Shown here: in pieces, positions 1-64,000 of the stretch
Layout: each line of letters begins with the position of its first letter
Numbering within the stretch: position 1 is the first letter of the stretch
Source: Byssochlamys sp. IMV 00236
Taxonomy: Eukaryota; Ascomycota; Eurotiomycetes; Eurotiales; Thermoascaceae
DNA: 64,000 nt
Reading direction: 5' to 3'
NCBI GenBank assembly: GCA_001931875.2
Contig: MSJH02000810.1
Span: 631,535-695,534 of the forward strand
Position numbers and translations under genes: made by a program
The notes under the pieces: model-generated
Seen by the model: the letters and a program-made list of their open reading frames with translations, nothing else
Told to the model about the DNA's origin: nothing
Database searches by the model: none

Positions 1-282
1 CCCTTCCATGAACGAGACCGCTCTCGATCTCGGACGACAAACGAAACGCAGAGACAAGATACATCGAAAATGGCACATCCGGGGTAGTACATGCGCCTGA
101 TGGTATCTTAAATTCAAACTGCGAAAGTAAAACCGCCTCCCAGAACAATAATGTATATAGGCGATATAAAAATAGTAGTAAGGAGTATGTTAATCTCTTT
201 CCTGTTGCTCCCAATGTTTAGGCCATTGAGGAGGTGAAAATAGCGCGCTGCAAAATATTTGCGCGAGAAGCATCAAAGTTGT

Positions 283-2759
283 TCAGCCATGCATCCAGCC
301 CCCGTCCTGGAACAAGTCTGACATCTGAGGCTCCTGCCAGTAAAGCTGACGCCATTCGTCTTCCATTTCTGGAAGGCTTTCAAACGCCATAGGCACGGAT
401 TGGGCGGTGTCAACGAACGGGAAGAGTTGTCGCCAGTCTGAATACCCCCTTGTTTCTTCTAAGTGTTCCACCGGCTCCGGAGGCGGAATACCCTCCGACC
501 CCTCGAAAGAGGTATCGGCAAACCGGGGCTGCGTAACGATGAAAGGGTCATAATTCTGGTTCTGTAGATTCACTGCAGACGGAGAAGATTGCTGGAGATG
601 TGAGTGGGATCTTTGTAGTTGCGGTGCTGATTGTGGGGGCACTTGAGAGCGTTGGACCATTGGTGTTGCGGTGTTGGATGTAGAATCCGAATTCCCACTG
701 TGCCCGCGAGAACCATTGAACTGTCCGGGCATTTCAGTCTTGGCCAGTCGCAAGTCCTGTTGCAGTCGTTTCGAGCCCTCAAACAGTCGGAAAACCATTC
801 CTGCATGTGCCCAATACTCTGCCAATTCACGGAGAGAATACAGGGTCGAATCAAATCGTCTCAGAGCATTTATGGCCAACACAGGGTTCGAGAACCGCAG
901 CTCAACCCTGACTTGTATCATAGCTGTGAGAAGGGTGTAAACCGATGAGCTCCAGAGATACTTCAGGCGATCCTTTTGACGAAGTTCCTCAAAAATTGAA
1001 GCAATGACTCCAGCACCAGTACTGCAGATCTCAGCATCGTGGGGACCGTAGTCATCTGAGTAGGCAGATGCCCTCGGATGCGGCCTATGTAAAAGGATGA
1101 GAAAGTTATTGTACGTCAGATGAAGCACGGCCGACCATGGGTCCAAATCAGAAGCTCGTAACCGTAGAGTATCTGGTAGTTGAAGAGACCAGTCTGCTAG
1201 AGCGGCGTCAGCCTGCGGAAGAGCGGCTTTTCGACGCTCGGGGCTTATTTTCAAGCCAAATCTCTCTTTGAGAATGTACGATATCATCGTACACAGCTCT
1301 GTGAAGTGGATAACAAAGTCAACCTGCACCTGGGCGCCGCAGCCTTCAAAGTCTGACGGGGTCAGAGGGAGAACATCGGAGTCGTCTAGATTTCTGAATC
1401 CTCGTTAGTATTTGACGAGAGAGTCATAATAGGATCCCAGACAACTCACATGGCCTGTGGTCGCCCGTATGACAATGAGACCATAACGTCGAATTGCACC
1501 AGAATCCACCATACTCTCCTCCACATTCTCCGGTCTCCAGCAGTAAATCTGCTCGAAACAGGGTTACGATGCATTCCTATACCCGTAGCAAGCCTTGCTG
1601 CCACCCCGACCCAATAGTAAGCATTAGCGGAAACATCATCATCGGTAGAATCAGAGTGCCATGTCAGGAGCAAAGCCACTTGAACCAGAATATCTCTGTT
1701 CCGCTCGACTCTCGCGTCAAATAACCACTTGCACCGTCGGAAGAAGGTCTCTTTCAATGCGTCTCTCTCTGGCATAGGGCGAGATACATGAGCTCCCACA
1801 AGCAAGATGGCTTGGAGGACCAATATTGGTGGGGGATCCGATGGATCGTGATTCCGATACTGTGTCATAAATACATCCTCGTCGACAATGGGATATCCAG
1901 GGTTCACATGAGCGAAATATGCTTGTACCAATTCGTCTGCCAGCGCCTTCTCAGGTAATGAAACGGCATCCTTGAGAAGCTCATCGTGGCCTGTTCTCAG
2001 ATGGCGCTTAGGGATATCGTTTCCCGCAAAGTGATACACGTCACCATCTTTCCCTCGTTGTTGACGAATGAGGAACGATATATTGGAAACATCATGTCCG
2101 ACATATATCGCACGTACACCTCTCTGGATCTCTCTCTGATCCAACTCATCCTCGTCAATCAGCTTCACTAAGCGCTTCTCCAGCCCCCGATGGTCTTCAT
2201 GGTCGGTTGACGACTCAGATGATGGTTGCTGGTCGTAAGAGCCCGGCCTTTGGTTCATGCTGGACCCATTTTGTGGTCCCTGAGCATTACCTGTATAAGC
2301 TGACTGAGGAGGGATATTACTCCGCGGACTGGAAGCTACTGTTGATGCCGCCCGTATCGGAGACACTGGCGAAAGCAGTTTTGAGGAAGTGTCAGGCACA
2401 GACGGCGGCCGGCAACGTATCGGGACTGGATCAAGAATCGACCGGACAACTGGCCGCTTTTTCTTTTCGTGTATGCGACAGTCTGTCTTACCAGAAGACC
2501 GGCAATTGGAGCATGGTAGCCCAACGATACGGGCGTCGCAGCGGACTTTTCTGAGATGGCAATGAACGCAAGCAGCGGACCCTGGTAAACACAAATACAG
2601 TCAGAACTCATGACCACATCAACGCAATCTCTCCTTCGATATAAAGTGGCCAACAGCACAAATATCATCCAAGGATGATAGATGAATCATACCCGACTTC
2701 CGCTTCGTCACTCCACCGCCGCCTGCGGGGATCTGAGTGTTGCTCGCTGCGGAAGACAT
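283..2759 (-). CDS. amdR: AmdR-like Zn2Cys6 transcription activator
   Basis: Three exons: 2759-2693, 2581-1450 and 1393-283, giving 769 residues. Exon 1 was found by hand. It starts at an ATG and ends KRKS before a GTATGA...ACCAG intron of 111 bp; intron 2 is 56 bp (GTGAGT...TACTAAC...CAG). Residues about 27-53 form a binuclear zinc cluster of spacing CX2CX6CX8CX2CX7C, followed by a basic run (HEKKKRP). The middle third matches the fungal specific transcription factor domain (SYGRPQAINL, RPHPRASAYSDDYGPHDAEIC). The C-terminus is polar and Gln/Pro-rich. From family knowledge, A. nidulans AmdR (about 765 residues) is a nuclear activator induced by omega-amino acids; it drives acetamidase, lactam and GABA catabolic genes. 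The resemblance runs from the N-terminus through the middle domain, so I prefer AmdR to the related CTF1-type factors. The next gene upstream is hapC, whose product acts at CCAAT boxes, including that of amdS. Confidence 0.87.
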
Positions 2760-3988
2760 GTCGACGTCGAGAAACACATTGGTCGAACTACATGCCGCAG
2801 TGCTACAGGTGCGGTCATGATCGTAGCATTCTCAATGGGCCTGCCGTACAAACCGAGGCTGGACTTTACACGCGACGAACAGCCGTGAAGATGGGATCAG
2901 ACCATCTGTGGGTCAAACGGTTCTTGTTCTCTTTAGCGGGGAGAGATAAGCAGATCACGTGGGATGCGGAGAAAGGCGAAACAAACGGTCTCGATCTTAG
3001 CGATGTTTCAACTTAGCGATCCGGGGTGGAATAAAATGGCAGATGGAATAACTAAGCAGAGTATTTGAAGATCTGTCTATTCCAGTCAATAATATGTGCA
3101 TCTACATCCCAAAATGTGCTGTAGAAAGGATTTGTATACCTTTTCATAACTCCAGGTTGGACTCCGCAACCTCCACAGTGAGAAGGATTTCCTTCACTAC
3201 GTTACCGGATATCAAACACTCTCAATACCATGAGAATGCACTTTTTTGGCTCAGATAGGTGGATGCATTTGCTAGAGATACATGTATAGCAGATGGACAA
3301 TTCATAAATGCATTCTTGAATACAATCACAACAAATGATTAAATGGAAACAAAAGGGGGAGGGGGACCAAGACAAAAAAAAAGATCAAAAGGTATATGTG
3401 CCATCCCATGTCCGATCCATGATTTTCCCACCTTGAGCGCCTGGGCCCCGGCCGCCATCCTTGCTCCTTGAGCTTCCGATAACATTCATCCGGTGAATCG
3501 ACCTCCCAACATTACACAGACAGGCGGCTAAGTTATATAGCTAGAGAGACAGAGAGACAGGTTCTGGCTACCCTTGGTCTCATGTAGAATACCTGTCTTT
3601 CGCATCTGAAAAGAAATCAAGGGAAAGGGGAATAATGAGTGTACAAAGAGGGAGGGTTCCTTTTTGTTCGAGCGTACAAGTGCGCCACCAGAAAAAGAAA
3701 TTTCCTTCATGAGATGTGAATACAGGAGATCCACTCCAAATTTCCTCCCAGCTCACAGTACAGTCGCTCGAGACACTGCGACTCATCCGTCAGGTTATGG
3801 TAGTCCGCTTCTCAAGCCGCAAATTGGCTAGACACGAAGTTTGCGTCTGGCCAGTGTCGTTTTCCCGCAGGGTGCGTATACACCCGCTGGAAACTTCTTT
3901 CGGTTCGCAATTGCACATGCAGCGGAGAGGATTCATTCGATATCAGCGTCCGACAGAGCATATTCCCGAGTCCAGATGTGGTGGTCCT

Positions 3989-5166
3989 CTAGTAGGACTC
4001 ACCGCCGGTGCCGTTGTGGCCTTGGCCTACCATGGACGTGTAACCATAGGCCGATGCGTCCTGGGACGGGTCCAGATTCGGGCTGAGGATGCTGTTGGAG
4101 TTCTCCGCAGCACCAGGGAAGCCTGTGGCACCCGGGTCTGCGGTTGCGGTATTCGCACGACCGACCTGAGGGCCACTGACAGAACCGCCAACCGGACCAC
4201 CCGTATAACCACTGCTCGTGGGTCTGTTCTGGTTCTCACCGCGCGCAGACTGGGTCTAGAAAGATAATCAGTTCCAATATCCCATGTTTGGAAAAAGAAT
4301 ATCCTAAATCGAAGGGCGCCCCTGGCCGGCCATAGGCGGTTCGTTGTGGACTTACCTCACGGTATTTGGACAGATAGATTTTGAGAGCTTCAGCGTAGTT
4401 TTCAAACCCCAGAGACGTCATGGCAAAGAGGATGTCCTCGCCATTGACCGTCTTGCGCTTTTCTTGCTGACATTTCTCGGAAGCTGTCCAGCGTCAGTAG
4501 GACTAGTTTATATTAAAAAGAAGAAGTAAGGAAGAGCTGACCTTCACTGGTAATAAACGAAATGAACTCGCTCACACATTCTTGCATGCACTCCTTTGCT
4601 TCCTTCGCAATCTTAGCATTTTCTGGCAGGGCGGTCTTCATGATGCGAGCCACTGTAAAGTGGTCAGTTAGTATCTGAAGCTGATCTCCACGGCCCATCG
4701 TTTATGATGTAAAAAAAGGATTATGCATGACAATGACGGGGAATCATCCAAAGATGCTAGATGCGGAAGGCAGCGCCAATACATCCAACCAAGCAGCTTG
4801 CGATGCGATGCAGATCACGGCTGGTACAGAAGACGAATGAAGAGCATTTGTTCAAATATGCTTAAATCCAATCCTTCCAGTTGGGACATCGCGGGGTTTG
4901 GAACCCCGGCAGGGTATCGCGAAGGCGAACGGTCGCCTGCAAGCAGCAGAGGCAAGGTACGCACAAATCAGGAGGACAGAGGACCTGCAAGGACACGTAA
5001 ACTTACCATTTGCAATTGGGAGCCATCGATCCTGCTCCTTCACTTCGAACTCGCCCTGGCCTTGTCCTTGTGTATCTTGATTATCCCTTTCCATGTGTTC
5101 CGGGTCGTCGCCTGATTGCGCTTCAGGTTCCACTTCAGGTTCCTTTGGAGGAGAGGCCGAAGACAT
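3989..5166 (-). CDS. hapC: CCAAT-binding complex subunit HapC (NF-YB / Hap3)
   Basis: Four exons: 5166-5007, 4652-4542, 4483-4356 and 4255-3989 (221 residues). Residues about 43-130 form the histone-fold core of [47 protein letters not shown] and [19 protein letters not shown]. The start [11 protein letters not shown] was chosen because the in-frame region upstream has no homology. The N-terminus is acidic and Gln-rich. The C-terminal exon is a Gly/Ser/Asn-rich tail ending GGESY. HapC pairs with HapE and HapB in the nuclear CCAAT-binding complex, which sets basal expression of many genes and, with HapX, iron homeostasis. Intron 1 (354 bp) is unusually long for this window, and about 3 kb upstream lacks recognisable genes, so a long leader is possible. 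It lies in tandem with amdR. Confidence 0.95.
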
Positions 5167-8100
5167 GATTTTAGGTGTTTGACTACGTGCAGCGGATACC
5201 GGCTTGAGGCGAGGATCGTTCGGGATGCTCTGCTGGCAAATGACCACGTCAGAGGTGCGCGAGAAGGATCTCTGCTCTAAAGGCTATGCGGCACTGCGTC
5301 AGGGGGCGTCGGACTGGGCAGCGATTTGCTTCACGATCGCCCGAACGTGGGAACTGCCAACTGTGTGGGGGAATCGGGGCAGTAGTTCTGTTCTATGCTG
5401 TTCTGCTCAGCTTCTCTGGCGGTGTACCACTCCGATGAGAGCACTTTTCCAGATGCTGCCGGCGCAACCCAGGGGATTTCCCACACAATCAAAGATGCGC
5501 AATTGCGATCACCGTCCGACAGGTCTGCCTGCAAGCTGCAGATTCAATATCGAGGCGTGCGCGGGCCTGAGAGAGGCAGCGCTAACTAGATCGCGCGTGC
5601 TGAGAACGCGGAGGACAGTGGGGTCTCAATCACAGGAGACAAGACTTGTGCTCCGTACAGCTGGCGCGGATGGAGGCAGAGATAGCGAACGAGGGCAGCG
5701 CTTGTGCGACTGATCAAGAAATAATACCTGGATACAGGTAGAGGTGGGTTCTGGTTGCACGAGAGGTGTTCACCCAGCGGCCGTGCTTCTTGTTGATGCG
5801 CGCAACCAGCCAGCAATTGGCGAACCAGAACGTTGCGGACGCGACCGGCAGGGGACGGCTGGAGCTTCCACAGCCGCAGCAAAGCAGCAACGGAACCTGA
5901 CTGGCGGATGAGGGCGATGTCGAAGACAACAACAACAGTGACGGTTCACCCGGGTGAGGAGGATGAGAGATGATGTTTCGATGAAGGATGCGGCGAAGAG
6001 AGACCTGACCAGGACGGGATGATGACGGCGAAATCGCCTTCTCGCGCTGCTTCTCGCCATCTCCCTCGCCTTCCATCTCGGCAGCCTGAGGCATCAATTC
6101 CATGCCGGATACAGCCTGGTACGATACCGTCGCCCATCTTCGGCCACGCCGCCTGTGGGGTCCGCCCATCGACGCGTATGGATACCGTATGCAACGAGAC
6201 GCCGTTTCCAATGTTCTTCGGGGCTTCTCTGGCTGGATCTAGTGTACCACGCAGCGGGGGCCATCAGCCTTACGAGGACTGGTACTATGAACTACTTTGT
6301 CAATCCATTCATCTCGTTCTGTGCCTTTTCTTTGACGACAAGCCTGGTTTTCCATGAGCTGAAGATAGCTCAAGTCTAGTATATGGCTAGACGGATTCAA
6401 GAGTCTGGAAGCGGTATCAATGCAAAAGCCAAAGTCGTCGAATAGCACACGAGAACGACTCCCAGCAATCCGAATCGCCCTGATGCCAGGTCCCTGGGAC
6501 TCAATCGATCACGGAACGGCACGGGACTCTAACTTGCCTTTCAGTCAATCAGCATCACTCTTATGGCACCGACATGCCTCTGGTCTCTTTGCGACTCCCG
6601 TTCAGAACTATCTCGAGCCTCCCAGTTACAGCATCCGCAACTGAAAGCTTCTGAAGACAGCCAATCTGACTGTTCTCCAGCACACCATACCCTGTTGCTA
6701 GCATTTCTGTCACTCAGCTAGAAGCATGGCTGACATTTTTGGGTAGAAAGATGAGATGTTTTGCGAGGCTTTTCTGGGTGACCATGCTTATGATACCGGA
6801 TATTCCCTGGCAGACGCCATTCGAAGCAGGGGTTTCTCGGACAGTCAAGGCAGGGCAACGACGAGGCGGACTTGGGCAGAGGACAGCACAAAGTCATCGA
6901 TTTCTTGTGCGGTTGATAACGCCAGACCATGCATCAATCAAAATGCGACTAGTCGGCTACTGAACTACATACAGGCGCACGGATCGAACCCGGAGAGCAC
7001 GATCTCTGAAGAGGCTATTAATGACTGACAATTGTTTCTGTGGTCACTAGGATCACAGGAGGACAAGTTATTGTCGATCATGAAAAGTCAGAATGGCTTG
7101 ACTCAACTTATCCCCCTTCGCCCTGTTTCACTTAGAGTCTCCTAGGAGGAGAGTATCCACTTAGATCTGCTCCGTCAGACTACGTGTTCATGATAGCACT
7201 TATTTGGTGCATCAGATCAGATGAACATGTGTTAATTTCCTGCAGAAGTCCTTATTTATCCACCTGGACTGTCCTTGCTGCCGCGTGAAGTTCTCCACTT
7301 CGGGACTCCCGATGTGAAGACCCCGCGCCTCTCGGCAGCCCATGTTACTTCCTTGTCAACAGCTACCCTATCACTGGCAGGATACGATCAAAATAATTTC
7401 AGAGGTGCACGAGACCGTACTTGCTTGGTTGTTTTTGCTTGTCTTCCCGAGGATATATCTGCAACAGAGAAGTCTCAGCGCTCTCTCTAGAACGGCCCTC
7501 AGCTTGATGTGGGAAGATCAGTGAAGGCGAAGACAGAAACACACAGTACCTGACACGGTCGACCGAATCACGAGGACGCGACAGTCGCAGTGATGTCCAA
7601 TGATGCCGGCTGGAAAGCCGCTAGCCTAACGGCCAACGAGACGGCTGAGGTCCACGGTAAATCAAGGGCAGTCAGCCATACACAAGATCTCCCATACCCT
7701 CCATACCTACCTCGCCTGCAGATGTCCGTTTCATTGGGCCGTTGCGCATAGAACAGACAACTCACCTTCCATGTAGATGGGATGCCTCTATGAGCACGAG
7801 AGATACAGTGAAAGACGAAAATTACTAGCAAGGTGGCAGAGAATCTCTAACTTTCGAGGAAGATTACGAACTTGTAGAGGATGAGTGTTGCTAACGCAGT
7901 ATACGAATTTGCTCTGTCTGCAATAGTCAGGGTGTAAAGTCCTTCCTCTCGTGTCAACGTAACCTATCTAGGCATGGCTGCAACTCAAATTCGGCCTTTC
8001 CTGTGATGTCTCACTGAATCTTCGCGTTTTTCAACTGGTGACGTGTGGAAAGATATCAGCATGCTAGCTGGCGTAGCCTCAAGGACGCCTTGGACTAGAA

Positions 8101-8310
8101 GTCCGTCCAGTTCACAACTCTCGTTTCATAACCAAGTCGATAGCCGTAAAATCATGCATGAACTGAGTGACACATATCCTTGGTTGTACATCCATCGTCG
8201 TGGCCGTGTCTGCCGACGTTCCGACGAATCCCCCTCGCCTGCACAAAGGTCGAGCTTGTTGAAGACCCTGCCCTCAACATGTCTAACTCCTTGCGGATTT
8301 CATGCTTCGC
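5167..8310. other. 3.1 kb gap, no recognisable gene
   Basis: This gap lies between hapC (which reads away from it) and the end of the prefoldin gene. It contains only short overlapping frames on both strands. None has a recognisable domain or a convincing spliced continuation. The first kilobase upstream of hapC is GC-rich and pyrimidine-rich on the hapC strand, as expected of a long 5' leader or promoter. I see no tRNA, repeat family or transposon end. A non-coding transcript is possible but cannot be shown from sequence alone. Confidence 0.5.
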
Positions 8311-9027
8311 TCACTGCTGGACCACTTGGATATTGTTCTTCTTCTGTAGGTCGGGGCATATCAGTCTCCAGTTCGTTTCATAGCGCGACGCTGAGGAAGG
8401 CATAGGAGCGGAAGGGGATATGTGGCACAATCCATGAAAGCCTGAAGAAGAAATGAAGATAAGTTATTTACTGACCTTCCAGTTGTCCATTTCGGTCTGT
8501 TTGGCCTTGTATTGCTTGAGGAGCTCATCCAAGACCTGTTTCAGTCCGTCAGAATTGGTCTTGAGCGACGGAATCACATCCTTGATAGTCCGTTCGACCA
8601 GGACACCGTTAACCATCCGGAAGCATTTTCTATCCTGAGGGAGAGGCTCGAGGGTCTCAATTACGAGTCTAAATATTAAAGAAATCCGGATCAGTTCCAA
8701 GGTTTCGATATACATGGCGAGAACAACAACAATGCGACTGTGGCTCCCTCGAGCGGCAGGACACCGTGCGATAATACATCTGGCCACAGTACCACATCTT
8801 GTATATTCATATACGGAAGTGAAACTCACTTGTGCTCTTCGGTCTCTTGTTCGATGTCACCAATCTTTTGCGCAAGTTGTTGCAGTGTGTTTTTGAAAGT
8901 CGAGTATTGGAGCTGCAGCTCTGCCAGACATTAGTTTCCCCTCACCTGGCGCGATAGAGCGAATAAATGTAGCACTTTGCGACTTACCTTGCTGCCTTTT
9001 GACACTGACCTGCGGCTGGCTCGCCAT
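8311..9027 (-). CDS. GIM4: Prefoldin subunit 2
   Basis: Four exons: 9027-8988, 8920-8830, 8668-8476 and 8343-8311, giving 118 residues, the usual size for a beta-type prefoldin. The protein begins MASQPQVSVKRQQELQLQY. It consists of two long coiled-coil helices joined by the beta-hairpin region LEPLPQDRKCFRMVNGVLVE, with RTIKDVIPSLKTN following and the second helix ending DNWKKKNNIQVVQQ. Prefoldin is a cytosolic hexamer that hands nascent actin and tubulin to the CCT chaperonin. The final exon is only 33 bp and was placed because intron retention would end the protein early at WKVSK. It is divergent from PRP16, with 692 bp between the two starts. Confidence 0.93.
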
Positions 9028-9719
9028 GATGGACAGTTGAGGTCGCGATGCCGTCCACAGTGAGCTGGTGGGCTATGACGCGGGGCGATAGTGAAAGTTG
9101 AACGGCACTCCGCCAAGATCAAGCGTGCCCGCCGCCGACCTGTGGGAGCTTCTACTTAGAGGAGCGTTTAGAAGCCTCCAACCCCACTAATATAGAGTCA
9201 TCATTTTGAAAAGTATCTACGGAAGGTCTTTCAAGTAGACACATCTGCATAAATACTTAACGAAAATATATCTGGTCAAACTTGTTGCATGAGTGTGGTT
9301 TATCGATATCGGAAATTTTAAAGTAGAATAACTAGTCTACGCAGATATTCACACCCCAACCAGTAAATAACTAATAGCAAGGTCATAGTCTAGGAAGATG
9401 GAGCACCAACTTCATCAACTGTTTAAAAGTGACTTAGTTGCCCTATTAGGAGACAGATAACAATAAATACACATAGTACAGTACTCGAAGGCTTGCAGTT
9501 GTCGAGAAGTTATTATGCTGCAGACGGCAGATGGGGCGTGATCACGTGGTGATAACATTAGTCATCTCACCTGGGGTTTGCCGGCGAAATAGCTAGATGC
9601 GCGTCGACTTTTAAGCGGCAATTACTCTTCCGGCTGCTTCGCGCTGCCATACGACTTCCGAGCCTCTTTTTTTGTATATCGTTCTATCTATTACTGGCAA
9701 ATAATACTCCTTGCCCAGA
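9028..9719. promoter_or_regulatory. Divergent promoter region, prefoldin 2 / PRP16
   Basis: This 692 bp AT-rich stretch lies between two start codons that face away from each other. It presumably holds both promoters. I see no open frame of note and no conserved motif I can name with confidence. Confidence 0.5.
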
Positions 9720-12606
9720 ATGACGCGCGAAGAGCCTCCGGCCAAGAGGCTGAAGAGCTCTAACCTGCCGCCACCTATCCGCGATGCCAGACGCCGCGAC
9801 ATTGACAATTGGGAGACTAACCGGATGCTCACATCTGGTGTCGCCCAGAGACGAGATTATGGCGGCGATTTCGCACCTGATGATGATGAGGGCGTTCGAA
9901 CTCACCTACTGGTCCATGACCTGCGCCCGCCGTTCCTCGATGGCCGGACCATTTTCACCAAACAGCTCGAACCCATCTCAGCTGTTCGCGATCCTCAGAG
10001 TGATATGGCTGTCTTCAGTCGAAAAGGCAGCAAGGTTGTTCGGGAACGACGGCAACAGCGCGAGAGGCAGAAGCAGGCGCAGGAGGCGACCAACATGGCA
10101 GGCACAGCCTTGGGTAATCTAATGGGGATTAAGGAAGATGAGGGAGATAGTGCGGTGGCTGCGCCTATTGAGGACGAATTCCGAGGAGGCAACAAGTTCG
10201 CCAAGCACATGAAGAAGGATCAAGGTGGTTCTAGTGCATTCAGCAAGAACAAAACGCTCCGGGAGCAGAGAGAATTCCTACCCGCTTTTGCGGTCAGAGA
10301 GGAGCTCCTGCGTGTGATCCGAGACAATCAAGTTGTTATTGTTGTTGGCGAAACGGGATCGGGTAAAACGACGCAGCTTACTCAGTTCCTGCACGAAGAT
10401 GGCTACTCGAAATTCGGCATGATTGGGTGTACACAGCCGCGAAGAGTTGCTGCCATGAGTGTCGCTAAACGTGTGAGTGAAGAGATGGAGGTCGAACTCG
10501 GAAGTACCGTTGGTTATGCGATTCGTTTCGAAGACTGCACCAGTGACGAGACAGTCATTAAATGTAAGTTCTACCCAGCCCGTTGCTTTGAGGACTATAA
10601 CTAACATGGGCATAGATATGACTGACGGTGTCCTGCTGAGAGAATCATTGGTGCAACCGGATCTTGATAAATACTCTTGTATTATCATGGATGAGGCGCA
10701 CGAAAGAGCCTTGAATACTGATGTTCTGATGGGCCTGATCAAGAAGGTCCTAGCTCGACGACGTGACCTGAAGTTGATAGTAACATCGGCCACGATGAAT
10801 TCGGAGCGATTCTCGCGCTTCTACGGCGGTGCACCTGAGTTCATAATTCCCGGAAGGACATTCCCGGTCGATGTCCATTTCTCCCGTTCCCCCTGTGAGG
10901 ACTACGTCGACAGTGCAGTCAAGCAGGTCTTGGCTATCCACGTTTCTCAGGGTCAGGGTGACATTCTCGTGTTTATGACAGGCCAGGAGGATATCGAAGC
11001 GACATGTGAGCTCATCGATGAGAGGCTGAAGTTGTTGAATGATCCGCCAAAGCTCAGTATATTGCCGATCTACAGTCAGATGCCGGCTGAGCAACAGGCG
11101 AGGATCTTTGAGAAGGCGCCTCCTGGTGTGCGGAAGGTCATTGTCGCTACAAATATCGCAGAGACGAGTTTGACTGTCGACGGAATTATGTTCGTTGTCG
11201 ATTCTGGCTTTTCTAAGTTGAAAGTATACAACCCGCGGATGGGTATGGATACCCTTCAGATCACGCCTATATCACAAGCCAACGCGTCCCAACGCTCGGG
11301 CAGAGCAGGGAGGACAGGGCCTGGGAAGGCCTACCGTCTCTATACTGAGCAGGCTTTCAAGAATGAGCTCTATCTCCAGACTATACCTGAAATTCAGCGG
11401 ACCAGTCTCGCCAATACGGTGCTTCTTCTCAAGTCTCTTGGAGTGAAGGATCTCCTTGACTTTGACTTTATGGACCCCCCGCCACAAGAAACGATAACGA
11501 CTTCTCTTTTCGAACTTTGGTCACTGGGAGCGTTGGACAACCTTGGTGATCTCACGCCGCTGGGCCGTCGTATGACACCGTTTCCGATGGACCCACCTCT
11601 GGCCAAACTCCTGATTATGGCTGCCGACGAGTACAGCTGCAGCGAGGAAATGTTGACTATCGTCTCCATGCTTTCTGTCCCCAGCGTCTTCTATCGCCCG
11701 AAAGAGCGGCAGGAAGAATCGGATGCTGCTCGCGAGAAGTTCTTTGTCCCGGAATCCGACCACCTTACTCTTTTACATGTGTATACACAGTGGAAGGCCA
11801 ATGGATACTCGGACGCATGGTGTACTCGGCATTTCCTCCACTCCAAGGCTCTGAGGCGGGCCAAGGAGGTTCGAGAGCAACTGCACGACATCATGACTGT
11901 GCAGAAAATGCCTCTGGTCAGCTGTGGTACCGACTGGGACGTCATCCGAAAATGTATCTGTTCTGGATATTACCACCAGGCTGCCAAGGTCAAGGGCTTG
12001 GGCGAGTTCATCAATCTTCGCACCAGCGTAACGGTGCAACTGCACCCAACCAGCGCGCTCTATGGACTTGGTTATGTGCCAGAGTATGTGGTCTACCATG
12101 AGTTGATCCTGACAAGCAAGGAATACATGTCCACCGTGACATCTGTTGACCCTCACGTAAGTCTCCATCATTGTTTTCCAGATGATAAATTCGAAAAATC
12201 AAAATACTAACGCCCATGACAGTGGCTCGCAGAACTCGGCGGCGTTTTCTACTCAGTCAAAGAAAAAGGCTACTCGCACCGCGAGCGACGCGTGACGGAA
12301 CAAGAGTTCAATCGTCGTATGGAAATCGAGGCTCAGATTGCAGTGGACCGCGAGCGCGCCGCTGCAGAGAAAGAGCGCGAAAAGGAGCTCAATGATCCCT
12401 CGAGACGGAAGAAGGAAATCGAAGCTGGTACTGGCGGACGATCAGCTGTCCGACGGCCGGTCATCGGAGCAGGAAGAAGGGTTGGAGGCGTGGTCACATC
12501 TTCATCCTCGTCATCGAGACCGTCATCAAACGGAACCGGAGGTAGCTCTGGGGGCAGCGCTGTGCGGCGACCAAACGGACCCAGAAAGCCTGGTAGGGTC
12601 TTCTGA
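9720..12606 (+). CDS. PRP16: Pre-mRNA splicing factor ATP-dependent helicase Prp16 (DEAH)
   Basis: Three exons: 9720-10563, 10616-12156 and 12223-12606 (922 residues). Motif I GETGSGKT is at 210-217, motif II DEAH at 307-310, SATMN is motif III, and [12 protein letters not shown] is motif VI. These are followed by the winged-helix, ratchet and OB-fold region typical of spliceosomal DEAH helicases. Prp16 rather than Prp2/22/43 is indicated by the N-terminal block [19 protein letters not shown] with its MAVFSRKGS continuation, and by [19 protein letters not shown] near the C-terminus. Prp16 drives the conformational change between the two catalytic steps of splicing in the nucleus. The start is the first ATG of the open frame. 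The C-terminal tail (about residues 820-922) is charged, then Ser/Gly/Arg-rich and probably disordered. Confidence 0.95.
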
Positions 12607-13125
12607 GCGGACTGAAGCAACAATTGGAAACGGATATTCTCCGCCTTGCATTTGTGACTTTTTGTATAGCCAAAAGCTTGTTGCATACCCCTTCCGTCTC
12701 ATGCATGATGTTATGACCTGTACATAGAAGCATGCCGTATTTCGATGTCATACCGTGTACAATAGAATAATTGTCAATCTATTATTACCATGATATATGC
12801 CTGTACTCTGAAACAGAGGATTCTCCAATAATTCCCGGATCCTAGAGAGCCTCGAGCAAACTGCTCCTAGTTGCCTGAAAATTGAACGAAGGCTAGTTGA
12901 CAAATATCCGCCACGCTTCCATATGGCATAAATTCTATAACGCATAACTTAAGAGGGTGTAGTGAAAACAGAACTGACCAGGTAAACGGCAAAATAATCG
13001 AGACGTAGTGTATCATGAATGTTTTCTTCTTTCCCCCCGTCCCTCGATCAGCTATTTCACATTTCAAAAAATTACAAGTACATGACGGCGGCCCGAAGAC
13101 CACTCCCGCATCTGACCCCACCGCT
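12607..13125. other. Convergent 3' region between PRP16 and OST2
   Basis: About 520 bp separate two convergent genes. It holds their 3' untranslated sequence and is AT-rich with several AATAAT/ATAAA-like stretches. No gene is seen. Confidence 0.5.
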
Positions 13126-13957
13126 TCAGTTGATGAAGTTGATACAGAAGAAATGAAGGATAATGCTTCCGAAGACGTAGTCGGCAAAGGCTCTATACGA
13201 ATAAATAATTCAAGGATTAGTCGCGGGTGGTTTCTTTTCTGTCTTCTTTTCATTGGGGAGGGGAACCGTTTGCTTACCGTTCCGGAGAGACACTTGAGAA
13301 AGCTTCATCCTCTGCAGTATTGGCTTTTCCAGTCTTTCCCTTTGATGGTGTCTTGGTTTCGCTGGTTGGGTCGCTCGTTTGCATCCGCAAGCTGGCTGTG
13401 AGGACGAATTGGCCGACGGCAGCGCAGAAGCCACTTAGGAAGGCATTGAAGGGCTGTTAGAGGGTTTATGAGTGAGTGGTAAATAATGGCGAATTTTGGG
13501 GTACGAGGAAGTTGAAGTGGGATAGGTTTCTGGGAACGGCATCTTAAAAAGACAACAATCGCAATTGGGGTATATCCACGATGAGGGCTATGGAACAATT
13601 CCACGCGAAGAGCATAGGTATCCAATCCAAATTGGACGGCGTATTCATGGTGCCAAATAGAGGTGCGAATAACCATAAATATCCCATCTCACTTACGTAG
13701 TTACCCGCCAACACGCAGTAGAGAAACTGTACGACTCCGACCAAGACGAGGAATCCCATGAACGCATCCAGCAGCAATGTGCGCTGTGGCGTCTTCGCGA
13801 TATACTGTTGCCAGATATGGATAACGATTTCCTGCACGTTGGAGTTCGGAGACAATGACACAGCACTGGCGGAGGGGGATGGACCTGTGGTCTTCGCGGA
13901 GGTAGCGGCGGAGGATGCGGCCGGAGTGCTTGAGCCTGCCTGCTTTTTGGGCGCCAT
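13126..13957 (-). CDS. OST2: Oligosaccharyltransferase subunit Ost2 (DAD1 family)
   Basis: Three exons: 13957-13697, 13453-13278 and 13192-13126 (167 residues). After an Ala/Ser-rich N-terminus come three hydrophobic membrane segments: LLLDAFMGFLVLVGVVQFLYCVL, NPFNAFLSGFCAAVGQFVLTASL-like, and the closing SPERAFADYVFGSIILHF / FCINFIN. The last motif is diagnostic for DAD1/Ost2, which sits in the ER membrane oligosaccharyltransferase and is needed for N-glycosylation. The 67 bp final exon was recovered by splicing; retaining the second intron would stop the protein just after SPER. Residues about 121-145 between the second and third helices are a Thr/Ser/Lys-rich insertion absent from animal DAD1. 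It is divergent from the amino-acid permease gene. Confidence 0.94.
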
Positions 13958-15086
13958 TATGAATGCTGAAAGAGGAAGATTAGGGAGAGTATATGGTAGA
14001 ATTGGCTATGGAGAGGTCATTAATGAGCTTCGAAGAAAACGGTCTGGTGGAACGACAAAGAGCGCCGCTGGAATTGATCGTTCTGAAGCTGTAAAGCCGC
14101 GTGTCTACTTGAACTTGCGGAGGAGAGCGCCAAGACGTGGCCCAAGCTCCAGCCTGGCTCATGTTATTTATTTTGACTGCGACTGAAACATTTGTTTTTA
14201 AGAAATAAAGGGCTTTGATTTAGTCTGTTTCTTGTCAAGGAAATATAAAAATTACTGGATTGCTTAAAATTCAATATACATGGTACTTCTCATTGACAGG
14301 GCAGCCTCTAGGGACATAGGAAGCGACCACCGACTTGAAGAGCTATCGTTGACAGCGCAGAATATAGACTGTCTATCAATATCCCTGGCAGACTTCTGCT
14401 AATAATAATAATCTTGTCGCTATATCTTACACAGAATTCTGTCAGTTGAGGAAAATAAACTATCGCTAAACACGCTACGTATAACTGCTTCCTTTATTGG
14501 TCCCTCTTTCGGTACCATGCGACGCGAAGAGCAAGATATTCTCTGTGTATTAGCCTGTTGCTCGAAAATTATAACACTGTGAGTTTCCCACTTCCTGGTC
14601 CGCGTTACTCTGGAAACATAGACATTAATAAGTAGAGCGGGTATATCCGTCAAGCAGCGTTTGGATACAGAGGATGTGACAAGATAAGGGTGATGATGGT
14701 TGGGCTTTAGATGTGGTTTGCGGCAGGCTGCTAGCCCTCGAAGGCAGGTCCATGGTTGCAAGAAGCGCCTCGCAGTAATGCTAAGCCTTTCAAGGATCGG
14801 CCTGTGTCACATCTAGATCGGTCGCATGCGCAAGAATGGCCACAGGTTGCTATCAGGAGAATTCCATGCAGATCTAGCGAGCAAAGTGTCACACCGATGT
14901 GGGGGAAAGCGCATGTTGCAATTCTTGTGTTAAAACGCGCAACGTGGGGGCGACGTCTCGCCTTCAGAGAGCAGCAAGGATTAATATATAGGATGGACAG
15001 CCGTCGAATCATGGACGTGATGATCCTCGATTACAGAAAAGACTGACGTCCAGGACACACCGGAAGCTTTGCTTCCAACATTCCCA
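13958..15086. promoter_or_regulatory. Divergent intergenic region, OST2 / LAT permease
   Basis: About 1.1 kb lie between two divergent starts. Short frames occur on both strands, but none looks like a real gene. It presumably contains both promoters. Confidence 0.4.
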
Positions 15087-16955
15087 ATGGCGTCGCTGGT
15101 CCGTCCGTTGCAATCTGCCTTATCGCGCTCGACCTCGAATGGTCCAGAGGAGGGCAAAAATGAGGACGTTGTTCAGAGCACGTCAATCCAGGCACAGGCA
15201 GATGGAGTGGGTGAATTGTCCTTCGATGAGTATACCCAAGGTGGTCTCGGGCGGCATCTGGGCATTGTCTCAACTGCATTCCTGATGTTGGTTAATTCCC
15301 TTGATAACCAACAACGGTACATACTAACCAAATCTATGTTGCAATCAGTGTCGGTCGCATCATCGGAACTGGTATCTTCTCGACACCTTCCTCGATCGTG
15401 GAGGGCGTAGGGAGTGTCGGTGCATCTTTGATGCTTTGGGTCCTAGGATTGTTCCTCTCTGCGGCTGGCCTATGCGTTTGGCTTGAGTTTGGATGCATGA
15501 TTCCTCGCAGTGGAGGAGAGAAGGTCTATCTGGAAGCTGTATATCGTCGGCCAAAGCAGTTAATCACAGTTGTATTCGCCGTGCAGGCGATCGCATTAGG
15601 ATTTACAGGTATGTGCTATCTTTCCTGGCATTGCCTTCGACGATCAGAACGAGAATGGTGGAATACGACTAACGCAAAATAATAGCGTCCGGTTGTATCA
15701 TTTTCGCCTCCAATATCGTGGTTGCTGCGGATCGAGAAGCGAGCGAATGGGAAGAGCGTGGAATCGCAATTGTTGTCATTGTCTTCGTGACTTTGCTTCA
15801 TACATTCTTGCCAAAGTTAGGCGTTCGTGGGATGAACTTCATTACTACGGTTAAGATTATCACCCTTCTTTTTATCGTCGTTACAGGATGGGTAGTCCTC
15901 AGTGGCCGAGTCCATCGAGTGCAAGACCCTCATGCGAGTTTCCGCAATGCCTTTGCAGGCTCAGTGCATTCAGGCAATGTCTACGCCACGGCTCTATTTA
16001 AAGTATTAAATTCCTATGCCGGGTGAGTGCTTTCTCGTCATATTGAGCCTCTCTATGTTCTTACCACTGACATTCATCCTAGATGGTCCAATGCAGCCTA
16101 CGTCCTGAATGAAGTAAAGAACCCCGTTCATACTTTGAAAATTGCAGGCCCGTTGGGTCTGCTTATCTGTGGTGTTCTATATCTGCTCGCCAATGTAGCC
16201 TATTTCTCTGCCGCGACACCTCAGGAGATCGCAAACAGTGGATCAACCGTCGCCGCCTACTTCATGCTCAAAGTGTTTGGGAAAGCTGCACAACGCGCAT
16301 TGAGGTATGTAAGACACTTACCTCAGCGCCTACCTTTTTCCGGACTAACAGCTGCAAAAGCGTCCTTGTCGCGATATCTGCCCTAGGAAACGTCATGTCA
16401 ATCACATTCGCACAAGCCCGTGTGAATCAGGAACTGGCCAAAGAGGGAGTCATCCCATTCCCCCGCTTCTGGGCATCGAACTGGCCATTTGGCTCACCCT
16501 CTGCCGGTCTCTTACTGCACTTCATCCCATCGTTCATCGTCATCGTGGCCATTCCATTCGGTGATGCATATGACTTTATCCTCGATCTGGAAGGGTATCC
16601 TTCAAGTGTGATTAACTTCCTCGTTGTCCTCGGTCTGTTCTATCTACGATGGGCGGAACCCAAAATACCACGCCCCTTTAAGGTGTGGTGGCCAATCGCA
16701 GCGTTCTTCATGGCTGCACAAGCATTTCAGCTTATTGCTCCTTTCCTCCGTCCGCCGGGTGGGAAAGGAGATACTTCTCTACCGTATTCGTTATACGCCG
16801 TGGTTGGGATCGGCGTGTTGGTCGCGGCGGTTGTTTACTGGGCTGTTTGGTATAGGCTGTTGCCATGGATTGGGAAGTATAAACTTGTTCCCCAGCACGA
16901 GAAACTGAACGATGGGACAACAGTCGTGGTGTATAAACGGGTGCCTAGAACATAG
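15087..16955 (+). CDS. Amino-acid permease of the LAT type (methionine permease-like)
   Basis: Five exons: 15087-15286, 15349-15608, 15686-16022, 16083-16304 and 16361-16955 (537 residues). The APC-superfamily signature around the first helix is VGRIIGTGIFSTPSSI. It is followed by about twelve hydrophobic segments, FGCMIPRSGGEKVYLE after helix 2, YAGWSNAAYVLNEVKNP in the middle, and RVNQELAKEGVIPFPRFWAS, typical of fungal L-type/high-affinity methionine permeases (Mup1 group). It should sit in the plasma membrane and import neutral or sulphur amino acids; the substrate is inferred from family only. Exon 1 ends at an atypical GTTGGT donor, the only one that joins the reading frame into the VGRIIG motif. 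Confidence 0.9.
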
Positions 16956-17185
16956 ATAATTCTTATAGTTATAGAGCCTTCGATACCCTTCTCTTGCATA
17001 TGTACAAAAGAAGGCGGGAATATCAAAGTCATTTTTCACTGGCCTATTTATACGGTCATATTTTCTAAGAGATACCTTTCTTTAGGTCCTACTATGACTA
17101 AAATAATCAAGATAATCTGCCAATCTGCTGCAGACCTATGATATCACAGGTCACCTGTAAGCGTCTTTATGCACCGACGAATACC

Positions 17186-19275
17186 TTATCCAACTCTCTC
17201 AACCTGCACTGTCTGCAACCCATCTTTACTCTCAGCTTTCGTCTCCAAGAATTCTTTCGCTACGGGATTGACATGCGCAACGATGGCGTCTTTTCCATCG
17301 AATAGAAGCGCAATCTGTTCCAGACTTGGACCTTTGGTCTTTTTTTATTTCATCAGTATGAATTACAGCATGTTGAAGCAGAATCGAGCATGAGAGAGAG
17401 AAAAAAATAAATATATCTAGGTAAGGAAAACGGAATATACATACCTCTATAAAAAACAAGTACACAATAATAAACTGTATGATAATCCACCCGACATAGA
17501 AAAAGTAGTACTTCCACGCGAAAGCGTCGATGCCGAGAGGGTTAACGTAGGTGTTGAATGCACCCGTTGCGCCGGTGACTAGCCAGAAAAGTGCGAGGCC
17601 TTTGGCGCGGATGGCGAAGGGGAGGATTTCAACAACTGTATTATTGCAAGTTTCAGTGTTTATTCTAATATAGAAAACATGTGGGAGAAAGCTTTTGTTT
17701 TCGGAGGAGTCACTCACCATATAACATCATAGCACCCGTCCAACCGAGATTATGTGCCGCATTGTATAAATAAATGAAAGCAACCGTTGCGTATGAGGCC
17801 GATTTACTACCTGTTTCAACATATACTCCCGTACAGGCCGTGATGAGCGAAAAGACTAGCCACATGAGAGCCATTGACCATAGCATAAGCGGTCGTCGAC
17901 CGACTCGACCGGGGAGAAATGCGAACGCTACGGAACTGGCGAAGCTGAACATGGCGCTTGTAGCGGTGATCAGGGTAGTTTGGATCTCCTTGGTTATGCC
18001 GGCGGATTTGAGCATGCTGCTAAGGTAGTAGCTAATTAGGCCATTTCCGGACCATTGTTTGCAGACGCCTGTATAGAATAGATTTCGCCAGTTAGCGGTA
18101 ACCACTACAGAGAATGGGATATGGCTACGTACCGCACCAGACTAAGATGAATGATCGCCGTAGATTCCCTCTGGTGCTGATAAGGGTTTTCCAGGAGGTC
18201 TTCCTTGCGGCAATTTCCAGTTCGATAGTATCACGTATCTCTCTGAATTCGCACCGGACGACGGGGTCGTCACTGTTTCCGTTCCCGTGGTACTCGGTGA
18301 GGATATCAAGAGCTCTTTCTTCATGGCCTTTACTGATAAGCCAACGGGGCGACCTATAGGAGATAGTGGACGCTTTTTAGGGAGATTCACAATGAGGGGT
18401 CTGGTTGACCTACTCTGGCAAAACAATGGATCCAATTGCTTGCAGGATGGATGGTAAAGCTTGGAAGATAGTCGGTAGGCGCCACGCCCTGACTGCACGT
18501 CAGTAAGCCGAGAAGATACTCCCATCTCGAAGATCTTAACGGATAGATTCCATACCATGAACTTGCCATATGGAAAGACCCAAATGTAACCCACGCAGAC
18601 AAAATCGATCCAGCACTATAAGTCGTATTGGACATGGACGTGGCCGTAGCCCGATGTGCTGGATATGCTAGTTCTCCCATCCACATCGGTCCAATTGCTC
18701 CTGTAATGACACCCCCGATTCCCAGCAGCAATCTTCCTGCAATGAACATTCCAGCTTCCGAGGCCCCTGTAGCGAGACCAGTACCGGCAAGGCATAAAAT
18801 AGATCCTAGCATAAGACACCACCGTCGACCGAATCGATCTGATACGCTGGAAATAAATACGACCCCGATAATGTTTCCTAGCCTGAAAGTAAACATTGGT
18901 GCTGATAGGCTTGAAAGGGGGATTGGTACTAGACACTCACCTATCCAATATGCAGCGCTCATGGCACCGAGAATGTTACCGTGTGGATGATGAAACTCTA
19001 TCGCATACTGTTAACAAGTTCTTCCAATAGAGCTCAATGAAAACAGAATGGGATATACCTCGCTGCCAAACCGTCAACTGTTGCACATTATTGATCAACG
19101 ACGCATCATAGCCCTGCGTAAACTCGCTGAACATGAGAAAGAATAACATGGAATTAAGTTTCCGAAGGCCCCTATCTTCCCACCATGGCACGTTTTTGTT
19201 ATTGCTTAAGTTCGTATGTTCCAATGCCTGACGGTCAACATGTTGCTGGGTTCTGAATCTCATTTTGGAAGACAT
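17186..19275 (-). CDS. MFS sugar transporter
   Basis: Eight exons: 19275-19059, 18997-18941, 18877-18556, 18488-18414, 18353-18133, 18068-17718, 17635-17445 and 17338-17186 (528 residues). Sugar-porter signatures are present: GYDASLINNVQQL in helix 1, SDRFGRR after helix 2, ESPRWL before the central loop, PGRVGRR in the second half, and a cytoplasmic tail. The central loop motif EYHGNGN resembles that of fungal lactose/cellodextrin-type porters, so a disaccharide or other oligosaccharide substrate is plausible; this is an inference. In introns 1, 2 and 3 the frame is kept only by an AG that lies 4-12 bases downstream of another possible acceptor AG. Its neighbours are a BNR beta-propeller gene in tandem upstream and a GH79 gene beyond it, suggesting joint use of one glycan. 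Confidence 0.9.
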
Positions 19276-20068
19276 CTATACAGCCGTTCTGGAGGACGTG
19301 TGACTGTCGCTACGCCTGATTATATGCGATTCATAGGTTCAATTCGTGTCGTATTAAGGGGACGGACTCAAATATGGGCAGATGTTATCTGCATATGTAC
19401 CTAGTAAAAGAGCTCCGGAAGTGACAATGGAAATTACTATGATCGAGTCATCTACGAGAATCTCTGCATGGTTGTTGAGCTATAGATCTGACCATTCTAC
19501 CACCATCCATTCTTTGTTTGATTAGCCAGGCCTATCCATGGCCGGTCACAATGCGACTTTTAGGTACGGAACCCCGCATTCTGAATTGAAGCTAATGCTT
19601 TCCCCGGACTTTCAACTTAATCCCGGGGTTATTACCAGGCGGTATGCTGCGGTGCCACATACCAATGGGGATAAAATATAAGTATTAGCATGGGCGCTAA
19701 TAGGTCTCGTTGATATTGTTTCCACCAACCAGGTTGGAATTAAGGGGGATTGCTCGGTTCAATGGACCCCGAGCTCATAAGGGCTGCGTCAATGAGTCCG
19801 TGATTGTTAGATCTCGATGAACAACCACAAAGCGTATTCACCGTAGATACTGTTTCTAAATAATGGCTTCGTTTTGTTTAAGGCATCAAGATGATGGGCG
19901 ATAAATATGAAGAAGGGAGCGGGACCAAAATGATATGAATCGTTTATAAAAATGATTCTTATGGACATGCTGAGAATCACTGGCGCTTTTCTTTTTTGGG
20001 TAAGGAAGCATTTGAATCATATAATTACATATTTTATCCATGATGGAATGGCGTCGTAGCATGTTACC
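19276..20068. other. Intergenic region between BNR gene and transporter
   Basis: A 793 bp stretch contains the transporter promoter and the 3' end of the BNR gene. Apart from the CreA-like sites listed separately I see no gene or repeat. Confidence 0.5.
19572..19628. promoter_or_regulatory. Three CreA-like sites upstream of the sugar transporter
   Basis: Three matches to the CreA consensus SYGGRG lie 300-350 bp before the transporter start: 19572-19577 (as CCCCGC), 19602-19607 (as CCCCGG) and 19623-19628 (CCGGGG). The last two are in opposite orientation, 21 bp apart. Clustered sites are what active CreA targets usually show, but the consensus is short and binding is inferred. Confidence 0.35.
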
Positions 20069-21495
20069 CTATGCGAGTACTAGTTTGCTCAAATCGAAAT
20101 TCAACACTACAATTTCCCTCTTTCCTCCTTGTGAGCGAGTCGTGAAGATGGATAATATTCCATGCTCACTCAGTGCTTCTTCATCGACTAGTGGCTCTCC
20201 TGTATACCCTTCCTCCCTCCAGACGACATCGTATTCATCGTACCACTTCTGTGTCTTACCACGGGCGGCTCGGATGATGACCAGATTGGAATCTGTGTTG
20301 GAGGGAAGGACGAAAAGTATGCTATCGGACTGAGTGTGTTGGACCACTTTCCCGCGTGGGCCAGATTCGGTCGGCTTGAGAAAAGGTAGTGCTGAGAACT
20401 TCCATCCATGAGTAACATCGAGATGGTAATGTATCCAGCGCTCTTCTCCACTAGTGTTCTCCCGATTCAAAACGTGGATATCCCCATCACGACACACCAT
20501 CTGGCCCTCTTGGTTCATGATACCGCTATTCTTGGGAATCTCTTGCGCCAAAAGCCGGCGGTCACGGGAGTCCATCCCAGTATCTGGTTTCGAGGAGACA
20601 GTGGCGACCTCTTCTTTTGTCGAATGGCTCTTCCACGTTCGACCGTAATCAGAGCTGTAAGCATAATAGAGCCCTTCGTTATTCTCAGGACCGTTTGGGC
20701 CAGTTTGCGCCTTGTGAGCGGTAGATTCTGGGTTGGTCGCCCCCTCGTAGTCGATAAAGTGCCGATTTGTCCATGTTACATGTAGTGTACGTGTCGGACG
20801 ATGCCATGAAATACCATTGGGATAAGGGTTGCATTGTCTCCCGATCAGGTAATTCCCAATCAACTTGAACTGTCCTGCAGCATCGTACAGATAGAGGATT
20901 TCTGATCCTGCTCCGGCTCTGTAGAGAATTACTCGTTAGTCTCCTTTTCCCAGCATCCGATAAACGAAGTGAATGTCTAGACTTACTTGCCAATACGACA
21001 TTCGAAAAACATCTTATCATCCGTTGATAGAAAACGGGGATATGTAACGTCAACTAGAGGTTCGTTTGTCAAACTGCCCGGAAGAGAATGGCGGATAGGC
21101 CCAAAACTCTCTGTACTCCATGCTGTTTCGTTCAAATCAGTAGCCAAGCCTGGACGAGATACCCGATACTTCAGCACATCGCAATGATGGTCGAATGCAA
21201 TATGTATGGTTCCATCGCCTCGACAGATTCCAATCGAAATCGTGTTGTGGCCGTCATCTGTGGTTTGTTCATAGTCTGTGAAGGTCACTTGACGCCAGTT
21301 CGAAGGCGCCTCTTGGATATTACGCCGCGCAAGGGTAACAAATCTGGCATTTGAAGATCCATCTCTGGAGTAGAAAGCGACATATTGGAGTCCACCGAAG
21401 CTTGTGATTGCGGATTGTTGATACACACAAGCGTTTAGGCGGTGCACGGTGGGAGGGTCCTCTCCCAGGACGCTGATCTCAGGTGCCAACAACAT
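20069..21495 (-). CDS. BNR-repeat beta-propeller protein, GH145/PL42-like
   Basis: Two exons: 21495-20987 and 20918-20069 (452 residues). It belongs to the fungal BNR_4 family (often mislabelled neuraminidase). Visible blocks are RLNACVYQQSA near the N-terminus, SDDGHN-type TDDGHNTISIGI, HIAFDHHCDVLKYRVS, EPLVDVTYPRF, NPYPNGISWH, an Asp-box SSDYGRTW and NSGIMNQEGQ...HVLNRENTSG. Relatives with this seven-bladed fold act on L-rhamnose-alpha-1,4-glucuronate ends of arabinogalactan glycans as hydrolases (GH145) or lyases (PL42). That role is inferred here and supported by the adjacent GH79 gene. The start ATG at 21495 leaves no normal signal peptide, although the codons just 5' of it, with no ATG of their own, read as a hydrophobic stretch. 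A different first exon or a cytosolic enzyme are both possible. Confidence 0.7.
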
Positions 21496-22315
21496 AATGC
21501 CACAGGCCAGAGATACAGAGACAGATGTCCGAAGAATAATTCAGAGCTCAATCAATTAATGATTCTGTACATCTTTGACCTCAAAAGGACAAGTTTGTCT
21601 GCTCGTATTGATGTAACGCCCAGTTGTTAATGCAATGTCTAGACCGTGGACGGGAATCGGAGCACGTTCTGAGCAAAGAGATTATCTCATTACGAGCACA
21701 TGAAAAGAGCTACACTATCTTGTGTCCTGGCATGGAGCTTGTCAGAATCTCATTGAGCCGCCGGAGTAGTACGGATGCGGGGAAGTAGTGTGATTCGGGG
21801 AAATGCTGTTGTGGAGAGTTGTATTAAATAATGGAGGCAAACCAATCTACAGTACAATATTCAATCATACGACGAAGCTGGCAATACTCTCCGACCCAGT
21901 GAGGCAAAAGTGAACGACTACTGTGAACCATGTCATTCTCAAGCTTAGATTTCTCCATCAATCGGCTCTCGCTTTTGATGAGGGGCTTTTATTGGAGTTG
22001 GATCGCCTGGAGGACTTCTTGATATGGGCTCTAGCAGGGATGTCGGCTAAACAACGATAGTATAGGCATTGAACCCTATGAGATTAGCCCTGTCAAGTAC
22101 AAATTCAAGAACAATAAAATTTGAATGCTTTCTGTGTCAAACAAATGGTTCCGTTTTCTACTCAAGATAAGTCTGAAAGGAAAACGGCGCCGCTTTCATT
22201 CTTCGGTGGCCAGGCAAGTATATGGCTTTTACTACAACTTGAGTTCACAACGGGTGATAAAGCGCAGCCAGAGGATCCCTCATGAAAAGACACCTCCAAC
22301 CAATATCGTATCGAG
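21496..22315. promoter_or_regulatory. Shared promoter of the BNR and GH79 genes
   Basis: An 820 bp stretch lies between two divergent glycan-degradation genes. CreA-consensus matches occur at 21761-21766 (CCGGAG) and 21777-21782 (GCGGGG). The arrangement suits co-regulation by an inducer and carbon repression; this is inferred from layout. Confidence 0.4.
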
Positions 22316-24282
22316 ATGCATTCGAATCAGAGTATAGGGTTCCTTGTAGCAGCCCTACTTTTTTCCGCTAGAACAATCTATAGCCTCACTTTTGCTGTCC
22401 CTTCCTCGCCCCCATCCAATGCAAGTGGAACACTCGACTCCGCTCCTGTTGGTGTATCGTAAGTGTCATGGCAATTCTAATATCAAAGCTGACCTCACTA
22501 ATATTCCTTATTAGATTCGAGTTCTTCGCATTTTCAGCATATATGCAAGATGTAGCCGCAACAAATGTCTGTCTGAGCAACCTCAAAAAAGCTATGGGTA
22601 CTGCAGTTCCAATCAGGATCGGGGGTACCACGCAGTGAGTGAAGACCTGTAGTGATATCAACGATCATAGTCTAACTGAAGCCTTGCTCTGCAGAGATCG
22701 AGCAACATATGATCCCAGCCTAAGCACCGCAGTCAATTACTCCGTAGCATCATCTACCGACGCACCGGATTCTCTTACCTTTGGACCATCATTTATGCAA
22801 ATTGCTAGCTCCTATGATGGAAGTGTAACTTTAGGTGAGTATTGGACTCGTTGTTCAAATGACAGTCAACATAACTGACTGATTCTCATTACTATGATTA
22901 CAGGCCTGGATAGACGTCTCAATAGCATCTCAAACACAATTGCTGCAGCCAAGGTAGCAGTATCAGTGATCCCAAATTTATACGCCTTGGAACTAGGCAA
23001 TGAGCCAAACTGTAAGCATAATACTTCTATTATATGACAGCATAAAAATTGATTTCTAATACCCATACCAGTCTTCGTCTCCTCCGACCCCATCGCCAAC
23101 GGAAGTTCTTGGACAGCTGCAGCAGATGCATCTTCTCAAGTATCGTGGCAGGAGTCAGTTGCTACGGCTCTTGACAAAGAGTCCATCATCCAAGCAGGCG
23201 TCTTCTTCGGCACGGGATCATTCAGCGTCGAGGAGTTAGTTGCCAAGGAAGGCGCTTCTGCAAGTTACGTACGATCTTTCAGTGAACATTATTATCCGCA
23301 GTCAGGGTCTACGGCGAATTTGACAGATCTGATGAGCCACAGTTCCATAGTTAGTGGTGTTTCGGCATTTGAGGATGATATCAACGCAGCTTCGTCGCTG
23401 GATAAGCCCTTTGTGTTTGGGGAGACCAATTCTGGTATGTAGCACTCTGTACCTAATCCATCGGAGTAAAGCCATCTCTGTGACGATTCTATAGATGCAC
23501 TGACACTCGAATAAAGCAACTCAAGGCGGTGGTGGAATCAGTCCAACCTATGGCGCCGCCCTCTGGATCTTGGACTATGTTATGCAAGCCGTGATTCTGG
23601 GAGCAAAGGTGAGGCCCCTATACAATCTTAAATGATGATCATCTTCTTCTTCTTCTTCTTCATCGGGACCTGAATATACATTAGGTACCTAGGTAACTAA
23701 TCCACCGACTCAAAACAGCAACTATTCTTTCACCAAGGGACAATTGGAAACTGTACGTTCCCATCTCCACTATTCATTCATTCATCACCAGCATCCTCAC
23801 CAACATTATATTCTATCCACATAGGCCAATACTGCTGGTGGGGCAACTACACCATGGGCGCCCCCTACTACGGCGCCTACATGGCCGCTCTGTCTTTAAA
23901 CGGCGCCTCGCGCATCGCTCCCCTCGACTCCGGCACCACGCCCTACGCCGCATATGCCATCTACCAGAACGACACCGTCTCTCGAATCCTCCTCTATAAT
24001 TCCGACTACTATAGCTCCGGAACAAGAAGTGGTGTTAATTTCACACTGGCTGGTCTATCGACCTCATCTTCTTCTAGTACAGTGACGGCAGTGAGGTTGA
24101 CGGGGGATAAGGCCACGGCGAGGATAGATCAGGGTGGGATTGTCACTGTTGCGGGTCAGACGTTTGAGAACGGGACGTGTACGATCCAGGGTCATAAGGT
24201 CGTGGAGGATGTGGATGTGGGAGAAAATGGCGAGACGGTGGTTAGTGTGGGTGCGGCGGAGGCGGTGTTGGTTTATCTGTAG
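22316..24282 (+). CDS. Secreted GH79 beta-glucuronidase
   Basis: Eight exons: 22316-22458, 22515-22634, 22695-22834, 22904-23011, 23072-23434, 23517-23608, 23719-23752 and 23825-24282 (485 residues). A signal peptide covers about residues 1-30 (FLVAALLFSA core). The TIM barrel carries the family landmarks PIRIGGTTQDRATYD, YALELGNEPN (here ALELGNEPNFF) with the proposed acid/base Glu, and VFGETNSATQGGG with the proposed nucleophile Glu. A C-terminal beta-sandwich (Glyco_hydro_79C) follows NCQYCWWGNYTMGAPYYGAY. Fungal GH79 enzymes remove terminal GlcA or 4-O-methyl-GlcA from the beta-1,6-galactan side chains of arabinogalactan proteins. Several N-X-S/T sequons fit a secreted protein. Both catalytic motifs are intact, so the enzyme is probably active. 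Intron 6 carries a (CTT)n microsatellite at 23643-23662. Confidence 0.92.
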
Positions 24283-25024
24283 GTTGGTTGTGTAGGGTAT
24301 CTATATGGAGGGTAGGGGATTTGTACCATAGATACGAATTTAGTATATATGGTGCATTATCTGCGTATATGGGGATGGTTTTGCAAAGTACGAATCGATG
24401 ATAGCTTGAGAGACTGTAGACGTTTGTTTGAGCTCGAGATGGAACTATATAAACGCACCTACCACGGAGTAGTTAACTTACAGTAGTACTGTAGCAATAA
24501 TATTGACTCCAAGCCTAATAAAACCTGACGCTTCGAATCTGGCACCTCGACACAGAATAAGTAACCAGAATCAATCTTAATACTCAGTGAATTTCAATTA
24601 ATCAACTGAAGATACCAACGGTCATACTCTGCTACTGCTAATTATTTATGTGTTTAGACGCCAAGCCCGATTCCGCGAACCACGCGGATATATATACAGG
24701 CCAGATCTCAGTGGGTCCAAGTCAAGCACGGAGTTTAAGACTACTATCGCCTGTCGCATGTGCCGATCAATCATCACAACTGTCCAGAACAGTCCTCCTG
24801 CATCCGGCAATCTTACTTCCTTCTCACGCGCTGGATTTCTTCTCGTGAGGGAGAGTTGTCGAGTGCACTGGTGTAATGTCTGCCGGTCGGTGATTTCGGC
24901 TGGGTTATTGTCCGGTCTTGTTCCGCTTTACGCCTGAGCCGGTCAGGACGTCGTTGAAGAGAACAATCTACAAGTGCATGGGCAGGGTGGAAGGCTAGGT
25001 TACCGTGAGGGACCGGACGGAATT
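24283..25024. other. Intergenic region, GH79 / YOS9
   Basis: About 740 bp hold the GH79 3' end and the YOS9 promoter. Short frames exist without recognisable content. Confidence 0.5.
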
Positions 25025-26658
25025 ATGAAGCGCTCAACGAGAAGCAAGCTTGCGCCTCTGCTGATGCTGGCATGTGCGACGGCAGGCGTGCTGGCTGGTT
25101 CCAAGACGTTCAGTATTAATGATGATATTCTGGCTTTTCCGCAGGTGAGTCTACCTTTTACATTGAGAGTTCTTGGTGATGATGTTGACTCGATTCTTCT
25201 TGTTAGTTTCGAGTGGTCTACCCCGATGAATTTGTCCTCGAGTCCGACGCACAAGCACTGTTAGAAGCGCAAGATTCAGCATTTACGTCCTCAGACGAGC
25301 AAGGAGACAAGGACAAACAGGTGCGATTGGCAAAGGCACAAAAAGGAGAGAACAGTCATCCGTCGCCCGGTTCCCAGGATGGGTTTGCCGGCACGTATGA
25401 GGAGATGATTCTGCAGGGTCAACCATACTTGTGTCAGATCCCCCGGGTCGAAACAGAAACGTCTACAGCTACCGATGATGCCCGGAATAAGGAAGAAGAG
25501 GAGAAAGAGCTGGCCCGCGCCACGGACCGCGGATTGGAACTATTGCGCGAGTTGGAGGGAAAGTGCATGTACTACGTGTCCGGATGGTGGTCATACTCGT
25601 TCTGCTACAAGAACCAAGTCAAGCAGTTCCATGCTCTTCCGTCTGGAATGGGTGTGCCGAGCTACCCGCCTGTCGAAGACCCGACCACGCATTCTTTTGT
25701 CCTAGGCAAATTTGGACATGGGGATGACGAGGAAGAAGAAGCGACTGAAGACAGGAAGATGAGCACGGATGTCGCGGAACTACAAACCAAAGGGGAGTCA
25801 AGATATCTCGTGCAGCGGCTGGGCGGAGGTACGAAGTGCGATTTGACGGGCAAGGAGCGCAAGATCGAGATCCAGTTCCACTGCCATCCGCAGTCGACAG
25901 ACCGCATTGGGTGGATTAAAGAGCTCACAACGTGCTCGTACTTGATGATCATATACACTCCCCGGCTCTGCCATGATGTCGCGTTCCTGCCACCGCAACA
26001 TGACGACGTCCACCTGATTGAATGCCGGGAAATCATTACCCCGGACGAAATCGGTGACTGGGAAGCGGCGCGGGCTCATCGACTGGCGCAGAAGCTTGTT
26101 GAGGCTGCCAGCGCTGAATTCCCCCTGGTGGGAGGGATCGAGGTAGGCGCGCAGAAATTGGTAGGCATGGAAGGAAAGGAGATCCAAAAGGGACGTGTGG
26201 CGACTGCTGGGGAGGAGAGAGTGGAAGTCGTGGCTAAGAAGGAGGGCGGGGAGGTGCAACTGCTGTCCAAGGAGGAGCTGGAGAAATTCGACCTCGACCC
26301 GGAGAAGATCGAGCTGTTGAAGAAGCGACTTGAGGAGCTGGCAAAGGGCAAGGATTGGAAGCTGGAGGTGATTGAAGTGAACGGGGGTCGGGAAATCCGT
26401 GGGATCCTAGACCCCGATGACGACGAAGACGAATACGGATCCGCAGAGGGCACAGAGAAATCGACCGATTCGACAAAGCAGTCCGACGAGGATAAGAAGG
26501 GAGACGCTAGAAAGGAGCAGGAGACCGCTCAGGACGAGCATCAGACGAAGCCGCTCAAGGAGAAAAAGACGCGGCCACCGCACCAACCTCCTCCTCCAGA
26601 GTCTACCAACGATGATTCCAAAGAAGGCAGCGAGGAGACCTTCAAGGAAGAATTGTAA
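25025..26658 (+). CDS. YOS9: ER lectin Yos9 / OS-9 homologue
   Basis: Two exons: 25025-25144 and 25207-26658 (523 residues). Signal peptide at about 1-24 (LAPLLMLACATAGVLAG). A mannose-6-phosphate-receptor-homology (MRH) domain spans about residues 115-295. It starts QPYLCQIP, continues CMYYVSGWWSYSFCYKNQVKQF, and closes IEIQFHCHP...RIGWIKELTTCSYLMIIYTPRLC, with the ligand-binding Q, R, E and Y positions of the family recognisable. The rest is acidic, Lys/Glu-rich and ends KEEL, close to the KDEL/HDEL retrieval signal. Yos9 is a luminal ERAD component that reads trimmed N-glycans on misfolded proteins and presents them to the Hrd1/Hrd3 ligase. It shares the glycoprotein pathway with Ost2 elsewhere in the window, but the genes are not adjacent. 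Confidence 0.93.
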
Positions 26659-27714
26659 TTTTGATGGATATACGGAGTATTGCCTTAGTGATTTGCTCTA
26701 CGGAGCCGTGGTCATCTTTTTCAAGCGTATCCAGTTTCAGGTGTAGACCTGCATGAAGTCCCTTGTTTTAATTAGTTTCTCAGCAGAAGAATCATCACGA
26801 TTGTACAATATAGACAAGAGTTGTTCAGTTGTCACATATCTGTAGTTGTCGCTTCTTTTATTACTACTACTATTTCTTGATCCTCATCTTCTGGAATCCC
26901 ACCGTTTTCCAGAAGGACGAAAGAACCGGAGCAAGTTAGGACGGCCAGGAACGGAGTGCACGAGGACGTCAGGCGGTGGGTCGAGACCAGCAACGCTGAG
27001 AGCAGAAGCCACCGCGACATCATCGCGTCTTGGTATTCTTCATCACGGCCCTATCGACTATTATTGTCAGTTGCTATCATCTCATCTCTCTTGGCAGTTC
27101 AGCATATCGTGGCTGGTGTTGTGCTCTTCTTCTCTTGTGGCGGTTCATGTTTACTCGATAAGTACTAGTAGTACAGTACATCCTCTGTTCGGTGGATCGA
27201 GAGTTCGTCTCCAGGTAAAGTGACTGGGATTGCGACTGCACTCAAGACCGCACGAGGTGGTCTGTTTTTTTTTTTTATCTGTTCGAAACAGAGACCAGCA
27301 GCTTCTCAGAAAATAATTAATTGCTCGAGCAGAATCTCGTTCCTCAACGGCGCCACCACGAGTTACTCCAGTTGATGCCGCTAATAACTCTTGATCCGCA
27401 ACCAGTTCCGCCAAGACCGACTCGTTCGACCCAGCTGGGCCAGTAACGCAGCCCCGTCCGCTACCTGATCGGATCCCTCTTGTTCCTGGACTGTACCCTG
27501 ATCATCCAGTCGCCCCTCTAACCAGCACCATCGGACCAGAGTACCTGGGAAAATAATCACAGATCCCGAGTGGGCGACGTCGCACGTCTGCGTAATCAGC
27601 AGCACCAAGCTTACCGGCAACAGACCCCCGTCAAGCTGGCAGAGTGGCAGAAACACCACTGACGGAGTCGATTCTGGAGGGGACTTGGACCGGGGATAAT
27701 CACCTCCCACCACC
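26659..27714. other. YOS9 3' region and SLA1 promoter/leader
   Basis: About 1.05 kb. A T-rich tract (27247-27267) and many short frames occur, with no gene seen. The sequence just before the SLA1 start (CACCACCATGG) is a strong initiation context. Confidence 0.5.
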
Positions 27715-30700
27715 ATGGCCTTTCTAGGCGTCTACACCGCGGTCTATGACTACCAGCCGCAAGCAGAAGGGGAGCTCGAGATCCATGAAGGTGATCTATT
27801 GTACGTTCTAGATAAGAACGCGGAGGACGACTGGTGGAGGGCGAAGAAGAAGGCCGAACGTGAGGACGAGGACGAGCCCGAAGGCCTGGTGCCGAACAAT
27901 TATGTCGAGGAGGTAAGGACATCAATGCGATCCTCCTGGTGATCTCGCGTGTTTCATTTCTGTCATCGGCCTCTCAAAAGGGGAGCTCATTAGGGGACAG
28001 TTGGTATTGTCTTCCCGGAAGTAGTTCGCTGTGCGGTTGACCGGAATGCGGCCGGTACTTCCTGGGAGATTGTGTTTATCGTTCGTTACAGGAGACTTGG
28101 ATCTTGATTGAATCATCACTAACAAATGCTCACTGATATCAGGCTAAACCCACCCACAAAGCTAGAGCGCTTTACGACTACACGCGACAGACGGATGAGG
28201 AGGTCTCCTTTTCGGAAGATGCGGAGCTTGTAGTCTACGACACCTCGGATCCGGACTGGACACTGGTCGGGATTAATGGTGAATATGGATTCGCACCGTC
28301 GAATTATATCGAGATTATAGAAGATTCGACGACCCAAGCTGCTCCGGCTGTTCCTGCAGCCCCCGCATCGCCCGCAGTCCCCTCACTACCTCAGCGTCCA
28401 GAGGTTGAGCCGGAGGAGTCTGTTCCAACACCACCTTCGCCAGCTAAGGCAGCGCAGGGTCCTGCTGCCGCCATTGCAGGTATTCTCCATAGACAGCATG
28501 GCTCTGTGAGCTCAGCGGAGACTCCTCGAGAGGTACCCGCGCCTCCGCAGCCTCCGCGTCCGGTATATGTCCCTGAAGAGCCCGTGGAAGAAGCTGTGCC
28601 CTCCCCACCTCTTCCGCAGCGACCAACCTCCCAACGCACATCTCCGCCAGCGCAGCCATATTCGCCTTCTGAACCCTCTCCTCCCGCTCGCACTCACTCC
28701 TCCGTTGTGCGACAGCGCGAGCACAATGGTGGTATTCAGGAATCACCTCCTTACAACCGTGTCGGAGAGGCTACACCACGCTCACCTTCCGGATATCATA
28801 TCTATAATGTCAACGAGATGGTCGAAGCGATGGGTAAACGCAAGAAGATGCCTACGACTTTGGGTATCAACATTGCCACGGGAACAATCTTCATATCGCC
28901 CGACCACGACGATGGACCTCACCAAGAATGGACAGCTGACAAGCTCAGCCACTACTCCATCGAGGGGAAGCACGTCTTTATGGATCTGGTTCGGCCTAGT
29001 AGAAGTATCGATTTCCACGCGGGGGCCAAGGATACTGCCCGAGAAATCGTTTCCGCCCTAGGTGAGATCGCCGGAGCTTACAGAGCCGAAGGACTGAAGG
29101 AGGTGATTGCAGCTGGAAGAGGCGGTCCGGCTCAGAAGAAAGGGCAGGTTTTGTACGATTTCATGGCCCAGGGAGATGATGAGGTTACGGTGGCAACCGG
29201 TGATGAAGTAGTTATTTTGGATGACACCAAGTCGGATGAGTGGTGGATGGTGCGACGTATAAAGAACGGCAGGGAAGGTGTCGTGCCGAGCAGTTATATC
29301 GAGATCACTGGATTCCTTTCCGTCCCAACAACCGGAGTCAATGCTGGCCTATCGACTGTCGAACAGAACAGACTGGAGGAATCTCGGATGACCAAGGAAG
29401 CTGCGCAGAAATCAAGACATGATTCCAATGATTCTCGGATGTCAGAGGTAGGCCCAGGAATCAAAGTGCCCCAAAGGCGCGGTAGTTTGCTGGCATTGAG
29501 TAATAACCATCCTTCACAGCGAAAACGAGAAAGCAGAGTGGATAAGGGTTCGATCTCTAAGCCAAGTAAGAATATCTGCTCGGTTTTTACAGAAGAAATG
29601 AAAAAAGCTGACGAGAGAAATAGAGCCTGACCCCTCAAAGACGCGATCGTGGACCGACCGAACGGGCTCATTCACGGTTGAAGCGCAATTCCTCGCACTC
29701 CAGGATGGCAAGATCCATCTTCACAAGATGAATGGAGTCAAGATTGCCGTACCAGTCGCCAAGATGTCTGCCGAAGATCTGGAATATGTCGAGAAGGTCA
29801 CCGGTCAGTCACTGGATGAAGACAAGCCATTGTCTGATATCCGTCGTCGAACCACCGACAAGCCCAAGGAAACCAGCCGGGCTGGTGCTGCTGTCAAGGA
29901 GCATGACTGGTTCGACTTCTTCTTGAAGGCAGGAGTCGGCCCTCACCAGTGTGAGAGATATTCTCAGAATTTCAACAAGGATTCCATCGACGAAAGCGTT
30001 CTTCCGGATATCACGCCCGAAACTTTGCGCACTCTTGGGCTCAAAGAGGGTGATATTTTGCGAGTGATGCGCTATTTGGACAACTTGTACGGTCGCACCG
30101 GTGCGAAATCGAAGTTGCGCAATGTCAGTTTCGGTGGAGAGGAGGTTATCGACGGCGAAGGTGGACTATTCTCAGGCCCCGGAGGTGCACTGCGGAATAA
30201 TACACGCAAGGGCCGACCAGCACCTCCGGTACAGACTAGCGACGTTGTCGATCCAAAGGCCTTCGAACAGAAGGACGCTTCAACGACCGCAGAGTCCCAG
30301 CAGGCCACCCCTGCCAGTGACGAGCCTGTTAAGAAGGGCTTTGACGATGATGCATGGGAAGTGAAGCCGCCGAAACAGCCAGCTGCCCCTACTTCCGCCG
30401 CTGCTGCTTCTAAACCTGCTCCGGCCTCTCCAGCTACAACGCAAGCACCGCAGCAGCAGCCTTCTTTGACTGGTGCTATGGCCGATTTAACCCTCTTGCA
30501 GGCTCCTCTGCAGCCTACCCCTGCTCAGCCCGTGCAGAATACCCAGCCAACTATAACTCAGCCACCGCTTCAGCCTCAACCCACTGCTGTGCAGCAGCCG
30601 GCACCTGTCCAGCCCCAGCCGACTGGTGCTAACCCGAGCTTTTTCGCTCAATTGGCACCTCAAGCTACAGGGCTGGCTTCTCAAGCTACAGGGTTCCAGC

Positions 30701-31513
30701 CAGCAAGGCAGCGTCCGCAGCCTCCGCAGAATGTTGGTCAGAGTTCACTTATCCCGCCTCCTCCGCAGCGCCCTCTATCTGCTCCTCAAAATTTCCAGGC
30801 CCAGAGTTCGTTTGGACTGCCGCCGCCACTGCAGCCTCAACTGACCGGCATTCCCCATAATGCTCCCCATATTGCACCGGCTGGTCAGAGCTTGAACGAA
30901 CTCAGCCAGCAGCGTTTCCAGCAACCATTGCAAGCCCAGCCTACTGGGTTTGCTCTTCAGGGTCAATTCCAGAATGGCCTAATGCCGCAGCCAACAGGGT
31001 TCCAGCCCCAGTCTCAATTTGGAATCCAGCAGCAGCAGCAGCCGCAGTTCATGAACATGCAGCCGACAGCTAGCCCATTTGCGGATCCCGTTCCCCGTCC
31101 TCCTTTCCAGAGCCTTGCGCCGCAGCCTACCGGCTTTGGTGGATTCCCGCAGCAACAGCAGCCTATGCCAACGGGTGGTATCAACTCGGTCCTGCCTCCA
31201 CCGTTGCAGCCGCAGCCTACAGGTCTGAATGGATTCGGTAACACGACGTTTACTCCGCCTCCGATTCCACCGATTCCGCAGCAGCCAACGGCAGCACCTT
31301 TGCAGCCCCAGAAGACGGGTCCTCCGCCTCCTGTCAGGTTTGGAGTCAAGCCCGAAGCGAAGAGGCTTGCCCCGCAGCCTACGGGTCTGAGGGCAAATCT
31401 CGCCCAAGCCAGTAAGTTCCCTGTCTGCTATCAATCTTGATACTATATCTGTAGTTTTGAATGCATGCTGACAAACTTTGCTTCAAGGTCCTTCCAACCC
31501 ATTCGGTTTTTGA
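27715..31513 (+). CDS. SLA1: Endocytic actin-patch adaptor Sla1
   Basis: Four exons: 27715-27912, 28143-29565, 29624-31411 and 31488-31513 (1,144 residues). Three SH3 domains: FLGVYTAVYDYQPQ..., KARALYDYTRQ..., and KKGQVLYDFMAQ...GREGVVPSSYIEI. The first two are at the N-terminus; the third follows a Pro-rich linker and a conserved MVEAMGKRKKMPTTLGIN block. SHD1 (RSWTDRTGSFTVEAQFLALQ... the NPFxD-binding region) and SHD2 (HDWFDFFLKAGV..., SAM-like) come next. The C-terminal third is Gln/Pro-rich with about ten LxxQxTG-type motifs, known in yeast as Prk1/Ark1 kinase targets, and the protein ends NPFGF. Sla1 works at cortical actin patches, linking cargo, clathrin and Arp2/3 regulators such as Las17 and Pan1. 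The last exon is 26 bp. Confidence 0.95.
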
Positions 31514-32854
31514 TTTATGTCAGGGGAATCTGTGAATAACACGTGATATATAATTCTGCATTTATTTTATCTTATTTGCCTGCTAGTAACCCTTCTTGTC
31601 ACTGGACCTTTCTTCTTTTCTTATCATCCCCCATCGGTAACTGCATCTCACATAGGACCACCCGCTTTTCCCTTTCTTGTTGACTTCTTTGCTTGTCGTA
31701 TGGTTGCCATCTGTTACTAGTGCCTATTACACAACTGCAGTTTCCACTCTGGATGCCACGGCTACCCTTTTTTTCTTTTTCTTTTTTTGAAGTCATTTAT
31801 TCCTTTTGCTCATCCACCCAACGCAGCGAATTCTAAGTCGAAGTCATTCTTCAATCTTGACTTTTTTTTCATTCTGTATATGCCCCCCGTTCTTAAGATA
31901 AGTCCTGAGATGGGACATCTCTCCCGCACAGCATCAGCCAGCGAAAAAACTTAGCTTAGAATCAAATTCAAATCAACTAAACTGAACTAGATGGGCCTTT
32001 CTTGATTCTATATCCGAATTACGGAATGTGTAAGAATAAATACCTAGATTCCGTCTGCTAAGTACATAGTAGTTATATAGAAGCTCGAAATGACGCCTGT
32101 GGGTGCCATGTGGATTTCCCACCTTGACCCTTCCTTCTTCTCCACTTCCGCACGTGGGTTTCGACCGCGCGTATCTTGGCATCATATCTAGATAGATCTA
32201 TGTATTACCTAGTCCTTTTTCTATTTATTTATTGAACTTGCAGATAATGAAACTGCGCAAAGATTTTCTCCAAGAATCTGTCTCAAAAAAAAGAAAAGAA
32301 AAGAAAAGAAAAGACAGACCTACTGTACAGACTCTAGGAACTGAAGATGCGCCATATCGAAACAAACTCAATGAACTTTCCATCCTATCAAGCTTGAGCC
32401 CGTCGATATGATACCACTATGCATTGAATTCCTTGGCTGAGATCGAAGATCGCGTCGAGTTGTGGATGTTCTAATCTCTTCAACGTAACTATCTTTTTCT
32501 TCCAATGAATAATGGATTATGATGAATCTTCCCCCTTCTTAAAACTATGAGACTGACTTCCGTGCCCGTGGTGGGTTGGGAACTAAGAGAAGCAGCTCTC
32601 AGAAAGGGTATCATTGCATCCGCTGGATATGACGTTTGGGGGTGAATGAGGTGACCTTGGTAGTTATTATTACGCCATTTGTCATACTTATGGTTTATAT
32701 ACTATTTATTAATACGGGGAAGTGCCAGTAAAAAGAGGGTCATTGTTATTCAAATATGTTATTACGATATGAGGTGTCCGTTCCTAAGGCTGCTAGATGT
32801 ACCGATACGACAGCTGAGGACGAGAATTAGGGTAGATGGTATGGGATGTAGCAT
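31514..32854. other. 1.3 kb convergent intergenic region
   Basis: This region lies between the 3' ends of SLA1 and the ComA-like gene. It holds long T-rich tracts and an (AAAAG)n repeat at about 32285-32313. No gene is recognised. Confidence 0.5.
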
Positions 32855-34157
32855 CTACTCTGGACGGAAAGTGACCAGCTTTCCAAACGTATCCGCTGTG
32901 CCCCAGATACCGTGTCTGAGGCAGCTCAGCTGGACGATCTGCGAATGGTCGACAAAGACGTTGACGTCGACACCAAATTCGCGAAGGTACCAGGTGTAGA
33001 CCTTCGGATCCGCCGCCTCAAACATGACCCTCTCGGGAGGCAACTCCTTCATGATGGTCGAGACGACGTCGGTGCGCCACGACTTGACATTCTCAGTGAT
33101 ACCCTCAGACTCGATCATGAGACGTTCGACACCAGCGTCGAGGAACTTCTTGCCCAGGTTGACCAGCTTGCCGGGGTCTGAGGTGCCAATGGCTTCGAGG
33201 TCAGCGGCAGGAGTGTCACCACCAGCTCCAAACTGGATACCGAGCTCTGGCTTGGCCTTGAGGCCGTAAGAGTGGACTTTGTCGACGAGACGGAGCCAGT
33301 CGTCTGCAGGGAATGAGAGGAAGCCGGAAGACAGCTCGATGACGTCAAATCTGAGACGATCAGTCGTCGTTCAAGCAGACAGGTTGATAGAAAAGATTTT
33401 AGGATACATACCCTAGATCCTTGCACTTTGAGAGGTATTTATCAAAGACGGTATTGGGGTCTGGGTGTGTGAGAAGATGCTCGGCCCAGCCGCCCTATAT
33501 ACCAGGTCAGTCATCGACCCACAATATTGTTGCCAATTGGTAGTGTAACATCATACAGTCGAGACATAGACATCGTGTGAGTGAGCCAGATCGATCAATT
33601 CGCGCAGTGGCTTCTCGGGGAACAAGGAGAAGGATCCTAGTTGAAGGAGTTAATCAATGTGTGTCTGTAAACTGATGCGACCGTTCAGGACATACCTCCG
33701 GCGAATTTGAGACCATCGACATGCGTTCCCATACTGGCATGTTGTTAGGCCATGCTTACTAAATATCGAGACATATGTTGTAGACTTACGTCTCCAGAAC
33801 GTCCGCTAGATATCTCTTCCCCATGACCTTGTAACCTCATGTTAGTGGCCGCATCTAGGCAGAACACCAGCTGATGTGATCGCTAAGAGATCGCATTCTA
33901 CTGTGACATACAGTATAGTACGGTCCCCTGATCTCCGTCACGCCCTTGGTCCTAGGCTTAGGAGGTCGTGGGTTTGACCTGGCGAATCCAAAGCCATTCT
34001 CCTTATCCTGCAAGAGGATAATATCTTTCTGGGCGGGAGGAATGGTGGAAAAGCATCGTGACGCCGCAACAGGCGTAGTAGCCTTGAGGAGTTGCTGTCG
34101 AGAAGATGTGAATGGCTTGGAGGAAGCCACAACGGCCTGACGGACTGCCGGGAACAT
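32855..34157 (-). CDS. Phosphosulfolactate synthase-like protein (ComA/HSA32), probably mitochondrial
   Basis: Six exons: 34157-33912, 33827-33790, 33733-33696, 33636-33557, 33494-33412 and 33350-32855 (326 residues). The C-terminal 270 residues follow the ComA TIM-barrel family: RGPYYTVMGKRYLADVLE, VDGLKFAGGSFSLFP, VSTGGWAEHLL, GFDVIELSSGF, ELGIQFGAGGDTP, LMIESEGIT and FEAADPKVYTWYLREFG. In methanogens ComA adds sulfite to phosphoenolpyruvate to make phosphosulfolactate for coenzyme M. Plant HSA32 is a heat-stress relative; the role in fungi is unknown to me. The first about 40 residues are rich in Ser, Thr, Arg and Ala and lack acidic residues, with RCFSTIPP as a likely presequence end, suggesting mitochondrial import. 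Function beyond the fold is inference. Confidence 0.85.
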
Positions 34158-37100
34158 TTTCGCTTTGGATGATGCTGTGCCAGTCTAGATCCTGTGAGTG
34201 GAGTCAAACAGAGGAGACTAGTTCCATCCGACAAGAGGACGCTGGTTCAAGGGCAAAAGACGGTTGATTCCAGTGAGTTGGTTAGTTATCAAGCAAGCTT
34301 GAGTGTTCTAGAGCACAGTAGTATATCAAGAACAGGACACGGGAATCCAGCCATTTGAAAAGGACATGTGCTCCCACCATTCACTTGCACATCATTTCCT
34401 TGAAGAATGTTCTTCACTGTCTGTATGATTGTATCCCTCGATGCACCATGTGAATATCCGACCAAAGAAACGTCCTACGAAGCTCAGTCAATGGCCAGCT
34501 GCAGCATTACCTATTGCTACGCCAAGTTGACGTAGCAGGTTTCCTCTCAGGGTAAAGGGATGATCCAATATTGAGATAGCTGCCAGTCGCATAAACGCGG
34601 CTTTTCTGACAGAGCAGGGCGGGGTTGTCCTCCATGAAGTCAAGATGTCGACAGACAGCTCAAAGAAGTACGTAGCTGATGTCATGTCACGTGGGTCATC
34701 AAAGGACACTGCTGAATCATTTTTTGGTTTTGGTAGTTACCTAGGTTATTGATTCAGGGGGATAGGATTGATAGAATTAATAGAATTTCCCTCACGAAGG
34801 ATCCTGAAACAAAGTATACTATCTATACGATTAGCCATAACGCGTTTCAGGAGAGATTTCAGGGGAACGCGAGAGTATATCGAGAGGAAACCGCCGAGAG
34901 ATGAGCCCAAACAGGAACGGAGTCAATTTGCAACCGTGCCAATTATGCCATGTCGCCCCGTGATTTGTGCAAATCGGCATAACTTCAACGAACGGACCGT
35001 CGGCGGTTGGCTTGCCGGACCCACTCGACCCGGATTTGGATGAACCATATGGTAAAAGGCCGAGCACCGAGGTCACGAGATTTAGATCCAGACCATCAGT
35101 TGACAAAGGAGTGATTATTAGTTACATCCATGCATCCCTCCAGACCGGCGCTTCGTTCTATCTCAGAGGGGGCGGTTTTGAATGGAATCATGATGATGAT
35201 CCATGATCTTCCTGAGGTCTAAAGTGAAAGAGGTACTGTTAGCAACTAATAATGAATGACTTGAAGTGCTGCTAAGCTTTGCGGTTGTGGAGGCCCTCCA
35301 GGGCTGATCTACCATGTTGGCATATCTAGAGTACGGAGTAGGGCTGACAGATCAGAAGATAACGCCAAGATCCCGACGGATCTAGTTGATTCCGAGGCCG
35401 ACCGCAATCGTTTTCCGCTGTCTCGGCGTGGAGACAGATGCTGTATTATGTATTATTATTATTATTACTGCCTAAGAATAATAATCATACGGGGCGGCGG
35501 GAAGTTCAACCGCTGTAGTAGAATATTCTACGAATTTAGTACGAGACCATCGAGCGTCAAACGCAGTGCGTCCGTCTCCAGAGCGTTCGGCCTCGCTGCT
35601 GGAGATAGGAAGCATGTATGTACTTATGTACGTACCATAGTGTAACGAGTTATCGTTTCCTGGCCATGCAAGGAGTCCTCTGGCTGGATCATGTTCTCTC
35701 AGGAACGTGAAAGCAGAGGTTGTTTAGGAAGGATATCATCATTATGGCCCTCTCTTTTCCCTGTACGGCCACGCCAACGTATCGTCACCCTCTGGTCGAG
35801 ACCGTCGACGAAGCGGAGAAGTGACAGACAGCGCGTCCCGCTGGAGGCAAAATGTTTAATTAGCCCGCAAGTTTTCGGGGGGTGTTCTCCATCAGATTGA
35901 GCCTCGTTGTTTGTCAGCGGTATATCCAACTAACTAACCATCCGTCATCCGCAGGGTCCTCTCTTCTGAGAAGTGCTCTTAAGAAATCTCTTCGGTCTAT
36001 ACGGAGTAATATGATCGGGGTGGCACCCCGACGTGGGAGGTGGTGACGGAATTCGTGGTCGCGAGGCTGTTACCAAGTCTATTGTCATCGATATCGGCGT
36101 GGCGCTGCGATGGACTGGATTTCCCCCGCTTAGTACGCAACAAGTGATTCAGTATAGTTACCTATACCATAGAAAACGGTAGCCAAGGTGTATTATTTGG
36201 AGAACGAGTATTCTTTTGTATTCTGGTCATTGTGCCAGCGTTGACGTTGTGCAGACATCGCAGATCAACACTAGTCGTGAAAACTAATCCTACTTGAGTA
36301 ATGTTTTAGTAGTCAGTACTCTAGTTCAGCGCTCTCTGTGGTTAAAGAATCTCACTAGTAGCATTGCCAGAGTCGAAATGCCAGGGAACGTCGACGAGGG
36401 CGTACTTTAACCGCCGGATTCAACCACCTACCGCCTAGTGTTTCTTCGTGTTTCGACCCAAACCAGGCTATCTTGACTCTTGTCCTGCCAAGGTGGCGCA
36501 TTTTGGTCATCCTCGGCGTCAGCTTACCTGCCCCGCTCGTCCAACAGATTCAAGCTGGGCAGTGGTCAACGCGCTATCATCCAGCCCAGTCCCATCGCTG
36601 GCATCTGGTCGTGTGCGCTGACGGGCAGATGCAGTCACCACAAAGGGAACATCATGATGAAACAGGAAGCAGATACCATACAGAGGGAAGACCCCAGCGA
36701 AAAACGAGGGAAATATCTCTGATGGGGGGAGATATCTGACGATGGGACAGAGTCAGCAGCATCATCAGATAGTTAGTTCTCTTCCATACAAACAAGAACA
36801 TCACCGATAAGCTCATCCAGTCTAGCCCCGTCTTTCCCTCGCATGTTCGTTCTCCTTTCCCCGGTATTATTGCTATTTCCACTGACCGGTGCGCCTCTCG
36901 CCATCACGGCCCCTTCACGATTATTATTATTAACTATGATTATCATTATTATTAAGTACCATACAGTATTATTAGAGTAGTTACGAATCAATCGGCCTCT
37001 GAACTTTCCGGTGCCTCCGAGCTCCGTGCTGCTCTCTTGGTCCTTCTCCAACTTCGTCCGTTCTCCGTGCCTGGGGACGAACCAGAGCTCTCTTGCTTTC

Positions 37101-37318
37101 AGTTTCGAGAGCTCAGCTCCTCGTGGGGTCCGCTCCCTTGGTCCTTTAATGACGCCTACCCCCCGGTGACAAGCTACTGTGTCTTCTTGAGTCTTCTTTT
37201 CCTGATCCTGATCCTGATCCTTGAGTTGTTCTTCTACCCTCATCTGTTGTCCCCCTCGTCACTTCCTCCCCCGTCACCTGTCCCAGTAAAGTCAACAGAA
37301 ACGACCGCAGCGGTTATC
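34158..37318. other. 3.2 kb gap, no recognisable gene
   Basis: This lies between the ComA-like and PAP2 genes, which diverge. It holds only short frames on both strands, a (TAT)n microsatellite near 35451-35468, ATT-rich repeats near 36920-36955, and a triple CTGATC direct repeat at 37202-37219 just before the PAP2 start. No tRNA, transposon or RIP-like AT block is seen. Confidence 0.5.
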
Positions 37319-38832
37319 ATGGGCGCGGGTGCCATTCTCGAACCGCTCGCAGTCATCGTCCTTCTCTTTGGAGGCACCTGGATCAACCGTGCGGTCGACA
37401 GCTCAATATCGCCGTCGCGCAAAGGCAGCCGCAGCGGGCGCCGTTATACAGAGTACTCACGCGACACTTCTCCAGATTCGTTGGAGTCGGGACTGATCAG
37501 CCCCACCCCGAAAGATGCGCTGCTCACCTGTCGATCACTCTCGCCGTCGCTGCTCGAAACCCATGAGGAACCCTGGCAGAAAAGGCAGGTTGGTTTTGGC
37601 TCCTGGAAAGTTGATGTGACTTCCCCGAATACCGCTGTTTTTCGAAATCGTCTGCTCAGTCGGCTGTTACGTCGGTTTCCCTTCCTGGTTGAGTGCTGGT
37701 ATTGGGCTCTGGTCTACTGGGTAAGCAACGCAGATGCTGAAGTACTCGTGCTCGTCCAAAAGGTTCTAACAACGATTGCAGACCTACCAACTGGGCCGTG
37801 CTTTTACTGCGGTGACACTCCAGGAAGGCACTGTGGACGTCGCCCGCAAACATGCGCTGCAGATCATCGCGATCGAGCAGAAGCTGGGTATCTTCTGGGA
37901 GATTGGCATCCAGCGATTTTTCCTCGCGCACCCCCATATCATGACCTGGGTAAACTGGACATACTCATTTATCCACATTCCAGGCACTATCGCCTTTCTC
38001 GTATGGCTTTACTACTACACCACGACACGAAACCACCTGGATGAACGACAACCGGGGAAGCCTAGGGGAATGGTGAACGGATCACCAGCGGGACCAGCGC
38101 TGTACGAGGCGCGCCGGAGAACTCTGGCCGTGTGTAACCTGCTGGCATTTGTCGTGTTCACCTTCTGGCCCTGTATGCCTCCTCGCTTGCTGAGCGACAA
38201 GAACGTCAAGGGTCCGGTGGGAGACAAGGCGCGCAGCTATGGCTTCGTAGATACAGTCCATGGAGTCGCGGGCGTTGGTAGCGTCTGGACAGAAAATAGG
38301 TTCTGCAATCAATACGGTAAGAGTTTCCTCTGTCATCCATGATTTTCTGTATATATTTTCTTCCACGGCGCTGACAGTATGATTTCCAGCTGCCATGCCT
38401 TCCCTGCACTTCGGCTACTCGTTGATGATCGGTCTTACGATCATGACCATCCCGCTTCCCCCTCAACATCGCCGTGCGAAGACCATCGTGATTCGCTTCT
38501 TTAATCGTTTCCACCCGTCTCTGTCTCCGAAAGTACGACTGCCGTCATGGCGCCGCTTGGCCTGCCTACTCATCGGGTTCGCGTATCCGTTCATTATCCT
38601 CGTCGCCATCGTCTCGACCGCCAACCACTTTATTCTGGATGCAGTTGCCGGTGCTATTGTCTGCGCTCTGGGGTGGTGGGGCAATGCTGTGTTGTTGAAT
38701 CTCCTACCTCTGGAGGACTATTTCCTCTGGCTGGTTCGGATTCATAAACCTGAGCAAGAGATTGTCGACGTTTACGAATATTTAGACGACAGCGATCATG
38801 GGGAACTGGGTCATGGAGTCCTCACTCGGTGA
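37319..38832 (+). CDS. PAP2-superfamily membrane phosphatase (IPC-synthase-like)
   Basis: Three exons: 37319-37720, 37782-38316 and 38390-38832 (459 residues). Topology: an N-terminal hydrophobic segment (LAVIVLLFGGTW), a Ser/Arg-rich hydrophilic loop, then five or six membrane helices. The PAP2 catalytic blocks are present: PPRLLSD, MPSLHFGYS (PSxH) and STANHFILDAVAG (SxxxHxxxD). These are the arrangement in the PAP2_3/inositol-phosphorylceramide-synthase-like group. It should act on a lipid phosphate or transfer a lipid headgroup in the secretory pathway or plasma membrane; the substrate is not determinable. The first ATG of the frame is at 37319. The frame stays open upstream to about 37037 but without an ATG, so I took 37319. 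Confidence 0.88.
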
Positions 38833-39729
38833 ACCGTTGTCTGCCCGTCCATTCCTTGTTGACACCTTACTGGCTATTTGATATTTAATTATTTGTTTGG
38901 ATCGCAATAATACCAGTGCGGGGATTTCTGCTGCATATGCATTCGTCCGGCGTCAGGTCGCGATGGTTTGATGCTAATCTGATGATCTCTCAATCCACTA
39001 TGGCACAGGAAAGGACAAAAGGCCTCTCTCGATCCTCATATTATCGGCCAGGCTTAGGTTTGCACTGCGTCAGGCAATTCGAGCACTCGCGACGCTGTAC
39101 ATATTCCCTTGGGGCAACGGTGGTCTCACGGTTGGAAGGTGGCGTCGAGGTTCTCGGACGATTGTCTCGAGCTTTCTACTGTCTGATGCCCCGAATACGA
39201 TCTTAATACACGATGGAATATTGATAATACCCCTTTTAATGATGTTGTTTAACAGGACATGATATTTCTTGCAATGACAATGATATTCGGGACGATCCGT
39301 CTCTATTCCGGATCCGGCTATTCATCGAGTCTGTTCTACACTATTTTCCTCAGATGGTATGTACAGCCCGCAGCATCTCTTGCAGTAGCCATAATGGACT
39401 AGGTAGATCCTGCCCTCTATTCATTCTTTACCCATGATAAACCCTGCCTATTCAGCGTAGCTGTAGACCAGAGTATATGCTTGTGATGCTGCAGATATCA
39501 GCCTAGACACGTAAAGTACTTGTATAATATTATATCAATTTTGCTACTATTCATTTTCTTCCAAGTTGAAAAACAAATCTGCCACGAACCCCATACACAT
39601 CCGTACTCCATACTCCATATTGATGGTCCGGACCAACCCATACCTAGCTAGCTAGCTAGGCACGATATGCTTTCTTACGGCAGCTAGTAGAGACAAGGAC
39701 GAGAAAGTTTTTCTTTCCGATGTGGAAGC
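38833..39729. other. Convergent 3' region, PAP2 gene / ARP5
   Basis: About 900 bp hold two 3' ends. A GCTAGCTAGCTAGG-type tandem occurs at about 39645-39660. No gene is seen. Confidence 0.5.
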
Positions 39730-42220
39730 TCATGCGATGTTTGCCATGTTTCCAAGATCGTGTTCCTGTAGGGAAACAATGGTTAATCAATGATTTACGA
39801 AAAGACAAATTTTTTGTCAGTGCATACCTTGATATACTCGCTTCCTTTCTCGAGGTATTCCTGTCTTGATATTGAAGACTTGGCCAGTTCTGGTCCTGAG
39901 GCCCACTGCGCAGCACCTCTCCATGCATCGAGGACTGGGTCGTTTGCACGGCGAACTTTGAGCTCCGCCTCGAGAGGAAGAACAGCCCTGAATTCCTGGC
40001 GGAACCGCTCCTCGAAGCCTTGGAATAGGGTGTTTCCGCCGGTAAGGAATACATCACGTAGTAAACGAGCGCGATCATCAGCATTTGAGAAGCGCTGGTT
40101 GACGATGTCGGCTGCGATTTCTACGAGACCTGCCTGGTCGACACCGGCGATTGATGGCTGGAATACTACCTCAGGTACTCTGATTCTTTCCACGTTCAGA
40201 TGGAGCTGGTGAGCCTCTCGCTGGCTTTCTGGATCAAATGGCCAGGGTCCACGTAAGAAGGAGTGAACAAGGCTCTTTGTCCAATCCGATTGCGCTGCAA
40301 GGGTGTGTTGCTCTGTGAATTCTGGATCGTACTTGAGGAGCTGTTCCTCGACTGACTTCAGCATACCCTCAACGTCCTCTTCTTCCTCGTCGTCACTTTG
40401 TTCGCCTGTCGCCACGGTACGGTAAACACCCCAGTCTTCGTCGTTTGCACCGAAAGTGTCATCATCACCGCCTCTGCGACGTTTCTTGGGACCGTCGGCA
40501 GCGAGGTTGGCGAGTGTCTTCATGCGCATTTGACTTGCGAGGGACTTGCGGTTTCCAAGATCGGCCTTTAGCCTTTCTCGTTCCTTGATCTTCTGAAGAA
40601 GAGCCTTGCGCGGGGTTAGTAGAATCCTCGGAAATTTAGATTGATAGACTGTACCTGTCGCGCAGCCCTCCTCTCAGCAATCCAGTTCTCGAAGTCATTC
40701 TCTCGCCTCTCATTGTCAAGTCGTTCTTCTTCCTCCTTACGGGCCTTTTCCCTCTCTTTCTCCGCCTTCGCACGCTGCCTTGCTTCAATGTTTGATTTCA
40801 TCAAGCGCTGGTGACGTTTCTCCTTAAGGCCAGCCTCATCAAGTTCCTCGTCAGGGACATCAAGTAAGGGAAAAGATGCCTCTTCCGGAGTTTCTTCGTT
40901 CTCCTCTACCCCTAAATCCTTGTTTCGCGACCTCTTGATTGACCGCTCAAGATCCCTTATAGTCCTCTCAAGATGAGCCTCATCCTTAAGATCTTCAGCG
41001 TCCAATATCCTCTTGACTTCTCTCTTAGGCTCCGAAGCAAGACCACGCTGCAGGTCCTTGTAGTATTCAAGTTCTTGCTCCTTCTTCACCAGCTTCTCAA
41101 GGCGCATCTTAGCGGCCTGCTCCTGCAACCGGCGTCCGCTCTCCTTCTTTCTCTCTGCAATGCGCGCGAGTTCCTCCGCCGTCTTTTCCTGTACCACATG
41201 CTCCGTATATGGGTATTGAATGACATGGTCCCTATCTTCCAGCCCGGACCAGTCCAAATAGTGGCTTAGTTCCTCGTCGTAATTCTGCGAAACGTAGCAG
41301 TGCTTATGAATGAGATCCTCCATCTGATTTTCTGTGATCCGTGCGGGGAATGTTGGATACTTCAATCGCATGAGTTTCAACAGATAATCCGAAGCCTGCG
41401 CACCACCCCAGTTCAACCGGGACGAATTTGAGAGCAAGGCTTTCGAATTCAGCACAGGCACAACATGTGTAGAAGTATGTGACGACGAGATGATCAAACC
41501 GTCTGTTCCTTTATTGTAGCGGTATGCGAAGAGAGAGTCGATACCGTAGGCGACGGACGGCGCGTTGTAGCATTCGAAGAGGATCTCGTTCATCACTGAA
41601 TCACGTCAGTCATGTATTCATCAGCAAACCACAAGGCACACATACTCCGTCGAGGATATGTCAGGTTTGCGATCGGCTCTGTGAGAACGATCGGCCTGTC
41701 AACGCCTCCGTTTGCGCCATCCACTCCTAGCTTCAGGAACAGGTAGTCCAGAAGCCCTTCCATAACATCCCAGTTACCCACTATGCTCGTGCCCGGATCG
41801 AAGGCATAGCGGAGCTGTCCACGCGTTGTCGCATCGACGTACGCATCGTAACCGACGAATTGGCACGCCTTGTTGAGCTTGCGGTCTCGATAACGGCTCA
41901 TCACAGGTGGGATGATGAATCGTGGGTTCTTGTCGAACGACCAACCGGCTTTGACAAGATGGGAGCCTGTATCACACGAATCATATTAGGAACAGTGCGC
42001 GACCATAGCGACAAGATTTCTCCCTACCATTGTCGATAACTATGGCACTTGTGTTGGCCGTAGACTTGCTCTGCTCATAGCCATCTGGCTGCGGAGGATG
42101 GTACCCTTTGAACGGATGATCCTGGACAGGGTACACCTTTGGAGGCGGCTTGACCCTATCTTTATCCGTCACAATCGCCGCCGAGCGAGTCGGTAGAACC
42201 GTCGCTGCTGCGATGGTCAT
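39730..42220 (-). CDS. ARP5: Actin-related protein 5, INO80 complex
   Basis: Five exons: 42220-42028, 41966-41646, 41595-40655, 40604-39828 and 39765-39730 (755 residues). The N-terminal actin fold shows AIVIDNGSHLVKAGW (phosphate-1 loop) and RPIVLTEPIANLTYPRR; the C-terminal part has FLTGGNTLFQGFEERF. Between them lies a roughly 300-residue charged, coiled-coil-rich insertion (ERRKESGRRLQEQAAK..., EEEERLDNERRENDFENWIAERR). This insertion separates Arp5 from conventional actin and Arp4/6/8. Arp5 with Ies6 forms a module on the Ino80 insert, coupling ATP hydrolysis to nucleosome sliding. The final exon is 36 bp (EHDLGNMANIA). IES6 lies 1.3 kb away on the other strand. Confidence 0.95.
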
Positions 42221-42650
42221 CGCGGCGTCTAGGTCAGGTCAAAATGGCGTACGCGGAGCAAAGAATAGAGCGGATTCAGCGCATGGCAAGGATGAAAAGG
42301 GAGTGAGCCCCGAAAGTCCAGCAACTGAAGAAATAATGATAGACCGTGATGCTGCCTTGAAATGGAGCAGAGGTTGGGGAGGCAGAGCAGACTTTTGTGA
42401 GTTGAGGCTACAGCTTCCCGGGGGTGGACGAGAATCCCGGAGCTGTAACCCTTATATGTGGCGGCGCGCTAAATATGCTCTTGAAGGGGTGTTTTATTAT
42501 TATGATTATCATTATTGACAACCAGAGGCAGCACAAGTCTTAGATCAGATTCCCTACAGATTTGTTTACAAACGAACAAGCATTATTGACTACAGGACCG
42601 TCTCCACCATAATTCGTAAATTCATCATGACTCCGACCATGCAGACGTAT
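42221..42650. other. ARP5 5' region and DAD4 3' end
   Basis: A 430 bp gap between tandem minus-strand genes serves as the ARP5 promoter. Nothing else is seen. Confidence 0.5.
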
Positions 42651-43104
42651 TTAGGATGGGTCTTTGAGATTCTCCGTAGCTATACAGAGTCAGCATCTTA
42701 CTAAATATCCTAAGCATAGGGGCACATACCTTCTAGATGGAAGAGAACATTCGACTGGTAGTTCTTGAACATCTGCGCAACGAGCTCAACATTCATATTC
42801 TGGATGTTGACTTCCTGGATTTGTTGGTCAGTATCAACGACGCGCAATGAGAACACAAAAGACACCCACTTGCAAGCTTTTGTTGAGTACCATGACTGCT
42901 TCATTGAGTTTTTCCTAGTACAACAATGATTAGTGTAAGAAACATGAGGCTCAACCATCGTCGCTGCTTACAACGTTGTTGATGATTCGGGAGAGTAGCA
43001 GACTCTGCTGATGCTCGTGAGGGCTCTCCTGAGGATCATGGCATCAGTCTCGACTTTCAGATGACTTTGAAACATCCGATTCAATCCATCTGAGTACTCA
43101 CCAT
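42651..43104 (-). CDS. DAD4: DASH complex subunit Dad4
   Basis: Five exons: 43104-43102, 42972-43028, 42870-42914, 42730-42814 and 42651-42679 (72 residues, normal for Dad4). The protein reads [20 protein letters not shown], then a heptad-rich helix [20 protein letters not shown], and ends [16 protein letters not shown]. Dad4 is one of ten subunits of the DASH/Dam1 ring, which couples kinetochores to microtubule plus ends. Exon 1 holds only the ATG, followed at once by GTGAGT; exon 2 begins after CCTCAG with GAG. All four introns have GT-AG ends and all joins keep frame. Four introns in a 219 bp coding sequence is extreme. It shares a 432 bp divergent promoter with IES6. Confidence 0.9.
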
Positions 43105-43536
43105 CTTGGACCTGTATGAAATTTGTCTATTGATCGGGGGGAACCTCTTTGTTACCCGTTGAATCTGGTGTTGATACCCGAGACAATCCTGGCACGTGAT
43201 TAGATAGATACATTCAAGGTTACTGACTGCTCGGACGGGAACCGCAAGAGTCAAATGCCTGATCAGCTCAATGAAAGAGGCCCCTTATTCGCAGTTGCGT
43301 TAAGAAATTGACATTCATGCCGCACTATAGTGTCGCTGTTACACCATAAACCCTTATCTTTGCAACATATCCTGGGAGATCCAACGCGCTCATCGCGTAA
43401 CGACTAAGGCTTAATTACATTGCGGATAGCTGGATAACTATCGCTGGGAAGCTCTTGAAAAGCAGGAAAACCCCTCTTCTTCTACCACAAGCCAGACGCC
43501 AATCTCACCGCAACGATATAAATCACAGCTTCCAAG
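43105..43536. promoter_or_regulatory. Divergent promoter, DAD4 / IES6
   Basis: A 432 bp stretch between two start codons that face away from each other presumably serves both genes. No named motif is claimed. Confidence 0.45.
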
Positions 43537-44091
43537 ATGGCTCCTCCAGCTACCGCGTCCGATGACTCTCACCAGCAGCTTCTCGATCGTCTTGACATCG
43601 CGCATCTTCCGCGCCCCTTCCGCAACCCGAACTGGAAACCATCGCAACGACGCAACAAGAATGTCAAGCAACTTCTTGCAGAGACTTCAAGAAAGGAGGC
43701 TTCAGTGATGGCCACACAGAATAATTCTGGCGCAGCGACTCCAGGTGCGGCTGGTACAGGAGCAACGACCGATGGCACGCAACCCCCCAGCGGTGGCGCT
43801 ATCGCGCAGGCAGCAGAGAATCTGTCGAATCTTGTACGGGAGAAAAATGCTCGCTCTATGTACCCTAGTGGCCCGGCAGTCACCTATACGAATATCGAGT
43901 CCGCTCCGTCCTTGCATCCTTCCCATCAGAAGCACTACTGCGATATCACCGGGCTCCCGGCGCCGTACACGGATCCTAAGACCAGACTGCGCTATCATGA
44001 TAAGGAGATTTTCGGGGTGGTCAGGACTCTCGGCCAGGGCGTGGCGGAGAGCTACCTTGAAGTAAGAGGAGCTCATGTGGTCCTCAAATAG
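43537..44091 (+). CDS. IES6: INO80 complex subunit Ies6 (YL1 C-terminal domain)
   Basis: Single exon, 184 residues. The N-terminus has the conserved RPFRNPNWKPSQRRNKNVKQ block. The middle is Ala/Gly/Thr-rich and probably disordered. The C-terminal YL1_C domain is complete: HYCDITGLPAPYTDPKTRLRY followed by EIFGVVRTL and SYLEVRGAHVVLK. Ies6 binds Arp5 and together they regulate INO80 nucleosome remodelling and H2A.Z dynamics. The ATG at 43537 is the first in frame, with an A at -3 (CAAGATGG). Confidence 0.94.
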   Translation: MAPPATASDDSHQQLLDRLDIAHLPRPFRNPNWKPSQRRNKNVKQLLAETSRKEASVMATQNNSGAATPGAAGTGATTDGTQPPSGGAIAQAAENLSNLVREKNARSMYPSGPAVTYTNIESAPSLHPSHQKHYCDITGLPAPYTDPKTRLRYHDKEIFGVVRTLGQGVAESYLEVRGAHVVLK

Positions 44092-45420
44092 AGGGACTTC
44101 TGCCCTGCTGAATACAGGGGTTATGCTCTAAAAGAGCCCATTTGGAAATACGGGTATGATGGTGTTTTATTGATACAAGTCTTGCCATTGATTCTGACGT
44201 CCTGACTACAGGACTGGTTACTCTATCTTTGCGGATTGCGCATTATGTCGGGTTATCAAAGTCAAGTCCTTTCCACCCACCGTGCCCCTTTCGAGACAGG
44301 CTCAAGAAAGCACTCCGGCTTAATCGTAACCCCAAAGGCATCGTTCTTCGCCACGTGCTAGAGCACTCGACTGGTACCGACATTCCACAGAAAGGAATAT
44401 CAGTTACAACGTCTATAGGACGCTGTGGTCGCGGCGGATAGATAGATACATCAGGGGTGGAGTGAGTGAAGGAATGCAGTTGGTTTCTGGGTGGATTTAG
44501 GAGACGGAGACTGGATAGACAGCCATGAAAATCATCCATACGGAACACGCTGAGCACGTCGAGTATCAATTGCATGACCAGCTTCTGTTCCCAGTGGATA
44601 TGGTATCACATGTCCTTATAGAGCTGTCCGGCATAGCAATGAACATAGGCAAATCATTATTCCATATATTTGTTCATCGGTGGCCGTCAAGGAGTCTGGG
44701 CGACTGCCTTCGAACTGTTGTCTCCTCTTGAACATCCTCTTGAACACTGTACTGTTAGATAATGGAGGTCTGATCTGGACGCATTAGAGGGTCAATCAAG
44801 TAACTCTGGCGACACAATCATCGTTACTAATTGGCGTGAACATGGTCACATATATTTACAAAGAACAAATGGAGCGAATGTGTGAGTTTTAAAAGCTTTG
44901 CTGTTCCTGTATTCACCGCCTACTACATAACGCTAGCTCCATGACTGCTGAGGGCGCGGGCGGACACTGAAAACGTGGCAGAAAGGCGCGCAAAAACCCA
45001 TTATTTGGTTGGATCAAATCTTCTTGCGACCGCGCAAGTCCAGGCATAACAGCTTGTCAGAGGGCTCTGCTGGCATCAAGGGAGCGGACTGACTTGCAGA
45101 CACCCATTTGTTCCGGCCCAGTGTCTTCCTCAGCATAGAGGACCTTCGATCCCTACAGTTGAATTCGTTACGAGATTCCGGAAACAGATAACAGTTCCCG
45201 TTGCGCTGCTTCCCCTGGACTCTTGCTTGTCCTTGCGACATCTCTTTCGATAGCTAGACCCTTCCCCTGTTATAGGAGATTGCCGACAGTTTCTGTTCCG
45301 ATATATACAGCATTTCCCGAGCGGACGACTCCGAAAACGTCTATCTGCAGTTCGGAATAATACAGTTGCGGCGTTGCGCGCGGTTATACATCCTTTCAGA
45401 GGGTGCCCAATATGCCAACC
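44092..45420. other. 1.3 kb intergenic region before GOT1
   Basis: It holds the IES6 3' end and the GOT1 promoter. A 110-codon minus-strand frame at 44243-44575 has no recognisable domain and I do not call it. Nothing else is seen. Confidence 0.4.
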
Positions 45421-46433
45421 ATGTGGCTCTCAGAAAACCAGAGTAAGCGAGAATATCCTTCCAGATAATGTCACTGGAGACATTGGCCACCACCATATTG
45501 GCCGACGCCTTGTCTTGACCCTGGACTTGGTCGCATGCTTGATTGCGTGACTTGCCGATGTTTCTCTGCATCGGCATCTTCCTCGCACTCTGATTACCGT
45601 AGCTGAGGGCAATTCCATTGGCCCAACGCGCACGACTCACTTGCTCATAACACCATTGCTAACATGTGCTTTGATATATAGAGATCGGGGTGGTCTTCTG
45701 CTCTGCTGGTAGGTGAACTCTATCTATTTCGCAAATATAGCCATACTACTTCCCTACGGCACCCGTTGCATGTATACCTAGCGGATACTTCACCATACTA
45801 GTCAAGTAACTTCGACAAACTGGCACAATATCACAAGATTCTTCCATTGACGTCTAACGATGATTCTTTGTTGCTCTCTATAGGCGGGTTGTTCTTATTT
45901 CTTGGAGTCTTGATGTTCTTTGATCGGTCAATGTACGTATAATCCGCAGGGCGAATCCTCAATCTACGTATGAAAAGATCACAAATACTAATCTCTATAC
46001 CTTTTATAACAAAAGGCTTGCCATGGGAAATGTACGTCTGCGCCCATATATACCGCACGAAACCCTTTATTGCAGATCTGGACCATACGCCCAGCACCCA
46101 TCTTCACCGCTAACATGAGCTTTCCCGCTTGTCTAGATCCTTTTCCTCATCGGGTTGACTCTCATCATCGGCTTTCAGAAGACTCTCGCCTTTTTCTCCC
46201 GTCCACATAAGCTGAAAGGAACCGTCGCATTTGCCCTCGGTATCCTTCTCATCCTCCTCCGCTGGCCTTTGACCGGTTTTCTCATCGAGCTCTACGGCAT
46301 ATTCATCCTGTTTGGAGATTTCCTCGTCACCATCGGTCAATTTGCCGGCAACATTCCCGTCGTGGGACCCTACATCAAGACCGCCCTGGAGACGTTGGCT
46401 GGAGGAAGGAGAAACGCTGAATTGCCAGTATAA
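45421..46433 (+). CDS. GOT1: Golgi vesicle transport protein Got1
   Basis: Five exons: 45421-45442 (22 bp), 45682-45708 (27 bp), 45884-45932 (49 bp), 46016-46031 (16 bp) and 46137-46433; 136 residues. Spliced, it reads MWLSENQKIGVVFCSAG, GLFFLFLGVLMFFDRSMLAMGN and ILFLIGLTLIIGFQKTL, then SRPHKLKGT, two more membrane helices, and NIPVVGPYIKTAL. This matches the four-helix Got1/SFT2-like family, which acts in ER-Golgi and Golgi vesicle fusion. The two largest introns are about 240 and 175 bp. Only the last exon would be found by an open-frame search; the others were placed by GT-AG ends and frame. Confidence 0.92.
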
Positions 46434-47076
46434 TTACGTTGGATTGAGCGAAGAAAGAGCCCAGATAGATCTGGTGCTTTTGTTCTTTTTCTCTGATATA
46501 TTTCATATTATTTGAAGCTCCTGGCTTTCCTTGTTCTTTGGGAATGCCTGCCTATGGTGTTATGTATGAGGCGTCGGGTGGATATCGTGCCGTGTCTCCT
46601 TTTGATTGACACGACAGAATGCCCGGAATAAGGCGATGATATGACGGATGGATAATTCAAGGATTGCTTTCATGATGTCTACAGCTCATTCTATGCTTAG
46701 GGATAGACACTTTATACGTATGTACAGCATATTATAATTCATGTATGAACGGTCAGTGATCCAGGGTCTCTTACTGCTACTGTCTTATGTATCTGGCGGA
46801 TCTCTGTCCAGTATCTAATTTTCCCCTAGGTGATAATCATCAAGGAATCTATCCGGGAACACAGTGATGATGAGGCCGTGAATAGAGAAGTTATGCATGC
46901 CGATATTTATCTCCAAGGATCAAAATGTCGAGTAGAACAATGAAAAAAGCAGCCGCAGTGAGATACCGACCCCGCATGGTGGGGGAGTTTTAGGTTAAGA
47001 GATATTTATTTACGCTACCACTACATCTACATTTACCTTGAACTACGAAAAGACACGCCCCTGACATAAGTGCAAT
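46434..47076. other. Intergenic region, GOT1 / APH pseudogene
   Basis: About 640 bp of GOT1 3' sequence and spacer. No gene or repeat is seen. Confidence 0.5.
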
Positions 47077-47635
47077 ATGTCGCGAATCATTGACAAGTCC
47101 GAGCTTGTAGATTCCAACCGGTTAGTTCCTGACGATCTTATCAACATCTATCGAGTTGATGAGAAAACCGTGGTCAAATTATGCGAGCCGTTCCGACTTT
47201 CTGAGGCTGAGGCTCTACGATACGTCCATTCTCGGACCTCGATTCCCGTCCCAAAAGTCTTGAATGCATATGTCGATGAATCTCTCAACCGTGGTGTTAT
47301 AGTTATGGAGTATGTGGAAGGTGAGGTTCTGCGCGATGTGTGGGACGATATGGACGATGAACGACGCAAGAAGATCATACAACAACTTAAAGGCTTTATA
47401 GCGGGACTACGGAGTATCAAAGGGAAATTAGTTGAATCTTTCGATGATATAACTTGCGAGGATCCCGTTTTCCGTGCTGAACTAGGATGGTTTGGTCCAT
47501 ACAAGACAGAAGATGAATTCAACGACGGCTTGATCTGAGTGGTAGGCCCTTGCTCCCAGGGATATGAAACAGACAGTATTGGGACCGTGAGCTCTTTGGT
47601 TCACAAAGATAATGTTCTAGCGCCGAGGAAAAGCT
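47077..47635 (+). pseudogene. Truncated APH-family (aminoglycoside/choline-kinase-like) phosphotransferase
   Basis: The open frame from the ATG at 47077 runs 153 codons to a TGA at 47536-47538. It carries the N-terminal half of a fungal APH (PF01636) protein: IPVPKVLNAY, GVIVMEYVEGEVL, a lobe-linking helix, and ELGWFGPYKTEDEFNDGL. Family members normally continue for at least another 100 residues with the catalytic loop HGDxxxxN. Downstream in the same frame, the reading resumes as SSLVHKDNVLAPRKSYA before another stop, recognisable as the loop but with HGD changed to HKD and the terminal Asn to Lys. So both an early stop and damaged catalytic residues are visible. An unspliced or recently broken gene is less likely, as no intron restores it. 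Confidence 0.65.
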
Positions 47636-48247
47636 ATGCGTAGTCTACATCTCAAACGTTCGAATGCGCCGCGAAGACAACCTAGGACATCGGCGTTTGT
47701 AGCATCCATGACAGAAGCTATAATCTCTTCATTCTTGCCATCAACAGAATACTCTCCGGGGAAGGGAAAATACGATCTCCCTATCTCATCTGGGAGTCAA
47801 CACTCCTGTACACTTTAGTAACTATGTCTTTCTCAAAATATTTGATATTCCAAGTCAGATACAGTTAGACTGAGAATGATGAGAGCCCCTCCTTTTCTCC
47901 CTCTTTTTCTTTTTTTGGAACAATTTTCCTAGAAGCCCCAGCGCTATGTTTGAACGCGTGTTGATAAGGAACGTGATGTCTGGCGCTTAAGAGCAGAGCG
48001 ATCATTGGCTTCTGTTATACTAGGCGGACCAGGGCGGCTAACTGTGTTATCAGATACTACTAAGATCTTAATAGCACAAAGTACCTACTATGTAACATCA
48101 TCGTCAAAATTCCGTCTACAAGAGTAAAGAACCTGGCTTTGCTATGTTCAGAAATGATATAGTGCCCTGCTGTCAATAGTTTGCCTTCCGGATTTCACTT
48201 TTCAAAAACTCGATTGATTTCAGCCTAATCTACACCTCAGTCTGACC
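47636..48247. other. Spacer after the APH pseudogene
   Basis: About 600 bp, probably decayed C-terminal APH sequence plus the promoter of the next gene. Similarity is too weak to trace residue by residue. Confidence 0.3.
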
Positions 48248-49414
48248 ATGCCTCCAAAACCATATCCCGAACCTCTCTCGATCTCCCCTTTGTCTGCATC
48301 CGAACACACTCACACTTTAATCCTCCTCCACGGCCGCGGCAGCAATGCTTCCCGATTCGGCCACGAACTCCTCCGCTCCGCGAATCTCCCCGCGCGGCTA
48401 CCAACTGTCAAATTCGTCTTCCCGACCGCGCGTCGACGACGCTCGACGGCTCTCAAAAAGATCCCTATCCATCAATGGTTCGATAACTATTCACTCGACG
48501 ACCCGAACCAGCGGACGGATCTGCAGGTGGAGGGGTTATGTGAAACGGCAGCGTTTCTGAGAGAGCTCGTTGTGCAGGAGGCGGGGATCCTGCGTGAGAA
48601 GGGGTATGAGGACCATGATTCGTATTCACGCATCGTGCTTGGAGGGCTAAGTCAAGGTTGCGCGGCGGCAGCTTTTAGTTTGCTGGGTGGTGGATGGGGT
48701 GAGAATGGACGGGAGACGTTGGGTGCGTTCTGTGGAATGAGTGGATGGTTACCGTTCCAGGGGCAGTTGAGTGAAATTCTAAATTTCGGAATCGAGAATG
48801 ACCACGAGTCCCTAGGTGGGCTGGACGAAGGAATGGATCAATTAGATATAGAATTCTCAGAGGGAAGCGATGATGAAGAGGAAGACGAGGACGCGGACGT
48901 TCATGAAGAAGATGACGATAATAACGACTTTGAAAGCAACGATGATGACACTGAGGATAGCAGCTCCTCAGATGAAGATCCACATGAACAATACAACAAT
49001 AACGAAGATCTGAGTTCGTTCGATCCATTTGGGGAGGATAGTGACGACTCGGACCCCGGCACAAGCACCGAAGAATTCTCAAGAACTATCTCAGCGATCA
49101 ACCACTTGCGCGATATTCTTGATCTCCCACCTCTCCTGAATGCAGGTGAAGAGCACAATTCCGTATCAAGAATCACCACACCAGCCGATGTCAACCACCT
49201 TCGCACCCCTGTTTTCCTAGGACATGGCGCGGCGGACCCAAAGGTCTCCGTCAGGCTTGGGGAGGAGATGGTTCGGCTCCTTGCTGGACCGTTGGATATG
49301 GATGTGACCTGGAAGCGGTATGAGGGCTTTGGGCATTGGTATAAAGTCCCTGATGAGATCGATGATCTAGTTGATTTTCTACGCACCAAAGTCGGGGTCC
49401 CTGTTAGGATGTAA
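48248..49414 (+). CDS. Acyl-protein thioesterase/carboxylesterase-like hydrolase with acidic insertion
   Basis: Single exon, 388 residues; classic APT1 proteins have about 230. Alpha/beta-hydrolase signatures: LILLHGRGSNAS near the N-terminus, KFVFPTARRR, QWFDNYS, the nucleophile elbow GLSQG (Ser135), FLGHGAADPKV (Asp330) and FGHWYKVPDE (His363), a complete Ser-Asp-His triad. It fits PF02230 (phospholipase/carboxylesterase), whose members remove acyl groups from proteins or lysolipids in the cytosol. Residues about 206-277 are an almost wholly Asp/Glu/Ser/Asn insertion between the nucleophile and Asp regions, unlike the family core. No signal peptide is seen. The substrate is unknown. Confidence 0.85.
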   Translation: MPPKPYPEPLSISPLSASEHTHTLILLHGRGSNASRFGHELLRSANLPARLPTVKFVFPTARRRRSTALKKIPIHQWFDNYSLDDPNQRTDLQVEGLCETAAFLRELVVQEAGILREKGYEDHDSYSRIVLGGLSQGCAAAAFSLLGGGWGENGRETLGAFCGMSGWLPFQGQLSEILNFGIENDHESLGGLDEGMDQLDIEFSEGSDDEEEDEDADVHEEDDDNNDFESNDDDTEDSSSSDEDPHEQYNNNEDLSSFDPFGEDSDDSDPGTSTEEFSRTISAINHLRDILDLPPLLNAGEEHNSVSRITTPADVNHLRTPVFLGHGAADPKVSVRLGEEMVRLLAGPLDMDVTWKRYEGFGHWYKVPDEIDDLVDFLRTKVGVPVRM

Positions 49415-50061
49415 ATGGACCTTGATCACAATATCAATCAATATACCCTAATTGGCGTCGTTTTCCATCTTGTAAAAGTTGCTAGCCAACGTGTGTTCAT
49501 GTCATAGAATATAGTTCACTAGTGATACTCCTAAGTTTGGACGAAAAATGATATTAAGCAAGAGAGCGTATACTCGCTGTTTTGATGGAATGTTGTGGAT
49601 GTTTATGAGATGCTTCCTGGAAACATATTTTCCTTAGCCTACAGCGGGTGCTTAGTTTCGATTTCGGTTGACTCGTACCAGAGGCAAAGAAATGTACAGT
49701 AGACCTTGCTATGTATTTGTTTCTTCAGAAATCGGACTATGTTGCCCTTACAATTATAAAGGCGTTCCACGTGGTTATAAGGCTCACAATGTCATTGGGC
49801 TCATGCCCGTCGCCGTGGAATATCCAATTGTTGCCTGTTAGAAAGTGTCCAGAGTTTCTGAATTTAAGGGTGTCCTCTTGTGCCTCTTACTGAATAGATT
49901 ACAATGGACCTAACATGACATTTGCCTTGTTGGGCCAATAACACGCTTGCAACATGGGTATTTCACTGCTGATTGTGCGAGATACCACCTCTTTGCTGAT
50001 CCCGTCTAGCATGTAGTGCGAATACCTCCAAATTTTCCGATTATAGAACCCCAATGACCTC
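49415..50061. other. Convergent 3' region, hydrolase / profilin
   Basis: About 650 bp of AT-rich 3' sequence. No gene is seen. Confidence 0.5.
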
Positions 50062-50802
50062 TTATATACCGTTCTTCACAAGGTGCGAAGCGTTCTTAAC
50101 GACAGCGTCAATAGCGTCGCCGAAGAAGACTCCCTCGGGGTAGTGGGCAATCAGAATACCCTGGGTGCACTTCGCTGCCACGACTCCCTCCTTTCCCTGT
50201 AGTTCGAAAGAACTTGATTAGCGTCCTATCTGATGGAGTACCAGGGAAAGTAAATGATATTAATAATCACCTTAGCCACGTGTAGCGTAGGGATAGTCCG
50301 CTCGGGGAGACTCTCGTGTGTAAGATCCTCAAGCTTTGTGAAGAAGTACTTGGAGCCTCCGAAAGAAACTCCGCTTTCTTCAGCCTTCGACTTGTCGCTG
50401 AATGCGCTAGCGAACGTCTTCATCTCGTCTGGAGAAATCTGTAACGGTATTTCCCAGGTCAGCGGAAGATCATAACGGTAACCGCAAGTTGCAGAGCCTC
50501 TGCCACAGATAAACTGAGGAGCATCCATACCTGAGCACCGTTGGACTTGGCCCACACAGCAGCACCGGTAACGTCAATAACAACGGCCTTGTCAATCAAG
50601 GAGCCGACAACGCTAGCCCATGTCAGTGGATCTCCTGGTATTATGCGAATCAACGAAAAGGGTGATATACTGGTCGTTAAGGTATCCTGTTTGGCAAACA
50701 ATGTCAGTAATGGACTTGGTAGCTTTTATAGCAGGATATGACGAATTGTCAAGGGCAAGAGCTCTTAATGTCCGAACCAGGCCACATACCGTCCCAAGAC
50801 AT
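50062..50802 (-). CDS. PFY1: Profilin
   Basis: Five exons: 50802-50790 (13 bp), 50686-50671 (16 bp), 50612-50531, 50438-50271 and 50196-50062 (137 residues). Spliced, it begins MSWDGYLNDHVVGSLIDKAV and continues VTGAAVWAKSNGAQ, ISPDEMKTFASAF, SGVSFGGSKYFFTKLE and IPTLHVAKGKEGVVAAKCTQ, closing with ILIAHYPEGVFFGDAIDAVVKNASHLV-type helix. Profilin binds actin monomers, poly-proline and PIP2 in the cytosol, and works with formins at the hyphal tip. The acceptor before exon 3 (GGGCTAG) was chosen over an earlier ACCAG because only it keeps frame. Together with Sla1 and prefoldin it makes three actin-related genes in the window, but they are scattered. Confidence 0.92.
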
Positions 50803-51810
50803 GGTGATAGTAAGTCTCTCCTGGAGACTGAAGTACAGATAAGATGATAAGGCAGAGCAAGAGACAAGAAGAAAAGGTGCACGTCCTCCGTAAAAGGAAT
50901 CCCAGGGAAGTTGTCTCTAATAAAAGCGGGAGATGGCGGTGTTTGTTGATGGGAAGTATGGCCAGGTTGTGGGAGAAGAGTTAAGGAGACCGGCTAGGTG
51001 GGGTGAGAGTGTGTTGGCGTACCTGCCCCGCCGTCGGGATGACTGCATCGCTTCTCTCTCGTCTTCTTCTCTCCATTGAAACTTGTCCCCAAAAATGTCC
51101 CCCATATCCTTTTTGCCGGAGATGAGCTTTCGCTTTGCTTTCATCCTATATTCCCACGCCATCCTTCTGTACCCCATCTGCACACTCTGGCATCCATCTT
51201 CATGACCTGCTGTTGTCCATCTCGCCCACAGGAGCGGTGACAGAGTTGTCTCAAGGTGCGGGCCTAACCTCCACTAAGGATGCTCAGCCGGGTCCACGGA
51301 ACAGAAGAACGGAGGCATCAACAGGCATCAAGGATGCTATGGCGAGCAGGGCAAAGGGAATCCTGAAGCCAGCATATAGCCGACTACTGTCCCATACTGA
51401 TTTCTCTGAGGATTGTTCAGGTGTATCTATACTTGCCCTCAATTGAAGGCGTCAGGGATTGCCATAAAAAGAGCACCAGCTGCCAAGACCGAACGCGCCG
51501 GTGACCCACCTGCTCTCGGCGCAGAACGCCTCGCATGTCATGTCGCGTGGCGGTCTGCATTGGGATCTTGACCGTTGGGATGTACAGCAGAACTCCCTGC
51601 TGTCTAATCCAACCGTGTGCTCTCGAGCTAGGCCTCAATGGCAGATCGCTTGAGAAGTTGATTAAGAGGCCAGACGACTGAAAGCTATGGCTTACCCGGT
51701 CTGCTATTGAAACCGACACTGACCAACCAGAAGGGACACGTTTACATTCACTCAGGATGGTTTGATCATTGATGATGACACTGAGCATATGCAAGAAGTT
51801 GAGCTAAGAT
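50803..51810. other. Profilin upstream region
   Basis: About 1 kb up to the start of the inverted duplication. It probably holds the profilin promoter. The short frames present have no recognisable content. Confidence 0.4.
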
Positions 51811-54000
51811 GAGAGCTTTACCGTATGTTCAACATATCACCGCTTTTCCAACTGAGGTAGGGATTCTGGCCTCTGTACCACCGCTGTCTCCTTAACTATA
51901 TAACTAAGTCACCCTATACAATTTCTGTGTCGGTTTTTGTAACCTGGAAATATCAAGTGATGCTGTGAGCGCGCAGCCTTATCAGTATCTGGCAACTGGC
52001 TATTTTAATATATCTTTTCTTCCTTCTACAACAAAAATAGTATAGAGGATCTACAGTACATATGCATTCCTCGGCTCCGTAGGAGCAGCGCAGGCGGTAG
52101 CCTTGGTAATGCACGACTGGAAGAAGATGGGTAATATTTCTGCGCTTCGCTAGATAAAGCTAGCAGCTCTTCTGAGTTTAGCCAGGTCTTGGTTGGATTA
52201 CCACACAGGTTCTCTCATAATCCAAGACCACGAAAGCAAGAATAGTAGAAAATCATTTGATACGGGAATAGGATCTTGATTGCTTAAAGAACTGGAGGGT
52301 ACTGGAATCAATAGACTATTTATGTCCTCGGACTTCATCCTGATCAATTGTTGCTTGGAGCACTGCCTCCGCCACTATTCCTGAGCATTTCCTACTTCCG
52401 GCATGTCTGCTCTGATCCTATATTGATGGAAATAGGTGGCTTCTTGTTGTTTGTTCTATGCCCTTCATATAGGGTGCTAGTGGCGTTTTGCAGCTAGTTG
52501 GGCGCCGACAGGTTCCTATCTCTAACTCGCACCGGAGAATGATCTATATTCGGCTCAGTAGAACTATCTTGGGGGAAAGAGAAACATTGCAATAGTTAAA
52601 GTCTCAGTGCCCCTTTTCAAAATCGCGACGAAAATATGACTGACATCATCTTGCTAGTGCTTTTTAGCTGAGAGATGGTTAATTAGTCTCTTGTCGCATT
52701 AGAATATCGCAGAGTTGTCCACTGGAGATTACTGTTGGACAATCATAAGCATCTACTGTGCTTTTGTCGAATCCTTTAGCACGGAAGCAGAATCTGAATT
52801 GCTTGCTTTACTCTAGGTCTAGGGGGGATTGATCCCATATTTATCTCTAGCATACAAAGAATCTAGATCCTAGTAATCTAGTAATCTAGTAGGTTCGATC
52901 CAATTCTATACGGGAATGTTGTGTAACAGATCATTGCAGATCACCTGGCGTTTGCTTTATACGCCGACAGCTTTTATATATTAGGTCTTGAAGTGCTGCA
53001 TTACTATAAGTCTATATTTAAAAATATAGACAATGGGCGCATTGTGTCCGTTACTCAGTCCTGAGTGCCATATAAACATAATTATTAGCCGAGACATCTA
53101 TTTACATACCCATATTAATTATCAAGGGAATAAAACATAATTATACAAAGCACTGCCTTGACAGTGATATCGAAATCAGTTATTCGCTCAGGAAGGCCTA
53201 TATATGTTGCTGTGCGTTGACACTGGCGATCACAGCTGGGTTTCTGACCTCAGATGAAGCCCACGCCTATTGCAACATCCGGCTGCATATCAATCTTCTG
53301 ATTATAGGTACCTTCTGTTGACAACCAAGGAGTTTGCATATTCCAGATATAATAACCAGCTTTCAAACTGACCTTGATTTGGCACCCCTTGGAATGTTTA
53401 AGGGTCTCGGGAATTATTGTGCTTAGCAATCCATGGAAAACATGCGCCAAATCAGCGCGCTTTATTAAGTAGACTGTGACTGCGCTACTATAGCACTAAG
53501 ATAACGCTACTAGGAAATGTTCCGCGTGGTGTCGGTTCACAAGTTAATTCCTACGGCATCAAGTGCGGCGGCAACTTGCTTGTCTTTATGGTATGGATGA
53601 GAAGAGGAATGAATCCCTGCCAGGATCTGAGAAATTCAGTTGCCCCAGTCCTTGAAGCAAAATAAATGGCGGCGGTATGCTCTAAGTCAAGGTACAAGGC
53701 TGAGTCGGGTGTAAACAGCATGGTGGCTGCCAACATTGAGTCTTAGAGAAGCAAGCCCTCTCTGGGCCTATAGTTTCATGTTTGAGTTTGAGTTATAGTA
53801 TTACAAACCACATAATAATTGTTGGCCAGTATTGCAACAGGGTCGTATTGGCCCCCGTAGATCCGTTGACAGCGATAGGTTTAACTTTCAACGTATTCGG
53901 ATTCGTTGATTTCTCTGGGAAATGGCTGAAAGGAGCATATGATATCTACAATTCGGAACTCGGGGCCACACCAGATAATTCTCGTAGTAAGGAATTGCTT
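51811..54000 (+). repeat. Inverted duplication, arm A
   Basis: 51811-52201 and about 53199-54000 read, on the plus strand, as a diverged copy of the minus strand of 61110-59994. Anchors visible by eye include GGTAATATTTCTGCGCTTCG (52132-52150), TTGACACTGG near 53217, CATGGAAAACATGCG near 53431 and CAAGTGCGGCGGCAACT near 53559. It covers the promoter side and the first about 48 codons of the NACHT gene. A segment of about 1 kb at 52202-53198 is absent from the other arm. Confidence 0.8.
52202..53198. other. About 1 kb insertion within arm A
   Basis: This AT-rich segment has no counterpart in arm B, where the flanking sequences meet at about 60730/60731. It contains a short tandem (CTAGTAAT near 52870) and no convincing open frame. 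It could be the remains of a mobile element or sequence lost from arm B. I see no clear terminal inverted repeat or target-site duplication. Confidence 0.5.
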
Positions 54001-54003
54001 TGA
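53857..54003 (+). pseudogene. Start-less fragment of the STAND NACHT gene
   Basis: The reading VDPLTAIGLTFNVFGFVDF followed by SGKWLKGAYDIYNSELGAT and SRSKELL matches residues 1-48 of the NACHT protein at 57002-60136 almost throughout. The ATG of the intact gene is GTA here, and a TGA follows directly after SKELL, where similarity ends. It is therefore a truncated duplicate, not a gene. It lies at the inner end of arm A of the inverted duplication. Confidence 0.85.
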
Positions 54004-55266
54004 CTTCAAGGGGGTCATCTAGTTAACCTATGACGGTCACCCGACTCAGATGCCTGGTAGTCGAGGGTTCATTCCAATTCGGGTGTAGATAATGCTGTAT
54101 TCGCAGGTAGTGAGAATATTCTTGTCATATCCTAACTAATACTGTACATTCAATGCCGCCTGACAAGAAACTTGTACCGAGTTAAGGCTGAATTAAGATG
54201 GGTTAAGTTAGCTGGATTAGCTCTTCCGAGCCGTGTTTCACGATCTGAAGTTACTTTGCTGCAATGTGCCTGTTATTTCACTTCCTCTTGGAGCTTCCAT
54301 AATTGCATACACCGTCGGCGTAGCAGCAAGCACGGTATTCGGCTAGAGATGCAATCAAACCAAAGCCAGGGTTTTCCTTGCATCAGTCCTGCTTTCCCAC
54401 TGGCCTTGTGTTTTTTGTTCCTTTACAGGGCCTTTCCAGATATCTTCGGCAGCGATGCTTCCGACCGTTGAGCTTGGCAGTTTCAAATCCGCAACGCCGT
54501 CGAATGCACAGACCGCTCAGAGATGGCCTCCAGGAGGTTATCGTGCGATGTCCCCTCAATGCTCGTCAACTGTTAGTTATTTATGCTTGGACAAAAGATG
54601 GAGAAGGTCAGTCAGTCAGTTGAAGCAATGCAAAGATGCCCATTTGACGTCCGAGCCCAACTCACGGATCTCTACTTAGATGCGTGCGCCATCTCGTGCT
54701 GCTTGTAGACCAGCGCACGTTTACTATTCGCAGCTGGTGAAATAAGCATATCGGGACACGTCGATAGCGATCTCCAGAATGTGAGGGCATGAGCGCTCAC
54801 TGGTTCTGTTGTCGAGAAGCAATTTCCACACCATCATGTCCAGACTTTCGCCTGACGGCTAATTTATACCCGCTCGAGCCGCGGACAGTCTACTCAGGCA
54901 TGATCCTTGGTCGAGATGTCAGCGTACCTAGCAAGCCCCTGCCGTCTCGCCCGTGAAGCGTCTCGTCTTCACGGGCGATACCTAAAGCGCACGAGGGGGT
55001 TTCGTGTTGGAGCTCCACACGAGTGCGATGTTTTCTTCCATTTAACTATTCGTAGTTTGCTCTCGGCCATAGTATCCGGTATGGAGTACTTCTTACCCTC
55101 GATATGAGACGGGCCAGTTCTCTACTTTCACTTACTCTTATGTTGCAATCAGGGCCTTCTGGAAGGCTGTCCGTTCCTTTTAAGCGGTAATTATCATTCT
55201 TTTCAACTTATATCAACACGTTCCTAAGTATATTCTCGCTACTGGTATTGCGATAAACGACAGAAC
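54004..55266. other. 1.26 kb spacer with a perfect hairpin
   Basis: No gene is recognised. A perfect 12-bp inverted repeat (54947-54958 with 54967-54978, 8-nt loop) is listed separately. The last few hundred bases should be the promoter of the gene at 55267. Confidence 0.45.
54947..54978. repeat. Perfect 12-bp stem, 8-nt loop inverted repeat
   Basis: TCGCCCGTGAAG is followed after CGTCTCGT by CTTCACGGGCGA. The stem is GC-rich and fully complementary. It lies about 290 bp upstream of the start of the disordered-protein gene, so it may be in its promoter or leader. Function is unknown. Confidence 0.8.
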
Positions 55267-56614
55267 ATGGCTAGGGGACTATTTGGCAGCACACCGAAAC
55301 GCTCTATGACCGATCCTGGTGTGTTACCACGAAGGGACCGCTCAACAGCGGGACAGCTCTCAGCGCGGAGCCATTCTCCACGGGACCGTCGTGGTGCTGC
55401 GTCGAGAGCAGACTCAGAGTGGCATGAAGCTTCGGAGAAAGGGTCGCAACATCGTGGCTGGCAGAGCGCATCGCCTCAGTTTGACGCGCATTTGACAGAG
55501 ACGCCAGAAGATTTCTTCTTGGCCAATCAGCAACTTGATGCTGTGGCAGATGAGAGTATGATAGGCATCGCCTTAGGGAGCCCCAGACTCGCAAGTTCCT
55601 ATATTGAGACGACAAAGGAATCTCCCGACCAGGATGCCATAGCATCTGTTAAGACGGGAGATACACCGACGGGAGATACACCGCGAACTCCTCTTCGAAG
55701 GAAACCAAGCAAATGGAAGAAAATCGGGAGTCTGTTTAAGGGAAAGCAGTCTGCACCACGCTCGAGGTCTCCCTTTTACCAGGTTGAAGTCACCGAGGAG
55801 GACAGGCAAGATTCTGCTTTCGAAACAAAGCTTCAGTCAGAGTCTGTACTTCGTCTTGATGGAGCAGATGTCAAGAAGGGGAGTCGAAGAGAGAGGATGA
55901 CGCAAGTAATGCAGTCGCCGCAGGAGATACAGTATGATTTCTCTGACCAGCGTGAATCAAACGACGAACAACAAGAGGAATGGCCGATCATTAATTCAAC
56001 GACAGAGAAATCATCGGACTATACAGCAGCAGAGCCAGTGCCGTTCCTGCATGTTGATATTCCGGATATTCACATGGAGAGGTATAGCATTATGTTTGGA
56101 AATGTGCTTGGCAATGATCAGTCTTCAAGGCTGCTTGCCAGACGAAGCAAAACCCTAGAGAGCTTAGCTGTCCCTGGAACAGAAGTAGGTATCCTTGTTC
56201 CTAATATATCATTGTCTAAACTAACGACTGCAGCCTCCATCAATGTCCCAACGACCCAGCGTTCCTCGACGTCGGGCAACATCCCCGGCAAGGTCGACTG
56301 CATTCCCATCACTACCCGCCCATCCCAAGGCGCGCAAATATCTAGATTCTTATACACTGCCCCGCGGACCTAGCCCTCTGAGTAAGCTCAAGGCTGAATC
56401 TATCGCTAACAGCACGAAGCTTTCTGTGGCGGACAAGGACAGCTCACATCACACGGCAACTCCATCTTTGGACGCATCCCAAGTCTCGGATGTCGATGAG
56501 TCATTTATTTCCGCTACATCAGTTGATACGCATTCGGACTATATTGACATCATAATCAAAGGAGATGTTGCGCATGGGAGAAACTATGAGATGGCTGTTG
56601 TGGACAGTAACTAG
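55267..56614 (+). CDS. Fungal hypothetical protein, largely disordered
   Basis: Two exons: 55267-56184 and 56234-56614 (432 residues); the 49 bp intron has GTAGGT...CTAACGACTGCAG. I do not recognise a domain. The N-terminal half is Arg/Ser-rich (RSHSPRDRRGAASR), then a basic patch TPLRRKPSKWKKIGSLFKGK that could bind acidic lipid or nucleic acid. A more conserved-looking block, VPFLHVDIPDIHMERYSIMFGN, is followed by LLARRSKTLE, resembling a motif I associate with uncharacterised Aspergillus proteins. The C-terminal exon is Ser/Pro-rich then acidic. There is no signal peptide or membrane segment. It lies between the two arms of the inverted duplication. Confidence 0.75.
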
Positions 56615-57001
56615 GACTTCTTTTCTCAACACTTAAGCCCGCTTTTTTCTCTTTTCTTTTTTGTTGAAATAAAGAATAAACCAAATACCTGAAAGCAGAA
56701 TCTCCGTGATTAACACAGGCCAATCAAAGAAATTAGAGAGAAAGATCGTAATCGCATATAAAAATTGTTCCCATAAGAAGTTGAAATATTTGCACACGAT
56801 ATCCCTAAGAACCAAAGCAAACATACTTACAAAGCGACGCGGAGGACCAGGCTTTTGTTCAGTTCTAGGGGAAACGCAACAGAACTCGACCTCTGCTTTT
56901 GATTTCTTAAGTTTTCTAAGCCTATCAACACTCCTGCTTTGCTCTGACTTTCATAATTGCGTATCTTCTATGAGGGCCGCCCAGATATCCTTTGCATTTA
57001 T
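56615..57001. other. Convergent 3' spacer
   Basis: About 390 bp of AT-rich sequence between convergent genes. Nothing else is seen. Confidence 0.5.
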
Positions 57002-60000
57002 CTAATACAGTCGGATATAATCGTCCACCTGGCACCCACCGTCCTTGGAGCAGATAGCGTAGAGGTCATATCTGTTCTTGTCGGATAATATCTCCTTTAC
57101 CCGCGCGATACGAGATTCACTCAGGGGATCCTTCTTTGGAATGAGGTTCGCAGCTATTCTGGATATACGATACCTTCTCTTTCTGCGGAAGAACTGTACG
57201 ACTGATTCGAAACTTGGCAGTCGCATGGCATTCACGAATTGCTGCAGTGAAACGAAAACAGGCTTAAGCTCACCATGGCATTTGCCAGAACTTTTTGACG
57301 TGGTGGAGGTTTCGTATAGAACAAAGTAGGCTTCCGGGTTAGCCCCAAACATGAGGAAATGCTCTAGGATCAGGCCGTACTCGCCCAACGGTGCCTCCAA
57401 TTCATTCTGGAAGGAACCTTGCCATATCCACTCCTGTTTCCCTTCAATGACTGACGCGCCAAAGTGGAGGAGAAACGAAAGCCAAACAGTTGGGGTTTCC
57501 TGGGCGGGTTTTCGGACATGCTTCATATCCTCTGTTTCCACCCGCTCATACGATGATGCGCCCTCCTCTAAGAGGAAACGTACCAACCGAGAATTGCCTG
57601 TAAGGGCCGCCGACAAAAGGAGATTCAAGCCGTCTCTGGTCTTCAACGTGCCAGCGTCCATTGATACCCTCTGAAAAACATACTGATTTTGCCGGAACAC
57701 TGCTGCGAAGTGAAGATAAGAGAACTCAGTACCAAACTTAGATAGGGATCCTGTAATGGGTATTTGCAATCCCCAATTGGTAAATCTGTCATCTGACGCT
57801 GTGTGATCAGGATATGTGGGCGCAAGCTGTCTGTAGCTATGCAATACCGAACCGAACTCTTCCGCGATCTTGATAGGCGGTTCTTTTCCAATAGCCTGCA
57901 GTCCAGCAAACCACTCAAAAGACCACTGCAGATTCTGGCGACGCAGTTCTGAGTTCCCTTGATTATAGTGCTGAGGTATCGCAAACTTGGACAGTGCTAG
58001 CAGCAAACGGCAATAGATATCTGTATAATCAATCCCCTGGAGCCGGCTTCTGATGTCACTCAGATTTGGGGTAGATTCTAGATATTCTCTCACACTTCGA
58101 TGAACAAACCCAACTTCGTGCTGGAAAGATGCATCTTCGTACAAATTCATCAACGTCCGGGCATTATGTATGGGTTTCATTTCCAACAATCCTTTCGTTA
58201 AGCAGTCTAATTGGAGTCGTACATTTCTCTCTCTGTCCAGCACTTCTTGATGAGTATACCCTCTCACCGGGGCATTGAACGGAAAGTTTGGATCTTCAGT
58301 GTCATCAAGCCAGGAGTACACAAGGGCGTAGTGCCGCTGAAGCGGAAAGGTGCTGGCAAGAAGAAGCATTTTGTCGGAACGTCTGCGATCGCGAGGTTTA
58401 ATTTTGGCAAGCAGTTTCTCAAACAACTCATTGAGGGTCTCTGGGATTTCATTGAGCGTTTCCCAAAGGACTGACGGAGGATCAAAATTTGCAATGTCAT
58501 CAAGAAGTGATTGAACCACAAGAACGACCCACAAGAACACACCTTCGGCTTTCTTGACTATTTCTTCCACGAAGTCCTGGTATATCTTGCTTACCCGGTG
58601 GAACATTGCACTATTCTCGAATGCAGACCGGCAAAATCGAGACATATCGCCTTGAGTCAGTTCGTGAAGACGGACTCGAAGACTCGGATCGTCGGAGAAA
58701 GTTTCCATAAATTGATTATGTGGGCGACTACTGACGCATATCTTGATATCCTGTGACTGCGCCCATTTTTGGAGACTTTTGGCAAGTTCCCAGTGTTCGA
58801 AACTTTTACCTTCGTATTCATCGAGACCATCAATGAAAAAGCAGATACGATGGTTAGGAAAGGATTTCCTGTTCACCAACCTTTCGAAGGCAGCTTTCAC
58901 ATCGTCAAGACAGAACGGGGCATTTCCAGACCAAGATCTGTCCAGATCAAATAGGTCCCATTGATCTGGAAAAATCTGCTGGATGAGCTCAGGACATTTC
59001 TTGAGAGTCTGGAAGAGAATGGCTCTGTAGAGTCCCTCCATAGACATCTGTATTCTGGATCCAGAATTCCAAAAAAGGAAGCGGGCAAATATCAATTTCT
59101 TTTCCCCTGCCCAGCTCTCTAGCTCCCCCTGAACGCAAGGATTGTTGCAGAGAAATTTCATGAGAGTTGATTTTCCAGAGCCAATCTTACCACTCACGTG
59201 GTAGATTGAATTTCCTGATCTCAACCATGTCAAGAATGAGGTGCGTGTATGCCTTCGCATTTCTCTCTCGAGGTCACTCAAATCTTGTTCATTGCTCTCC
59301 TCTTTCACAATCCACCAGTAAGTCCCATCTTCGGCGGTTTTTATGGCACGCTCACGCAAATACATATCCCCGAAATCTAACCGGACTAAAATGTCATTCT
59401 CTCGCGGTATGGACTGGGCGATCATCTGCAGCTTTGGCAGGAGAAGGGTGATGTGGGTGGACGGCTCAACAGTGCCCCTGGCGGTTTCCTGGATCGTCTT
59501 TGAGCCACTCTTCTCTTCTTTGTCCCGGGTTATTTTTATCGCTTCTCGCAATTCATCTATAAGATCTGAGATCTCAAGTGTCCTATCACTTTGTGCACGC
59601 TGGCACTCTTTTAGAATACTATCCAACCGCGAGTTGGCCGAAGACTGCTGTTCACTACCCACTTATTTAGCCACAAGAATGTGCGAATACAAGTACACAT
59701 TCGTTTCAACTCACCTGAAGATTATTCCCAGCAACGTAAGGGTCTGCAGTCGGCAACTATCCAAACTCCTTTCAATCGATGCTATCTCTTTCTCTTTCCT
59801 GATGCTCTTGAAACTGACTTTCATACTCTTCCATTTCGAGTCTTTGTCTACCACTGTCAATTCCTTCAGGATACTTTGAAGCGTATCGGATTGTTGACGG
59901 CAGATTTGGCAAATTTCACGTAGCGATCTTTCATGTTTTGTCTTCCCTCGAAAATGAGTGTCCAAGGTGTTAGTCGCTCTGCGAATATTATCGAGCAATT

Positions 60001-60136
60001 CCTTACTACGAGAATTATCTGGCGTGCTCCCGAGTTCCGAATTGTAGATGTCGTACGCCCCTTTGATCCATTTCCCAGAGAAATCAATAAAGCTGAGTAT
60101 GTTGGAGACCAAGCCTACCGCTGTCAATGGATCCAT
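57002..60136 (-). CDS. STAND NACHT (NLR-like) protein
   Basis: Two exons: 60136-59715 and 59654-57002 (1,024 residues). The start MDPLTAVGLVSNILSFIDF is the standard beginning of the fungal STAND N-terminal helical domain (SesA/HeLo-like, about residues 1-120). The open frame extends upstream only from a TTG, so ATG 60136 was used. The NACHT domain has Walker A GKIGSGKST at 296-304 and Walker B CFFIDGLDEYEG at 412-423, followed by a winged-helix-type region and RSVREYLES. Near the C-terminus are two or three weak ankyrin-like units (LHFAAVF, LLLSAALTGNSRLVRFLLEEGA). Such proteins are intracellular sensors; many fungal ones act in heterokaryon incompatibility or other immune-like responses, which is inference here. 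The coding sequence is intact although its 5' end and promoter are duplicated in arm A. Confidence 0.88.
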
Positions 60137-61110
60137 GAGGGCATTACCATCGAAAGGAGTCGCTGCTGTTGCAAAGTCGGTGAACAAATCTCTGTGCTTT
60201 TGATACTATAATCGAAACTCGAACATGAAACTACAGGCAGAGGACATGCTGTTGACAGCCGACTCAGCCTTTTATTCTGACCTAAAGCGAGCCACCATCA
60301 TTGCTTTTGCTACAATAGCTGGGGGGAAGTGAGTTGTTCAGCCCCTGGCAGGGATTCATCCCAATAAAGATAAGCGAGTTGCCGCCGCACTTGAGACTGC
60401 AGGAATTACTTAGCCTGTGAACCAACACTACGCGGGACATTTCCTAGTGGCCTTATCTTAGTGCTGTAGTGGCGTAGGACATTGTTTAAAGCGCGCTGAT
60501 TTGTCGCATGTTTTCCATGGCTTGCTAAGCCTATCAGGCGGATAACATATCCCGAGACCCTCAAACCATTCCAGGAGGTGCCAGACGACGATCAGTTCGA
60601 AAGGTGGTTTTAACAGAATATCCATAATCAGAAGGCCGGCAGCCAAATACTGCAATAGGCTATCTAGGCTTCATGCGAGGTTGGGAACCCAACCGTGATC
60701 GCCCAGTGTCAAAGCACTAATTACAATATAGTAATCCAACTAAGGAGCCCTCTGCTAGCTTAATCTAGCGAAGCGCAGAAATATTACCTATCTTCCTCTA
60801 GTTGTGTATTATTGCGCTGCTCTTACGCGGCTTAGAAATAGATATATATTAACTATAGATTCTCTATATTACCGTTATCGCATAATAAAGAAAAGATATA
60901 TTAATATAGCTAAATATTAGATATTGATAAGGCTACGCGCTTACCTCTCTTATAATAGTATCACCTTTTATTTCTATATTCGCGGATATTAACATAGAAA
61001 TTATATAAGGTTACTTAAGTATATGATTGAGGAGATAGCGGTAGTACAAAGGCCGGAATCCCTACCTCGATTAGAAAAGTGGTGATATGTGAGACATAGG
61101 TAAAGCTCTC
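59994..61110 (-). repeat. Inverted duplication, arm B
   Basis: This minus-strand partner of arm A spans the first about 48 codons of the NACHT gene, its leader and about 970 bp upstream. From about 60780 to 61030 it is very AT-rich. Compared with arm A, most differences there are C-to-T or G-to-A, as repeat-induced point mutation leaves. The coding part is much less altered. Confidence 0.8.
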
Positions 61111-61479
61111 TTTGCCTACGCCTCTTTCCCTTCTTCTCTAAGAACCGTGAAAGACCTACAGGAGCTTTCCAGTAAATCACACGTTTCCACGAAGAAGAGG
61201 ACCGCAAATGGGGTGCTGAAGACTCACCAAGCAAGCATAGTTATTCGGATGGATAAGGGACTTAGTATTTGGAAGCAGAAGCCGTCCCGAGGAGGAAAAA
61301 CATACCGCAGTCACAGCAGCCACCGCTTCCAATGAGGAATTGGAGGTCGAAACGGAGGCTAGGGTCAATTCAACACTCGTGATATTCCTACGGGTTAGAT
61401 ATAAAGCCTACATTTTGATTTAGTGCGGTGAATATATTGAAGGCTGATATTGAATTTAGCTATAGCTAGCTCATGTGCT
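61111..61479. other. Spacer between arm B and SLH1
   Basis: About 370 bp of SLH1 3' region. A frame of about 60 codons exists on each strand but nothing recognisable. Confidence 0.45.
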
Positions 61480-64000
61480 TTACGCACTAGATTGCGAAGG
61501 CCCAGCACTCTCCACACCTTTCTTGGATACGTCATCATAGAATGGCAACCTCACACCAGATACAGTCCACTCCATTCCAGGATAAGCATCACTCATGACA
61601 CGAACGTTTACGATTCTGTTGGTCGTAGCGGATTCGCTGGGAAGGGCCTCTTCTGGGAATTTGACGGAGGATTTTGCAACCACATTTCCGTTCTTCTGGT
61701 GCCCTTGTCTCCTGCCCTTTTCACGGTTGTTATTTGCAACCGGTGGCCAAGATACGCGCTTTAGTGCGAGCAAGTCACCGTCTGCGCCATTTGGCGCAGC
61801 AGCGGTGACTATCAGGAAATATCCTTCTGTCTGCGGTTTGGGGAAACGAGGTGCGAAGATCTTGTACTCTGGATTCGTGTGGGGATTCTGTCGTGTCAAC
61901 GTCACTACCATGCCAGTGCTGGAGACATCTGAAACGGAAACAGATAAATTCGGTATGCTGGATGCCGCTCTCGTGAACTGATTGGCTGTAGCTGAGGTGA
62001 GATGTAGTTTCCTAGCGAATGACGATATAGACGACGCTGGAAGCGAGGATAAGGCCGTGAGCGAGGCCGGGAGAGCTTTCGACGGATTCTCGGGTTCAAT
62101 GCCGGGTAGAATTGAAAGGGGATGGTCTGAAGGCCAACGTGCGGATTTGATGCATTGCAACAGGGTGATCATCTGGCAGCAAGCAGATATGTAACCAAGC
62201 TCTGCCAGAATATCGATAGACGCTTGGATGACACGGATGCCCTGATCTAAGACCGAGATCTGATCACCGACATAATCAGAAATTGGCAGGTCAATTCTTG
62301 ACATGTATGCTTGGAGGAGAAGGAACGCCTTCACATGCGGATCCCACATTGGAAGATCACCCATTGACTCCACCGACAAAGGAAGATTAAGCGCAAGCTC
62401 CGCGTTGATCAGGTCTTCGTTGTGACGGACGGGTAGCTCATCGAATTCTGTGGCCGAGCACATCCAACTGAGCACGTCGTGGAAGGTAGGATCACGCTTG
62501 GCATGAGACATCAAGTATCTGACAGTCTTATGCGAGAGATAGTAGAAACTCATGATCTTTCCGTAAGGTGTTGGATCAACATCTCCTGTAGCAGAATCGA
62601 AGACAACACAGGATGATTCGGCCAGCTCACTAAGAGACTTGTCAACCAGATCAATCATGAAGTCAGAGGCTAACTGCTGCGCAGCTATCGTGTTATGTTC
62701 TTCAGCCGATATCTCAAGGCCATAATATGAAGGGTTCTTGTGCAACCTGCGGAAGAAGAACGTCCAAGTCAGGTAGTCGAGAGCATCCTGCTTGGTTTTG
62801 ATAGTTCCTGCAGAAACTTCGGCACCCAAGTGGTTGTCGAGGACTTTGTGTAGGGTCGACTCTACTGGAAAGCCAGTGTGAAGGAAATGCTTATAGAACG
62901 CCTTCTTAGAATCCTGCGTGAAAATACGAGCTATTCCAGAGGAATCGAACTGGGGACGTCCTGCACGACCCAGCATTTGAAGAACATCGGTCAGATCCAT
63001 GTCCTTGTAAGCTTCGATCTTTGCGTCGAAGTATTGCGTGCCCTTAACAACCACTAGATGTGCGGGCAGGTTGACACCCCAGGCAAGGGTACTGGTAGCA
63101 ACGAGGACCTGAATCTTGTTGTTTGCAAATAGTTCCTCAGCTAGCTGTCTGTCAGACTCAACTAGACCAGCATGGTGCAGACCAATCCCGAAGCTGAGTG
63201 CTTCACGAAGTGCATCGTCTTTGACACGTGCAAGGTTGAGCTGGAGATCCTCTTCGGACATGCGAACAAACCGCCGGGGGTTGTCTTCCATACCACAATA
63301 GTTAATGAGATCCTTGGCCGTTAGACGTGTCTGTCGTCGAGAAGCGACGAAGACGATCACAGGCTTATCAGGTGAGTGGCTCTTGATGGCAAGAAAGGTA
63401 GGCCGGTTCATCGATTGCATAAGTGGGCAGAAGCCGCGCTGTTCCGGAAAGCCATCAATATAGATTTCTAGCGGCACAGGACGCACAGAATGTCTGAAGT
63501 TGAACAGCCCCTCCTTGACGCCTAGCCAGTTCCCAAGATCAGTGGCATTAGCACAGGCAGTGGACATGCCTAGCAGCCTAACAGCACCTTTGGACTGAGA
63601 AGCGATATAGTTCATACGGGATACAATAATCTCCAGAATAGGACCACGGTCACCACCCAGCAGATGGATCTCGTCAATGATGACTAGGCTGACTTGTCGC
63701 ACGTATCCCCTAGTTTGCCAGCTGCGGGATATACCATCCCATTTCTCGGGGGTAGTGATGATGATATCTGCATCTCTGATAGTCCTAGTGTCTGGCGTAT
63801 TGTCACCAGTCAACTCGACAAGCTTCAGTCCCATGGGGGCCGTTAATCTCTTCCCCCAATCCTGCACACGCTCTCTCACGAGAGCTTTCATAGGTGCGAT
63901 ATATACCACCTTCGAGCCCGGTTTCTCTCGGAATGCCCACCACATAGCCAGCTCTGCTGCTACTGTCTTTCCACTTCCGGTGGGAGAACCAAGAAGCACA
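61480..64000 (-). CDS. SLH1: Slh1/ASCC3 Ski2-like helicase, C-terminal part
   Basis: Partial: the frame is open to the end of the window, so the N-terminal about 1,100 residues lie beyond 64000. The 840 residues seen are the second helicase cassette and its Sec63 (Brl) domain: motif I GSPTGSGKT, LVRERVQDW, TTPEKWDGISRSW, motif II DEIH (IIDEIHLLGGDRGP), STLAWGVNLPAHLV and motif VI QMLGRAGRPQFD. RPVPLEIYIDGFPEQRGFCP and the intact catalytic motifs in this second cassette point to Slh1/ASCC3 rather than Brr2, whose second cassette is degenerate. Slh1 is the motor of the RQT complex that splits collided ribosomes. No intron interrupts this part. The C-terminus ends AGPSQSSA. Confidence 0.92.
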   Translation of the reverse strand, partial: VLLGSPTGSGKTVAAELAMWWAFREKPGSKVVYIAPMKALVRERVQDWGKRLTAPMGLKLVELTGDNTPDTRTIRDADIIITTPEKWDGISRSWQTRGYVRQVSLVIIDEIHLLGGDRGPILEIIVSRMNYIASQSKGAVRLLGMSTACANATDLGNWLGVKEGLFNFRHSVRPVPLEIYIDGFPEQRGFCPLMQSMNRPTFLAIKSHSPDKPVIVFVASRRQTRLTAKDLINYCGMEDNPRRFVRMSEEDLQLNLARVKDDALREALSFGIGLHHAGLVESDRQLAEELFANNKIQVLVATSTLAWGVNLPAHLVVVKGTQYFDAKIEAYKDMDLTDVLQMLGRAGRPQFDSSGIARIFTQDSKKAFYKHFLHTGFPVESTLHKVLDNHLGAEVSAGTIKTKQDALDYLTWTFFFRRLHKNPSYYGLEISAEEHNTIAAQQLASDFMIDLVDKSLSELAESSCVVFDSATGDVDPTPYGKIMSFYYLSHKTVRYLMSHAKRDPTFHDVLSWMCSATEFDELPVRHNEDLINAELALNLPLSVESMGDLPMWDPHVKAFLLLQAYMSRIDLPISDYVGDQISVLDQGIRVIQASIDILAELGYISACCQMITLLQCIKSARWPSDHPLSILPGIEPENPSKALPASLTALSSLPASSISSFARKLHLTSATANQFTRAASSIPNLSVSVSDVSSTGMVVTLTRQNPHTNPEYKIFAPRFPKPQTEGYFLIVTAAAPNGADGDLLALKRVSWPPVANNNREKGRRQGHQKNGNVVAKSSVKFPEEALPSESATTNRIVNVRVMSDAYPGMEWTVSGVRLPFYDDVSKKGVESAGPSQSSA

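What the first reader, a model, noticed from the sequence alone, without database searches (positions are those of the whole stretch)
17186..24282. Candidate glycan-catabolism cluster: sugar transporter, BNR beta-propeller and GH79 glucuronidase
Three consecutive genes fit one pathway: a possible GH145/PL42-like enzyme for Rha-alpha-1,4-GlcA ends, a secreted GH79 glucuronidase that would remove the exposed glucuronate, and an oligosaccharide-type MFS transporter. The natural substrate would be arabinogalactan protein or gum-type glycans. Both divergent enzyme genes share one 820 bp promoter, and CreA-like sites occur in the two promoter regions. I know of no standard description of this trio as a fungal locus, though I cannot check the literature.
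Basis: partly seen in the sequence, partly recalled or inferred. Interest (0 to 1): 0.8.

Follow-up and report, generated by a model that had tools for sequence, protein, structure and literature searches.

The report
Fungal plant-gum disaccharide uptake gene cluster
Three neighbouring genes of a mould probably cut an acidic two-sugar cap off plant gums outside the cell, carry that pair of sugars inside whole, and split it there, unlike the known Fusarium enzymes, which work outside.

Summary
The three genes are real and intact at the stated coordinates, in a Paecilomyces genome (97-98% protein identity to P. variotii). The BNR protein is a PL42-type lyase: it keeps 12 of 13 FoRham1 active-site residues (S170 is Ala) and lacks the GH145 histidine. 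The GH79 is nearest, among solved structures, to FoBGlcA, which frees the disaccharide Rha-GlcA from gum arabic. The MFS is a sugar porter. Best model: secreted GH79 frees Rha-GlcA, the MFS imports it, the cytosolic PL42 splits it. Support: lyase and near-MFS hits share contig lengths in 11 pairs (0 with 72 other MFS rows), lyase and GH79 in 8, with consecutive locus tags in five; in this transporter clade lysine (43 of 45) replaces the first sugar-site glutamine; one RhaR-type palindrome lies in the MFS promoter. GH79 specificity and transport are inferred, not shown.

The parts
17186..19275 (-). MFS sugar porter gene, 8 exons (19275-19059, 18997-18941, 18877-18556, 18488-18414, 18353-18133, 18068-17718, 17635-17445, 17338-17186), 528 aa; proposed importer of Rha-GlcA
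   Evidence: Pfam Sugar_tr 283.2 bits and NCBIfam TIGR00879 251.7 bits (cut-off 237.8) for the 98% identical P0241; no second near-clade copy found in the genome, next paralog 33%
18058..18060 (-). codon of Lys301 (K297 of P0241), aligned with the first Gln of the QQ-x-SG/TG motif of GLUT3/STP10
   Evidence: K in 43 of 45 near-clade rows, S in 65 of 71 distant rows
19754..19772 (.). TCGG-N11-CCGA palindrome of the RhaR/PDR-1 type in the MFS promoter, about 480 bp upstream of the MFS start
   Evidence: the only exact site in the two promoters; 18 of 1000 shuffles have one; motif described in PMC5469009 (passages)
20069..21495 (-). PL42-like L-rhamnose-alpha-1,4-D-glucuronate lyase gene without signal peptide, 2 exons (21495-20987, 20918-20069), 452 aa
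20702..20761 (-). branch-specific extra loop (about residues 223-242) directly after the Arg220 equivalent, near the reducing-end side of subsite +1
   Evidence: Arg-to-blade segment 34 residues here, 31-34 in 113 of 114 relatives (20 in one), 14 in FoRham1
21496..22315 (.). 820 bp divergent promoter between the lyase and GH79 genes; 4 CreA-like sites, not clearly above chance
22316..24282 (+). secreted GH79 gene, 8 exons (22316-22458, 22515-22634, 22695-22834, 22904-23011, 23072-23434, 23517-23608, 23719-23752, 23825-24282), 485 aa; Glu168 and Glu288 as acid/base and nucleophile (roles recalled for GH79)
   Evidence: hydrophobic N-terminus, peak 2.90

Best explanation
The trio is a module that cuts outside, imports the piece and splits it inside, for the alpha-L-Rha-(1->4)-D-GlcA caps of gum-type arabinogalactans. 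[quoted passage not shown] Step 2 (inferred from linkage, co-distribution and pocket residues): the sugar porter carries this acidic disaccharide across the plasma membrane, a lysine in TM7 pairing with the carboxylate. Step 3 (catalytic residues and absence of a signal peptide shown by sequence and model; reaction inferred): the PL42-like lyase splits it in the cytosol by beta-elimination into L-rhamnose and delta-4,5-unsaturated glucuronate. Its extra loop and the Ser170-to-Ala change, both near the reducing-end side of the glucuronate, fit a site reshaped for the free disaccharide rather than polymer ends. Rhamnose would enter the fungal rhamnose pathway and, through RhaR, may induce the locus; the fate of the unsaturated uronate is open.
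Against: The GH79 clade linked to the lyase is not FoBGlcA's own clade; the A. niger and N. [quoted passage not shown] FoRham1 itself is extracellular. Listed contig lengths of lyase and MFS differ in A. wentii, C. fioriniae PJ7 and C. sublineola; lengths also differ for P. variotii, where the genes are adjacent in the window, so a difference may only mean different assemblies. No KduI isomerase was found in the genome for the unsaturated product, nor a PF14587 galactanase. Two of 120 lyase rows (P0025, P0040) have long N-terminal extensions, P0040 signal-like. Transport and expression are untested. Sharing a contig is not adjacency.
Confidence: 0.66

Rival explanations
1. One reading: the BNR enzyme acts outside on polymer ends, taking off rhamnose; the GH79 then removes the exposed glucuronate; the MFS imports products.
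For: Families and linkage are right; FoRham1 is extracellular and acts on gum arabic at 42% of its activity on Rha-GlcA (PMC8377490).
Against: No signal peptide, and no room for one by structural alignment. A lyase leaves unsaturated glucuronate, not the glucuronate a GH79 takes. The hydrolase alternative (GH145) lacks its catalytic His (Phe33 here) and fails the GH145 equivalog cut-off.
Confidence: 0.08
2. Same module, but the GH79 releases plain or 4-O-methyl glucuronate, the MFS is a glucuronate importer, and the lyase handles a minor Rha-GlcA fraction.
For: A. niger and N. crassa GH79 enzymes have that specificity (PMC4052742, passages); an A. niger row, P0206, lies in the linked clade, although it is not known here whether it is the characterised enzyme; a lysine suits any uronate.
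Against: The lyase is the widespread partner of the MFS (11 contig pairs, 10 of them in rows without a contig-linked GH79), and it acts on a disaccharide; a monosaccharide importer would not need it.
Confidence: 0.17
3. The MFS and the lyase serve another rhamnosyl-uronide (for example from ulvan-like or saponin-type glycosides), and the GH79 is a later addition in Eurotiales.
For: The lyase-MFS pair spans five classes while contig-linked GH79 was seen only in seven Aspergillus rows and one Penicillium row; FoRham1 shows trace activity on ulvan.
Against: The Rha and GlcA contacts of FoRham1 are kept apart from S170 and a frequent Tyr26-to-Phe change in relatives, and FoRham1 is specific for Rha-alpha-1,4-GlcA.
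Confidence: 0.09

Closest known systems
FoRham1, PL42 L-rhamnose-alpha-1,4-D-glucuronate lyase of Fusarium oxysporum 12S (PDB 7ESK/7ESN; PMC8377490, PMC10951650)
   Different: 35% identity (140 of 401 aligned); no signal peptide; Ser170 is Ala in 111 of 114 relatives; 17-20 extra residues after Arg220 in 113 of 114
[quoted passage not shown]
   Same: Best solved relative, 599 bits over nearly full length; NEP and ETN motifs with the catalytic Glu pair kept
   Different: Lies in a different GH79 clade from the lyase-linked enzymes; its own paper (10.1111/febs.15795) is not held and nothing of it was seen
A. niger rhaB-rhtA tandem (PMC5161314, passages)
   Same: Rhamnose-releasing enzyme and transporter genes side by side, induced through RhaR
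   [quoted passage not shown] here a sugar porter and an intracellular lyase
Use of disaccharides through CDT-type permeases and cytosolic glycosidases in N. crassa (recalled; CDT-1/CDT-2 named as lactose carriers in PMC10774165)
   Same: Works the same way: disaccharide import followed by intracellular cleavage
   Different: Neutral disaccharide and hydrolase there; acidic disaccharide and lyase here

Membership tests
PL42 | Seven-bladed BNR_4 beta-propeller close to FoRham1 | tested here: met
PL42 | His85-His105-Asp83 triad, Tyr150, Arg166, Tyr202, Arg220 on the anterior side | tested here: met
   all present in the window's protein; in 114 relatives invariant, apart from gaps in two rows (Tyr202) and one row (Arg220)
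PL42 | beta-elimination of Rha-alpha-1,4-GlcA | not testable with these tools
   needs an assay at 235 nm
GH145 (BT3686 type) | catalytic His48 on the posterior side | tested here: not met
   His at chain index 48 of 5MUK aligns with Phe33 (His48 named in PMC8377490); NCBIfam NF052497 85.3 bits, cut-off 700 (on P0001)
GH79 | GH79 C-terminal domain and catalytic Glu pair (NEP, ETN) | tested here: met
[quoted passage not shown]
   closest solved relative but in a different clade; activity untested
Sugar porter family (TIGR00879) | score over the curated cut-off | tested here: met
   251.7 bits, cut-off 237.8, on P0241
Fungal catabolic gene cluster | conserved linkage across species | tested here: met
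   11 lyase-MFS and 8 lyase-GH79 contig-length matches; five pairs with consecutive tags and one two apart. All three together seen on one contig length only in A. steynii besides the window
Fungal catabolic gene cluster | co-induction by the substrate | not testable with these tools
   no expression data

The most novel reading that the evidence does not exclude
An uptake route for an acidic disaccharide spread over at least five classes of Ascomycota (Eurotiomycetes for Aspergillus and Paecilomyces recalled): a dedicated sugar-porter clade with a uronate-binding lysine imports Rha-GlcA, and a cytosolic branch of PL42, now annotated as 'dockerin type 1', GH145 or hypothetical, cleaves it by beta-elimination. 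It would be the first intracellular PL42 and the first fungal importer of an aldobiouronic acid that I know of.
Probability: 0.55. Interest if true: 0.75.

Novelty: new variant of a known kind. Interest (0 to 1): 0.62.

Why it matters
Side chains of gum arabic are often capped by Rha-GlcA (PMC8377490). If these fungi take the cap up whole and cleave it inside, the released rhamnose, a likely inducer, is kept from competitors, and the extracellular FoRham1 scheme of Fusarium is only one of two strategies. It would give a function to a large set of proteins (437 hits at E <= 1e-10, of which 120 were listed; the named ones are fungal, many labelled 'dockerin type 1' or hypothetical). It offers a transporter candidate with one testable residue and raises the question of how fungi metabolise unsaturated glucuronate.

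Tried and rejected
GH145 membership: rejected. Extracellular lyase: rejected on start position and structural alignment; hydropathy alone does not settle it, since the window's protein scores 1.78 because of its first strand. An upstream exon with a signal peptide was looked for by eye in the sequence (15 sense codons lie between an in-frame TGA and the Met) and none was found; P. variotii starts at the same Met and nearly all listed relatives at a corresponding place. Being an orthologue of the rhamnose carrier RhtA: rejected, other family. CreA regulation: weak. CGG-N11-CCG alone: 14 in the window, 9.8 expected, 12 of 100 shuffles as high. GaaR sites: none in the two promoters. Bacterial members: one scan of the GTDB species genomes with two peptide patterns matched 33 stretches, none confirmed as a relative; not exhaustive. 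KduI and PF14587 in the genome: none found. Foldseek and VIA rows below the PL42, GH145, PL24 and PL25 groups are sialidases, lectins and other propellers. Literature on the trio, an intracellular PL42 or a Rha-GlcA importer: the rows listed showed nothing of the kind; several of these searches held far more papers than were listed (for example 1,353,341), and the library holds open-licence papers only. The FEBS J. paper on FoBGlcA is not held. PMC13169297 was seen in listings only; PMC9113603 (passages) was not needed.
Full report
WHAT IS THERE. The three genes are complete. I built them from the sequence: the MFS gene on the minus strand (19275-17186, 8 exons, 528 aa), the BNR gene on the minus strand (21495-20069, 2 exons, 452 aa) and the GH79 gene on the plus strand (22316-24282, 8 exons, 485 aa). 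All 15 introns are GT-AG. Public P. variotii proteins match them at 98%, 97% and 97% identity over 99-100% of their length, so the source is a Paecilomyces close to P. variotii (inferred), not an Aspergillus. The assembly has 47.4 Mb in 840 contigs. The trio is flanked by an amino-acid permease (ORF 16113-16955) and a PRKCSH-domain gene, OS-9-like by my reading (ORF 25207-26658), so the cluster appears to be just these three.

THE BNR PROTEIN IS A PL42-TYPE LYASE. Among solved structures the nearest is FoRham1 at 209 bits; the GH145-type proteins score 34-40 bits. Aligned with FoRham1 it keeps 12 of the 13 residues that PMC8377490 (seen: abstract, Results parts 1-3 of 4, passages) and PMC10951650 (abstract, outline and passages) describe in the active site; only Ser170 is Ala. 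I aligned 114 of the 120 listed relatives, those of 400-560 aa; six were dropped by length. Asp83, His85, His105, Tyr150, Arg166, Asn275 and Gln276 are present in 114 of 114; Arg220, Arg331 and Glu381 in 113 (one gap each); Tyr202 in 112 (two gaps); Tyr26 is Phe in 90 and Tyr in 24; Ser170 is Ala in 111, Ser in one, gap in two. FoRham1 S170A keeps 89% of its activity on gum arabic and 30% on Rha-GlcA, so this change does not argue against catalysis. The GH145 catalytic His48 aligns with Phe33, and the GH145 equivalog model gives 85.3 bits where 700 are required (P0001).

A LOOP AT THE REDUCING END. Between the Arg220 equivalent and the next blade this branch has 34 residues here and 31-34 in 113 of 114 relatives (20 in one), where FoRham1 has 14. 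In FoRham1, Ser170 and the Pro223 main chain touch O1 of the glucuronate. The two changes that mark this branch therefore sit near the reducing-end side of subsite +1. That they make the enzyme specific for the free disaccharide is my inference. The loop is the least certain part of the model (block means 82, 76, 70 for residues 221-250).

THE GH79. It matches FoBGlcA (7DFQ) at 599 bits, the next solved relative, from Acidobacterium, at 48. FoBGlcA releases Rha-GlcA from gum arabic (PMC8377490) and a Rha/GlcA disaccharide from a Ceropegia polymer (PMC12095969, passages). In a tree of 113 GH79 rows (111 of the 120 listed, by length, plus the window's protein and FoBGlcA without its last 52 aligned residues), the window's GH79 lies in a 17-row clade (SH-aLRT 97) that holds all 8 GH79 rows whose contig length is shared with a lyase row; FoBGlcA lies in another clade of 74 (support 85). 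Drawing 8 of 8 in such a clade by chance has probability about 3e-8 (computed for 16 of 111); the species are related, so this overstates the case. The dedicated clade supports the cluster but weakens the transfer of FoBGlcA's exact specificity. A. niger and N. crassa GH79 enzymes release GlcA and 4-O-Me-GlcA (PMC4052742, passages).

THE TRANSPORTER. Its 98% identical relative P0241 passes the sugar-porter model TIGR00879. Near relatives (about 50-98% identity) separate from a distant set at about 38-45%. I compared 49 near with 71 distant rows: at 27 positions one residue reaches at least 90% in the near set and at most 10% in the distant set. One is K297 of P0241 (K301 here): Lys in 43 of 45 near rows, Ser in 65 of 71 distant rows. 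In the HMMER alignments to GLUT3 and STP10 it falls on the first Gln of QQ-x-SG/TG; that this Gln binds the sugar is recalled. The model puts it at the end of helix 281-299 (mean pLDDT 83.2). A positive charge there suits a uronate (inference). It is not RhtA, whose family is the fucose:H+ symporters (PMC10774165, passages).

CONSERVED LINKAGE. No fungal genome other than the window's was at hand, so I used the 'longest contig' lengths and the locus tags of the protein hits. Exact lengths are shared by lyase and near MFS rows in 11 pairs, by lyase and GH79 rows in 8, by GH79 and near MFS rows in 2, and by lyase or GH79 rows with the 72 other MFS rows in 0 (near set 48 rows; one of the 72, P0294, is a near-clade fragment that I had put there). 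A. steynii has all three on one length, and one length of 8,505 bases from an unnamed source carries a lyase and an MFS. Consecutive tags: MBLNU459_g3397/g3398, M1834_002757/002756, HYALB_00002908/00002909, BP5553_07682/07683 (lyase/MFS), ASPACDRAFT_1891397/1891396 (lyase/GH79; such numbers need not follow position); two apart: N7454_008392/008394 (lyase/GH79). The lyase-MFS pairs lie in Dothideomycetes, Leotiomycetes, Sordariomycetes, Xylobotryomycetes and Eurotiomycetes (recalled). By hand count of the tables, 15 of 20 named genera or taxa with a near MFS also appear in the lyase list, against 3 of 39 with a distant MFS. Against it: lyase and MFS lengths differ in A. wentii, C. fioriniae PJ7 and C. 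sublineola; they differ for P. variotii too, where the window shows adjacency, so a difference need not mean separation. Several other species could not be judged because the rows come from different assemblies. The lists show only the best 120 of 437, 406 and 735 hits. The distant set lies mostly in other species, so it is an imperfect control; two same-taxon cases (Xylogone, Rhexocercosporidium) also do not share lengths.

REGULATION. CreA-like sites: 4 and 5, reached in 37 and 17 of 300 shuffles. A perfect TCGG-N11-CCGA palindrome, the PDR-1/RhaR type (PMC5469009, passages), lies at 19754-19772 in the MFS promoter; 18 of 1000 shuffles of the two promoters have one, and no other spacer from 0 to 20 gives a site there. 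With one mismatch the motif is not enriched in the window (22 found, 22.9 expected), nor is CGG-N11-CCG. This is suggestive only.

MECHANISM AND OPEN STEPS. Shown by computation: families, residues, absence of a signal peptide, conserved linkage. Inferred: Rha-GlcA as product of the GH79, its import, its cleavage inside. Open: the fate of unsaturated glucuronate; no KduI was found in the genome. The genome search found one BNR_4 protein and one near-clade MFS, so an extracellular PL42 step by another gene of this family is unlikely here.

VERDICT. The finding is real and more interesting than described, but its pathway must be turned round: GH79 first and outside, lyase last and inside, with the transporter between. 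The chemistry is known from Fusarium; the intracellular lyase branch and the transporter are the new part.

CORRECTIONS ON RE-CHECK. GH145 scores are 34-40 bits; the contig control holds one near-clade fragment; C. sublineola and the P. variotii lengths were added as cases that do not match; tag counts are five consecutive and one two apart; the five classes were looked up.

Noticed in passing
57005-59662 (-): Long ORF with NPHP3_N (NACHT-like) and DUF7791 domains, an NLR/STAND-type protein.
   Followed up: no
1449-2600 (-): Zn2Cys6 transcription factor with Fungal_trans domain, about 15 kb from the trio; no link shown.
   Followed up: no
G000 C812:564341-565529: Distant GH79-like relative (31-34% identity in two pieces) elsewhere in the genome.
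   Followed up: no
P0061 and P0284 (Venustampulla and Monilinia rows): Public models carry an Mnd1 domain (PF03962) together with the lyase in one species and with the MFS in another, probably annotation fusions over the same neighbourhood, an indirect hint of synteny.
   Followed up: partly
Colletotrichum fioriniae rows P0057 and P0101: Two kinds of lyase row with different N-termini carry this species name, suggesting an old duplication in the PL42 branch.
   Followed up: no
54446-54464: Second exact TCGG-N11-CCGA palindrome of the window, not linked to the trio.
   Followed up: no
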